Assembly: GCA_921293015.1 (NCBI GenBank) | Contig: OV121083.1 | Coordinates: 30,806,908-30,870,907 of the forward strand | Reading direction: 5' to 3' | DNA: 64,000 nucleotides | DNA from: Phorcus lineatus | Lineage: Eukaryota > Mollusca > Gastropoda > Trochida > Trochidae | In this document: piece by piece, positions 1 through 64,000 of the stretch | How positions within the stretch are numbered: the first letter of the stretch is position 1 | Layout of the letters: every line of letters begins with the position of its first letter | Made by a program: the position numbers and the translations under genes | The notes under the pieces: generated by a model | Seen by the model: the letters and a program-made list of their open reading frames with translations, nothing else | Databases searched by the model: none | Told to the model about the DNA's origin: nothing

Positions 1-215
1 TAACAATGTACATTTAAAGGGGGCGAATCTATACTGGGTTTGATGCACCTGCTTATATACAATAGAGGGGCGAAAATATGAGAAAATAGGTGTGGGGTTT
101 TGTCAGGGTGGGCTTTAGTCCTATGGGCTTTTGTCCGCGTGGGCTTTTGTCAGGGTGGGGTTTTGTCCAACAATCGAATCTATACTTGGTTTGATGCACC
201 TAGTTATATACTATT
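1..215 (-). repeat. 48-bp satellite arm plus short-unit array
   Basis: The first 60 bases and 172-215 match the 48-bp satellite of 2110-2945, but in the opposite orientation. Between them, 62-172 is a separate array of about five 15-18 bp units built on GGGCTTTTGTC and GTGGG, whose complement (GGACAAAAGCCCAC) resembles the units of the 628-1513 element. The segment is cut by the window start, so this could be the left arm of a larger inverted structure. No coding capacity is seen. Confidence 0.75.
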
Positions 216-619
216 AAGAATATAATTTACTCGCATATATTGAAAAATGTTTGACATCAGTATATAATTCTACCCTTAATGTGCTTGTCATCAGTATTGA
301 CAAATGACTTTTTGTTATGAAATACTTTTGTATTGGAGAAATATTTATAGACCGCCTGTTTATCAATCAATTCATTTATTTGAATAAATATTGTTTAAAA
401 CAAATATTTTGTTTCGGTGTGACGTGAAAGGTTACATTCAATTTACATATGACATAGTGAAACACCATTTCACATGATATTAAAACGGCATTGCATATAA
501 AAAGATAGCACCCGACCCAAAAGGACTATGAGACACCATATTATCTCATATATCAATATATATTTTATTAAGAGGAAATCACTATTGTCCCTCAGGTTGA
601 GTACCCGTTATTATGGTTC
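216..619. other. AT-rich spacer, nothing recognised
   Basis: No open frame, RNA gene or repeat could be recognised. It is ordinary AT-rich sequence between the satellite arm and the TIR element at 628. Confidence 0.6.
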
Positions 620-627
620 TTGGTGAG

Positions 628-1513
628 GGGTCTAGGACAAATGCCACCCGGACAAATGCCACCCGGACATAACCCACCCGGACAATTGCCACCAGGACAA
701 ATGCCACCTAGGACAAATGCCACCTAGGACAAATGCCACCCAGACAAAAGCCACCTAGGACAAATGCCACCCAATATTTTTTTAAAACAACGAAAAACGA
801 TATTTGACTCATGATATATGTATATTCTGTAAAAACAAGTGATCATGTTCTTGTTTTCAGCACTATAATGTATTCATCTCCTGCATCTTCTTGGTTCGCA
901 AAATAAGCACTCTTTTAAACCGACTGTGCATGTTAATTAATGTTGCCACCTGTCGCATTGACTTTGATAGAGTGTGCAAAGGAATGAGTTTGATTTTGGT
1001 GCGATTTTTCCCTGGTGACCCCCATGCTAAAAATTAAATTTTGATTGACTAAAAATGCTCGAAAATAATAATTTTAATGTTAATTTAAAAATATTTTTGG
1101 GACTAAGATTAACAATACTGCTAAAACTGACTTAAACGGTTTAAGTTTTGCATAAATTTCACTTATTTAAGAAATTATGAGGAAGAAAAGGTAATTCATA
1201 TTTTTGGGCTTTTTCACAAAAAGTGTCATTTTTCGACACGATTTTACTCGAAAACGAGCATGGTGACCCCCATTTTTTATTTGATTTTTGAATTCAGCAC
1301 ACTCAGTTCTACAAACAAGCTAAGTTTCATAAAAATCTAAATATTTTTATTTCTGGGTATTCTGGTTATTTTTTGTCTTGTAATATTAAAAAAAACTAGG
1401 TGGCATTTGTCCTAGGTGGCATTTGTCCTAGGTGGCATTTGTCCTAGGTGGCATTTGTCCTGGTGGCAATTGTCCGGGTGGCATTTGTCCGGGTGGCATT
1501 TGTCCTGCTCCCC
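628..1513. mobile_element. Non-autonomous element with tandem-word TIRs
   Basis: The left arm (about 634-775) is a run of roughly nine units close to GGACAAATGCCACC. The right arm (about 1396-1505) is the same run in inverted orientation. The ends read GGGGTCTAGGAC on the left (from 627) and GGGGAGCAGGAC on the complement of the right, matching at 9 of 12 positions. A direct repeat TTGGTGA(G) lies at 620-627 and again at 1514-1521, fitting a 7-8 bp target duplication. The roughly 600-bp centre has no usable open frame, so mobility would depend on a transposase elsewhere. The superfamily is unknown; 7-8 bp duplications are compatible with hAT- or Merlin-type transposases. Confidence 0.8.
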
Positions 1514-1669
1514 TTGGTGAGATACCCTCTGACAGGATGTTTTTTTAGAGCTATACTTAGCTGAGACAACCTGGCGCCTTATATCCGTTCTAGCTATAGG
1601 TTAAGGACTTAACCCATTATAAATCAATTACGCTTGATTGACAATGTGTTAATCATGATCATTTCTAAG

Positions 1670-1925
1670 TTTTCGCAGTATCACGGGAAAAAGTCACAAA
1701 TTTGCATGGGAAAAAAAGTCACAACTTTTTATTATCCATTAATAAAAACAAGAACATACATCTTTTTCATAACATTTTACTTTAAACAATAACATCGTTC
1801 ATTTGTCTTAGCACTACTGATTAACATTTGTTCAGGTCTAAGCACTGCTTTCAAATCTGGACAATTCAAATAATACAATTTGTGACATTTTTTCCTTTGA
1901 CTTATTTTCCAAGACTTTTTTAAAG
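1670..1925. mobile_element. Short tandem-word TIR element (candidate)
   Basis: Two units close to GGGAAAAAGTCACAA at about 1682-1726 face two or three degenerate inverted units at about 1877-1920 (aatttgtgacattttttcc, then gacttattttcc). The 150-bp centre is non-coding. The unit resembles those of the elements at 628 and 32727. I could not find a convincing target duplication, so the ends are approximate. Confidence 0.5.
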
Positions 1926-2109
1926 CAAATGTATTGAATGATTGACCTGTCCGTGTCTATATGACACATGGACCCAAGTGGGCTCAGGGTCGGGAGGGGC
2001 GCATGCAGTAGATCCTACATGACATATATCACTAACCACTATATATGTTATGACGAGCGTGACATCAGCTACTGCTGGAAAGCGCTCGTAAAACTCTCAA
2101 CTTAAGGAA

Positions 2110-2945
2110 GTAATATGTTATGTGCATCAAACCCAGTATAGAATCGCCCCCTCTATTGTAAATAAGTAGGTGCTTCAAACCCAGTATAGATTCGCCCCCT
2201 TTACCTGTATATGTTATGTGGATCAAACCCAGAACAGATTCGCCCCCTTTACCTGTATATGTTATGTGGATCAAACCCAGAACAGATTCGCCCCCTTTAC
2301 CTGTATATGTGTTGTGAATCAAACCCAGAATAGATTCGCCCCCTTTAACTATATATGTTATGTGCATCAAACCCAGTATAGAATCGCCCCCTCTATTGTA
2401 AATAAGTAGGTGCTTCAAACCCAGAACAGATTCGCCCCCTTTACCTGTATATGTGTTGTGAATCAAACCCAGAATAGATTCGCCCCCTTTAACTATATAT
2501 GTTATGTGCATCAAACCCAGTATAGAATCGCCCCCTCTATTGTAAATAAGTAGGTGCATCAAACCCAGTATAGATTCACCCCCTTTACCTGTATATGTTA
2601 TGTGCATCAAACCCAGAACAGATTCGCCCCTCTATTGTATATGAGTATATGCATCAAACCATGCCAGTACAGAATCGCCCCCTTTACCTGTATATGTTAC
2701 GTGCATCAAACCCAGTATAGAATCGCCCCTTTACCTGTACATGTTAAGTGCATCAAACCAAGTATAGAATCGCCCCCTCTAAGTATGTTCATCTAACACA
2801 AGTTTAGAATCTCTAAACTCGCATGTCAAATCAAATATGGATTCGCTTCCCTTAGCATTAAATCAAACCAAGTATAGATTCGCCCGATAGGTTTATCTTC
2901 TAAGAATGTGCATCAAACCCAGTAGATTCGCCCCCTCTAATCCAT
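2110..2945 (+). repeat. 48-bp tandem satellite array
   Basis: About 16 copies of a 48-bp monomer containing ATCAAACCCAG, then AGATTCGCCCCC, then a variable tail (TTTACCTGTATATGT or TCTATTGTAAATAAG). Two monomer subtypes alternate irregularly, which suggests higher-order amplification. Later copies toward 2945 are degenerate and irregularly spaced. Because 48 is divisible by three, long open frames arise on both strands (for instance 2065-2610 on the minus strand) as a by-product of the period; they are not genes. Confidence 0.9.
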
Positions 2946-3535
2946 CTATATCAAAGTATAGATATGGCAAATAAAATGTATCTAAGTATTAAGTGCGGAG
3001 TAAGAATCCATAACATTTACATTAAACAGTACCAGATTTAACCAGTTATACATTTAATCCCTTTTCTATTAAGCACAATTTAGACTTCATCACTCGGTAT
3101 CAGCGTTCCAAGTGACAAAATTATCTGCATAAAAACTGTTTATTGTAAAAGTCTAAACGTTTTGCAATGCATGCTTATTCCTTGATAAAGTGGAAAAATA
3201 GCTAGATGTGCGCTCAACCAGCCGCAAGGGAGTTTACCGCAAACATTTTAAATGCAACAAATGCCAAATCCGTTACAAATCCCCACTTTTAGTGTACAAA
3301 AATACAAGATCACCTTGGGTCTTATTAATAATTCAATTATATGATTACATGTATCTAAGTTATCCAATAAAATGATTGTATTTCACATCTCCCCTTTTAC
3401 GGGAATACAATTAGGTTTACTGGAATCGCTGAAATAACTCCGATAATATTCGTTATCAAGCATTAAACAATACATTATATATATCTTACTCCCCTTTCAT
3501 GCAATTAAAGATGTAAAAAGTATTTTAAAAGCATT
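2946..3535. other. Spacer, nothing recognised
   Basis: AT-rich non-coding sequence between the satellite and the G-rich array. No feature is supported. Confidence 0.6.
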
Positions 3536-3680
3536 TTTGGAGGGGGGCGAATCTATTCTGGGGGGAGGTTTTATTTCGTGGAGGGGGGCGATTTTATACT
3601 GAGGGGGGCGATTTTGTACCGGTACAAAATCGCCGGGGGGAGATTTTATACCGGCGGCGGTTTTATTTCGTGACACCGGC
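3536..3680. repeat. G-rich tandem units with a perfect palindrome
   Basis: Units of about 20 bp with runs of five to six G alternate with GATTTTATAC or GTTTTATTTCGTG. At 3607-3634 the half-site GGCGATTTTGTACC is followed directly by its exact reverse complement, a 28-bp perfect palindrome. The left part (GGCGAATCTATTCTGG at about 3546) resembles the 48-bp satellite in its inverted orientation. The G runs could form quadruplexes. The minus-strand frame 3497-3682 is repeat translation. Confidence 0.7.
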
Positions 3681-4939
3681 ACGATATCGTATAACCTGCA
3701 TTTACTGAAGGTTATTTTGTATAACCCTCAACTTTGGGTTCATTGAAATGTATACCGATCACATGACCATGTCTGATCCAATCAGAATGCAGCATATCGT
3801 TTACATCACAAAGTCTGAATTTATTACAATATAAATGACGCTTTGAATTCAAGATAAAGAAACGGTGCCTAAATGCGGTATAGGTGACAGAAGCCTGAGG
3901 AAATCGCGCCGCACGCGCAGCATGCTGAAATATACATGCATCATAACAGAAAGTATAACCAGTGTAAACGTCACCTGAGTAACCACAAAAAAATAAATTT
4001 CAAAATGCAAATTAGATTTTTATCATTTGGTCGTTTTAATGTCTTCAATTAGTCAGCTGGTTTCGCTGGTCGAGTTGTTAGCTCACTGGACAAAAGAAAT
4101 TACGGGTTTGGTCCCCGGTTTCGACCAAAATATTTGTAAATTCTTCTGTGCTAAAGTACATGTTATTTTATGAATCATCTTTACTATGAAAAACACATAA
4201 TTAAAAGTTTGAACTTGTTTACAGTTAAATTAGTTGAAAACCTGTATTCATTAAACTTACCACCTGAGCACGAGCAAAATATGGTGATCAACTGACCTTA
4301 AGAGAACAATAGAGTAGAATGGTAAAAGTGAAATACTCTTTAAAGCGGCGTTAATTCCAGCTTAAACTAATCTCACCGCAATGACAGCTGGTATTAGGGA
4401 CATTTACACCATATGAATGGCAATGTAGTGTACAGCGCGGTTAAGCTATTCTTAGAGTTTATTTCATGATAATTTCAATTTTCATGCCGCTATCATTGAT
4501 TTACTGGAATTTCATGCTCTGCTCAGATTTTTTTTCATACCAATAATTCACGCAAACTTTTCTGCTAAAATGTCAGTGCTCTTTGAGTGTGCGCCTTGTG
4601 TATGGATATTGCGCGTTAGAAATATCCATTATTATTAATGATATCTTTAGAAATTAATTTTGAGTTTGAGTTTGATAAAGAAATTTCTGTGAATTAAATT
4701 TAGTTTTTTGTTCTGACATTACAAAAGCTAAGGCTTTTATGATTTTTATAATACTTACTCTATATTTAAGTATATATCAATACAAATCAAAAGCATGATA
4801 TTGTTCAGAGATTTTTAAAATGGAACACATATTCTTAAGTAAAGTGTAATTCAATTGTTTCAGAAAAGTACGATGATTTTAATCAAACTAGTTACGAATG
4901 CATCTATGCAAAACTCTATTAGACAATTATATTAGTTAT
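3681..4939. other. Spacer with weak tRNA-derived remnants
   Basis: Mostly unannotated. At 4079-4115 there is an A-box-like TAGCTCACTGG followed by a weak B-box-like GGTTTGGTCCC, perhaps a decayed tRNA-derived SINE head. At about 4325-4362 the phrase AAGTGAAATA, a short gap, then AAAGCGGCGTTAA matches the tail of the SINE at 18262-18560. Nothing else is recognised. Confidence 0.4.
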
Positions 4940-5053
4940 CACAGGGGCGTGTACCGCTTTGAAATAGCTTTAGAAATACATATATACCTATAGACGCTAC
5001 CCTACTACTATATAAAAGGTAAAAGCTATTTCTAAGCGATACACGCCCCTGTG
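4940..5053. mobile_element. 114-bp foldback MITE with TTAGTTA duplication
   Basis: The left end CACAGGGGCGTGTACCGC and the complement of the right end CACAGGGGCGTGTATCGC are inverted copies that continue inward through GAAATAGCTTT, so almost the whole element can fold into one hairpin around a loop near 4990-5010. TTAGTTA occurs at 4932-4938 and 5054-5060, giving a 7-bp (possibly 8-bp) target duplication. The CAGGGGCG-type terminus fits an hAT-like non-autonomous element. Confidence 0.8.
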
Positions 5054-5335
5054 TTAGTTAAATCGTGAGGATCCATGATTCATCGATGTATCGCCATACG
5101 AGACAATATCCCGATAAAATTTGTTTCAAACAAATAACTATATAAGATGACAGTTGTTGTTCAATTTTAGAGATGACAGTGATCAGACAAACAGGAACTG
5201 TTTGATAGTATATCCGTAGTTTAAAATTTTCAGATATTATGAATTCCACTCATGTAATGTTTATGACAGGTTGGTAGCTGAGAAATAACACTACTAACAT
5301 TACTTACTTATACTTATATCCTATCCATTCTTTTA

Positions 5336-5665
5336 TCAATCTCATTGAAATCAGATCGAAACTTGTCCCTCGTACCTCACTGCGTTTCTTGATCTAACCA
5401 CGGCTCCATAAAAGCCAATGTCGGCCAATGAGAATCGAGCCTGGAAAAACGTTGGCAAGTTTTGAATTGACATTCTAAACATCACATGTGACCTTTCTAT
5501 CTCTGGATTCGAGCTTTATCTGAATGGACCCAGGCTCGATTCTCGTTGGCTGACACATTTTGGCGGCCAAGGCCGTCTGACACGGTTTTTATGGAGCCGT
5601 GGTCAGATCAAGAAACGCGGCGAGGTTTAAGGGATAAGTTTCCCCCTCTGATTTCAATGAGATTG
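5336..5665. mobile_element. 330-bp MITE with 8-bp duplication TTCTTTTA
   Basis: The left arm CAATCTCATTGAAATCAGA and the right arm (complement) are the same, followed in both by AAACTT, CGTTTCTTGATCT and CCACGGCTCCATAAAA. The arms are about 130 bp. TTCTTTTA stands at 5328-5335 and 5666-5673, an exact 8-bp target duplication. There is no coding capacity. The length of the duplication favours an hAT-type mobiliser, but no transposase for it is in the window. Confidence 0.8.
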
Positions 5666-6037
5666 TTCTTTTACATACAGTAGAGGGTCAAAATGCGTAT
5701 TGTATCGCAACCTTACAATCGTTGTGATAATCGTCTCGCAGGTTTCTTGGCAATATTCCAATGGTAAATTGTCTCGCCTAATAAAACTCGAATCTAGATA
5801 TATCGTCTCGGCACTTAAGCCACGCTCAGAAGTCTTAATTTAAACATTAATAAAGTACATGAAAATACTTTATTCCCAATTTCCGAATTTTTACCTTTTA
5901 AAGATTATTCCCACATAAATGTAACATACTACATAAACAAAACACAAGAATACAAAAAATACTGAACAAATATGTTAGGGAAATTGATTGGGTATTTTCC
6001 ATTGCTATTTTATTAGCGTGTTAATCTAACAATATCG
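5666..6037. other. Spacer, nothing recognised
   Basis: Apart from the MITE target duplication at 5666-5673, no feature is recognised. Confidence 0.5.
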
Positions 6038-6180
6038 CAGCCGATGCTCGCAGGTTTCACCGCAATGCATAGCCACAATGGTGTTGCGGGCTTTCTCCCT
6101 GCAATAATACTAGCAGCCGCGATATAAGTGAAATAATCTTGAAAGCGGCGTTAAACACCAACTCACCTCACCTCACCTAA
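6038..6180 (+). repeat. 5'-truncated tRNA-derived SINE copy
   Basis: This matches the 3' half of the complete SINE at 18262-18560: CAGCCGATGCTCGCAGG, TTGCGGGCTTTCTCCCTGC, AGCAGCCGCGATATAAG and AAAGCGGCGTTAAACACC, ending in the (CACCT)n tail. The tRNA head is missing, as expected for 5' truncation during target-primed insertion. It carries an extra GCATAGCCACAAT segment that is also seen, in diverged form, at about 11229. Confidence 0.8.
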
Positions 6181-7759
6181 TAATATCGCTATCAAGATTT
6201 CTGAAAATGTAGTTTTGTCTAGTGTATCAACAAATATTGACAAATATACAGAGTGTTGTTATCAGCATTTTGTATTATTTAGAAGTGAAATGGGCAACTG
6301 CCTATTAAAATCGACCGTATTCCGAGGAATAAGTTTGAAAAATTGGCACCAGCGGGATTCGAACCTTTCTGTTAGGGTCCTTCCTCTCCACAACTACACT
6401 CGGTTTTAATCAGACTTACAAGAGATTTACTAACGTTTTCTTTTGCACATCGGCAATTTAAATTGTAAATGACGATTAATTTGTAAGACTTGATTTTCGT
6501 AGATTAACCTTTATTTTATAGTGAAAAGACCACAGGCTTATAGTACATAATATAGACGATAGTTATTTACATACATCAATTCATACTACAGCGATAAAAC
6601 CTCATTGGACGAGCATGACAAGATTTTTTATTTCATTTGATTGTTACTGCTAACGAGAGTCAAGAATTTTCTAGTACATAAACGTATATGTAGTATTATC
6701 TTCAAAATAAGTGTATCGTAGTGAATAAGACGGACAGGTGAGAAGGAAATGTTATTCATCTTCAATTTCATTTAAATCAGAGCTTACATAATCTATCTTG
6801 TTTTTTAACATTTTTTTATCGACCGCTTTCAATAGATTGAGATGAACATCGGAATCGTGCTAATGATCGCTTAAATTTATTTATGTTAACACATGTTAAG
6901 TGTACTTATTAAATCAGTTTTGAACTTTGACATTTTTTACATCAAGTTTGCAGATGTATATCGTGGAGCCTTGTAGTTATTGACTGTATGAATGGTGTGT
7001 GTAACTCTACATATTGTTCATTCCAAACGTTCCCAAAACCTATAGAGTATAAGAAATCTGTAACGTTAGAGGCTCAATATCTTCGGCCATGTTTGTCGTA
7101 CAACAGAATCATGAAGCTACAGTACAGATTGATTTTGTCATAGGTTATACTATTATCTTTACTTGTCATAGCACAATCAACAGATTTGTCTAGCCATTCT
7201 TGAACCTTTTCTTATAACATATTTTTCCTAAACTGGCCTGACTTGTCATTATCCCAAATAAACCTGCATGTATTTTCCGAATTTTCGCTATATGTATCAG
7301 CTTTACTTATATGATTTGATTTTACTCATAGTATGATTGAAAGTTGGTCTGATACTATACGTAAATAAAATAAATAAAATCTCCAACTTGTGCATCACTG
7401 CCACAACGGTCATTCATAATATGAATATTGAAGATTGAACACATGTCAGTAAGTATTTTACCAAAACTGTTTATAACCTTGTCTGCTGAGAAACGTTTAA
7501 GCTAGTCAAGAAAATGCCAGTACGAATAATTTTGAGTTTCTGTGTAAACAAATAAATCATCCTCGATAAAATCGGGGTCGATTCCGGTTCGCGCCTTAAA
7601 GATCGACTGAAATGACCCATGGCAACTTTCGTGATTAATAAAACACGTATTCTAATTTGCCAGTAACTTTAGTTTAAATTTTCGAAATCGGCCTATAAAC
7701 AACTTTAATACGGCTTTTTCCAATCACCAGCTAAGTAACACCAGTGAACAGAACTGAAC
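6181..7759. other. Spacer; one minus-strand B-box remnant
   Basis: Nothing coding is seen. At 6355-6365 the complement reads GGTTCGAATCC, an exact B box followed by CGCTGGTGCC, so a tRNA-derived SINE head fragment on the minus strand is likely. The rest has no recognised feature. Confidence 0.4.
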
Positions 7760-9030
7760 TGGCCCGTGGTCACTGAGGCGTGTCCAGCCGCATGTCCTGC
7801 CGCGTGACGTGCTAGTCGGCGGAAGTATAACCTCCTTAATGAAAAAACAACAGGAAATCTCACATTCTAAACAACTGTTTAAACATATCTAAAGTCATCC
7901 AAGCAACTCAAACCTCCGATGAATTGATGTTAAATATATGTTTAATTATTTGTATTGTTCCTAGCGAAAGACAGTGTTTAAATGTGATGCTATGCGCACT
8001 ATCCCATAGCATGTGTACATCAATTACGACGTCTGCCAAATGTTGTCACAACAACCAGACTGGTTTAAATAGTCTTATTTTTTATGACACACAGGTGGCC
8101 GTTATATAATCCTATCGCATTCAATTTCAATTCTTGATTTAATGGTCTCTAATTATACCTTTTGAATTTTAACGCCTTGGACCCAACAAGCGGAATATAT
8201 GTCCTGTCATAATGGTGTAATCTTGGCATTCGACTGCTACTTAGTTTGTCACGGCGTCCGGTCATTTTGAACCAATGAACTTGTAGAATATATATTCAAC
8301 CAATAAATTAAGAGAAGGAGATTTGGCTCATACACTTCTACGGACGATGACACACATTTAAAAAAGTACATCGTGGATAACGGGTACCAACATTCTTTAG
8401 GATTACATAGGATGTTTCTAACGCTTGCGCCAGGTATGTTTTCATGTCATTGATTGTTAAATTCGAAGACAGAGATATTGCAACACTGTGATATGTTATA
8501 CTAGCTAACAATATAATATACGTTAGTTAAATATAAACGAATCATCCTCTAAGTACTAAGTTGTCATAAAGTGAAGTGAAACAAAATTATTTTTTCTACA
8601 GTAAACATTAAAAAAGTTTTTACATTCTCTCCCGTTTATTACAAAAACCTTAAATCTTTTTCGAGACAATTTAGAACTTCATATCGATAATAAATGTTGC
8701 AACACTACGTGATATCCCACAGTAGTGGATCTCTTAACCTTCTTAACCTTTCTGATATAAACCCACCCAAGAAAACCGCGTCCAAGGATTGTCACAGTCC
8801 AATCAAAATGGATTTGACGACTAAGAGGGAAAGTTGATATGATGAAGCAGTTACATATCGTATTTTGGAATTCTTTCGGTCATGCTATTGCCTCTATTTT
8901 GCTGTTGAATTAGCTTAAAAATACAGAGAAAATCAAAGGGCTGGACTTTCAGCTGACGACTAGCACGTCACACACTGGGCGTGGCTTCGAGTCATGCTTC
9001 GGTGATTTTGTCTAAGCGTTCGCCAGGCTC
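7760..9030. repeat. Loosely paired inverted sequences
   Basis: GTGACGTGCTAGTCG at about 7804 is repeated in inverted orientation at about 8957, and flanking bases are related though diverged (GTCACTGAGGC against ATCACCGAAGC). The pair brackets about 1.2 kb without coding potential. It could be an old TIR element; no target duplication was found. The small plus-strand frame 7924-8109 is not credible as a gene. Confidence 0.35.
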
Positions 9031-9711
9031 ATTAGGCGGTTATCCAAAACAGGGGTATAAAAGGTCTCCTAGTAGTCGAATTAAAGCGTATATTTTCTCA
9101 TTTTTTGGCTCTATTGATTCTTATAAGTGAAGCGACTACAGATAATAATTTGTAATAATCACAATTATGCGTTTCGTCTCCTCTTTAAAGTCTCCGCCTC
9201 ACAAGATGTTAAATAGTAAAATTCTTGAAACAAGGTCACTCCATTATTATATATTGGAATGTATTTATCATAACAGGTGGATACTTCCAGTTGTATATAA
9301 ACGCAAGAGTATAAAAAGAATTACCTAGACCGAAAAATGCACGATCAAACAAGATGAATATAGCGTTTTCTGTTACGTTAGACCATTTTGTTTCCGCACA
9401 CTAAGATACCTCCGGAGGCTCTCCCCATGTTAGATATTGTCTGTGCATTTTTCTCGATGGAGTTAAATTACTGAATATATTCCCAATATCCAACCCGTCA
9501 AATGATATCAAATGATTTGACATAATCAACAAAACAAGCGTTCATACATGTAAGCTTGGAACAAGATCTGAAATATTCCAAATGAATAGATTAAGAGTTA
9601 AAGGTTCACCTTCGTTATTGTCAGTGAAGACGATCTCATGGTTCGTCTCGTGGTTCTATCAGCTCGGTTTTTCTGTGTCAGACGTGGTGAATCTCTGAGT
9701 GTCTCCTGGTC
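9031..9711. other. Spacer, nothing recognised
   Basis: A TATA-like GGTATAAAAGG at 9054 has no gene that it could plainly serve. No other feature is supported. Confidence 0.4.
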
Positions 9712-10150
9712 TCATGCGGTCCTCCTTAGGGTCCCGTTCTCGTAGTACTAGAAGTAGAAGCGGGTGTCGGGATGTTCTTCTCTCAGACGATTTAGCTCTT
9801 TCTTTTGATGTGTAGTGAGATCATTGGCTATACCAAATTCCTGCTTTTGATCACACTCCTAAGTTTGACAGAATGCCAATTGTCCTCCCAGTGGTTCATA
9901 CGGGCGATGATTGGTCTTGCCTTGCCTATCCTATGTGCTTTCTCGGTGTCTCTTGGTACAAGTGGAGGGAGATCCTTAGTTAGTCTGGCTTTATTGAGAA
10001 TGTCAAACATTCTTCTTACTTTCAGTGTAAGACTATCGGCAGATTCAGGCACGTTATATACACGTCCATGTTGTTCCTCCTGTTCCGCTGTTCCTGATCC
10101 TCTAGACCTCTCAACACTGTTTGTGTCTCTAATGCTGTTTTGCGTCTATA
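9712..10150 (-). pseudogene. L1-ORF1-like RNA-binding protein fragment (LINE)
   Basis: The minus strand encodes a stretch whose order matches the C-terminal RNA-binding region of L1-type ORF1 proteins (Transposase_22-like): a VPESAD-type start, a helix (LKVRRMFDILNKA), then EKAHRIG and KARPIIARM, the hallmark 'ERAHRIG...RPIIVKF' segment, then a GIANDLTTHQKKEL region and a terminal ENGTLR. The motif around HRIG is shorter than usual. The open part is 9828-10052. The final segment needs a shift of frame near 9826 and has an internal stop, and upstream a TAG closes the frame near 10150. No adjoining endonuclease or reverse transcriptase is seen, so this is an isolated dead fragment. Confidence 0.6.
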
Positions 10151-11139
10151 GCGTCAATACCCATTCTCATAACTACTTGTTATTGTTTATTTGAATAAAT
10201 TTCTTCTTTGAGTTTTGAGATTTCCGATTCTTTAATTTGAAAAAATACTAGCTATACTTCATCTAATTCGGTGTTAGGTCCCGAATTCAGTTTAACATCT
10301 CCGGACAGAAGTATAGAAGATGATCCTACACTGAGCGGTGGGAGAGTTGAAGGTAGGAGTTGCCCCCAAAATATGATACGTACCCGGGGTGTGCTATTCG
10401 TGACGTCACTGTTGGGGCACAAATGTAAACAAACGTTTTCTCACTGATGGTAGAAGTCAATCTTAGAAGCTCATCGTTGCACTTATCGAATCAGTGAAAA
10501 TGATAAGATGATATGCACAGATAAGACAAGCAAACATGCATTGAGTCGGAGCGGCATGTTAGGTGTGAAAGTCCCAATCCTAGGTCTGTAGACCACAATC
10601 TATAATTTTTCACGTTTTCTTTGATCCCTTATGCATACATGTGTATCTACGGAATAGTTAAAGGTCTGGAAATTTGTCGATTATTAGTTACCCAATATTT
10701 TTCCTGAGACCTCTTTCACCGTGTACCTTAAGGGGCGCTTGACTCATTTTAGTAATAAACGTGCTATGTACAACAATTGGCAACAACGGTAAAATAACGC
10801 TACATTTTGCAATTGAAAGTTTCTTGAGAAGCTGTACTATACAGGGTGCACGTGTTGAATTCATGAATTCGTTCGAGTGATTTTGATATACTGTTGAATA
10901 AAAACGGAAGCGTATTAGATAAGTTATTCTGGGGAATAGCCAAGATCAGATTTTTTCAAGATTATGTATAAACAAGGCAATAGTGAACACTGCTCACACA
11001 CATACAAACGCACGCACGCACGTATAGTTTGATAACATTGAAAGAAGAAATTAATGTATCATCTTTGGAAAGTAAAATGTAAAAATATAGGCAACATATA
11101 TTATACTTATAGGGGCGGGATTGCGCAGTAATGGAGTAA
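10151..11139. other. Spacer, nothing recognised
   Basis: Non-coding. The minus-strand frame 10962-11261 overlaps SINE sequence and is not a gene. Confidence 0.5.
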
Positions 11140-11342
11140 GAATTTTGTGCAATACTACACTGAATTTCAGCGCAGCACCACCAATTGTTTGTCAGTTTTA
11201 GACCATGCTCGCAGGTTTCACTGCAATGCATTGTCACAGTGGTGTTGCTTTCTCCATGCAATAATATTAAGTCGTGATTTAAATTAAATATTCTTGAAGA
11301 GCCGTTAAATGCTAAATCACCTCACCTCACCTCACCTCGCCT
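11140..11342 (+). repeat. Diverged SINE copy lacking its tRNA head
   Basis: Alignable with 18368-18560: GCAATACTACACTGAATTTC, CAGCGCAGCACCACC, ATGCTCGCAGGTTTCAC, TTGCTTTCTCC, then the CACCTCACCTCACCT tail. It is more diverged than the copies at 6038 and 18262, so it is likely older. Confidence 0.7.
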
Positions 11343-12727
11343 ATCATGTAGTTTAGCTGGTATTGGCTATTTCAAAGAAAATCTTCATCCAATTGTAGCC
11401 ACTAAAAGACATCGGTTAAATTGGTAATTTTTATACAAAATTTGAAGTTTCCAAGTCGTATAGTATTCAAGTAATGCTCCGGTGAAACAAAGTCGTAAGA
11501 TTTGCCCGTTTTAGGTCAACATTTAAAAAAAGTTATTGGTACTCATTAGTTTTTACCACTGAAAGGCACATCAGCGCTCTAAAGGTAACATGACAAATTT
11601 GAACGTTCCAAGTCCAAGTTTTCGAGGAATGATCCTGAAACGATTTCGAAAGTAGGACGGAATGAGGCAGTGACGGACGGACTAGCGGTTATGTTTACTC
11701 TTGTTATTGCTATTTCAAAGATGTTTCACAAAAGGACCTTATATTTATAAACAATTACGTAACAAGTCAAGTCCTTTTTAATTCTTGTTTTTTTTTATTC
11801 AAGTTATAAGTTGGAAGTCAGTTACAAACCGCTGTCGGCTTGCTAAAATTTTGGGATTAGACTTCTTCCGTACCCACTCCTTATTCATGCAGACCTCCAA
11901 TTCTTTTGAGTAAAATATTCAGAGATCCAAATGTTATTCTGAAAAAACGTATTTTTACGTCCTTGAAATAAAAAGTATGCCTTAAATGATTTGATTTTTC
12001 CATATGGTCACTTAGTTTTTAAATATGAATGTGTGACGAATTCACTACGTAACTGGAACGAATACAATCTCGTAATATGAAGACACTATTTTCATAGTCT
12101 TTTCGCGTAAGTACAGCAGGTTTACCTATACATTAAGACATTGAGTGAAAAGGATTTACTGATCAGGTGGATTGTATTAGAACATACTCCTGCGACTTGA
12201 TAGGTCAAGCTCAAACTGGAAAGACTATCAAATCTGTAGGAACATCAGTCGATGCTGAGAAACGGTTAATAGAAAATGTCGAACATTTCTAGACCAGTGT
12301 TATTTCCTGTTCTATTTCAAATATATTAAGACGTATTACAATATGCTAGTTTAAGGATAGATTGTTTTGTAAAGGTTGATATATTGAGCCCAGTGATATG
12401 AAACTAAAGGGTGAACGCTACAATATTAACATTGTCGCGACTGATGATATCAATTGTTATGAAAGAAACAAGTGTTGAAAAATCACGTTAATCAGCATGT
12501 GGTTAAAGGAGAAAGTAAATAGAAAAATATATATATTATACTTGGTGGTATAGTAGTTGGGTTCCATATTATCTGGTGTGTCTAGTTTTGATAGATAGAA
12601 TTATCGACCAACATAGTACCCAGATAAGTTTACTTAACCAAACTGCAGTTCTAGATGAAAAGTTTTAAAGCGATGATAGTAAACATCCCCATGCAGTTAA
12701 CATGGAACCGATGTTAAGAATATTAAC
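11343..12727. other. Spacer, nothing recognised
   Basis: AT-rich non-coding DNA. I found no element ends, RNA genes or convincing open frames. Confidence 0.5.
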
Positions 12728-12737
12728 CCTATCGCAT

Positions 12738-15098
12738 CAACCTGGTTCCCGAGCCTCGTTCCGCTTGCGCTACAGTGAGGCCATGGCACTGGCTGTATAA
12801 TGGCGCTGCGCAGAGCAGCGATCCAAGATGGAGGACAAGGCAATTTTATGCATAGCGATCACAAATTCACTTCATTCTCGCTCTATAGCAACGACATATT
12901 GGAGACGAGCATCTACATAGAATGCAAATAAAATTAGAACTCGGAATATCGTCACATATATTTTTTGTTGCAAAGGGATTTTGCTAAACATGATATTGTT
13001 TGCAGCGGAGCGATAGCCCCGCCCACCTGGAAATATAAACAATGTAGTGGATGGCTTCGTGCACTGTTTTAAACTATGACAGGTCGAAAATTGAAGAAAT
13101 TGTTGTTTACTTGGTGTGGTGACAGCTTGTTTCAAATACTGGTAATGAAGGTGTAAAGCGATTTTGCGTCATTTCCCCAAATCGACCCAATCAAAACCTG
13201 TCAACTACGACGCTCAGTACCACCGAGACACAACAACGACCAACTAAATTACAGCAATCAATTGCTAGTCGTATGGTCCAATTTCCGATATTTGACCTTT
13301 TTTCGAAGTCACATTTTTATTTTATAGAATACATAAACGTTGTAATGTGAGATAAGAATATTATTAGTAGGATTCAGCAGGAGAGAGAATTTGAACCTAT
13401 TGTGGTGTACGAAAGAGTATAGAGGGACACGATGGCTTTTTCTCAGGGATGTATACAACGGATGACTTAAAGAAAATTTTATTCCGACTTCCAAACAATT
13501 AAAATTACTGAACCAACAAAATTCTGTTTTCTGTTGCTCTATCTTCCAGCATCTATTGTTAAATCGTGCGATGAGCACCTGAAGCGTGCAAATGCAATCT
13601 GGGATTACCTTATATTTAATAAATTAGGTTTAGTAACATAAGCAATTGTTTGAAATCTATAGGGACGTAGCCCATTTTTGCATGGAAATATCTTTCAGTC
13701 TCTGCGTAACATTATTAAAAAATTTGAATGAAAATTAATATTTTGACTCTACCATCCCCATATATATATCCCCATATCGAATCGTATTTAAAAACTCCGG
13801 AATGTTTGATACCCAATCCGTCTTTCCTTCGGCTCTTATCATACGAACTAATCATATCGTAACATTGCCTTGGATATCTATAAGAGGGCGTTTGTAAAAG
13901 ACTCATCGAAAATGTTATTCTTGCTTCAGCAAAAATGTGAATCGGAAAGCTTCCGCATTCTCCGTATACCATATTACCAGCGCCCTTTGCCTTCACTTCT
14001 AGAATTTTTATAAGCAATTTTTTTCATATCTGCCACATAGTGAGAGCATGATTCATTTTGAAAGAAGACACATTTTGTGCCGTTTTTAGCATTAAATTCT
14101 ATTTGACCATTGGAATGTCAGAATGCAGGGATATATTATTGTAGGAATAAATTCAAAATCAGTTGCTCAGATGTGTCCTATGACGTGAGTTATTACTAAC
14201 ATATTTCCTTTTCAGGAGCTGTTATAATCATCTCTATTAGCTGAATACAACCGTTTACATAATACAACTATATCAAGCTTCTGCAAGACGAATCTCTAAT
14301 GTGTGTTATAGTGGGAGATGTCCTTGATATATTGCCAACAGTTATGGAAAGTCTACAATATATTAAATTTTGCAAGTTCTTCATGCCTAACACACACACA
14401 CACAAGAAAAAGCATTCATTTTTTCATTGTGCTTCTTAATGTCATTAAAGAGTTACAAGTTCAGAAGTTAGGGGAAAGATGTTTTAACCCTACAATTACT
14501 GTTCTTCGTGATCTTCATCACGGTTCTACTGAAGATGTAAAATGCAAGTTTAAAAAATGTCGAATATCGGAAATTGGACCATACGACTAGCAATTGATTG
14601 CTGTAATTTAGTTGGTCGTTGTTGTGTCTCGGTGGTACTGAGTTTGATTGGGTCGATTTGGGGAAATGTCGCAAAATCGCTTTACACCTTCATTACCAGT
14701 ATTTGAAACAAGCTGTCATCACACCAAGTAAACAACAATTTCTTCAATTTTCGACCTGTCATAGTTTAAAACAGTGCACGAAGCCATCCACTACATTGTT
14801 TATATTTCCAGGTGGGCGGGGCTATCGCTCCGCTGCAAACAATATCATGTTTAGCAAAATCCCTTTGCAACAAAAAATATGTGACGATATTCCGAGTTCT
14901 AATTTTATTTGCATTCTATGTAGATGCTCGTCTCCAATATGTCGTTGCTATAGAGCGAGAATGAAGTGAATTTGTGATCGCTATGCATAAAATTGCCTTG
15001 TCCTCCATCTTGGATCGCTGCTCTGCGCAGCGCCATTATACAGCCAGTGCCATGGCCTCACTGTAGCGCAAGCGGAACGAGGCCCGGGAACCAGGTTG
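12738..15098. mobile_element. Long-TIR element (Mutator-like by duplication length)
   Basis: Left arm 12738-13302 (about 565 bp) and right arm 14551-15098 (about 548 bp) are near-identical inverted copies. The length difference comes mainly from a 17-bp insertion in the left arm near 13200. Both ends begin CAACCTGGTTCCCG. CCTATCGCAT occurs at 12728-12737 and 15099-15108, a 10-bp direct repeat. Very long TIRs with 9-10 bp duplications are typical of Mutator-like elements, but no transposase is visible in the 1.25-kb centre; the 100-aa minus-strand frame 13715-14017 has no recognisable motif. Frames inside the arms (12872-13135, 14619-14969) mirror each other and follow from the inverted repeat. 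High arm identity suggests recent movement or arm-to-arm conversion. Confidence 0.85.
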
Positions 15099-15108
15099 CC
15101 TATCGCAT

Positions 15109-17019
15109 TTGAAATACTAGTAGAATTGGTTATCCCCTTTTTCGGAACATAGTTCGAAGGCACTCACCAAATGATGTATGTTAACTTAAAATAAGGTCAA
15201 TTGTCTGGCGAATACGATGAAATTGTGAACGTAGTATTCTTCGTTTAATTTCAGTTACTTCCAAACGTGATGACCTTCCTTCTAATTGTGTTGTTCCGCT
15301 TTGGTTAATGCATTTTTTCGTATTCATTATGATTATTCAAATGCGTCAGTTTGAATACGTTATTGATTAGTTTACTGCTTAGAGTTGGTATCGCTTCGTC
15401 GACCCCTCTCAATTCTCTCGGATGTTCAAAACCCTCAGTATTTAATGATGGATCCTAAAAAGTTGCTAAGACATGTTTGTTACCCTGACACCTTCTAATT
15501 TAGCCGTTTTGGATCGGGTGGTCAACTCAAGTTTGTTCTGCTTCATTCAATAGTAACTGAACTCTTAAATATTATCTGCAATCTGAAAGCGTCTTCACCT
15601 GGTGAAGTTTCAATAGGGAGGGGCTTACCTTTTTTACCACCACTTTTGTAAACTCAGTCTACATCTGGGTTACGTTGAAGCCCAATTTTCCCTGTCCTTT
15701 AATCTATAATTTGGAAGAAGCAATACCTAAACTGAACCAGTTTCTTTAAAGAAATCATATACTGTCAATTTAAACATTTCTTGGTGTATATTAACTTCAG
15801 ATGTCATTAAAGATGTAGTGCCTGGACTATCGGGAAAGGACTGTCTATCCAATGAAAGGTTTATTCAGAAGTGAATAAGGCCACCGGCCCATATTTTGCA
15901 GAGATGGTGATGCACAATAATATATATATATAGTATGGAGGACTACTTTTTATATCTGAATAAAACGGACATTGTAACAAAGTGAAATTCAGTTTCTTGC
16001 ACAGGAACTATACACATTTCAACTTCAGTCATCAAATTAAGATTTGAGCAACGGAATGTACAAAGTGCAATGAGATAAGCATAAACATTAACTGATGATA
16101 CTTTTCATACATGTGGGATTCTTTATTCAATCCATGACTAATTTTCAACATCAATACATCGTTGTGTGAACATATTGCTAAAATCCTTTGACATTTTCGA
16201 CACATTGCACATCACGAGAGAGCCCAAAGCCAATTCTGAATAACAATGCCTTTACTTCAGAGACCCAACAATATATTCATTTTTCTGCCAATTTGAATTG
16301 ACAGTTCATCACTATCCCGCAGGCCGCAGGCACGTATGAAGATTCAATCTTACCGACATGAAAGTCACAGAATTTATTCATTGTGAGTGCGGAACACAGC
16401 ACAAAGTGAAGACTATACCCTCTGTTGGCAAAACATGTAACCCTGAAAAAAATCTTCCATTACAGATGCGAAGACCATGCAGTTTGTTTACAAAATTCCA
16501 GTGGTGCATAGCCACATTTGTTTACATTTTTATCCTGCTATGTTCGAGCGAATACACATTTATCAGATATATCATTCAACTCATTGTCATTAGATAAGTA
16601 TATAGGATCGTCATTTATGAGTCTTTCAGTGATCCGTCGCCAGTACGGCTATAAAAATCGCCTTGTACAATAATACATCTTGGATAAGAAAAAAAGAATT
16701 CTGTTAAATCATGGTCAATTATTTCTAACAACGGTTCATAATAGGAAGGACTCCACCGTTTTACGTCGCTCCACGAAAACAGTATCATCAATTTGTAATT
16801 TGTCGTACCGAAGGTTGGCAACCGAAGGTCTACACGTGCTTTATCCATGTAAGTTTTCAGTTTTCGTATTCTCTCGCGCGTTCGGATAGTCCTGGGCGAT
16901 ATTAAAAGTTGTTTTTTTAAAGTTTAGACGCTTTCAGTCAGGAGTCGACGCACGGAGTTCATATCTATCAAGTCTACTTTGGAAAGTCATTTAAATTATA
17001 TATATAATTAGAAATAGGC
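15109..17019. other. Spacer, nothing recognised
   Basis: No coding region, RNA gene or repeat end was recognised. The small frames here (for example 16358-16597) have no family-like motif. Confidence 0.5.
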
Positions 17020-18008
17020 TAGCGGTATGCACAACATGGTGCTATTCGAGACCGACCCAGCTCTGGGAGACCCCGGTTTACTACCTTTGCAAAAGATCGG
17101 TTTATCCGTGTAGCCCATCTACGGAACCGGCAACAAACTGCAACGACGACAGTCGGGAACATCCCTTACCTGAGACGGATACATCCGCAAACAGTAATCA
17201 ACCGGCTGAGAGATATGGCTTACGTCCTCGAAGTCCTCGAAGACCTGCAATCTGTGCAATTGTGACGTTACCTCATCGTCGTGCTCGACAACATCGATGG
17301 CATCCCTTACACTGGTGGCGACGTGTTTTATTTTCAGATGAATGTCGTTTCTATTTTTCATCATCAGATGGCCGCCACATGGTGTACAGACGTCGAAACG
17401 AACGTTTCGCAGATCCGTGTATCGTACAGCAAAACCGGTATGGGGGAGGGTCTCTCGTGGTGTGGGATAGTATCACTGCCCGTAACAGAACTGAGCTAGT
17501 CATTATTGATGGCAACCTCAGTGCAGCCAGATATCGTGATGAAGTGCTTGCACCTGTTGTTGTCCCGTTTCTGCATCGTCACGGCCCCGGCGTTATTCTA
17601 CAGCAGGACAACGCCCGACCCCACCCAGCTCGTCTTGTTCAACAGTTTCTGGAGCAACACCAAGTGTATGTTCTTCCCTGGCCCGCAAATTCGCCCGATA
17701 TCTCACTCATTGAGCACGTATGGGACGAAATGAAACGTCAGCTACGCCGGCTTCCCTATGTATCGTCAACACTTGTGGAACTCCAAAGACAGCTTATCAG
17801 AATATGGAGCAAGATCCCACAACACTTCCATGCTAACCTGTTCGCTTCCATGAGGCGTAGATGCACAGCAGTATTCGATGCAGACGGAGGTCATACCAGA
17901 TATTGGGTGTGTGACTTTTGTGTTTGTACGCCAGTGTCTGTGACTCTCCATGGCACCAAGATTCTTCGCCGTAGCGTAATAAAATTACTCGTGTGGATCA
18001 CAAATTGA
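17020..18008 (+). pseudogene. Tc1/mariner transposase, 5'-truncated
   Basis: A cut-and-paste transposase of the Tc1 group. The readable part starts at the end of the second helix-turn-helix (RYAQHGAIRDRPSSGRPRF, with the GRPR linker) and continues through a region ending INRLRDMAY. The frame then shifts near 17222 and stays open to 18008. The catalytic domain is recognisable: VLFSDECRF carries the first Asp, ILQQDNARPH the second, and SPDISLIEHVWD the Glu, with 34 residues between the second Asp and the Glu (DD34E). The first DNA-binding helices and any TIR are absent. Downstream at about 18034 is a TA microsatellite, a natural Tc1 target. The copy is dead through truncation and frameshift. 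Confidence 0.9.
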
Positions 18009-18261
18009 TTGATCTGTGATGTATGGGGGATGTATATATATATATATGACGCACAATGGTCATAAACTCATTCCATTACGTAATCTAAGGAAGAATCTTG
18101 CTTCAAAGGAATTTCGGTCCTCTGTAAATGTTGGAAACAACCCTAGAACTTTCGACCGAAATGAACCACTGTTGCTTCGCTTTCTTAATCTTGGAAAGCG
18201 GGACTGTAATCGTTCCAGGGACAGCTAGATTGGCTTTTGATTTCTTAACATATTATGGCAC

Positions 18262-18560
18262 GTACCATTAAACTGTAGTGCGTTCGGCTTCGGATCTGAA
18301 GGTCCGTGGTTCGAATCCCGCCAGGGGCTCGGCAACTTTGTCTGCAGTAGAGAACTGTTCTACACACGGTCAGGTTTGGGTGCAATGCTAAACTGAAATT
18401 CAGCGCAGTACCACCCATGGTTCGCTAGTACCAGCCGATGCTCGCAGGTTTCACCGCAATGGTGTTGCGGGCTTTCTCCCTGCAATAACACTAGCAGCCG
18501 CGATATAAGTGAAATAATTTTGAAAGCGGCGTTAAACACCAACTCACCTCACCTACTCAC
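18262..18560 (+). repeat. Full-length tRNA-derived SINE
   Basis: The 5' head is tRNA-like, with an A-box-like TAGTGCGTTCGG at about 18276 and an exact B box GGTTCGAATCC at 18308-18318, which would drive RNA polymerase III transcription. A body of about 200 bp follows, with AATTCAGCGCAGTACCACC, CGATGCTCGCAGGTTTCACC and AGCAGCCGCGATATAAGTG, then AAAGCGGCGTTAAACACC and a CACCT-repeat tail. Partial copies in this window lie at about 4325, 6038 and 11140, all on the same strand. Similar GCGGCGTTAAAC tails are, from memory, common in mollusc SINEs. The mobilising LINE was not identified. Confidence 0.85.
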
Positions 18561-21376
18561 TTTTCTCTTATTTTCGTAATATTTCATTCGAATAAAGTGG
18601 GTTGGTATTGGCAAATATCAATTAGTTAAAGATGACTCACAGTACTACAGGAACACTAGTTAAAGCTAGCTGTAATGATCTGTCTTCATATTCAGCTGAC
18701 CTTTGACGAACTTTCAACTAAAATGAGGAAGTTTTTAAACAACCTGACGCGAGCTTCTTTCGCATCTTTCCTTCTGTCACATGCTGTCGGTTGCCCTACG
18801 TTTGTCTATATTCATCTTTAAGTCTTGTTTGTGGTAATCAGACCTAAACTGTTACTTTACTTTTGCACAAATCAATAAATACACAACACACAAACATCCG
18901 TCAACAATATCTGCACAGAATTAATGTCGCCTTCATATTTTCCAATACACTTCATTGCGATGCATCGTTAATAATCGGATTTTGTAGTCAAAGTGCATAA
19001 GAACGGACAAACAATATCATTGACTCGCGATTCGAAGTGCTTGGCCAGCTCTTGTGATTGGCTGACGTTTGCACTTGCGCTACACGGAATAGGTGTGAAA
19101 TTCTCTAAATGTTATGAATGGCCTAGGCAAGTATAATATTAAAGCTAGTTCTAACAATGGACCAGGGAAGGCATGAATGCAACACTGGGGTACAAAAAGC
19201 AAATTTTAATCGTCAATTCGAAATACTTCTTGTAAAAAATACAAGATATATCAATGTTTATTTTCACCAAGTATTTGCCTACAAAGAGTTTAAAAGATAT
19301 TTGATTGTTGAAATAAGAAATTCTCATGCTTCTTTCTTACAATGCTAAATTTGTTCCTGACATACCAAGTATCTGTCCCTTGTGTATGTCGTGTTACAAC
19401 TATCCTTCCAAAAACTGATATACACTATATTCACTATTTCAAAATTTCCCAGACAGATTTTGCAAGCTGTCAATTACAAGCTCTTGCAGTTAAACACTTT
19501 TGATCAGCGGCTGCAGATGAAAATGAAGCTATCTGAGAATGCAGAAAGTGATAAATATAACGTCAAAGCCCACGTCATTATCATTGCCGATACGGAATAG
19601 CAGGCACTTTATACACGAAGTTCTTTAAGCAAGGTATGTTTTAGTTTCCCTGTAAAACTTTTTACTTCACAAGTATTTGTACTCAATCATGTATACATAC
19701 ATACCACTTATGTATTTGATATGCATTGTAATTAAATCATTTATAAATAACATTAAAATACTTTTATATCCTAGACATGTTGTTTTTTTATAAAAGGCAG
19801 TGTTAATACGATAGAAATGTCTCTCTCCCTGATCAGTGTTAATGTTCTTTTTGGAGAGCTAACAACTTTGCTGTATATTTATTTATAAAATTTATACAAT
19901 AAGACCTGTTAAGTGGTAAAAGATGTATAAAAATTAACTGAACCTAATCATCATGTTGCGAATAGGGCGACCGCATAAAAAAAATGAGCTTATATTTTTC
20001 CGTGTCATAAGATAAAACGTTTTCAGCAATATTCATAGCATAAATCATCTCATCAATTTGCTGGACATGTCGATGCAACGTAACCGCACTGGATCCCTCG
20101 GCATAATCCGCGATTTAACTATTAACGTAATCACAACCAGGCTTGTAAACTTATCCATGCAATGGTCTTACTGTCTCTTACTTTCATGTTATTCTTAAGT
20201 CGCATGGAAATTACACGCAAAGAAAATAAGTGTCCGCTTTAGTCAAAAATGTAAAGAATAGGCACAATAAAGACCAGGCAAAGCGAGAAGAACAAATGTT
20301 ATGTGGCAGAATGTGGTTGGCTGATAAATGTAAACAGTCGAAAAACATGTTTTATTTCTAAGGGAATTTATGATAATTTGGTGCATATATTTGACAAATG
20401 AACTTTCAATGTTTTCAAAACATGTTTTTATGCATTTCTGCAATGGGTACCCCTTGCGGTTATGAGGTTTTTAAGCGATACGTTGATTCCTTTAACATTA
20501 AAACGGCCGGATGGCGCCGTAAAGACGACATTCAACTGCTGTTTCAGAGTCATAATGCTTTTGATGTGACCTGGAAGTAATAGGAAATAGTTTACTTTTA
20601 TCAAGCGAAAATTAATTAAAGCCTCAACCAACCTTTTGCATCAAAGCAGAATTTTGATATGAATTAGTAGAAACATCAAACATTTCGCCTGTCCGTCGAG
20701 AATTTGACCATTTTCACTGATTTACCCGATTTAAAAATCACCGATGGCTTGCGCAAGAACCCACAAATCACTAACAAACTACGCACTTCAGCGCATAGAC
20801 ACGCAAACAGGGCGAATACGTATTTGTGAGCGACTTGCACTAATGAACTGCGTATGAATTGCACATGATTCACAAATGAACTGCGCACAACGGGCACATA
20901 TGCGCGAACCATGACATGCGTCGTATGTCTGCTAATCGTCAGTGGAAAGTCGTCGATGAACGCGATAGCGGCAACATCACTGTCGTGTACTCGGTAAGGA
21001 GGGGACGTTCCAAGATGGCGACCAAAACAGAACGACAGATATAGGTGTCTGATTCCATTGGTCGTTCCTCCTAATTGTTAATAATTAAATGGTTAGATTT
21101 AACTTTGAATAGTCAGGACATGAATAAGGAATAAATTGGTGCATCGTTTAGTTGTACTAACTTCAACGTAATTGCCATATAAAGTTGAAGTTTATCGCAC
21201 TTATATTTTCGAAGCGGGGCTTACTACTCTAAAAGTGTATTTCCTACCTTTAAGGAGCTTGAATGTTAGAGATATCGTCACACACAGTTGCTAGTTTTGA
21301 GTTTTTCTGCTCAAAACTCGGAATCGCGTAAAGCGCCGATCCGGCGAACATCGACGGACAACTACGGAGGTTCCAC
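18561..21376. other. Spacer, nothing firmly recognised
   Basis: Two small plus-strand frames (19157-19348, 19382-19600) follow each other but show no family motif. From about 20740 to 20960 the DNA is rich in GCGCA- and TGCAC-type words, resembling the sequence beyond the block's right outer end at about 34500-34600. No gene is supported. Confidence 0.4.
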
Positions 21377-21565
21377 GTCAGACCAGGGATCGTATAGACA
21401 GGGATATGAAACTAGGGCTAATTAGCAATCTATGTCGTCTCGCTTTACGGTTCAACGCACATACGACTGGGTTCGGGCACAACGCATACTCATTAGCGCA
21501 CAGTTCCAGCGGAATCGTTTTACGAAGATTCCCGGCTCTATCCGGTAAAATACTGACTTAAGAGC

Positions 21566-21950
21566 GATAACCACACTTACAGAAAAAAAATATTCAAATA
21601 TACCAAATAGTGCAAATACGATCAGATAAACATCCATCTGTCGGGAAAAGGACCTTCCAATGTACGATATTTTAAAGTCTTATGTGAGGCAATGCTCGAT
21701 CTCGTTGCTATCAGTGCAGACAAATGGTCGACATTCTAGTCATCCTATGTGAAAAGTAAGACCGATAACCACACTTGCAGAAAAATATTCAATTACCAAA
21801 TAGTGCAAATACAATCAGACAATCATCCATCTGTCGGAAAAGTACATTTTTGGAAACTACCTCCCAATGTACAACGATATTTCAAAGTATTACTTGAGGC
21901 ATTGCTCAAGCTCGGTTCTATCAACGCACACACAATGGCTGATGTGCTCG
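21566..21950 (+). repeat. Two-copy tandem duplication, period about 200 bp
   Basis: The segment starting GATAACCACACTTACAG at 21566 recurs from 21766 as GATAACCACACTTGCAG. The similarity continues through CATCCATCTGTCGG and AATGTAC to a shared GAGGCA(A/T)TGCTC region. The copies differ by substitutions and small indels. No coding function is apparent. Confidence 0.7.
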
Positions 21951-22183
21951 CTATATTTTGATACAAAAGTACGAGCGTTACACATGCTGAATATTTTTTA
22001 TCAAAATAACTATTTGCAACTTTTCCAAAAGGATATTATTCATCTATCTAAATGAATTTTTTTTTTGTAAAGTTATCCCATTCGTAAAATAGCTAATTAA
22101 ATTTTTGTGTCAAGTCCGCGAACAGAAGTGATACGAAGACCCACAATGCATTGTTTTCATTGCGCAACTTGTTATGTTGCGAA

Positions 22184-22318
22184 CAATCTGGGGTATATCA
22201 CAATCTGCAGATTGTTCGAACATTGTTTGCTCACAATCTAGGAATTCCTAGATTGTTTAAACAATCTGCAGATTGTGCGACCTGAACAATCTGGGAATGA
22301 TCACAATCTGGGAATTTG
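22184..22318 (+). repeat. Left inner TIR built of palindromes
   Basis: Contains ACAATCTGCAGATTGT twice and a longer palindromic word centred on CTAGGAATTCCTAG, with spacers such as CCTGAACAATCTGGGAATG. It pairs, inverted, with 34159-34309. Nested short palindromes inside a TIR are unusual and could serve as dimeric protein-binding sites or form cruciforms. Confidence 0.8.
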
Positions 22319-22401
22319 TATTTTAGTAGTATTTTCATCATTATAAAATGGGAATTATTTAGCTCATTAAGGTTTTTCTATTTAGCAAGTATAAGGATCG
22401 A

Positions 22402-23770
22402 TTCCTAGATTGTGATGAGCAATCAGCTTGTCTCTTTTTCAAAATGAGGGGGTATGGGGGCCAATTCCCAGATTGTAAAGGACATTCAGCTCGTCTTTAT
22501 GTAAAACTTAGGGGATGTAAGGGTTGACTCCTAGATTGTGAAGGGCTCACATTTGGCCTACATGTCAAATTGACGGAGTATCGGGATCGATTCTCAGATT
22601 GTGAAGGGCTCATAGCTCGTCTTTATGTCAAACTGAGGGGGTATAGGGGCCGATTCCCAGATTGTGATGGGCTCACAGCTCACCTTTATTATCCCCCGCC
22701 CAAAGTAGTTGGTGGGGAATATTGAAATGGTCTCCCTCTGTCCGTCCGTCCGTCCGTTCGTCCGTCCATCCCGATAATGTTTCCGGAGCACAACTCCAAA
22801 ACGGTGAGACCTATCTCGACGAAACTTGGTATGTGCAACGGGCATCATGCGGAGATGTGCCTTTTGGGGTTTTCAACTTCTTTGCATTTTTTCCGTTAGT
22901 CCGTCCGTCCGTTCGTCCGTCCGTCCCGATAATGTTTCCGGAGCACAACTCCAAAACGATGAGACCTAGCTCGACGAAACTTGGTATGTGCAACGGGCAT
23001 CATGCGGAGATGTGCCTTTTTGGGTTTTCAACTTCTTTGCATTTTTATTTTTACCCGTTTCCATAGAAACATAACATAGGTTAAAGGTTGTTTGTAGAAA
23101 AACAACATGATCACTGTTCAATATTCCACAACTAGTACCCTTAGCTACCCTTTCCCTTTGGCGGGGGATATAGCTGACTCTGTCTGCTTGTTAAAACTGA
23201 GAGGGTATAGCAGTTGATTCTCAGATTGTGAAGGGCTTACAGCTCACCTATATATGAAACTGAGAGGGTAACTAGGAGTCGATTCTCAGATTGTGAAGGG
23301 CTCACATTTCGCCTATATGTCAAACTGACGGAGTATAGGGATCGATTCTCAGATTGTGAAGGGCTCATAGCTCGTCTTTATGTCAAACTGAGGGGGTATA
23401 GGGGTCGATTCCAAGATTGTGAAGGGCTCACAGTAATTCTATATTTAAACTGAGAGGGTATAGCAGTCGATTCTGAGATTGTGAATGGCTCATAGATCGC
23501 CTATATATGAAACTGAAAGGGTAGAGGGGTCTATTCTCAGATTGTGAAGGGCTCATAGGTCGTCATTATGTGAAACTGAGGGAATGTAGGGGCCGATTCC
23601 TAGATTTTGAAGGGCTCACAGCTCGCCTATATGTCAAACTGACGGAGTATATGGGTCTATTCTCAGATTGTGAAGGGTCCATAGCTCAACTTTATTTAAA
23701 CTGAAAGGGTAGAGGAGTCTATTCTCAGATTGTGAAGGGCTCATAGGTCGTCTTTACGTCATATATACGA
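22402..23770 (+). repeat. 62-66 bp satellite, left array
   Basis: About 14 monomers of the type GATTGTGAAGGGCTCA, AGCTCGTCTTTATG, AAACTGAGGGGGTATAGG, CGATTC. The array is interrupted at 22692-23168 by a TA-flanked MITE. Each monomer keeps the AGATTGTGA core that is also the heart of the TIR palindromes next door, so the satellite and the TIR probably share an origin. Confidence 0.85.
22692..23168. mobile_element. TA-flanked CCGT-rich MITE
   Basis: The ends are TCCCCCGCC on the left and GGCGGGGGA on the right, flanked by TA on both sides (22690-22691 and 23169-23170), as for Tc1/mariner-mobilised MITEs. Inside, a segment of about 155 bp with (CCGT)n, CCGATAATGTTTCCGGAGC and CGACGAAACTTGGTATG is duplicated in tandem. 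It sits inside the 62-66 bp satellite, so it is younger than the array. The plus-strand frame 22722-23066 is repeat translation. Confidence 0.8.
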
Positions 23771-23782
23771 GGGTATAGAAGC

Positions 23783-24075
23783 ATGTTTACACAGATGAAA
23801 ATGGAAAATGGCAGCATCATATTGAAAATATACTACGCAAAGCAAGTCCACTTATTGTTGTTAGTAAATCCCGCCTGTTCTTGTGGAAACATTTGGGAGG
23901 ATCCTTTTCATTACTTCTTTAGATGCCCACTATATGATAGATTCCGATCAAATGAATTCTTTTTAAAAAAGTGATATAACATTAAAATCTACCTTGAGCG
24001 GCGACAAATCCTTGTCACAGAGTGCTAACGAATCCCTAATAATATCTGTGTATGCTTTAAACATATTTATTCATG
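23783..24075 (+). pseudogene. LINE 3' end fragment (zinc-knuckle tail)
   Basis: The frame encodes PACSCGNIWEDPFHYFFRC, the Cys-Cys-His-Cys tail that ends CR1-group reverse transcriptase proteins, followed after FFLKK by weakly recognisable tail sequence to about 24075. Everything upstream is missing. It lies head-on against the 3' end of the minus-strand LINE at 24040-27352 and differs in sequence from it, so it is a separate, older insertion. Confidence 0.65.
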
Positions 24076-24393
24076 ATATATTACATGAAGGGATTGGCCA
24101 ACAAGCTCAAAAGAGCTTATTTTAAGGCCGCTCCAATATAATCACATATGTAAATATATACAAACAAATTAAAGTGAGTGACGTATGACAAATCGTTATT
24201 CAATTTCAAAGAAATATACACTGATATTGCATGTATACCATTTGTTTATTTGGCAGTCGTTATAAAATCAATGTGCTTATGAAATTTCAAATCGATCAGA
24301 CTTAATGATATAATTGTGAATCGAGTTCAGTAAATTTTCTAGGTCATTTTTTGTGAGAGATGGACATCCCCGCAATATTGTATTGGTAGAAAA

Positions 24394-24753
24394 TCATTTC
24401 AAATAAAATAATGATTGGTTTCTTAACCCCGTGAACTTATGGCATGTGAAAAAGTAGTGCACAGCATTTTCGATTGCGTGGCCACATGAACATGCAGGAC
24501 TGTCAATGATGTGTCTATTAAATTTATCGGCATTCAAGTCACTACAATGGAATCTGAGGCGAGAATGAATAATTTGACATGTTCTTGTGCCATAATTAAG
24601 ATAGAAGAAAATAGGTCTATTTTCAGATACACAAATTGAATTTTTGAAACCGGACAACGTGTCATTTTTACGGATGTCAGGAGTTAGGGAATTCCATAGT
24701 TTTATTGTATTGGGTAAAAAAGACCTTGCATATGACGACGTTCTACATTTCAT
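24394..24753 (-). pseudogene. CR1-like LINE C-terminal zinc-knuckle region
   Basis: The C-terminal part of the same LINE. SFLPNTIKLWNSLTPDIR and IIHSRLRFHCSDLNADKFN are the conserved pre-knuckle region. CSCGHAIENAVHYFFTCHKF supplies the Cys-Cys-His-Cys set. The tail shared with the 28999-32612 copy (FDI-type end) is out of frame beyond 24394. Confidence 0.85.
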
Positions 24754-25133
24754 AGTTCGTACGGATGAATTTTCTCGAAGATTATAGTCATTAGAATTTG
24801 GCGAAGATGGTAAGAGGTTAGAGATATTGAGGTACGAGATTATTCTTCATTTTATAAAATGTAGTCAGTTTACTTATGTATCTACGTTCTTTCAATGGTT
24901 TCATATTCGTTTCTTCATATAGTGCGTTATGGCTTGTTCCGCGAACTGCTCCACATATTGATCTTAAGGCGTCGAGATTCAATTTTTCTAATGTGGTGCA
25001 CTATTCTTGAGTACAGTTATCCCAAATGTGACCGCAGTAGTCAAAAATTGGTAATATAAAAGATTTATATATAATTTCTAAACTTTTACGTGACAGACGA
25101 TATTTTAGGCTTCTTAAACAGTTAATCAAAGGG

Positions 25134-26309
25134 CTAACTTTCGTTGTCATAGTTTTTATGAGTATCCCAGTAGCAGTTGTTTTGAAGGGTAAGGCCGAGA
25201 TGCTTATGGTTTTCGACTTCTTGAATTATTACACCATTCATAGTAAGATTGGGTTGGATTTTCTTATTTACTTTCCTACTAAACTGTATTGATTTAGTTT
25301 TTTTAGGATTAAATGAAACCTTCCATTTTTTGGCCCAGTTTGATATCAGGCACAGGTCACTATTTAAACAGTTTGCCGCTCTGTTGGGATCATCAATTAT
25401 AACATATAGAGATATGTCATCAGCGAATAGTCTTATGTGACTGTCAATATCTTCTACAATATCATTAATATATATTATAAACAACAACGGTCCCAAAACC
25501 GAACCTTGAGGGACACCCGCTAAGACATGCTGAGGTTTTGATGCGTGTCCGTTAATAACGACTCGTTGTGTTCTATTATTAAGGTAGCTTTTAAACCAAT
25601 TCAATAAATTGCCATCAATTCCGTAAGATTTTAGTTTCTGTAGTATTCCTTGGTGCCAAACTTTATCAAACGCTTTGCTAACATCGCAAAATACTGCTCT
25701 TACTTCTTTTCCTTCATCTAATGCTTTTGCTATGAAATCATATAGGTAGGTCAGTTGATTAGTTGTTGAGTCACCAGAGGTAAATCCTGATTGAAGATTT
25801 GAGAGGAGGTTATTATCTCTAAGAAAATTATTTACATATTTAAAGATACATTTTTCAAATACTTTAGCTAAACAACTTGTTAATGCGACTGGTCTATAAT
25901 TTGAACATTCGTATAAATTGCCATTTTTGTGGATAGGGGTTATATTCGCTTCTTTCCAAGAAGTAGGGAATTCAGTCAATTTTAAGGACAGATTGAACAA
26001 TTTAGTTAGAATGGGGGCTAGTGAATTAGCACAAGTTTTTAATATTTTGTTTCCTATTTTATCAGGGCCTGTTGCTTTAGTTGTATCTACAGAGAGTAAT
26101 ATATCCTTGACTTCCCCCACCTGCAATAGTATATCAGTCAGAGTACTATTACAATGTCTATCAACAAGAGGGGGGTCGTCGTCAGGATCTATAACTTGAG
26201 ATTGACTAATGAAATAATTGTTCATTATTCCTGTAACATCGTTAAGATCGTCGTACAGAACATCATCGTCGATAACAATATAAGTAGTTTTTGCTGATTT
26301 GTTATGCAA
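25134..26309 (-). pseudogene. CR1-like LINE reverse transcriptase domain
   Basis: A 391-residue open stretch of a non-LTR reverse transcriptase, which copies its own RNA at a nicked chromosomal target. Motifs run in order: KATGPDKIGNKIL near residue 80; NYRPVALTSCLAKVFEKC near 138-155; the catalytic FCDVSKAFDKVWH with the first Asp at about 209; GVPQGSVLGPLLF near 265-277; and FADD at about 295-298 with the other two Asp. WKVSFNPKKTK and HLGLTLQNN complete the thumb side. The frame is lost shortly after residue 385, upstream of the zinc-knuckle segment at 24753-24394. The annotated start is only the first Met after the insertion junction; the true protein began further upstream. Confidence 0.9.
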
Positions 26310-26324
26310 ATAGTTTTTGTCACT

Positions 26325-27135
26325 ATGAATTCAGCGGCGTCTGTCCGTACGTCCGTCCGTACGTCCGTACGTACGTCCGGATTCTTGTTAACGCGATAAC
26401 TCATGAAGCTTAGCACCTAGAGTGTTCATATTTGGTGACAGCTTTCAATGGAGAAAGACTCAGACGCCAGTTGACTTTGGCGACCTTGACATTATTTTCA
26501 AGGTCACCACGACACCACGTAAGTCCGGAATCTTGTTAACGCGATAACTCATGAAGCTAAGCACCTAGAGGGTTCATATTTGGTGACAGCTTTCAATGGA
26601 GAAAGACTCAGACGCCAGTCGACTTTGGTGACCTTGACGTCATTTTCAAGGTCACAACGACAAACTCATGAACCTAAGCACCTAGAGTGTTCATATTTGG
26701 TGACAGCTTTCAATGAAGGAAGACTCAGACGCCAGTCGACTTTGGTGACCTTGACGTTATTTTCAAGGACACCACGTACGTCTGGATTCTTGTTAACGCG
26801 ATAACTCATGAAGCTTAGCACCTAGAGTGTTCATATTTGGTGACAGCTTTCAATAGAGGAAGATTAACATGCCAGTCGACTTTGGTGACCTTTACGTCAT
26901 TTTCAAGGAGACTACGACACTTTGACCAATTTCTAATACATTGTTAACGTGCACATAGTTTTCATATTTGTTGACAGCTTTCAATGGCGGAAGACTCAGA
27001 CGCCAGTCAACTTTGATGACCTTGACCTCATTTTCATGGTTACCATGACACTTTGACCACTGTAATACATTGTTAACGCGATAAAATTAATTATGCCAAA
27101 TATCTCATAACGGCGGGGGACATTGCCATGTTAGT
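26325..27135 (+). mobile_element. Minisatellite-bearing element inserted in the LINE
   Basis: It starts with a (CCGT/ACGT)n tract and holds four or five tandem copies, spaced 125-145 bp, of a unit with AACTCATGAAGC, AGCACCTAGAGTGTTCAT, TGACAGCTTTCAATG and GACTTTGGTGACCTTGACG. The right end reads GGCGGGGGACATTGCC. It separates LINE sequence that is continuous in the related copy, so it is an insertion. The ends TGTCACTATG and TGCCACTAACATG (complement) are loosely inverted. The plus-strand frame 26580-26804 is repeat translation. Confidence 0.7.
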
Positions 27136-27484
27136 GGCAAACACTTGTTTTACTAGTTTCCACCACGTTTTGGTACCAATTGATTCACTTATTGCAGTAT
27201 CAATTCTATTCGAATGCTGTCTTTTAGCTTTACGAACTGTTGATATAACTTTATTTCTCAATGACTTAAAATTTTGCCAGTCAATGGGACGGTTTCTTCT
27301 CTTTGCGGTTTTGTGTTTCCTATTTCGTTGTATCATTTCATAAATGATACCAACCGATTTTTATAGCTCTTTAATTAAATCTGTACCAAATGCAAAGGTA
27401 GAGAATGCTTAATATGAATTTGATTTTAGTAAGAATAATTGAAAATATATATTTTCACCAATGTACTTGATATCTTAATTGTTT

Positions 27485-27935
27485 CATGTTTGTTTTAAAC
27501 ATATTTTATTCATGAAAAGAATACATTTCATGAATTGATTGGCCAACAAGCACCGGGGTGCTTATTTTAAGGCCGCTCCAAAGAATGACATGTGAAATTA
27601 TACAGAAATGAATGAACAATTGCTAATGACGCATGTAATCATATCAAACTCCACAAGTTGTGGTTATGCATGAAAATAATTGTTTGTATGGCAGTCAATA
27701 TCAACAAAGTGCTTATGGAATGTCAAATCGATCAGATTGCCTAATGAAATGATGAACCGACTTCAACAATTTATCGAGATCGTTGCAATTGAGTGATGTA
27801 CATCCCCGTAATACCGTGTTGATAGTAAATCCTTTCAAATAGAAGAATGATTGCTGTCTTAATTCGGTGAACTTATTGCAAGTGAAAAAATAATGTACTG
27901 CGTTTTCAAGTGGATGACCACAATTCATGTTTGTT
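27485..27935 (-). pseudogene. CR1-like LINE 3' fragment
   Basis: The minus strand encodes NCGHPLENAVHYFFTCNKF, then LRQQSFFYLKGF, VLRGCTSL and a terminal QSDRFDIP, equivalent to the last 71 residues of the LINE at 28999-32612. A 3' UTR hairpin near 27540-27590 follows. It begins at about 27935 within the zinc knuckle, so it is a strongly 5'-truncated insertion, close to but separate from the larger copy at 24040-27352. Confidence 0.8.
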
Positions 27936-28989
27936 TCAGGAGAAGCATTTATACAGGCATTTGCTGCCTGTTTGCAAATCCATTTTCCTTTTTGAATATA
28001 TATATATTCTGAATGTTGTGTATTACATGTTTCATGGAAATTAAATACTGTTTAAATCACACTGAAGAAATAAGTTGTTTGCCACTCCCGACTCTTCTTG
28101 CAGCGTAGTAAATAATCCAAATAAAATATTCTTAAAATATTGAATCATGAACAGATAATAAATAAATCAAATAAAGCATTTCTTTGTCAAATTCACAAAC
28201 CGATATAACAGAAACTAATAAAAACGTTCCAGAAAAACAGGTGTCAAAATGTTGACCATAGTGTGACCGAAGTGCAATTAAACATTTTACTCCAGTCAAT
28301 CCATTATTGCATAAGTATTTGCCCCATGATATCGTGCGATAGATAAACATCAAATTACAGAGAGGAAGTTAATGTGATTGTACGCGAATTTACGCGCAAG
28401 TCTGAGTAGAGACGCGACACAGTGACACGTTGCTTTGATAAGCAGACCCAGCTAGACATGTGGTCTAATTATTCACGACAACACAAAATGCTAACTGTTC
28501 GAGTATAATAAATTTTATAAATTCCTATATTTAAAAACTGTTCATATACAAACTCAAAAGATTAAGTAAGTTTCCGATTTATGCATCTTTTGTATAAAAA
28601 CTTTCAATCTCACGGTCCAGGAAGAAGATGAGGGAAAAAGGTAAGTTATCAAGTTTCCATAATGAACAATAAATATAAGAATCAGAGTTTGTTGTCTTTG
28701 ATGTTTGAAACTTTTTTTAGCATCACGAGACTATTTCCTTCATTGTACCCTGTAAGTGTCTATGCAAGTAATTCATACCAATGGAGATTAGTGTTTTGTG
28801 TTGATACAGATAGTAATTATGCTCAATTAATCTAACTTAAGTCAAATAAGCGAGAATGAAGAATTAAATTTCAGATAACAATTCTTATTTACCTTGTCTG
28901 TTCTTTAAACAAAATGACGTTTGTGACCCTCATGTCAATTGCTTTGTGTTAAGATTGTGCTTTTATGCTTCAAGATTACAAGTTTGCTA
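27936..28989. other. Spacer, possible LINE 5' region
   Basis: No coding sequence recognised. The part next to 28999 may be the 5' UTR of the plus-strand LINE, but nothing in it proves this, and no ORF1 is seen. Confidence 0.4.
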
Positions 28990-28998
28990 CGCTAATGT

Positions 28999-30231
28999 GT
29001 GAAATTTCCCAGTCTGGTTATGTATGCATATTCATATTGTTGCCCACTGCCTTGTCCAAATGTAGAATGTATACAGATGACAGTTGATATAGTACAGTAT
29101 AGACAGGCAGTGGGACAGTTTGCAGTCAAATTACACTTAAAATCTTTGGTGAAATTATCTGTTTTTATCTATAATCTCAGATTTTTGTGTCTTTACAGTC
29201 CAGGTGTAAATATTCTAATCACTATACTTCTACTGTGCTGTGGAGATGTGCATCCCAACCCGGGTTCTTTTACTCATTCAGACTTAAAAGTAATTCATCT
29301 AAATGTTAGAAGTTTAAAAGAAAAGGTTGATATGATAGAAGCGGAGTTGGGCAATTACGATATAATCTGCTTAACTGAAACATGGCTACATTCAAAAATA
29401 GACAATAAGGAAATCTCAATTCCAGGCTTTCAACCACCCTTTCGCAAAGATAGAGAAAGCCGTGGAGGCGGGGTGGCAGTGTTTGTTAAGGATAATCTGT
29501 GTGCAATGCAAATGCATAACTTGGATACAACTGGGCTTGAGGCCCTATGGATACAAATCAAAAGTAAAAAACAAACGTTTCTTATTGGTACATTCTATAG
29601 AGCAGACAAAAGTGAAGCTTACTGGGATCTTATTGACGACAGCATTGCGAATGCTGTAGATTTGAATATCAATTCCATTATTTTAGGGGACTTTAATCTA
29701 GATGTTCTAAAGGAAAATCATTCAAAACTAAATTATTTAGAAGCTGCATACGGATTAAAACAATTAATATCTGAACCAACAAGGATCACCTCTCACTCTC
29801 GTACATTGATTGATTTGATATTTGTAACGTGTTTTAACAAAGTACGGAATTCGGGAGTTCTAGATCCAATATGTAGTGACCACTGTCCGGTGTATGTTCA
29901 CATTGAATCAGAAAAACAAAAAGAAAGCTGTTATGAGCGGAAAATTTATAATTATCCACGAGCGGATATAGACAGTTTGAACCGACAAATAGGAACTATT
30001 AACATTAACGTAACCGAAGCCGAACACATAGACTTGATATCGTCAAAACTTACCAATGACTTGATATGCATTTGCGACGCGAATATTCCAAACAAAACCG
30101 TACTGATTCGACCGAGAGACCCGCTTTGGATGAATAATGAAATACGATCACTTATCAGAAGACGAAATAGGCAACACAATATATATATACATGTATGTGC
30201 GTACGTGCGCGTGTGCGCGTGTGTGCGCTAA
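28999..30231 (+). pseudogene. LINE ORF2 N-terminus: apurinic-type endonuclease
   Basis: A 410-residue frame. Residues about 55-85 form a hydrophobic segment followed by CCGDVHPNPG, a signature before the endonuclease in CR1/L2-type LINEs. The endonuclease follows: IHLNVRSL with the Asn, LTETWL with the catalytic Glu, GGGVAVFV, LIGTFYRA, ILGDFNLD with Asp/Asn, and CSDHCPV with the terminal Asp-His. These are the metal-binding and catalytic residues that nick target DNA. The last about 18 residues (after RRRNRQHN) are translated microsatellite and not part of the protein. The first Met is arbitrary, since the region upstream of PNPG varies in this family. Confidence 0.85.
30178..30231. repeat. 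Alternating purine-pyrimidine tract within the LINE
   Basis: About 50 bp of TA, then GTGCG/CGTGTGCGCG alternation sits in the LINE linker where the related copy has only a few codons (RKHKTAKRRNRP). Such tracts favour Z-DNA. It arose after or during insertion of this LINE, since coding sequence flanks it on both sides. Confidence 0.7.
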
Positions 30232-30389
30232 AAGATCGAACCGACCACTTGAATGGCTTAAATTCAAATCGCTTAGAAATAGTCATATCCTCAGTACGTA
30301 AAGCAAAAAAACAGCACACAGCTAGAATTGATTCTGCAATTAGTGAATCAATAGGTACAAAAACTTGGTGAAAACTTGTAAAGAATTAT

Positions 30390-32398
30390 TTGCAAAATAA
30401 AGCAGCTAAGAGTACTTGTCATTCAATTATTGACGATGATATTCTGTATGACGATTTGGACGATGTTACAGAAATAATGAATAGCTATTTCACTGGTCAG
30501 TCCCAAGTAAAAGATCCTGATGACGACCCCCCTCCCATATATGACCGTTGCGGTAGTATAATATTGGAGAAGGGGGAAGTCAAGGATATCTTGTTATCTG
30601 TAGATACAACTAAAGCAACGGGCCCGGATAAAATTGGAAACAAAATATTAAAAATATGTGCTAACTCTTTAGCACCGATTCTAACTAAATTATTCAACCT
30701 GTCCTTAAAATTTTCGAAATTCCCTACGCCTTGGAAAGAGGCATATATAACCCCTATCCATAAAACCGGTAATTTATACGATTGCTCAAATTATAGACCA
30801 GTAGCCTTAACAAGTTGTATAGCTAAAGTTTTTGAAAAATGTATCTGTGAACAATTTTCTAAGAGACAATAACCTTCTCTCGAATTTACAATCCGGATTT
30901 ACCCCTGGCGATTCTACAACTAATCAACTGACTTACCTATATGATTTCATAGCCAAAGCACTTGACGATGGTAAAGAAGTAAGGGCGGTATTCTGCGATG
31001 TTAGTAAAGCATTCGATAAAGTTTGGCATAAAGGCATACTGCAAAAATTGAAATCGTACGGAATTGAAGGTAGCTTATTAAAATGGTTTGAAAGTTATCT
31101 AAACGATAGAACCCAGAGGGTTGTTATCAATGGACACGCGTCAAACCCTCAACCTGTCTTGGCAGGCGTACCTCAAGGTTCCGTTTTGGGACCTCTGTTG
31201 TTTATAATATACATTAATGATATTGCATTTTGATAGTAACATCAGACTTTTCGCAGATGATACTTCTCTTTACGTTATAATTGACGACCCCGACAAAGCT
31301 GCCAACTGTTTGAATAATGACCTATTGCTAATTTCAAAGTGGGCGAAAAAATGGAAAGTGTCATTTAATCCTAAAAAACGAAATCAATTCAGTTTAGTAG
31401 AAAGATAAACCGAAACACTAAACCGAATCTCACAATGGACGGAGAAAGAATTCAGGAAGTAGAACACTATAAGCATTTAGGTCTGACTCTTCAAAATAAT
31501 TGTCACTGGGATATTCACATAAACTCGATTATCAATAAAGTTAGCCCTTTGATAAACTGCTTAAGGAGCCTAAAATATCGTTTATCACGAAAAAGTTTGG
31601 ATATTATTTATAAATCTTTCATCTTGCCAACTTTTGACTATTGCGGCCACATTTGGGATAATTGCACCAAACAACAGTGCATTTTACTCGAAAACTTGAA
31701 TCTAGACGCATTGAGATCAATTTGTGGAGCAGTCCGCGGGACAAGCCATAACAGTATTTATGAAGAAACTAATCAAAAAACCCTATCGGAACGTAGAAAT
31801 ATATCTAAATTGACAACGTTCTACAAAATGAAGAATAATATCGCGCCTCAATATCTATGTAATCTTCTACCTCCAATACCTAACAATAACTACAACCTCA
31901 GAGAAAATTCATCCGTCCGAACTGTCAAATGTAGGACAGCGTTATGCAAGATCGTTTTTACCTGAAACAATAAAACTGTGGAATTCCTTAACTCCTGACG
32001 TTCAAAGTATTGATACATTATCCGGTTTCAGAAATTCAGTTCAAGGACCCGGTAATAAAACTACTACTTTCGATCTTAACTATGGTCCACGAATTTGCCA
32101 GATCATCCACTCTCGCCTCAGGCTCCACTGTAGTGACTTGAACGCTGATAAGTTCAACAGACATATCATCGAAAGCCCGGCCTGCTCCTGTGGTCACCCA
32201 GTCGAAAACGCTGTCCACTATTTCTTCACTTGCCATAAGTACATAGAATTAAGACAGAAATCATTCTTTTATGTGAAAGGATTTGGTATCAAAACGGTTC
32301 TGCGGGGATGCACATCGCTCTCATTAAGTGATTCCAATAGATTATTGAACTCTATTCATCATTACATAATGAAATCAGATCGATTCGATATTTCATAA
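30390..32398 (+). pseudogene. LINE reverse transcriptase and C-terminal tail
   Basis: The counterpart of 26309-24394, in pieces across several frames: ATGPDKIGNKILKICANSL and NYRPVALTSCIAKVFEKC (30390-30872); FCDVSKAFDKVWHKG with the catalytic Asp and GVPQGSVLGPLLF (30832-31233); FADD (31217-31408); HLGLTLQNN and FDYCGHIWD (31435-31965); CSCGHPVENAVHYFFTCHKY and MKSDRFDIS at the end (32138-32398). All catalytic Asp residues survive, but at least four frame changes make it non-functional. Similarity to the minus-strand copy is high throughout, so both descend from one family. Confidence 0.9.
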
Positions 32399-32726
32399 TG
32401 ACTGCCAAACAAGCGAAATGTTATTCATGCATAACTACTATCTATGAAGCTATGATTGCAATCAGATATGTGTCACTACCATAAAGTTGTATATATATAT
32501 ATATTTTCTCATATGTAATTGCTTCGGAGCGGCCTTAAAATAAGCACCTAGGAGCTTGTTGGCCAATCCATTCATGATTTGTACATTTTCATGAATAAAT
32601 ATGTTTAAATCAGATAACAATTCACTATGAAAAGTAAACTTATCATTTATTGATTTCCATATGCAAACCTTTTACACATATGAGAAATAATTCTTACTTC
32701 TACATAAATAGTAACACCCTCCAAAC

Positions 32727-33257
32727 GAATGTAGGAAAAAAAGTAACAGGAAAAAAAGTAACACTTTTTATATAAAGAAACACTTAGAGTAGGAAATTGA
32801 CTTTGAATTATATTAGGATAATTGTTGATAATCTTGTCATTAAATAAGATTATGAAAACCAAGTTTTAGAATCATAATAACATCACATTCAACATCAAGG
32901 TACACTTGTTACCTATAACAACATAATTACATTGGTATTAACTGTTTCCTTCTCACCTGCTCAACTATTTCGACATAATACTTCTCCCTTAATTGATCAT
33001 TAGGACTGGCCTCACTCATTTACCATCACACTAGCCTCACTCATTTCCTTATCAATTACCTTCAAAACTTAACCCCTTTGATCAGGAAAGCCAATCAACT
33101 ATTTTTAACAATATATAATGTGAACTGTTAGTACATTATGTCATATTTTGTTAAACTTATCAAATAAAAAAAACCAAAAAACTGTTTCTTTTTTTCCTGT
33201 TACTTTTTTTCCTAGCAAAATCTGTTACTTTTTTTCCTGTTACTTTTTTCCGATCAC
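32727..33257. mobile_element. Tandem-word TIR element with CCCTCCAAAC duplication
   Basis: The left arm has two GGAAAAAAAGTAACA units from 32733. The right arm has several inverted units (TGTTACTTTTTTTCC) at about 33184-33250. CCCTCCAAAC occurs at 32717-32726 and 33258-33267, so the target duplication is 8-10 bp. The right terminus (complement) GGTGATCGG resembles GGGGAGCAGG of the element at 628-1513. No coding region; the minus-strand frame 32647-32862 is chance. Confidence 0.8.
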
Positions 33258-33394
33258 CCCTCCAAACAGTGTTATACGGGTTACCGCAAACTGATAAATG
33301 AAAATCTAAAATCGCAGAATTGATATACAAATTTAGTTTTCTTCCTCCTAGCTACTCCTACTAGCTAAAAAAAACACAAAAACAAGCGCAATGC

Positions 33395-34085
33395 CCTTCA
33401 CAATCTAGAATCGACCCCTATACTCCCTCAGTTTGACATAAAGGTGAGCTATGAGCCCTTCGCAATCTGGGAATCGATCCCTATACTCCGTCAATTTGAT
33501 TTATAGGCAAACTATGAGCCTTTCATAATCTGAAAATCGACCCATATACTCCCTCATTTTTATTTATAGGCGGGCTATGAGCCCATCACAATCTGAGAAT
33601 CGACTGCTATACCCTCTCAGTTTAAATAAAGATGAGTTATGAGCCTTCACAATCTGAGAATCGATCCTTATACTCCGTCAGTTTGAGTTAAAGTCGAGCG
33701 GTGAACCCTTCACAATTTCGGAATCGGCCCCTATATTCCCTTCGTTTCATATAAAAGCGAGCTGTGAGCCCTTCACAATCTAGGAATCAGCCCCTATACT
33801 CCGTCAGTTTGTGAAGGGCTCAGTGCTCGCCTTTAACTCAATCTAGGAATCGACCCATATACTCCCTAAGTTTGATTTATAGGCGGGCTATGAGCCCATC
33901 ACAACATGAGATTCGACTGCTATACCCTCTCAGTTTAAATAAAGGTGAGCTATGAGCCTTCACAATCTGAGAATAGATCCCTATACTCCCTCAGTTTGTG
34001 AAGGGTTCACAGCGCGTCTATTTGTCAATCTAGGAATCGGCACCTATACTCCCTCAGTTTCATCACCTATACTCCATCATTTGGA
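33395..34085 (-). repeat. 62-66 bp satellite, right array
   Basis: About 11 monomers of the same satellite as 22402-23770, in inverted orientation (CCCTTCACAATCT, ATCGACCCCTATACTCC, CAGTTTG, GAGCTATGAG). Together with the left array it forms a very large inverted repeat. Monomers here differ from one another by about as much as from the left ones, so there has been no strong recent homogenisation between the arms. Confidence 0.85.
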
Positions 34086-34158
34086 TGCATACACAAATAA
34101 AAATCTAAATAAACTAAACAAATCTCATTTTATAATGCAAGATGTATTACAAACAAGC

Positions 34159-34309
34159 AAATTCCCAGATTGTGATCATTCCCAGATTGTTCAGGTCTCA
34201 CAATCTGCAGATTGTTTAAACAATCTAGGAATGAAAAAAAATTCCTAGATTGTTCGCTCATAATCTACAGATTGTTCGAAATCTGCAGATTGTGATCATT
34301 CCCAGATTG
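34159..34309 (-). repeat. Right inner TIR built of palindromes
   Basis: The inverted partner of 22184-22318, with AATTCCCAGATTGTGATC, CCAGATTGTTCAGGTC, the ACAATCTGCAGATTGT core and TTCCTAGATTGT. Compared with the left arm it has a poly-A stretch in the EcoRI-like central palindrome and small indels. Confidence 0.8.
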
Positions 34310-34985
34310 CACGGAACACTTACACATCACCGCGCATTGACGTTTGCGCAAAAACAGAACCCAGTCTCCATGTGCGGTGGAGCGTGACCTGCCTGGGCCA
34401 GCTAATGAGCGAGACGATTTGTGTAACCCCCGCGTAGCAGTAATTTAGTTAATCAGCTATTAGTTTCATATCCCTGTCTATACGATCCCTGGTCAGACAA
34501 ACTGATGAAATGCGCAAATCGCGCATGTATCGCGTAAGATTTAAATCGTGTGCGTGATTCATGCGTTTACGCGACTTTTGGGCTGTGTGACCAGGCCTTT
34601 AGAGTTTCCTGCGTAGGACGTAGTATCTCTAAACTCTTGGCAACATACTGAATGCTTAGAGTCAAACAATAATGCCAATTGCATAAATCAGCCGTGGTAA
34701 CAATTGATAGCAGGAGTCGCATCCCTTTTTAGGAGCCACAGGGTCGCCAAATCTGTCGGCGACATCACCAATAGGGGGAAGCAAACGGTAAACCCCAACC
34801 TACAACACACCAAAACTGTTATAATCCTTAAAAAGTCAGTCCGTGCACAAGACTTCCTTCCAGATCTATCAATTGTGTGGTCGGTCGATATTTACTTTAA
34901 AGTTTGTAAGGTTTATACACAACCTAAATATTAAAGGATTGATTGCAAATGTCTTCAAATTTATTCGTACGTAACATTCTAAATA
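34310..34985. other. Outer end of the 13-kb block and spacer
   Basis: Contains the 38-bp outer inverted repeat at 34461-34498, then GCGCA-rich sequence ending near 34600 with GGCTGTGTGACCAGGCC. The last phrase resembles DNA-transposon termini of the GGCCTGGTCACACAG type, but no partner end was found on the left. Beyond 34620 nothing is recognised. Confidence 0.45.
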
Positions 34986-35870
34986 TTGAATGTTTCTCAT
35001 AGAAATTTATTCGTTTTCACACAATCATCGCGAAGAATTCGTTGTCAAACTTTGTTGAATTGGAAGCAACGGCAAGTAGATCTACATCGGGGACCATCTT
35101 CAACAATAGTTTTCTTATATAAATCTTTGAACCTGCCACTTATCGATTTATCACACATTTCACAATTGAATTTCATTTTCATAAAGGAGAGGTTGTTGGA
35201 TAATGATAACTCTGACTGGTACTCTAAACTATGGGACGATACCGGCCGTTGTAACGGCAACAAACTACGAACATTCAGGCGCTTTAAGACTTCTCTGTCA
35301 GTTTCAACGTATGTTCGTACTATTTTGGATAGGTCGCAAAGAAGTATCATGGCAAAGTTACGATGTGGAACTTTGCCTTTGGAAATTGAAACTGGTCGTT
35401 TTTCTCGGCCCAAGGTAGATCTTAATCAACGATTGTGTCGATGTTGTAGTAGTGGTGCCATTGAAGATGAGGTCCATTTTCTGTCCAGTTGTCTACTTTA
35501 CTCTGATATAAGGTAAATTTTATGGGAAAAGGCACGTTCTCTTAACCCGCTGTTTAGCTTGATGGTTCCTGTCGACCAGACTATCTTTATCATGGAAAAC
35601 GATAATCTTGTATACTCTTTAGCTGCCTCAGTGTCACTCATGTTTAAGAGGAGAAAATGGTTACGTACATAAATATATACTTATTCCACCCACTTTTTAT
35701 CAGGATCATGTCTTTGTGAGTTGTTTTTATCAGAATTTGTTTGATCAACATATTGATTTTATCGATTTTATGTGTCTCATAGGCCTGTATAGGCCGGGCA
35801 GATGTTGTTTTATGGTGCCAAATATGTATATAACATGTCAACATTTGCGTGACACAATAATAAAATAATT
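34986..35870 (+). pseudogene. I/Jockey-like LINE C-terminal fragment and 3' UTR
   Basis: The frame 34986-35516 encodes the end of an ORF2 protein: RCQTLLNWK, then KLRCGTLPLEIETGRF, and the Cys-rich tail LCRCCSSGAIEDEVHFLSSC. Weakly readable YSLAASVSLMFKRRKW follows, and then a 3' UTR ending in ACACAATAATAAAATAA before a CT microsatellite. RT and endonuclease are missing, so it is a 5'-truncated insertion. The family differs from the CR1-like copies upstream and resembles the fragments at 38945 and 43695-46114. Confidence 0.75.
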
Positions 35871-38849
35871 TCTCTCTCTCTCTTATATGAATATGGCGCC
35901 TTATTACAGCCATGGAATTAACAATTGACGACATTTTTTTGTGGTCGAATGTATTGATTTATGGTGTAATTAAAAAGAAACGCGGGCCACATGATCTGAG
36001 TGCGCATGACGTCACTTACTTGAGATTGCGATGAAATAAACTTTATTCGCATTTAGCATATTTTTTAAATAGATTTACGGAAATCTATCAATAGCCAATA
36101 ACAAATATAATTTTGTATGTTTATATATGGAATGTTATCAATATAATGATTTAGAAACATCTGAAATATAAAACCTTGTCTTCGACCTAATGCACGGTAG
36201 GTGAATAAGTGTTTTGATCTTTTTCTTCGGCGTCTCCAATACAGATTGACGTTCAGTTATTTATATAAAAACGATTTGAAAACGTATATGATTAAAGTTG
36301 TGTAAATTAGATGACGACTTATAGGTTCTTTGTGGAAATACCAACACGATTGTAATGCATCGTTACATAATATCCATATTGATTGCTGTTCTTGCATGAC
36401 GGAAATTTCACAACTTCGAATGTGGCATGCTTTTTAGTTTGAAGGAAATTTCATTAGTGCATTCTAATTTTTATCTGATAAAGAATTCAGTGCTGAACAA
36501 AATGATGTAAAGACAATAAAGTTAAGAATTATATCTGGATGTTTTTATTCATACGGTTCAACGACAAGAAGATACACACCTATTGTTTTTTAAATGTTAG
36601 AATTTAGAAAACAATTATATAAATAATTGGCGAGAAAAACAGTTACTCAGAAATTGTTTGTTACAAAGGAGAGAAACACATTACATTACATTACGATGTG
36701 ACGTGATCGTTAAAATTTGATAATTGGTGGTCTCGGTAAAAACCTGCCAACAGTCTAGCGGACTTAAGAATATATGAAATTTTCGCTTGGATTTTCTTTG
36801 TTAATGTCAAGTCTTGGATACGTATCGAATGTAAACAGTGATTTCAATGGCTGTAGATTAGCGTCTAGTAAGGTGGTATCTCGTAATCTCGTATCTCGTT
36901 TTGCAAGTTTTGTTACCGATGAGGGCAAGGTAGAAAATGTTTAGTCTACCTCGATACGTTTTCAATTTTCCGTGGAAAGATGCAATTGTTGCAGTATCGG
37001 TAGCAACAGTTTTTATTATATAAGTTTTAATTTATTTCACCGATTTCAAGTTGAACGAATATATCTGTTATACACTTAACTTCTTTTTGTTCTAACATAT
37101 TTTGTTATTGGCTAGTCTATCAAGACCTGAGCCAATACATTTAATTATTTGTTGCAATCGTAACAAACAGAAACATTAACTACATGTAGTTACAAATGAA
37201 TGACGGATCAACACAAAAGGATTGATATCACCACCCGTGACTATATTATGTAAGCCCACGTCTTCGCCACGTGCAAATAAAACAGACCTTGGATCGGTGA
37301 TAGGCTTGTGATATAACTTAGAGGCTATGATATGGAAATTTAGAAAAAAATGGCCAAAGCCTTGTTGACGAAATTAATGGCACTTATCATGGAGGAAGCT
37401 TTCTGGTAAAAGAAAATCATGATACATGGATTATCAATGTACCTATACGAACGGTTAAACGGATTCCGACGCTGTTGCTAGGGTATGTTGTTTGGGTAAA
37501 AAATGTCAGACTTCAGAAATGGTGTTATTCAATCAAAAAGTAGGTTATTTCTGAAAAGTAACATCTCAATGCTTATCAGTATCGAATAGTAATAATGAAA
37601 AAGCTGAAGTCGAGATTTTTTTATCGAAAACCGGACAATGGCGCTCACCAATGAATTTTACGTAATTTTAAAAACGTATCTACAGCAGAACAGCGCCACA
37701 TGTAAACTGGTAGATCGGTAAATGGGACGCAGAATTTCGACTTCTTAATGTTAATTTGGCAGGTTTTTTATAAACTTAAAAACAATAAATATAATAGTGG
37801 CATTTCAGACATGAAGGTGAATCTGTAGACAGGTCATATGAACTTCCCTCAGGTCATATATTTTCCTCATTTAAGGCACATACAAAATTTATACATCATA
37901 CTCTGTGTCAATAACAAATAATGCATGCACACCAGTTAAACGTGTTATTCACTGAATGTACTTACCAACTCCAAGACAAATGTAAGGCAGGTAGAACATA
38001 GGGTCACCAATTCGCCAAAATAACCTATTGACGCGTTTCTCCACCGATCACAATTGTGTTAATGTCTGTTGTGGCCGAAAGCAGCTGTGTGCTCTTCGCT
38101 AGCTTCTCACCATAGCGTCTTATTGATTTCAGAATTTCTCCCTGATTTCGGTAGAATCCCGTTGATGCATTTTCAGCAATCACTTATAGAGCAATCAGTC
38201 AATCAATGCTTTCACGTGACTATCTTTATGGTGAGCCTACAGATAAGGGCAATAATGGATTCACTCCTCACACCGAAATTGTTCAAGATACCCTTTAGCT
38301 GTAACAGCTGCAGCTTACAATTAATTTAGTTGTCACTAACTTTATTCCCATCACCTGGGTAAATTATCTTTCTTTCACGCATTAAGCTGTAACTAAAGTA
38401 ACGAAGTCCACCTGATATCTCCGTCATAATGACAACCTTTTGCGTGTAAAGGCTGTTCTGATGTAATGTCTCATGTAATTTCGTTCAAAAACAAAAAAAC
38501 ATGATTCATACTGATTTCAATCGCACCATTTTCTCACGATAGCAAGAAAATTTTCTATATTTCCGAATCAATGATATTGATTGCGAACATTTGCACTCAA
38601 AAAACGGGTCAAGTATAACGGATACTAACTGTCTTTATAGACAAATTGACATCGTTTCTTAATACACAGATGCGAATTATCAGAAAATATTAAGTAAATC
38701 TTGGCAAAATCGAATGGTTTTATGCATTATCAACTTCTTTGCCAAAGTCCTGGACTTCATCTAAAAGCCTCTTTGAAGCCTCAGTAGATATTTGCAATAG
38801 AGAGCTCATTAAAGGCACTAATGCATAATAGCATTTTTCGTTTTACTTA
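35871..38849. other. 3-kb spacer, nothing recognised
   Basis: No coding region, RNA gene or repeat end could be recognised on either strand. The frame 38069-38329 lacks family motifs. Confidence 0.5.
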
Positions 38850-39530
38850 CTTATGCGTAGATTACGGGCACTTTTTGATGGTTTGTTTGGAACAAATGTA
38901 CGTAATCGGGTTTAAAAGATATTTAGGGAAACTGAAATGATTAAATGCAACGTTGCATTACCCAACACAGGAATATTTTACTAAAAGCAGCATATCTTTT
39001 TTATTATAAAAGGGCCGTTAGTGGTATGAAATGTTTGGCATTTGAAGTTAAATGTTTACTCTCTAACTATGGTTTTGGTGTTGTGTGGCTCCATCAAGGT
39101 GTATGTCATGTTAACATGTTTCTGCGTCAATTTGTACAACGTTTTAAAGACATAGATATGCAAGAATGGCATGACAAGAGTTATTAATATCCCAAAGTTA
39201 GATTTTTTTTCTGTCATGTAAAGCTTTATTTCTATCCTGAATTATATATCTTGTGTGACTAATGCAGCTTATAAGAAATGCCTTAGCAAATTTAAGATGC
39301 ACAGGTCATAATCTCCTCATAGAAAAGGGCACAATGGTAAATATTGAAAGACCTAATCGAATTTGTCCATTATGTGTAATTCCATTTGTTGAAAGTGAGT
39401 ACCATATCTACTTACAGTCTCTATTTTATGATAGCCTACGGAAACAGTTACTGCCACAATTATATATTGTATCAACCCAACAATACACAAACTTGTACAA
39501 CTTTTTAATAGTAATAATCATATTATAGTC
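38850..39530 (+). pseudogene. I/Jockey-like LINE 3' fragment
   Basis: Two frames, 38945-39187 (VKCLLSNYGFGVVWLHQGV, FVQRFKDIDMQEWHD) and 39262-39528 (LANLRCTGHNLLIEKGT, RICPLCVIPFVESEYHI), are consecutive parts of the C-terminal region of LINE ORF2 proteins; the second holds the Cys-Cys-His part of the knuckle. A frame change and gap separate them. The piece ends where the TIR at 39531 begins, so that element may have inserted into or next to this LINE. Confidence 0.65.
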
Positions 39531-39693
39531 ACACAGGGTGGATATACCCTGAATTTGTTTGCCGGATCCCTTGCCGGATCATTCGGATCCTATCAAAAAT
39601 GGTATACTGGGATCCGGCGACTTATGCCTCAACGGATCCGGGATCCGGACGGACACCACCGGATTCTCTACCGGATCCTAAGTAGATAAGAAT

Positions 39694-42198
39694 GATAGGA
39701 TCCGGAGACGGATACCATACCGGATCCTCTCCTTATAGCGATGTAGGAATGTAGTTGAGAAATATGAAGTTTTTGTAAGTTAAGTAAACTTTTGTCAAAG
39801 CGTTGTCTGAAACAACCAATACATCATACATCTTTGACAGCTTTAACATATTGTTTACATGATATTGTCATACAAAGGCCATTTGCATATATAAAGAAAA
39901 AGAACTGTCGAGTTCTAAACTCTTAAAACATGTCTTTGTGAAAGTTTGTTAGCCAAAGTTGACAAAGTCAGATTTAAATGATAAATGTTTTGATGATTAG
40001 ATTTAAATTGACATACACTTTTTAGAAAAACAGTTTTAATCGCAATCAGAATTCAAGGGGTCATTTCTTATTAAAAAAAATTCAAAATATTTTCTGAATT
40101 AACCAATGTAAGTTACACTATTCAGCGCCAATTGTCACACTTGAATGCACACTCATCACACCTGTTGGTCAGTACACATATCAACTTGCCTAATTACGGT
40201 CTTACATGAGTGTATATATTGTAAATGAATTCGCTTTAGGTAATATATCATAGATCACATATAGTTTATGCAAAACTTTATCACACAAAATTAAATGAAA
40301 AATAAACCTATTCAATGATTTCAAACATTTATTTACAAACGCACACACACATAAATATATAAACAATCATATATACATATATACAAATCTGTATGCACCT
40401 GAGGGTAGTGTTCGTAGATAATTCATGTGTGATTTTATATAAACATATATATACAAAGTCAAGTATACACCTGCACAAAGGTAATTGCAAAATTGTCAGA
40501 TTTCAGAAAATTCGTGACTCATTCTGTGAGTGAAATCATACTTTCTTTAACTAATTAACGCCGAGACAGCTTCACGGCTCAACGCCTGGGCCGCTGACCA
40601 CAGACGCTGCTCGCTGTAGCGAAACCAATTAGGTCAAAGTATTTCGAGGGCGAGTGTTGAACGGAAACTGTCTAGCCTTGTACCATAAAGTCTTGATTGT
40701 TTTGTTGTTTCATGAAGATCAAATGCAGGTGCTGAATATGAATGCTTTACAGGAATATAACAGGTGATATTTCACCTTTGAGTTTTTATCTTGCGGTTTG
40801 TCCGATTTCATTTCATAAACATATTCAAAGATGTTCATAAGAGTGAGAGAGAATGAAATTGTTTTCATTGTCTCACCAAATACAATTGACAAGTAAACTG
40901 CATAAGATATCGCACCTTTTTATATTGGTCAAAATACAAATACTGCATGTCAACACACCATGTTAAGTATATACAGTGTGTCAATATTTCAACTATATGA
41001 ATCATAATTAAGAATTATGGAAATATCACGATTTAAGGGATAGAACGCAACTAACATTAACGAATGTAAAAGTAGTCGAATTATTAGATAGCGCTCTGAT
41101 AAATAAATAATGCAAGCTAGGTGCAGGTGTATATGTATCCTCCATTCAATGGCAGACGGGGGCGTGGATCTATTAAGCATATTCTCGAATAAAAAACATG
41201 TATATGCTAAATCTATTATTGTTATGCGCTCAGCATGTTCAGTAAAGCATTACTCGAATAAACTCTTATATTAAAAATAGTATTTAAAATAGAATAACAC
41301 TTGCAATCAAAATATTAATTACATGCAATTATCAAATTGATAGGTCATGACATAAGACTAAACTGATGCATTCAAGAAGTAAAGTTAAAATCAAAGTAAC
41401 TTTCAATAGCCTCAAATTCTTCACAAATGTTTTATGAATACATGTACATAAATGTATATAATAACGCTTCCTTTCGTTTCGTCTTAGATATAAGAATTCA
41501 ATGCGTTTTACAGATCAAATGTATCTAACACTGTTTCAAAATCGGTAACTCTACAAAGACTCCAATCGTTTCATCTGATTTAATAAACCTTATTTTTAAA
41601 GTATTTATTTTTCCCTTTCAAGACCCACATATGCAGAATGTTTTCATTTACCAATCGTATTATATTTTTGCACAATTCTTCTTGCTTTTCTGAGGATAGC
41701 ATCATACTCAAGAAACTCGTTTTCTTCATTTACTAAATTGAAATCTATATGCCTACACTCTGAGAAAAAGATTTGAGATGACTATAATTATGGTTCTTAA
41801 TAATTGTTATGAAAAAAGTCCTGGCAACTAGATTTGACCAAATTTTCTAGATCAAAGAAGGCCTCTTTAATTTTTTCCTTTGATTTTTGGATGACAGGTT
41901 TTTTTAAAGGTAGTTTGTATGCATATCCACAACATCATTTTGCAATCGGTACAAAGCTTTATTATAGATTTTGTCACTGATCTGCATTATTATTTCAAAG
42001 AGAGAACTTATCATAAACAGTATCTTTCACGTGTATGGGCTACATTGACTACTATTACAGTATTAACTGATGAATGGAAATGTTACATTCATTTGGATAG
42101 TAAACGAAATTAGTTAACCCCCTCCCCCACCCCACCCGGTCTCTCTTGTCACGGATCGTTGAGCTCCGCTCTATTTGAAGAATAGAGGCCTGTTTAGG
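39694..42198. other. Unrecognised interior of the 6.7-kb block
   Basis: GGATCC words continue to about 39740. After that the DNA is AT-rich and non-coding, with a short (CA/TA)n stretch near 40345-40390. No gene is supported. Confidence 0.5.
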
Positions 42199-42233
42199 AG
42201 AGAGAGAGATCTCTCTCTCTATCTCTCTCTCGG
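42199..42233. repeat. (AG)n-(CT)n inverted microsatellite
   Basis: GAGAGAGAGATCTCTCTCTC is self-complementary, so this short tract can fold into a hairpin. It lies 37 bp before the element at 42270. Confidence 0.8.
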
Positions 42234-42269
42234 TATTTTATGACCCCAAAATGCCTATAGGCGGGGAAC

Positions 42270-43684
42270 GGTTATATCCCAAAACCCCTACAGCCCATTA
42301 CCCCTACACCCCAGTTCCCCTACAGCTTGTTAAAACAACACAGACAGTTACCTATCTGGATTAATAGACTCACCCTAACAGGTGATTAAGAGTAGAAGTG
42401 GTAGTTTGGAGTGGACATTTTGATTGAAAACTTGGAATATGATAGAACATATGAACATATGAAAATAAAGGAATTAATTTAAATTTGAAATAATTTGATT
42501 TAAACATAAAATATGAAATATGTTTCAATTTAATAAACTCAACTATCAATTGTCTCTGTGTTCAGTCTGTGTTTTGGTTTTCGTCCTAATCTAAGCACAG
42601 TTGATGCTATATTTGCCCTCCATACATTGATTAGTCGAACTCTAAATAGTAATAAGCGATTGTATTGTGCATTTGTTGATTTTAAACATGCTTTTGATTC
42701 AATTGATAGGTGTAAATTATGGTATGAATTGGCCAAATTGGGTGTCAGAGGGAAGTTATTATTGGTTATTCGTTCTTTATATCTTCATTTAAGATTTTGT
42801 GTGAGGATTGGTGGTTTTGATAGTCAGTGTTTTAGAAATAATCTTGGTCTAATGCAGGGGGAGGTCTTGTCGAGCGTTGGGAACTCGAGGTAAATATTGT
42901 TAAAACTAAGATAATGGTTTTCAGAAAAGGTGGTAACGTTAAATCGACAGAGCACTGGCTTTATAATGGTACGGTTATTGATGTTGTCGATACTTTTACA
43001 TATTTAGGAATAGTTTTTAACTATAATAACTTATTCTCGAAGGTTACATTGCAGTTGTCCGATCCGGGTAGGAAGGCGCTCTTTTCCATATATAATAATA
43101 CTAGGTCATTGTCATTGAATCCCGAATCTCTTTTATTTGTTTTTTATTGTTATGTCAGCAGTATCATTTTATGCATCCGAGATTTGGGGACATAATAAAG
43201 GATTAAACATTGAAAGATTACACTTGGATTATTGTAAAAGGCTCTTAGGTGTTAAGGAATCAACATGTAACTCAATGGTTTATGCGTAATTAGGTCGTTA
43301 TCCGTTGCTATTTAAAAGACAATATAACATGGTTAAATATTGGTGTAAGCTTCTTGTGTCTGATAACAGTATTTTAAGAGGTTGTTATGAACATCTTAAT
43401 ACTCTTATTTTATTGATACAGACAATATCATGGATGACTAACTTCTAAATGCCTTTGAAGAAATTGTTATTTTATTGTCACCATGTTCAACATCCACAAC
43501 CTGTACCAATAACGTTTTCATTACGTACTAATTATCTCTACAGATATATGTAATAAAGAATCAGTCTGGGTGAGTCCATTGTGTCGCAAGAGGTAACAAA
43601 CTAGAGATTAGCAGTGCAGTGTACCATAAACTTGTTTTGATAAGCTGTAGGGGTAATGGGCTGTAGGGGTTATGGGGGACTACC
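42270..43684. mobile_element. Tandem-word TIR element carrying LINE RT fragment
   Basis: The left terminus GGTTATATCCCAAAACCCC and the right terminus (complement) GGTAGTCCCCCATAACCCC are both followed by CTACAGCCCATTACCCCTAC words. The arms are about 100-130 bp and also share GTTACCT and GACTCACCC further in. CGGGGAAC occurs at 42262-42269 and 43685-43692, an exact 8-bp target duplication. The cargo is a plus-strand LINE fragment (42540-about 43450). It lies directly beside the 3' tail of the minus-strand LINE 43695-46114. GG-type termini and 8-bp duplication agree with the elements at 628 and 32727. Confidence 0.8.
42540..43450 (+). pseudogene. I/Jockey-like LINE RT fragment with internal deletion
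   Basis: The frame 42558-42893 holds FGFRPNLSTVDAIFALHTL, the catalytic CAFVDFKHAFDSIDR segment and LGLMQGEVLS. The next frame (42914-43195) resumes with WLYNGTVIDVVDTFTYLG, the post-catalytic region. The FADD segment that should lie between is gone, so an internal deletion removed two of the three catalytic Asp residues. It then continues weakly through ASEIWGHNKGLNIERLHL-type sequence. Both LINE ends are missing. It is enclosed by the TIRs of 42270-43684, as captured or pre-existing cargo. Confidence 0.8.
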
Positions 43685-43694
43685 CGGGGAACTA

Positions 43695-46114
43695 ACCAAA
43701 AATCAAATCAAATCAAAGTTACTTTCTCGAAAACCACCCACGGTGGTACAAGAGAATACAAATATACATATATTACATTAACATAAACAGACAAGAGGTG
43801 TGATATCAGCAACAGAATTCATTTGAGCTTTTCATAAACAATACGAAGATATTTCGACAGTTTTTTAATATCTGACATTCTATTAGTACATATAAGGCTT
43901 TTGTATTTGTACATATCCGGCCATTTTAAGTAATATGCATTAATATAGAGACGTCGTTCTGTTTCAAAAGCTTTACATTTGATTACGTAATGTATTTCGT
44001 CTGCTATGGCTGGAGAATCGCACAGAGGACATGTTCTATCCTCACGGGGTAGACCACGCCATCTGCCGGTTTCTACCGGTAAGTTACGATTACTAGTTCT
44101 TAGTTTTAAAATTGGAATATGTAAAGATTTTTGTAGTAGGAGATAACGCTCGAAAGAAGGTGTATCTTTAATCAGATTGAAATACATTCCTTTAGAGCTA
44201 TTGAGAACAGAACTTCGCCAGGATTGATAAGAGTGATCTCTCAATGTCATTTCTACTTGTGACGAGACCGATTAAGGGGAATAGTTACATGGATTTGTGA
44301 ACACGTCACACAGACCACATCCAACCAGTATATACTTAATATTTTTAAGCCAATCGTTTTCCTTACCATTATAAATCTTATCATGCATCAGGTATTCCAA
44401 GATAGTTTTAGATAATTTATTTTTTTCAGTGCTAAGTGTAGTGTGCCAAAACATGATAATTCTTTTTGATATTTGTATGCTCAATGGTTCTCTTCCTAGC
44501 TCACCATATACATAGAAATTAGCTGTAGAATTTCTTAAACCAGTTCAGTTTTAGAAATTTAAGATGGAGTTTTTCAATGATTTCGGTGTTTTCATGACCC
44601 CAAAGTTCACAACTATACAATAATGTAGGTGCAATCATGACATCAAATGCTTTGTAGAGAGTATCCAATGGTAGATTGCTATGTCTTGCTCTACGCTGAA
44701 GACAAAACATTGCTTTAGATGCATTATGCGTCAACTGTTTAATGGCAAAACCTAGCTTTCTGTTTCTATGGAGGGATATACCAGGGTAGGTGTAAGAGTC
44801 TTGGAATTGAATTTCTTGACCATCTAACACAAAACGTGTTCTATACTTATTAGCGGGTCCACCTCCAAATACAGCAACCTTTTTTTGCGATATTAATTTC
44901 CAATTTCCAAAACTTACAATATTCATTAAATGCGTCTAAGAGGAGTGCTGCATGGAGATGGGGTCATTACTAAACAGAACTGCGTCATCTGCGTAGAGCA
45001 AAATTAGAACTTGTAACATGAGACTCGTTTCATCGTAAATACATTCAAATTGAGCTCCCGTGGAGCCTGCTTTGCAAAGATGGGACTCTGGGTCATTCAT
45101 GAATAATGAAAACGAAAGAGGTGATAAGTTTTCACCTTGCCGCACACCAGAGTAACATGGGAAATATTCTGATTGTGTATTATTCACAGCAATACAAGAT
45201 TTAATATTTTTATAAATGTTTTCTACAAGATTAAGGAATTTACCCTTAATACCATAACTTTGTAACTTATGCCACATTCCTGTTCGCCAGATATTGTCAA
45301 ACGCTTTAGAAAAATCAATAAAGGTACAATACAATTTTTTCTTTGCTAATTTGAAAAGTTGAGTAAGCATATTCATGACAAATAAATTGTCAATTGTTGA
45401 AAATCCCTTTCTAAAACCTGCTTGAGAAGGGGATATTATTGTATTAATCTCAGTAAATTTCGTCAGTCTGTCATTTAAAATACTTGTAAATAATTTTCCA
45501 AAGCAACTGAGTAAGGTTATAGGTCGATAGTTATTTGGATCATTTTTGTCACCTTTCTTCTTGTATATAGGCGTAATAACCCCACATACCCATGAGTCGG
45601 GGACATAACCTGTGTCAAGAACGAGGTTAAATACGCTCACATAGACATGCCCAAGATTTTCAAATGATTCAATTAAATATTCATTAACGACCTGATCGGT
45701 ACCTGCTGTTTTATTTCTCTTAAGACGTTTCAAAGCATTTTCTACCTCGTACAAATTGATATCCTGGTTTAACAATGTGTCATCGATGTCTCCCTGCACG
45801 TCGAGATCGTCTGGTAGTTCCGTGTCTAAATGAGTTTTACTGTTTAAATCCTTAAAAAATTCATAAAAGTCAGAGGTAAGCTGTTTGAAAGTGTCTGTAT
45901 TAGAATTTTTAATCTTTAATGTAAACTCGATAGGACAGTGCACGTCAGAATATAGCGGGTTAAATTCAGCAATGCTAAAATTTTGTATTAATTGTACACA
46001 GCACGGGGAGGCTTCAACATAATCAATTATGTCTCTACATGTCGTCTTACCCTTGAGTCTGTCCTCTCCCAACCGACCATTGCATATATACATATTCAAG
46101 TCTTTGCATAATAT
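43695..46114 (-). pseudogene. I/Jockey-like LINE, 5'-truncated
   Basis: On the minus strand 46099-44936 (387 aa) starts at the end of the endonuclease (NMYICNGRLGEDRLKG, YSDVHCPIEF). The RT follows: NKTAGTDQVVNEYLIE, NYRPITLLSCFGKLF, CTFIDFSKAFDNIWRTG with the first Asp, GVRQGENLSPLSFSLFMND, and LLYADDAVLFS with YADD. The RT-thumb region is at 44926-44519 (FQDSYTYPGISLHRNRKLG), and the C-terminal region with LRTSNRNLPVETGRWRGLP and CPLCDSPAIADEIHYVIKC at 44250-43819. The 3' end has (TTTGAT)n at about 43700. Catalytic residues survive; frame changes separate the three parts. The 5' end coincides with the TIR edge at 46115. Confidence 0.9.
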
Positions 46115-46254
46115 ATTCTTATCTACTGGGGATCCGGCGGTGTCCGTCCGGATCCCGGATCCGGTGAGGGATCCCAGTATACCATTTTTTGCGAGGATCC
46201 GGAGGATCCGGCAAGGGATCCGGCTAACGGATTCAGGGTATATCCACCCTGTGT

Positions 46255-47100
46255 CAATTGTTTGGCTAAATTTGTATTTCTTGCGTCCGAAAAAAGGCGT
46301 ATGTTTTTTTAATTGTAATTTCCTGGCGCTACAATGTTATATTCTAATGAAATGTATACGTGAAGTGGGATGGTGGCCTGTTTAATGAGTAAACCATGTC
46401 AAGTAAATAGACTGTCGTGCCTTCTGTCGGCCAGGCTGTAGTCCAAGCGAAACATATAGAGAGGCGATCTCTACGAAAATCATTTCAGATAGAGCTCGGT
46501 CGAGGTCGAAATGGCGTGTATAAAATTGTTTCACATTAATGGTCGAGTCGCGCAGACCAGCGAAGCATTCACCAAATACAAATCGATTGAGACGAAATGC
46601 TGTTCAACAGGGACGAGGTCAGCAACGGTGTATATAAGACGACAATGCATCGATGAAAGGAGGGGAGAGGCACGATTGTCGATGACAGACGGCATGATGG
46701 CACTGACCTAGACAAGTGGGGAACCGGTTTTTTTTATTGTCAAGGAACTTGAACTGGATAAATGATAATTGTCTAAGTCAATTATAAAAGTGTACTGGAA
46801 TTAGAATAAACTCATCACGTTACAATGATTACATAACAATACAGCGAGTACGATGACATTAGTTCTGATAACATAGTCCTCTGACTGGCGGCGTGACATC
46901 AAAGTGAAGATTAGAGGGACCTTGAATATTTTTATGCCTTACCGATAATAGAGGTAATCCTGCGAGTAAAACATTTTGAATGAAAAATATCCTGCATTGG
47001 GAATAAACATTGTGGTTTGCGATATTTGCCTATACATCTTACCAATCTTTGACTATATACTCATGTCATGTATGGGCCCATTATCCCGGGATATTTGCAC
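46255..47100. other. Spacer, nothing recognised
   Basis: A 66-codon plus-strand frame (46511-46711) has no recognisable motif. No other feature is supported. Confidence 0.5.
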
Positions 47101-47790
47101 GTAAGAGCACGCCCATCTTCTGGAAAAACTTGACTTAGATGCAATCAGAACTATTTGCGGAGCTGTAGGCGGCACAAATCACGAGAAATTGTATTCCGAG
47201 TCAAATATTTCTTCGTTAGAAAGCAGACGCCGCCGTCAAAATTATGCTTGTTTTGCAAAATGGTTAATAATTTAGTACCAGATTATTTATCTAGTTTAGT
47301 CCCAGTAAACTTATCCGCTCTTTGTGGATACATTTTGAGAAATAATTCTGAGCTACAAGCTATCAAATGCAATACCAACCTCTACTCCAATACGGTTAAC
47401 ATTTGGAACTCTCTTCCTCCTGACATGGTAAATGCTAAAACTCTAGGATAGTTCAAATATAAACTTTAAAAACCAAAACATCACCAAAATCTACTTCAAT
47501 AGTTCTAATGGATCAAGATTTTGCCAAATAATGTACTCTCGGCTTGAATGCAGGGATCTAAATGGAGATAGGTTTACTAGATTTATATGTAAAAGCCATG
47601 TAAGTAACTGTGGCTATCACTTTGAAGACGCGTTACATTTCTTTCTCACCTTTCCAAATTTTAATGACATAAGACAAAATGCATATTTCTTTGGTTTAAA
47701 CATATTTTTATTTCCAAAAAAATAAACAAAGATTGGCGAACAAGCTATAATAGCTTATTTGAACGCTGCTCTTTTACATAATACATAAAG
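47101..47790 (+). pseudogene. CR1-like LINE 3' fragment, plus strand
   Basis: Begins LLEKLDLDAIRTICGAVGG, equivalent to the LENLNLDALRSICGAVRG region of the LINE at 28999, then YLSSLVPVNLSALCGY and NTVNIWNSLPPDM (47155-47451). The knuckle region (CGYHFEDALHFFL) follows at 47531-47725. There are several stops and frame changes. A 3' UTR with AACAAGCTATAATAGCTT forms the family hairpin, here in the opposite orientation to that in the 28999 copy. Confidence 0.7.
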
Positions 47791-47919
47791 CTGGAAACAA
47801 AAACAAAAAAATTCAAAAGCTTAGAAACAATGTGTAATGTATGTAGGTACGTAATAGTTTAAAATGTTGCTTAGTATGCCTAGTATTGAAGTTTGTTGCA
47901 GCCTCAGATGAAACAAATC

Positions 47920-48525
47920 AAAGTGAAAATAGTTCATAAATAATAAAAGAATGTCAAGAAAATCTATTTCTCGTGTTGATAAAATGGTGTAATGATTCAA
48001 GAATATTGCTGTTTTCCAGGATAGTCAGATTACCGTTGCCGTATAAAACTGTCATGTCAAATCCATGAATATAAAAAAACATATTGCTTCTTAAATTTTT
48101 ATATTTCAGACAAATAAACAGATAGTGAATCACGTCTTAATACAAGTGGCCACATGAGCACCCGGGGTTTTCGGATATATTTCTAAGATATCTATGCGCA
48201 TTTAAATAGCTACAGCCAAGCTTGAGGCGGCAATGGACCACTTGACAGAATCTAGACCCTGAACTCAAATTGTAGTTATTCTTTGTAACTGTTTGATTTA
48301 TTATTGTTTTGAACTGATTAATGGAAGGGGCATGGATGATTTCATGTGGTAGGGAATTCCATAGCATAATAGTACTTGGAAAGAAAGATTGAGCATATCT
48401 CTGTGTTCTACAATTAATTGCTTGAATTGAGGAACTATTTGTAAGATTGTAGCTGCTTTGTTCGAATACTAATCCTGGTATAAGATCGCTTAGGTAGTCT
48501 GACTTTAATCTATATAGGTGACAAT
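47920..48525 (-). pseudogene. CR1-like LINE 3' fragment, minus strand
   Basis: The frame 48571-48137 contains YLSDLIPGLVFEQSSYNL, IQAINCRTQRYAQSFFPST, MLWNSLPHEI and VVHCRLKLGCSYLNAHRY, then CSCGHLY at the start of the knuckle. The rest of the knuckle (IHYLFVC) and the tail are readable with a stop in front. It is 5'-truncated at about 48525, where it meets the DIRS-like fossil. The first about 20 residues of the frame are DIRS sequence read backwards. Confidence 0.7.
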
Positions 48526-48526
48526 C

Positions 48527-49260
48527 TAGATATCCAAGTGGCCAAGGATAAGACAGTCCTTCCATGCACAAGGATTACATATCTTGGCTTAGAAATAGAT
48601 ACACAAAAAATGTTGGTCAGAATTCCTACAGAAAAGTTGGAAAAATCCACTCAACTATGTGGTTTCTTTCTTACAAGAAAAAAGGTCACGTTAAATTAAA
48701 TGCAGTCTTTAATAGGAACACTTAATTTCCTGTGTAAGGCAATTCCAATGGCCCGGGCATTTAGTCGGCGCTTCATAGATTCAACATGTGGAATTAAAAA
48801 ACGCCACCACAGAATAAGAGTAATAAAGGAAATGAGGGAAGATTTGCAAACATGGCAAGACTTTTTAGAGAATCACAATGGCATTACTGTTTTCTATGAC
48901 AGGCTTTGGGTGGACAGTGACAACATTCAATTCTTCACAGATAGCACAGGCGGTGCCAACACAGGTTTTGGTATTTTCTTTGATAACAAGTCGGCTTGTG
49001 AAAAATGGCCTTTAGTGTGGATTGTCAGTGGCTTAATGACTGATATTACATTTCTTGAGCTTTTTCCTATCACAATTGCCCTACAATTGTGGGGTGAAAG
49101 TCTTCGGAATAAGAAAGTTGTTTTTAACTCTGATAATCAAGCAGTTGTCACAATCTTAAAAAGTATGACCACTAAATCCAAGAGAGTTATGGTACTAGTC
49201 AGGGCGATTGTTCTCAGGTGCCTTGAGCTTAATCTCTTCCTTAAAGATAATATATCCACA
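48527..49260 (+). pseudogene. DIRS-like RT end and RNase H, fossil part
   Basis: TYLGLEIDT marks the end of the reverse transcriptase and IGTLNFLCKAIPMARAF the connection. The RNase H is recognised by FFTDSTGGANTGFG and NSDNQAVV, which carry its acidic residues. This is part of the element described at 48526-56900 and is not functional. Confidence 0.8.
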
Positions 49261-49299
49261 TAGGGGGTACGATTAGCGGAAATACTTCATAACAAAGTT

Positions 49300-51780
49300 A
49301 AGAACATATATCAACAACTATTTAGGTTCACATCCACCTGAAAAAAGCAGAAAAAACGTGTTTTATAAACACTTCCGGAAAACAGACGCCAAACGTTTTA
49401 TTAGCCAATCAGGTGCTACGGGGGTTGTGACGACATAGACAGGACTCGCTTACGACTGGCTGATCTGTGTCATTGTTTACATTGTAGATTCTAGTGGTCG
49501 TGAACGTATATATTTTCACTGATCGTACTTACAAAAAAGCCCCTGAGTCACCAAAGCTATTAATATCAATACATTGAGATATTCTGTTTGACATTAATTA
49601 ACTTTTGTTGTTATTTGTTTGGGTTTTTAATCTCCGATAATGCCGATCGAGTGAACCCAAACTGATATCTGCCGCCATTGTGATTGTGACTGGTTTTTGT
49701 TTGAACAGCTAGACAAATCGACTACCCCTTGTGTAGTTGATCGACCTTTGTATATGTAGAATATTTGTTACTACTTTGCGCCATTTAAAACTACGTGTTT
49801 CTGCTTTGCATGACTGTAACAATGAGATTTCGCTTTTGATGGACTGTCTCTCGGCAACTTCCGGATCTCGTCGTTGGGATACGAGGTTCCGAGCAGCTGT
49901 TTTTTGGCCTTATTACCCAGTTATAAGTGATAATGAAGATCAAATCTGTAATGTGTTAAGTAAATTTACCTCTTGATTCGCGATTTGCCACCTTCATAAA
50001 AACTTAGAGTTACGTACTAATGTATTTTACATAGTAAGGATACAGATTATTGTTGTTTTATGTGAGTTAATGGTCATTGTTTAAGATAAAGAGTGTGGTA
50101 CTAATCTAGAGTGACGTAGGCCAATATTGTCAATAATAACACAACATTTATTGTTGATTGTGATGTAAGTTTAAGCCTGTTTGGAAATGTATTGTTAATA
50201 TGAAATTCTTTTTCATATTTAACTATTTCAACCAAATAAAACTATTAACGCTGAAAAGCATATTATTTCCAATTCCTTCAGTACTTTAGTGCCGGTATTA
50301 TACCAGAGAGAGGTTTTTAGTTACCTAACACTAATGTTTCACACCAGACAATATAGTCATAAAGTTATTACCTAACAGTCTACATGAAATGCCACACACC
50401 CGTACATTATGGCAATAAACTTAATGACCTCAGCACCTGTCACATCTCCAATAGGTAATACACAAGGCACTGATTAGTTATCTAAACTTTATCCTCACAC
50501 ATGATCAACAGCCTTTATTGAAACTTGATGAAGGTAATTAGGTTTGTCAATACAGTTGAGACATGACGATATATTAACAAATCTGTATAACTAAATATCT
50601 TATTTCATACGGCAATGTTTATTAAAATCAAATAGGTTATAAATTATCCACTGTAAGGCTACATAAAAAGGTAAATGTTTCTCCGGGGCAGCTTTATGAC
50701 TTTAATTTTACTTTCTGTTGCTTCTAAAATGACGCTTTAGCAAGATATTTTAATTTTTCATAAATGTTATAACCAAAACTGTAGTGTCAACATACAAACA
50801 TAAGCGACGTGCCCACATTTTTGTATGTATCCTTAGAGTAATCAGCACCAAAAACTAATATATACCCCAAAACTAGTAATGTGTCAAACTACAAACCTGT
50901 CACTGTGTATCATTTACAGTTATATATAAATATATTATTTCATTATAGTCTCCAACATGTTGAAATAACTATATAGTTCAACTCGATGAATTTTTCAACC
51001 CCATATGCAATCAAATACTAAAAATTCAAACAATTGTCGGGGTCTGAATTTAAAATTTCTGCGATTAGTCTTAAGAGACATAAATACATACTGCAGATAA
51101 AAACACAACATTCGTCTGCAAAATCTAATTATAGTCAACTCCCCAAAAGTTTCATGATTATTTATCCCCCCCCCCCCCCTCCCCTGAATAGAATTTTAAA
51201 TAAGCCTATCTTTCAAATTCCTTACCCTCTTTCGTTCCCTCTTCTCAAAGTATTCCGTCCGTTTTCTCTTCTGATATGGTTGACTGTCATATCTCGCTGG
51301 GCCTGTTATCTTCTTCATCTCTTTATTAACTGTTGGTACGGCATTTTTGACGAGTCTTTTCCTTTGTGGGGCAAGTCCAAAGTCCGTTTTGAAATCGTAG
51401 GAAAGATCATAACAGTCCTCTGTGAAATGATTGGAGCAGATGACAGACCTGTCATTGGGACTCCACTTCGCTCTTTTCTGACTAGCAAACTTTATCCAAT
51501 TAATTCGCGTATTGGACAGGATCCATCGGAAACCGATGCAGTTGAATGTCTCCTGGTTTCTTATTAGTAAAGTTTGAAGCAACGCAAGAAGAAGGCATGT
51601 CTCTTTCGCAATGCAAACGTAGACGAATGCGACCCATATTTGCATTGATATATACTTGTTTACAAACAAACGCGGAGCGAGTCCTGTCTATGACGTCACA
51701 TCCGCCGAAGGAGAGCTCAGGCCGCTCTAGGGACTTTTTTAATTGGGCTTTCGAGGTGGCCAATTTCTACGCACTTTGAA
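49300..51780 (-). mobile_element. Insert carrying a THAP exon (candidate DNA transposon)
   Basis: This DNA separates RNase H parts of the DIRS-like fossil. Near its ends, GACATAGACAGGACTCGCT (about 49433) and its inverted near-copy (about 51671-51693, inside a CRE-like TGACGTCA context) face each other, and weaker CCACCTGAAA and CCACCTCGAAA words lie further out. The minus strand encodes a THAP zinc-finger exon. A plus-strand frame (49737-49976, with RHLKLRVSALH) has no function I can name. No target duplication was found and the ends are approximate. THAP domains occur in P and Kolobok transposases and in host proteins derived from them. Confidence 0.5.
51226..51598 (-). pseudogene. THAP zinc-finger exon (first exon)
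   Basis: THAP is a DNA-binding C2CH zinc finger. From the Met at 51598: PSSCVASNFTNKKPGD, LHRFPMDP, then after a one-base frame change RINWIKFASQKR, WSPNDRSVICSNHFTEDC and FGLAPQRKRLVKNAVPT, the typical THAP order ending in the AVPT motif. The first Cys, the later Cys-x-x-His pair and the Pro survive, but the second Cys of the first pair is replaced by Phe (SNF for SNC). A basic segment KRKRTEYFEKRERKR follows and stops at a good splice donor, AAAGAGG/GTAAGG, at 51225. Upstream are the CRE-like site and the inverted end repeat. Later exons were not recognised. It is broken by the frame change. Confidence 0.75.
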
Positions 51781-51837
51781 CCGTTATATCTTTTTAATTA
51801 AAGAACGCATCGAAACTCTGTTTGGTGTTTTATTTAC

Positions 51838-52041
51838 TTGAATGTATTGTCTTTACGAAACTTGGGATTGAAGTTGGATACAAAACTGGGATATATTATC
51901 TTTAAAGCCAAATACATACCGGGAAGAATTAATTTGATTGCTGATTCATTGTCAAGGTTTAATTTACAGAAGTTTCGAAAAGTTGCTCCGACAGCAGAAC
52001 ACAACCCGACAGAAATACCGTCCTCACTCATGAGTCTATAG
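51838..52041 (+). pseudogene. DIRS-like RNase H end, fossil part
   Basis: AKYIPGRINLIADSLSRF is the characteristic end of the RNase H domain of DIRS/Ngaro elements, just ahead of the recombinase. It is non-functional here. Confidence 0.8.
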
Positions 52042-52073
52042 ATGCAGAAGCTCAAAGGTTACTGAGGTGCTCG

Positions 52074-52926
52074 GTGGCAGAGAATACAAGAAGAGCTTAC
52101 AAGTCTGCGCTCAACTCCTATGAAACCTTCTGCAAGAGTACAAGTTTAGAAGATCTATGGCCAATTTCCCTACAGCACCTATCAAGGTATTTAGGTTATC
52201 TATCACATAAAGGATTTTCATCAGCAACCATGGCCCAACATATGTCAGGATTGGGTAGAGAACATAGGCTGAAGATGATGTCGGATCCGACAGATAACTT
52301 TATCGTCAGAAAAATCATCAAAGCCATGAAAAGTAACAACCCCTCAAGATAGTAGAGCTCCCATTACCGTCACTCTACTTACGAAGTTACTAAACGCCCT
52401 ACCAAAAGTCTGTTCGTCATCTTTCGAAGCGTGCCTATTTCAGTCAATGTTTACAATTTCATTTTTTGGCTTTTTGAGAATAAGCAAATTAGTCCCCGCA
52501 GAGCCAGGAGCAGATACAGGTTTACTGCTCTCAGATGTAAAGCTGCAGAAATCGTTCATCACTCTTCGAATACGGTTTTCAAAGACGAATCAGGCAGGTC
52601 ATCGTACTGACATACAAATAGCTGAACATAGCACCAGTATTTGTCCAGTCAAACGACTAGAAACCTATTTGGAATGCAGACCCAAAACAACATCAGCGCC
52701 GCAATTGTTTCTACATTTCAATACCAAGCCGGTCACTCAGTACCAGTTCAGGGCAGTCTTGGCAAAATCGCTAAGATTTATAGGTGAATCAACACAATCC
52801 TACAAATCACATTCGTTTCGCATTGGCGCTGCAACAACAGCTACACTACAGGGTGTTCCTGAACGGACCATAATGGAATGGGGCAGGTGGCGTTCCCCGG
52901 CAGTTCGAACCTACATTAGAACCTAA
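52074..52926 (+). pseudogene. DIRS-like tyrosine recombinase, fossil part
   Basis: The N-terminal SAM-like DNA-binding part (NTRRAYKSALNSYETFC, LSRYLGYLSHKGFS) is at 52074-52352. The catalytic part at 52447-52926 has FLRISKL with the first Arg, SHSFRIGAATTATLQGV with the His-x-x-Arg box, and WGRWRSPAVRTYIR with the Tyr. Such recombinases integrate the circular DNA copy without an integrase. The region is broken and is described only as a fossil. Confidence 0.85.
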
Positions 52927-53080
52927 TAGGTAATATCTTGCTTGTGGTCGTGCTAACCCTTTACATTTTGCAGATGTTTGGATGATTGGCTCGCCTATAG
53001 TCCACTGGGCGCAAAGACTGGCAACTTCGACACCGGGTGCCGTGAACCTCGGTCTAGATGATCAAGATATATGATATATG

Positions 53081-56000
53081 ATCTGATAGCTGCTAGTGCA
53101 CTAAATTTGACGAAATCCAAGATGGCCGCCATCGCCAGCTCGAAATACTTATAACTGTCGTATCGTCAAAACTAGTTGAGTAATATCTGAAAATAAGGTG
53201 TCTAAACCTATGTTTTTGAGGTCAGGAAACCCATTTATCATATTATATTTCATGTATGTTTACTTATATTACTTAAATTTTAAATATCAGCGTGTATTTT
53301 GAAAAAAATACAAGATGGCCGCCAGTCATGGATAAAAATGATGAACATCATCCTCATTACAATGTCATTTAATTATCTTCTTTTACATGTCAATCTAAAA
53401 AAGAAATAAAAATATCATACGACGACTATCAATGTAGCAACATATGAAAGTAGTCTTGCGCCGAGTAGTACCCGAGCCGCCATGTTTGTTACAGAAGACG
53501 CAATTTGTCAGGCAAGGATTTCATCAAATTAAACAGAATTTAACACAGGAAAGGTATGCAAATCTATTTTCTTAGATTGTTTTCATCCTCAAAACATATA
53601 ATACATTGTAATTCTAAAGAAATACCTTTTATATCGAAAAAAATAAACAATAAAATCATACCTCCCTCCATTCAAACTTTTCAACAATGATACTGTTTTT
53701 CTCTCAACTTACTCCAATGACCTAATCTTTTGGATACCTTAAACGAACCAAGAATTTAAAATATGGAAAAGGTGTGTTTGAAAGTAGCTTTAAAAGAGGT
53801 ATATATAATGGAATATGTTAATTGATAATTACTTTAATTTTCTTCCCAGGTTGCAGACAGGTACTGGGCAGGAATTTACAGTGACCTGTTTATTAAACAA
53901 GTGCTCATGAAGAATGTTAAGGCGGTTGGGGGTCTTACAAGAGGTCGAGGATTTGAGCAGTCAACAAGTCTGTTGTGGTTGCTATCCACTCCTGTATGTG
54001 CAGAGGTCACCAAGGCTATGGAAATGGTTACTGATATTCAAGATAACAAAGACACAGAGTTTCACAAGGACATGTCAGTGGCTTGGATTGCAAGAGACGC
54101 AAAAGATGTACTGACAATACGGACTATTTCTCAGAGCGGCAACCATTTGCACAGAATTCAAAGGAACTACGAAGTCTCTCATCTGGACTTGTCGGTGACA
54201 CATCTGTCAATGCTGACAGCAGACACAGTTGGGCAGGCGATCTTTAAGTCAATGCAAGGCAAAACTGTAGCTGAGTACAAGTTCAGCAAGAAGGATCAGG
54301 TCAGCACTCTAGCCTCATCCACCTACATAGCTGTTGAGGGGGAACGCCTTAGGATCGATCCAAAACAGCTTATTCAGCGGCTTGTGGTCGCTTGGTAGAG
54401 GAATAATTGACACTCAGACCTTGTTCACATATGAACTATCTTCCTACCCAACAGCTCTCTTCGACAATAGTCTTTTGATGCGTTTGCCAGACAAGGCCAG
54501 TCTTCAGACTTGCATCGTGAAGAGGGTACCTTCTTGTGTTGAAACCGAATCACATGAAGATGTGATGTACGTCCTTGATGGTGGTGCTCTCTTGCAACGC
54601 TTACCATCGCCAAGTCAGACAACGTATGCCAACCTATCAAGTATCTATGTCAAATATGTGACTCACTATGGTCATGCTGCTGTGGTGTTTGATGGTTACG
54701 AGAGTGGTCCCACTACAAAAGATTAGACACATCAAAGACAAAAAGGCTTCCACATCTTTGGCGCAGAGGTAAATTTCAAATCCAATATGCACCTGACAAT
54801 GACAAAGAAGGCATTCCTTGCAAATCCAAAGAACAAACAGAAAATACTCTACTTCATTGGCAGTGAGATGGAAAAAGCAGGGATTACAGTCTACTACAGC
54901 TCTGGTGATGCCGACTACGACATTGTGAAGACTGCATGTGCGATGACTATGAGATGTCCTGTGAAAGTAGTCGGGGATGATACAGACCTGTTGGTCTTGC
55001 TTCTTCACCATTCATGTCCCAGACATCATGTCATGTATCTGCTGACATCAACCAAAGTAATCAACATTCGGACCCTAAAGAGTGGAGTAGATCATGACAT
55101 CCTTGCAACTGTACTCTTCACACATGCAATCACTGGTTGTGATACAATGTCGAGACCATAATGGCATAGGAAAGATAATGGCCTTGGGAAAAGCTCGTCA
55201 ACTCAAGGACCATGCTAGTGAGTTCATAAAACCAAATCAAAAGCAGAATGACATCAGTATGCATGGTCAGGCAGCTCTTGAAGTTTTGTATGGCTGTACT
55301 TTTGGAAACAATCTTGACTTTGAAAGAGCAGCAAGGTTCAGCAGCAAAGTGGCGTCAAGATCAGTCTATCTACCCCCTGAATCCCTTCCACCTACCACAG
55401 ATTCAGCCAAATGTCACAGCTACAGGGTCTATCATCAAGTTCAAACATGGTTGGGTAATGATCTTGATGCAACCGAATGGGGATGGAAGATCTACAGATG
55501 TCGAAATGAGAGACTTAAGCCATTGAAAATGAAAAAAAGATGCTGCGCCAGGATGTTTGATGAAGCTAGTGAAATGTAACTGCCATGGCAAATGAGACAA
55601 AAAGACCTGTTCATGTCGTAAAAATGGACTGTTGTGCTCCTTGGCATGTGGACACTGAAGAGGGTTTGCTTGCTTTAATGCTGTTACAACTGAATCAGCA
55701 GAGAACTAGTTATGAAAAAAGGAAACACAGAACGTTTGCATCATCAAGGTTACCCAGGTGCCATGAACTGTTCAATTCTTGTTAGGAATTCAAATTGTTT
55801 TTCATCTGATACCGAGAGATGGTTTATTTTGGTACTACCTACTGTATAAGAAACAATTGATGTGAATTAGACCTTTTAAATCTATTTCTTAGATTTTTTA
55901 GTGACTGACATTTGAGTTGAAATGTTTGCTTGATACAGATCATTGCCGAATGGTTTGTTTACACTCTGTTGATAATATCCTTTTTATAAAAAGTCAGTAG

Positions 56001-56328
56001 TTGATATCCTTTCTGTGAAGACAATGAACCATACCAAAATATTTGCCTAATTCTTATGCTGCTTATCTTGTTCTGAAATTGGTATGGCGGCCTTCTTGTA
56101 TTTTTTTCAAAATACACACTGATATTTAAAATTTAAGTAATATAAGTAAACAAACATGAAATATAATGTGATAAATGAGTTCCCTGACCTCAAAAACATA
56201 GGTTTAGACACCTTATTTTCAGATATTACTCAACTAGTTTTGAAGATATGACAGTTTTGAGTATTTTGAGCTCGCGAAGGCGGCCATCTTGGATTTCGTC
56301 AAATTTAGTGCACTAGCACCTATCAGAT
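53081..56328 (+). mobile_element. TIR element encoding a FEN/XPG-like nuclease with CXC tail
   Basis: Left arm 53081-about 53323 and right arm about 56084-56328 are about 245-bp inverted copies that begin ATCTGATAG, continue TGCTAGTGCACTAAATTTG and AAATCCAAGATGGC, and end inward with ATACAAGATGGCCGCC. Only one gene is recognisable between them (53850-55660). The element sits inside the SGNH part of the DIRS-like fossil, which reads on beyond it at 56530. A clear target duplication was not found. No DDE transposase is present, so either the nuclease-like protein is itself the mobility factor, or it is cargo and movement is supplied in trans. Confidence 0.75.
53850..55660 (+). pseudogene. FEN/XPG-like (PIN-fold) nuclease with CXC domain
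   Basis: The protein starts after a splice acceptor (TTCTTCCCAG at 53840-53849; possible donor AAG/GTATGC at 53553) with VADRYWAGIYSDLFIKQVLM, then GGLTRGRGFEQS. Further on come VLDGGALLQRL (about 54570), VVFDG (54682-54696), GDADYDIVKTA (from 54904), VVGDDTDLLVLLLHH (about 54967), HAITGCDT (to 55146) and GIGK (55163-55174). This order of Asp-bearing motifs followed by a GIGK helix-hairpin resembles FEN1/XPG nucleases. The end (55575-55660) has CNCHGK, CSCRKNGLLC and CG, a CXC-type metal-binding tail. Related proteins, as I recall them, are widespread 'uncharacterized' genes in invertebrates. This copy needs frame changes near 54370, 54720-54780 and 55150 and has stops in the tail, so it is dead. 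The family name is unknown to me. Confidence 0.7.
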
Positions 56329-56419
56329 TTTGCTAGATTTTTGTTCCTGGTTTGTAGACATGATTTCCTGGCATAATCAGGTGAGAAACAAAATAAAGCA
56401 ATTTTGTCCAACCAAACTG

Positions 56420-56527
56420 CCTTTTTTTACTTCGTTTACTGGACCATAAGGTGATCTTAAGTCCTTAAGGTAACCTTAGTGCAATGTTAAAGTATGGGAG
56501 TTAAGGTTAACCTTAGTTAAGGTTGCT
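56420..56527. repeat. AAGGTTA-rich MITE-like fragment
   Basis: AAGGTAACCTTAG, GGTTAACCTTAG and GGTTGCTTTGTGAAAGC form overlapping inverted words. GCTTTCACAAAGCAACCTTA-type ends are typical of small non-autonomous elements in bivalve genomes as I remember them. It lies in the DIRS-like fossil directly before the second SGNH piece. Boundaries are approximate. Confidence 0.4.
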
Positions 56528-56900
56528 TTGTGAAAGCAGGCCCTGGGGTCAAATGATCTTGTGGATGAAGGTGGAAAACGTTTATGCGAACTCATTGAAA
56601 GTGATATCCAGAGAATTTCAAGACTCATGCCGCATACAACATTAGTTTGGTCTGACATGCTGCAAAGAATCCACTGACGAGGAGCAATGAATGGTGCTGC
56701 AATTGAGCGCAAGCGGAAACGCGTTAACAGTACGCAGCATTGGCCATATCCAATCAAGGGGGTTTTATAATCAAGCATTGCAACTAAGCAAAGATGTGGA
56801 TAATTACAGAGATCCGTTGTTGGATGGAACCCACTTGTCAGACAGCGGTAATGATATCTATTTACATTCATTAGCTAATGCTTTAAAATCCCTTCTTTAA

Positions 56901-57384
56901 ATTTATTTCAATATTTCCAGTCATGCTATTTGTGGGGCACATTCTTGTATAGACAAGAAGTTTTGGCAGGCAGTCTGGGGACCAAATGCATCTCTGGTAG
57001 TATATTTTAACTCCTTCTCCTCACTTCCAATAAATTTAAAGGAGCTCTTTGCTGTGTTACCCGCCAAAACTCCACATCTTTAACACACTTAGTAATTAAC
57101 AGGTAATGAGATACCCTTCCTGCTTATTCCTCTCCTATTTAACCTAATCTTTTCATGTAACACCAGTCAGTGTGCAACTCCTGCTGGTGCTCCCTCTCAT
57201 CTATTTACAGATACTACCAGGGTGCATGCATATCTCTCATACTGATTTTGTCGGCCTATCGATGTGACGGCCTCATCGGTTGCTTATCGTTGAGTCGGGC
57301 CTATGGAGGTGAAGGAATCCTAGGTCGTTGTTTGAGTCCGGCCTTTCGATGTGATTACCTCCAAGTACTTTTCATGTCATATAT
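56901..57384. other. Spacer, nothing recognised
   Basis: Possible outer sequence of the DIRS-like fossil on the left and of the Polinton-like fossil on the right. The phrases GTCGGCCTATCGATGTGA and GTCCGGCCTTTCGATGTGA recur about 85 bp apart, a short degenerate tandem repeat. Confidence 0.4.
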
Positions 57385-58560
57385 CTACTGATAATACCTA
57401 ACTACATATCGTTTTATTTCCTTAGCCTTCTTAATTTCCTTTTCTGCCATCTGTATGCAGTACATTTTAGGTCTTAACCCCACATATTCAGAAATAGGTG
57501 CCCCGTTACATTCATCTTTCATCTTACCTAAAACCTTTTCATTTTTTACCTTGTGTAATGGGTGGTATTTATCAAAATCACTGGTATCATACAAGTCAAT
57601 ATTTTTCTTCATATCTTCATACACATCATCTGTTTTTATTTCTAGTAGTAAAGAATCTTTAGTTGAGGTTACACTTATCGCGAGCTGCACCACGATATTT
57701 TCCTGTATTATGACAATGATCACGTACTCTATCATTCCCCAAGGGCTTATTACAAATACTACAATTCATAGTTGTATTAAATTCACTTATTTCATTCTTT
57801 GTTATTGGTAGCATTGGCTCTGGGTGTTTTAACCATTCCCGGAGTATTTTTTCTGTTTCTAGGAGACGTGTTAAAAATGTCTCCGTTGCATTTGGTCCTC
57901 TGTAAATAGTTGGTTCATAACTTACCCCATCACATTGCTTGACCAGTTATCCAAATCCGAGGCCTTATGTGATTGCGATATAACAGTAAAACTTTGCTTC
58001 CGATCGGGTTGTGTGGTATGAACTTTCTTGTTGATCGACTCAAAATCAGCATAAATAACATAACGTGCAGGCATTTGATTTTGATAAATTTTAAAACAGT
58101 TTCCTTCCCCCTTCGGCATATCAATTTTGATAGCAGTTTCACTTACACTTCTACAGTCTGCTTCATGTTCTTTGAGTAAATCTTCTATAGAATATCTGTG
58201 TAGGCATCTTTCACGAAAGTATTTTTTCTCTTTGATCGTACAAAAGCCTATCCAAATTCTTTATCCAAGTATAATGATATTTATCATTATCCTCAATTAG
58301 AAAGAGGTTTATTCTAGTAATATTTTCATCAACTGAACTATTCCTATGAATAATGATACCCTTGTTAATTTCATTATTCCCGAATTCATAAATAGCTAAA
58401 TTATTCATTTTAACTAGTCTTGAAATTTGTGAAACATGAGTAGACATGTCTATACCAGTAAAATTAAGCCCATCATCAGTAGGATAAAAAGAGGGTCTAT
58501 TTGAATTTGAAGTAGCTGGGAATAGGGCAGATGCCCATCTGTTAGTTATCATCGTCATTA
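57385..58560 (-). pseudogene. Protein-primed family B DNA polymerase, fossil pieces
   Basis: Recognisable pieces are HYTWIKNLDRLLYDQ (near 58230), the exonuclease start ARYVIYADFESINKK (near 58060), and the C-terminal KMKDECNGAPISEYVGLRP with KMYCIQM (near 57500). These are marks of Polinton-type polymerases. Much of the domain is absent. Described only as a fossil. Confidence 0.75.
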
Positions 58561-58617
58561 TTGTTTACATTGATAATGACCCTTATTCTTATAAAATTCT
58601 GGTAAATCTGTATAAGA

Positions 58618-58639
58618 CCCCCCCCCCCCCCCCCCCCCC
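58618..58639 (+). repeat. Poly-C tract of 22
   Basis: An uninterrupted run of 22 C inside the otherwise AT-rich Polinton-like fossil. Two shorter runs in the window lie at 51166-51179 and 62536-62552. Confidence 0.9.
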
Positions 58640-58690
58640 GCCTTCAATGGGTTATATTTTGCTTCTAAAAAAAGCGTGGGTTTTAGTATT

Positions 58691-59197
58691 TTAACCATCC
58701 TTGATAAATCTAACTTTAATTGCCAATTGGTATTTAATGTTAGTAATGTCTTTAAATTGTTCTGTTAATTTGTTTACTAAGTTCTTTTCTGTATTTATAT
58801 ACAGTGTAGATAAATCCTTATAATTAGGTTCCATTTCACAGCTTCGTAGATGTCCAGTAAAAGTATTTGTTAAATGGAATTGTTCTGGTTTTATATTTAA
58901 ATCTCTTTTAATATCTAAATCTTTTAAATATTCCTCATCTTTTTTTGATTCAGTTACAATTCTATTTTTTATTTTGAATTGTTCTGGTTTGATATTTAAA
59001 TCTCTTTTGATATCCTTCTCTAAATCATTTAAATATTCTTTATCTAACTTCTCTGCCTTTGATTCAGTTTTAATATTACTTTTGATCTTTTTTAATTTAG
59101 GTGTTTTCAAAAAGGTTTCTGCCACAAAATTGGTATCCCTTTTCCGGACCTTTTGATTACCCCGCCCTTTACTGCTTCTAGTTGAAATGGTCGGCAT
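58691..59197 (-). CDS. Lysine-rich protein of the Polinton-like fossil
   Basis: 168 residues, very rich in Lys, Glu and Asp. It contains a repeated segment (DIKRDLNIKPEQF twice, about 40 residues apart) and ends TNIKYQLAIKVRFIKDG. The repeat shows internal duplication. The C-terminal part resembles the lead-in of polymerase genes of this element group; no function can be given for the rest. The basic, coiled composition suggests nucleic-acid or scaffold binding, which is inference only. Confidence 0.45.
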   Translation of the reverse strand: MPTISTRSSKGRGNQKVRKRDTNFVAETFLKTPKLKKIKSNIKTESKAEKLDKEYLNDLEKDIKRDLNIKPEQFKIKNRIVTESKKDEEYLKDLDIKRDLNIKPEQFHLTNTFTGHLRSCEMEPNYKDLSTLYINTEKNLVNKLTEQFKDITNIKYQLAIKVRFIKDG

Positions 59198-59488
59198 TTT
59201 ATAATCCAGAAAAAATAATTTTTATTTTTTTTATTAAAAAGGTATCCTAAGCAAAATATTTTGTATAAGAGTTGTATAGAAAGCAACCTTTATTTATATA
59301 CTTCTTACTAATCCCAAACTTTCTCTGAATTTCCTTATAACTTTTGTCAATATTTATTTCTTTATAAACTTTATGCAAACAAAAGATTATAAACCCCAAT
59401 CTTTTGTTTCCTCTTAGAATAATGTTTCATTTTTCCACCATCGCAATATATTTCTTTGCAACAAGTTTTTGAATTGGGAAAGGAATAT

Positions 59489-59779
59489 TTATCTCCTTTT
59501 TTCTAAAGACCTCATAGGTAAGGGCAGTTTTTCTAGTAATGTTAGATTATTAATTATCGGATAACCTTCAAAGAAGTTAAGAGTTTTAAATTCTTCCCCA
59601 CAGTCTATACATCTGTGTCCTTCATAACTATTAATAATATTCTCATGATTACATTCTTTAATAGTCAAGTCTTCACAATTATCACATCGGGTAACAAATT
59701 GACAAAAATTTTCACTGAATAGTTTATTTCTGTATATCATAGTTTCTTCGTGGAGGTATTCCATTTTTATATTATTCAA
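59489..59779 (-). CDS. Small zinc-ribbon-like protein of the fossil
   Basis: 96 residues with two Cys pairs: CDNCEDLTIKECNH in the first and HRCIDCGEEF in the second, a spacing suggestive of a zinc ribbon. It overlaps the end of the next gene (59772-60197) by eight bases, fitting a compact same-strand gene run. No specific function is assigned. Confidence 0.5.
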   Translation of the reverse strand: MNNIKMEYLHEETMIYRNKLFSENFCQFVTRCDNCEDLTIKECNHENIINSYEGHRCIDCGEEFKTLNFFEGYPIINNLTLLEKLPLPMRSLEKRR

Positions 59780-60197
59780 GAAAACATTTTTTTTCTATTT
59801 TATAAGCTACAAACCCCACTACAATCATTTCCAAAACAACAAATACTATCTCACCCTGTTTTTGATATTGTGAAGGAGTATAAAAGTTGGTTAGACTGGG
59901 CTCAGGTTCTAGGGGTTCTAATGGGGCTCCAAATCTCACATGATACTCATGCATTGCTTCATCGACATCCCTAAAAGTTTTAATAGCATGATTTTGTCTT
60001 TTAAGTTGTTTATTTATGAAATCAAGTCTTGCGGTTCTTTCTTTCTCCCACTTATTCTTGGCTGTTGTCAGTTCTTCCAAAGCTTTGTCATGTCTTGCTC
60101 TTTCTCCATTGCCCATTTTTGAAAACAAGTAGTTGCTCCCAGAGAATGCCAATGCATTCATAACTGCATCCCCCACCATCATAGCAAATGTTGCCAT
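59772..60197 (-). CDS. Coiled-coil membrane-tail protein of the fossil
   Basis: 141 residues: N-terminal MATFAMMVGDAVMNALAFSG with hydrophobic character; a charged helical middle (DKALEELTTAKNKWEKER, LDFINKQLKRQNHAIK) likely to be coiled coil; a Pro-rich stretch; and a C-terminal hydrophobic segment IVFVVLEMIVVGFVAY, probably a membrane anchor. I recall similar proteins as a recurring component of such elements in cnidarians and molluscs, without known role. The frame is open over its whole length. Confidence 0.55.
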   Translation of the reverse strand: MATFAMMVGDAVMNALAFSGSNYLFSKMGNGERARHDKALEELTTAKNKWEKERTARLDFINKQLKRQNHAIKTFRDVDEAMHEYHVRFGAPLEPLEPEPSLTNFYTPSQYQKQGEIVFVVLEMIVVGFVAYKIEKKCFLE

Positions 60198-60234
60198 TCT
60201 TTATAAATAAAGTGATATATTTTTAAGGATACTA

Positions 60235-60450
60235 AGTCACTATATCAGTGGGGATAAGTTTATGTTTTTCAAGATAGTCTTTTATAAACATTGCTCCCCA
60301 AATATGTAATGTGACCATCCCAACATCATTAACATTAAACTCCAGTTTAGGTGTACCAGTTTTAAATACTATTTTACTAACCCTTGAAGTTCCAATGGCT
60401 AATCCAGTTATTACTGCAGCATGGTAAAGTGTTTACAAGGTTTTTAGGTT
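60235..60450 (-). pseudogene. Small hydrophobic protein of the fossil
   Basis: The minus strand begins MSEPKNLVNTL and, in a neighbouring frame, encodes HAAVITGLAIGTSRVSKIV and NDVGMVTLHIWGAMFIKDYL with an end near DIV. Two hydrophobic stretches suggest a membrane protein. Listed as a fossil part only. Confidence 0.45.
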
Positions 60451-60464
60451 CAGACATCTTCTCT

Positions 60465-60695
60465 CTATTTCATTTGAAATTCTTTAGTCTTTACAGGACC
60501 ATCATCTTCAGAATTACTCTTTCGGCATGTATGTCTGGATTTTGAAATACCAACTCCTATTCCTATTCCAGTAACACATATCAAAATGGGAAATAATATA
60601 TTTCCATGATTTTCAACCACAGTCTGCTGTTCCCTCAATTGCTTCTGTGCATTCTGGAGTGCATTAGGTTGTTCATGTTTTAATTTCTTAACCAC
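60465..60695 (-). CDS. 76-residue single-pass membrane protein of the fossil
   Basis: An N-terminal polar helix rich in Gln (ALQNAQKQLREQQTVVENHG) is followed by one membrane segment (ILFPILICVTGIGIGVGI) and a polar Ser/Lys tail. It lies between two other small genes on the same strand. Function unknown. Confidence 0.5.
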   Translation of the reverse strand: MVKKLKHEQPNALQNAQKQLREQQTVVENHGNILFPILICVTGIGIGVGISKSRHTCRKSNSEDDGPVKTKEFQMK

Positions 60696-60715
60696 AGCTC
60701 CCTTCTTACCAGCAG

Positions 60716-61369
60716 CTACTTTTTTAGGATTTTTTGTAACTGGGTTCCAGTGTCTGTAATTGAGGGATTTTTTCCGATTCGGACATCTTTATTATCTAAA
60801 CTTTTACTTTTAAAATGGCAATACTTCGCAGTTGTTATAAAAGTTGTAAGCGGTGCTGGGAACATCCCGTACCTATAATAAAGCTTACAACAAGTTTTTT
60901 TTATAGCATTATCAATAAAAGGGTTATCATTAAGCTCATCCATTAGTTTGTCTTTATTTTCGAGGGGAATATCTAAGAAGTATCTAGCAGCAGTAGAATA
61001 TAAAAGTAGTAAAGACTTTCCTAATGTCTTAACCATAACAGAACCTAACCTATGTTCATATTTGTCGTATTCTATTATTACTTCTTCATCTGTCATCTTA
61101 TTAATTCTCTCTATAGTAATGTTCTTATCAACACATTTTACTCCACCTGAAACAGCTCCTATAAGCTTTTCTCTCTTACTTTCAACTAGGTGGGGCTCAA
61201 AATGAGCAGGGGATATGTCAATTTCACCTAAAACTTCATTGATCTCCATTTTTAAGAATAAAGCTCTAATGTTTAAAACAAGAAATAGCAAGAAGATAAA
61301 TACACTGAGAAGTACAAAGCGGATACCTAAAACCATTAAGATTATAATCGCCAATAAAATATCCAACAT
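60716..61369 (-). CDS. 217-residue membrane-anchored protein of the fossil
   Basis: The first about 40 residues are strongly hydrophobic (LLAIIILMVLGIRFVLLSV, IFLLFLVLNI), then a mixed alpha/beta-like body with KMTDEEVIIEYDKYEHRLG and a terminal basic segment. It is the first gene of the minus-strand run and diverges from the plus-strand ATPase at 61407. Position and size would fit a structural or membrane protein; this is inference and no family is named. Confidence 0.5.
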   Translation of the reverse strand: MLDILLAIIILMVLGIRFVLLSVFIFLLFLVLNIRALFLKMEINEVLGEIDISPAHFEPHLVESKREKLIGAVSGGVKCVDKNITIERINKMTDEEVIIEYDKYEHRLGSVMVKTLGKSLLLLYSTAARYFLDIPLENKDKLMDELNDNPFIDNAIKKTCCKLYYRYGMFPAPLTTFITTAKYCHFKSKSLDNKDVRIGKNPSITDTGTQLQKILKK

Positions 61370-61406
61370 TTATATATATATAGATTTAATCTTGAATAAT
61401 AAACAA

Positions 61407-61800
61407 TGATATTAACTAAAGATCCGCATTGTGCTATAATTTGTGGGCAGACTGGATGTGGCAAGACTAAATTTGTACTAGATTTAATCGAGAGCTATTA
61501 ATACTATGAAAATTTTGAACACATAGTAATATTATGCCCCATTGATGATTGTAGTGCAGAGAAAGACCTCACTAAAAAGAAAGATGAGCTTACGAGACTG
61601 GCTTTCTCGGGGCGGCATACAGGGCATAGTGTATGGATTCTTTCACAGAAATATAACTCTATACTCAAAGACTTTAGAGAGCAGACAAGGTGGATTTTTT
61701 TGTTTCAGTGTAAGGATAAAGATACGTTTGATGATTGTTTACGTGAGAATTATGTAATTGAAACTAAAGCACAGAGAGACAATCAAATCAATCAAGCTAC
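61407..61800 (+). pseudogene. Packaging-type ATPase, fossil part
   Basis: The P-loop IICGQTGCGKTKFVLD sits at the start, followed by HIVILCPIDD, LTRLAFSGRHTGHSVWILSQ and LKDFREQTRWIFLF, the order seen in HerA/FtsK-like genome-packaging ATPases of Polinton-type elements. Not functional in this copy. Confidence 0.75.
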
Positions 61801-61814
61801 CTTGATTGTATGAG

Positions 61815-62045
61815 TCAATGTCTGGACTGTGTGTTATCGTGCCCATGTGTGAAGCATCACCATCTCCCCCTCCTTCACACCCTCACCGAAAGTTTCGAAA
61901 GCGTGAGAATGTTACGTGAGGAGTGACAAGGATCCAACACCTTACATCAAACCAGACTAGAAATTTGATTCTACCTGGCTATTTGCAACTAGCCGAGATT
62001 CGAACCTGTTCCGTCAGCACGATAACACACATTCACTTGCATCGA
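61815..62045 (-). repeat. tRNA-derived SINE fragment (candidate)
   Basis: On the minus strand, GGTTCGAATCTCGGCTAG near 61985-62005 contains a B box, and GTGTGTTATCGTGCTGACGG precedes it. A body follows with GTTGGATCCTTGTCACTCC and GGGCACGATAACACAC. The word GATAACACAC (complement TGTGTTATC) appears on both sides. The family differs from the SINE at 18262. Confidence 0.4.
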
Positions 62046-62142
62046 CCCATATAACTACCGAGGACGAGGACGACATACTTTATTTTATGTTAATTAGTCT
62101 AAAGTTAAGTACAAATTAATATTATTTCTCTAAAATCCTACT

Positions 62143-62221
62143 TCATTATTAGGGATTCGAACCCACATAGCTCATCTGCTTGGATTGTGAGTCTAACGCC
62201 TTATGGTCACAGCCATGATAA
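62143..62221 (-). tRNA. tRNA-like sequence, probably pseudogene or SINE head
   Basis: On the minus strand a cloverleaf can be drawn: acceptor TTATCAT against ATAATGA (one mismatch, one G-U); a D-arm region with ATAAGGCG; anticodon arm TTAGA-CTCACAA-TCCAA (one mismatch, conserved T before CAC); a long variable arm; and a T arm with GGTTCGAATCCC. A long variable arm with anticodon CAC is inconsistent, since such arms belong to Leu/Ser tRNAs, so a decayed tRNA or a SINE head is more likely than a working gene. Confidence 0.35.
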
Positions 62222-62710
62222 CAATCAATAATTTCACATTTTCTGAAGCATATCTTGATTATACTTATCTACTTCATCCTTTTTTGACAGTATGTGTAGA
62301 CAATTAGGGGTTCCTCCCGTCACCTGACTGGCAAGCAAATCAACATCACCAGTTGCAATACTGATTTCATCATCATCTTAGTTCACCTTTGGTGTTTTCC
62401 TGAGTCTGTCTAGCAAAGCTGCAAAATCTGAGTCTCTTTGCCTCATTATTTCTGTGCAGTGGCGGATCCAAGGGGGATTCAAGTCAATAAAAAATGAAAA
62501 CGAAACCATTTATAACGTAACAAAATAGCCCAATGCCCCCCCCCCCCCCCCCTTGTCATTCTGAACCCCAAACATAGTAAATCATACATAATGTAACACT
62601 AGCCAGCCAGATTTTGAGAGGAATCTGTGCTCTGATACAAATGTCGCTTGGCACATGTCATGAAACTCTGGAGTTTCAGGTCTGGCTCTGTATTTGTCAA
62701 CAGTACTGGG
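62222..62710. other. Spacer with a lone hAT-like terminus
   Basis: CAGTGGCGGATCCAAGGGGG at 62458 has the form of hAT-type transposon ends, but no matching inverted end is in the window. A 17-base C run is at 62536-62552. Nothing coding. Confidence 0.45.
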
Positions 62711-63107
62711 TAAGGGTGCGCAGTATTATTGGTATATCGGTATATTGCAATACAGAAACACCACGAAACGTACTGGTACAGTCATCTTAAAATATCCAAT
62801 ATATCGTAGGTTTTATAATGAATACTTTCCGTGTAAAATTGCAGAAAAACATAACAAAAGCACCATTTGATTTTACTGAAACTTTTAAAAAAATAATGAA
62901 CTTGCAAAGTTGAAAAAGCACCGACATGTTAAAAGTACGAAACCAGTTGCTAAATTACCTCTTTACAAAACGATGTCTACTTGGCATCGATTACTGTTCT
63001 AATTGCTGTTCTTAGTCAAAAGAACATAGAAAAACTAAAACATGAAAAGTACAAATATATTGCAATATGCTTTTCTGTATCGCAATATTTTGCGATACCA
63101 ATCCTTA
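62711..63107. mobile_element. 397-bp hAT-type MITE with 8-bp duplication
   Basis: GTACTGGG occurs at 62703-62710 and 63108-63115, an exact 8-bp target duplication. The ends TAAGGGTGCG and (complement) TAAGGATTGG continue into inverted words around GGTAT, ATTGCAATACAGAAA and ATTGCGATACAGAAA. The centre is AT-rich and non-coding. An 8-bp duplication is the hAT signature; TIRs of this kind (TAAGG, then TATTGCAATAC words) look typical of small hAT elements. Confidence 0.85.
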
Positions 63108-63115
63108 GTACTGGG

Positions 63116-63447
63116 TAACCATATGTCTTCTTGATCTAACTCTTCCAAAAAACATGACATTCATGCGAAATTGATTTTTTCGAAACGGGTCAATTTTGTT
63201 CATGATACATACCTGTAATATAAGAAAGGCTTGCTCAAAAGTGTAAATTTACCAAAAACAATGGCCCAAAAAGTTTATGTTGTGTTCAGGGACGAAAACG
63301 AGCGATTCGTCCAAATGCATTTTCTGCCAAAGCACGTGCACGGGATCATGAAGGTTTACATGCAGACACGTCTGCTTTAAGGGTATAAAAAACTATATCA
63401 GCCGCTGTTCATTCAGACTACACAACATCGGTACAGCGACCTGAAGA
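63116..63447 (+). other. Probable 5' leader of the Tc1 element
   Basis: Non-coding sequence ahead of the transposase start, with a TATAAAAAAC box at about 63383. The TIR end of the element was not recognised. Confidence 0.4.
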
Positions 63448-64000
63448 ATGCCAAGACTGAACAGAGCGCAACGCAACAACGCTATTGGTAGACTGCAAGA
63501 AGGAGCGACGCAGCGAGATGTTGCAACACACTTTGGCGTGTCCAGACAGACCATCTCCTCATTGTTGACCCGTTTCAACACCCGAAACAGCGTTGATGAT
63601 AGGCCAAGGTCAGGCAGACCAAGGGTGACTACTCGGGCCCAAGATCGGTACATCAGACTGCTCCACTTTCGGGAATGCACCAGGACAGCAACGTCAACAA
63701 CAACGCAGATACCAGACCTGCGTCAAATTTCCGACCAAATGGTACGCAGCAGGCTGAGAGAGGCTGGACTTTTTCCACGACGACCGGTTCGATGTCCCGT
63801 TTTAACGCAACGTCATCTGGCGGAACGTCTCCAGTGGTGTTAACAGAGGATGAGATGGGCACGTTTAAGGTGGAGAACTGTTCTCTTCACTGATGAGTCC
63901 CGTTTTCTGCTTCGACGAAGTGATGGACGAACACGTGTATACCGACGTCGTGGAGAACGTTATGCTGCCAACTGTGTTCAGGAGGTTGTCCCATTTGGAG
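63448..64000 (+). pseudogene. Tc1/mariner transposase, 5' part, runs off window
   Basis: The start at 63448 is well placed before a bipartite DNA-binding domain: first helix-turn-helix RNNAIGRLQEGATQRDVATH, then FGVSRQTISSLLTRF, the GRPR linker in RSGRPRVTTRAQDRYI, and the second helix-turn-helix ending VRSRLREAGLFPRRP. LTQRHLAERLQWC leads to an in-frame TAA at 63841. After that the same frame continues with RMRWARLRWRTVLFTDESRF (first catalytic Asp) to the window edge. Apart from that single stop, the visible part is intact, so it is younger than the copy at 17020. The second Asp and Glu lie beyond the window. Confidence 0.9.

Follow-up and report, generated by a model that had tools for sequence, protein, structure and literature searches.

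A decayed inverted-repeat transposon of Phorcus lineatus as a probable deletion derivative of an AcademX-like element with a transposase and a FEN-fold nuclease

The inverted-repeat element analysed here lies in a stretch of 64,000 nucleotides of the Phorcus lineatus genome (G000:C5:30806908-30870907, hereafter the window) and is best explained as a dead, non-autonomous deletion derivative of a cut-and-paste DNA transposon with terminal inverted repeats (TIRs), most likely from AcademX, a lineage within the Academ superfamily, a reading to which we assign a probability of about 0.85. Its membership in AcademX rests on architecture and target duplication, and the element is likened to Academ by description only. 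An earlier note on this DNA had suggested that it might be a copy of a TIR transposon group that is driven by a FEN/XPG-like nuclease and has no transposase; the TIR transposon copy and the FEN/XPG-fold motifs stand, but the nuclease-driven group does not, and what was claimed as a new transposon class is explained as a deletion derivative. From its N-terminus onward, the protein of the complete element would consist of a region containing cysteines, a DDE (RNase H-like) domain into which a long helical stretch is inserted, a FEN/XPG-fold nuclease and finally a tail rich in cysteines.

The window copy and its insertion site

The window copy (labelled L028 among the loci of the 957.8 Mb genome searched) is bordered within the window by two inverted arms of 244 nt, at 53081-53324 and 56085-56328, which are 94% complementary. 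The inverted ends of about 245 bp described in the earlier note are thus real, but the true ends lie further out, at 56446 on the right: comparison across copies demonstrates that the termini begin TAGTCCAGTAAA, outside the 244-bp arms. The outer part of the left end of the window copy, about 108 bp by analogy with L014, is gone (Table 1).

The coding remains of this copy are decayed. Five motifs of the nuclease, VLDGG (54571), VVFDG (54682), GDAD (54904), GDDTD (54973) and GCDT (55135), share one common frame, whereas GIGK (55163) is read in a different one and the transposase-side remnant in a third, apart from both; moreover, stops were found within the matching stretches in the genome search. 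Because of these several frames and stops the gene must be considered broken, though arms and motifs are real, and what had been described as a single spliced gene retains all six motifs but is not intact. The cysteine tail is likewise recognisable, with 41 of 41 positions covered by tblastn against a full-length relative, but it is interrupted by stops and its Pfam support is below threshold. As a whole, the earlier observation is confirmed for the arms, the motifs and the tail and not for an intact gene, an only gene or a single clean insertion.

ORF1 of the full copies, described below, is absent from the window copy, and the first two DDE-type acids are gone with it, while a K stands at the site of the conserved E (IKQVLM, 53892-53909). 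Compared with L010, the deletion connects element position 775, at window 53855, with a point in the middle of ORF2, and both breakpoints carry the 2-bp microhomology CA.

Table 1. Features of the window copy and its surroundings (window positions), and copies of the 1,479-aa family (genome positions).
Feature	Position	Strand	Remarks
Retroelement fossil, left flank	52330..53067	+	DIRS-like, tyrosine-recombinase and SGNH labels are those of the earlier note, by eye
Left TIR, inner 244 bp only	53081..53324	+	outer ~108 bp from TAGTCCAGTAAA absent here
Internal deletion junction (ORF1 and first part of ORF2 removed)	53854..53857	.	2-bp microhomology CA, versus L010
Remnant of C-terminal part of transposase domain and linker to nuclease	53856..54570	+	E position is K
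Decayed FEN/XPG-fold nuclease core	54571..55200	+	six motifs, GIGK out of frame
C-terminal cysteine cluster remnant (CXC-like), with stops	55515..55706	+	match to residues 735-798 of P0001
Right TIR to terminus	56085..56446	-	inward reading starts TGGTCCAG, one change versus TAGTCCAG
Right part of ~120-bp MITE-like repeat	56447..56541	.	~95 bp; outer border approximate
Same retroelement, right flank	56542..57000	+	94 bp of L045 missing between flanks
1,479-aa family, L029	G000:C12:41752331-41756719		
1,479-aa family, second copy	G000:C7:866539-870927		
1,479-aa family, third copy	G000:C13:49461831-49466219		

The earlier claim that the block interrupts a retroelement is borne out by all three retroelement copies that were fetched (L044, L045 and L046, out of six other matches), which run across the site without the block: the window matches them up to 53067 and then again from 56542 (L045, L046) or 56554 (L044). 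However, the block did not move as a unit. The 94 bp of L045 situated between 53067 and 56542 are missing from the window, and about 95 bp at the right edge belong to another repeat, which displays the inverted ends GGGCCT.. / ..AGGCCC and has at least 32 matches at 97-100% identity among the 40 scored of 1,656 candidates, suggesting a recent spread. Five of these copies were fetched. At the point corresponding to the start of the transposon in the window, all five run on to the left into an identical stretch of 21 bases, the repeat side starting with TAAGG. As these copies share this sequence beyond the junction, the element was inserted in the MITE-like repeat, and for this reason, together with the missing retroelement sequence, entry into the retroelement as one unit was rejected. 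The first three bases from 56447, TAA, probably represent one surviving copy of a 3-bp target duplication. Paired MITE-like repeats were also observed side by side at G000:C17:33336548-33336764 and G000:C12:45951590-45951798, with the second copy less similar.

The following history is proposed for the window copy. ORF1 was lost through an internal deletion at the 2-bp microhomology; the copy would have inserted, in trans if after the ORF1 deletion, into the MITE-like repeat inside the retroelement fossil; the left terminus would have been lost later. Most simply, one later deletion would have removed the 94 bp of retroelement, the left part of the MITE-like repeat and the ~108 bp of the left TIR together.

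Full copies and relatives in the same genome

A search of the genome with the left arm returned 34 matches, some of them weak and two being the window's own arms. Twenty loci holding 30 of the 34 matches were fetched, the other four being weaker. At 10 of the 20 loci, window included, arms match in the two orientations, and the ends were examined in nine of these ten (L016, with partial arms, was left out). One terminus is missing in L012, L015 and the window copy, and all six two-ended copies are flanked by a perfect 3-bp target duplication (TAT, TTG, AAA, TTT, TTA and TAT); the TIR search and flank comparison proposed in the earlier note thus did yield a duplication of fixed length.

The full copies have inverted ends of about 360 bp. 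Similarity among copies extends ~108-118 bases beyond the 244-bp arms at both ends, and immediately after the first 12 bases the two outer stretches differ from each other both in length and in sequence. The ends align over their inner ~336 bp at 96-98% in L009, L010, L011 and L014, and in L013 at 93%. L010 and L011, each of 6,429 bp, differ at 13 positions (99.8% identity) and have different duplications, TTG and AAA respectively. Both contain two long open frames, ORF1 (734 aa) and ORF2 (798 aa), the latter being a relative of the window nuclease; in L009 the 734-aa frame is open and the second is split. The nuclease is consequently not the only gene of the element, as had been stated: ORF1 is deleted in the window copy and present in full copies.

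Gene content varies among the 20 loci. ORF1 sequence is present in 11 and sequence of the FEN region in 10 (32 to 295 of 295 positions), while six have neither. FEN sequence occurs without ORF1 in three (L015, L020 and the window, L028) and ORF1 without FEN sequence in L017, L024 and L025; L018 likewise has no FEN sequence within the fetched region, which is cut by the locus edge, and the genome search shows FEN-region sequence beyond it. This mixture looks like ordinary internal deletion and not like a nuclease-only family.

The alternative that this is a TIR group moving by a FEN/PIN nuclease without a DDE transposase draws on those copies in which the nuclease side has survived better: L015 retains nuclease and tail and has neither ORF1 nor the transposase part of ORF2, of which just 151 of 294 positions remain in the window copy beside its nuclease and tail, and L020 shows fragments of nuclease and tail without ORF1. 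The alternative is contradicted by the full copies with the same TIRs, which carry both halves, the conserved D-D-E half included, open in the near-identical pair L010/L011, a finding that answers to the one by which the earlier note said its reading would be refuted; by the junction of the window copy itself, which is a simple internal deletion; and by the reverse case of L017, L024 and L025, where ORF1 is kept without nuclease sequence. We consider this alternative highly improbable, and the deletion derivative is retained as the explanation of the window copy.

The two halves are moreover read in a single stop-to-stop frame in other relatives of the same genome, namely L029 (1,479 aa), L030 (1,536 aa) and L031 (1,381 aa). 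The 1,479-aa family comprises three copies with the frame open that are 98.8-99.5% identical in the element sequence beside the gene, and all three carry TAGTCCAG on either end and are flanked by 3-bp duplications (ATA, TCT and TAT, read by eye in the printed flanks); to judge from these sequences the family has likely been mobile recently. In L010, intron-like GT..AG borders are visible by eye both in the stretch separating the two frames and beyond them, and the full 6.4-kb element probably encodes a single spliced protein, with putative introns and a length of about 1,500 aa.

The nuclease is thus the C-terminal domain of a transposase-type protein and not a cargo, which the earlier note had considered as an option. 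Since full copies carry the D-D-E half, the nuclease neither replaces the transposase nor is it a separate passenger; a nuclease-only group and a nuclease cargo were both rejected on the grounds that full copies carry both halves and that the junction in the window is an internal deletion.

The DDE-type and FEN-fold domains

The protein carries a putative DDE transposase domain, according to the conservation of its acids and their place in a predicted structure; two of the three acids lie in the first half, which the window copy lacks. In alignment A1 (20 rows, some of them near-duplicates; residue numbers refer to the L029 protein) the acids are conserved in the rows that span them: D434 in 12 of 12, D593 in 14 of 15, with one gap, and E862 in 13 of 13. 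In the AlphaFold model of the domain (mean pLDDT 75.6, pTM 0.79) the first D lies within a strand and the second immediately behind one, and the E belongs to a helix that comes after a long stretch made up entirely of helices. A D in a strand, a D after a strand and an E in a helix after an insertion is the layout of RNase H-like DDE transposases, and the acids of the modelled domain occur in this order.

Foldseek returned nothing significant for the DDE model (best E 0.62), and its top 25 include Transib and RAG1 chains at probability 0.02-0.12 among unrelated proteins; the DDE profile matched solved structures at chance level only, and phmmer searches of solved structures with P0001 and P0002 were not informative. 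In Pfam scans of seven proteins the only transposon-relevant match was DUF6589, which remained below its cut-off of 27 bits in three of the seven (21.6, 19.9 and 18.7 bits) and was absent from the results for P0002, L030, L031 and L033; no KDZ or other named transposase model was found in the same scans, and a search of NCBIfam returned nothing informative.

The C-terminal domain is a nuclease of the FEN/XPG/XRN fold as judged from profile, model and motifs, in agreement with the identity proposed in the earlier note. The profile built from alignment A2 (nuclease, 18 rows) matches human Exo1 with an E of 0.0033 over profile positions 166-360; in this alignment FDG, the two acids of DTD and GCD..GIG fall on the motifs of Exo1 itself. 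Foldseek relates the predicted structure, with probability 1.00, to Xrn2, a plastid exonuclease, Exo1, FEN1 and XPG, and the TM-scores, taken across the entire model, are low (for the listed chains of FEN/XRN type, 0.21-0.36 by query length). The mean pLDDT of this model is 66.6; its core blocks mostly reach 79-95 and its loops 44-65, with poor values for the first ~120 and last ~60 residues. The acids of VLDGG, VVFDG, GDAD, GDDTD and GCDT are conserved with the exception of one gap at VVFDG, the first D of GDDTD being D in 10 rows and E in five. In fold, as modelled, and in the position of its acids the domain is similar to the 5' nucleases of the FEN/XPG/EXO1/XRN group, but those are host enzymes of repair or RNA decay, whereas here it is a domain of a transposon protein.

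In the cysteine tail, the cysteine pattern is conserved in the alignment rows that reach it. PF03638 (CXC, Tesmin/TSO1-like) matches below threshold in P0001 (E 9.5) and in L033 (E 0.0076, 17 of 23.5 bits), and is not listed for L029, L030 and L031 at E up to 1.

The DDE domain would cut at the TAGTCCAG ends and join them to the target with a 3-bp stagger, and the FEN domain would process the flanking or 5' strand. These may be two-nuclease transposases, with the DDE site cutting the 3' ends and joining them, and the FEN domain either producing the 5' cut on the second strand or trimming flaps at ends and target, a proposal we advance tentatively and regard as rather less probable than its converse; if true, it would account for the joint conservation of FEN and DDE acids. 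The near-identical 6.4-kb copies, whose frames are open and whose 3-bp duplications are clean, are suitable material for studying what the fused FEN-fold nuclease contributes to such transposition.

Relation to Academ elements

The nuclease of AcademX elements is of the XPG type. Within Academ, according to PMC10045372, AcademH elements produce target duplications of 9 or 10 bp and AcademX elements of 3 or 4 bp, a difference that seems tied to the encoded helicase and nuclease. With AcademX, as it appears there, the element shares TIRs, a 3-bp target duplication and a transposase with an element-encoded nuclease: duplications of 3 bp were found in six of six two-ended copies and in three of three copies of the 1,479-aa family, and the nuclease is identified as FEN-fold by profile, model and conserved acids. 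The window copy differs from AcademX in being without the transposase half and the left terminus, and the ~360-bp ends, the TAGTCCAG termini and the CXC-like tail are features of this element that lie outside the likeness by description. AcademH belongs to the same superfamily, but there a helicase is combined with duplications of 9-10 bp, where here there are a FEN-fold nuclease and 3 bp; no helicase model was found in the Pfam scans of seven proteins. Academ elements are also reported, in PMC10294476, to be abundant and long in bivalves, with a mean of 5,565 bp, to which the 6.4 kb observed here is near.

A protein of transposase plus FEN nuclease could instead belong to a superfamily other than Academ, either KDZ/Zisupton-like or an undescribed group. 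The likeness to AcademX by description and not by sequence would allow for this, as would the presence of Transib and RAG1 as the transposases among the weak Foldseek matches; on the other hand, the combination of transposase, nuclease and 3-bp duplication is that of AcademX in PMC10045372, the Pfam scans of seven proteins gave no KDZ or other named transposase model, and Academ is reported as a long class in bivalves in PMC10294476. We regard a different superfamily as unlikely, and AcademX remains the preferred placement.

Passages of PMC9587614, PMC5753468, PMC10799480, PMC9143410 and PMC4455052 name Academ and leave AcademX without description, and nothing informative was found in the papers searched on XPG with Academ or transposons, or on DUF6589. 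Viral contigs scanned with six short patterns gave no match.

A more diverged branch of the same protein, represented by L032, L033, L038 and L039 at ~28-36% identity, is also found in this genome, indicating that several old lineages coexist in it.
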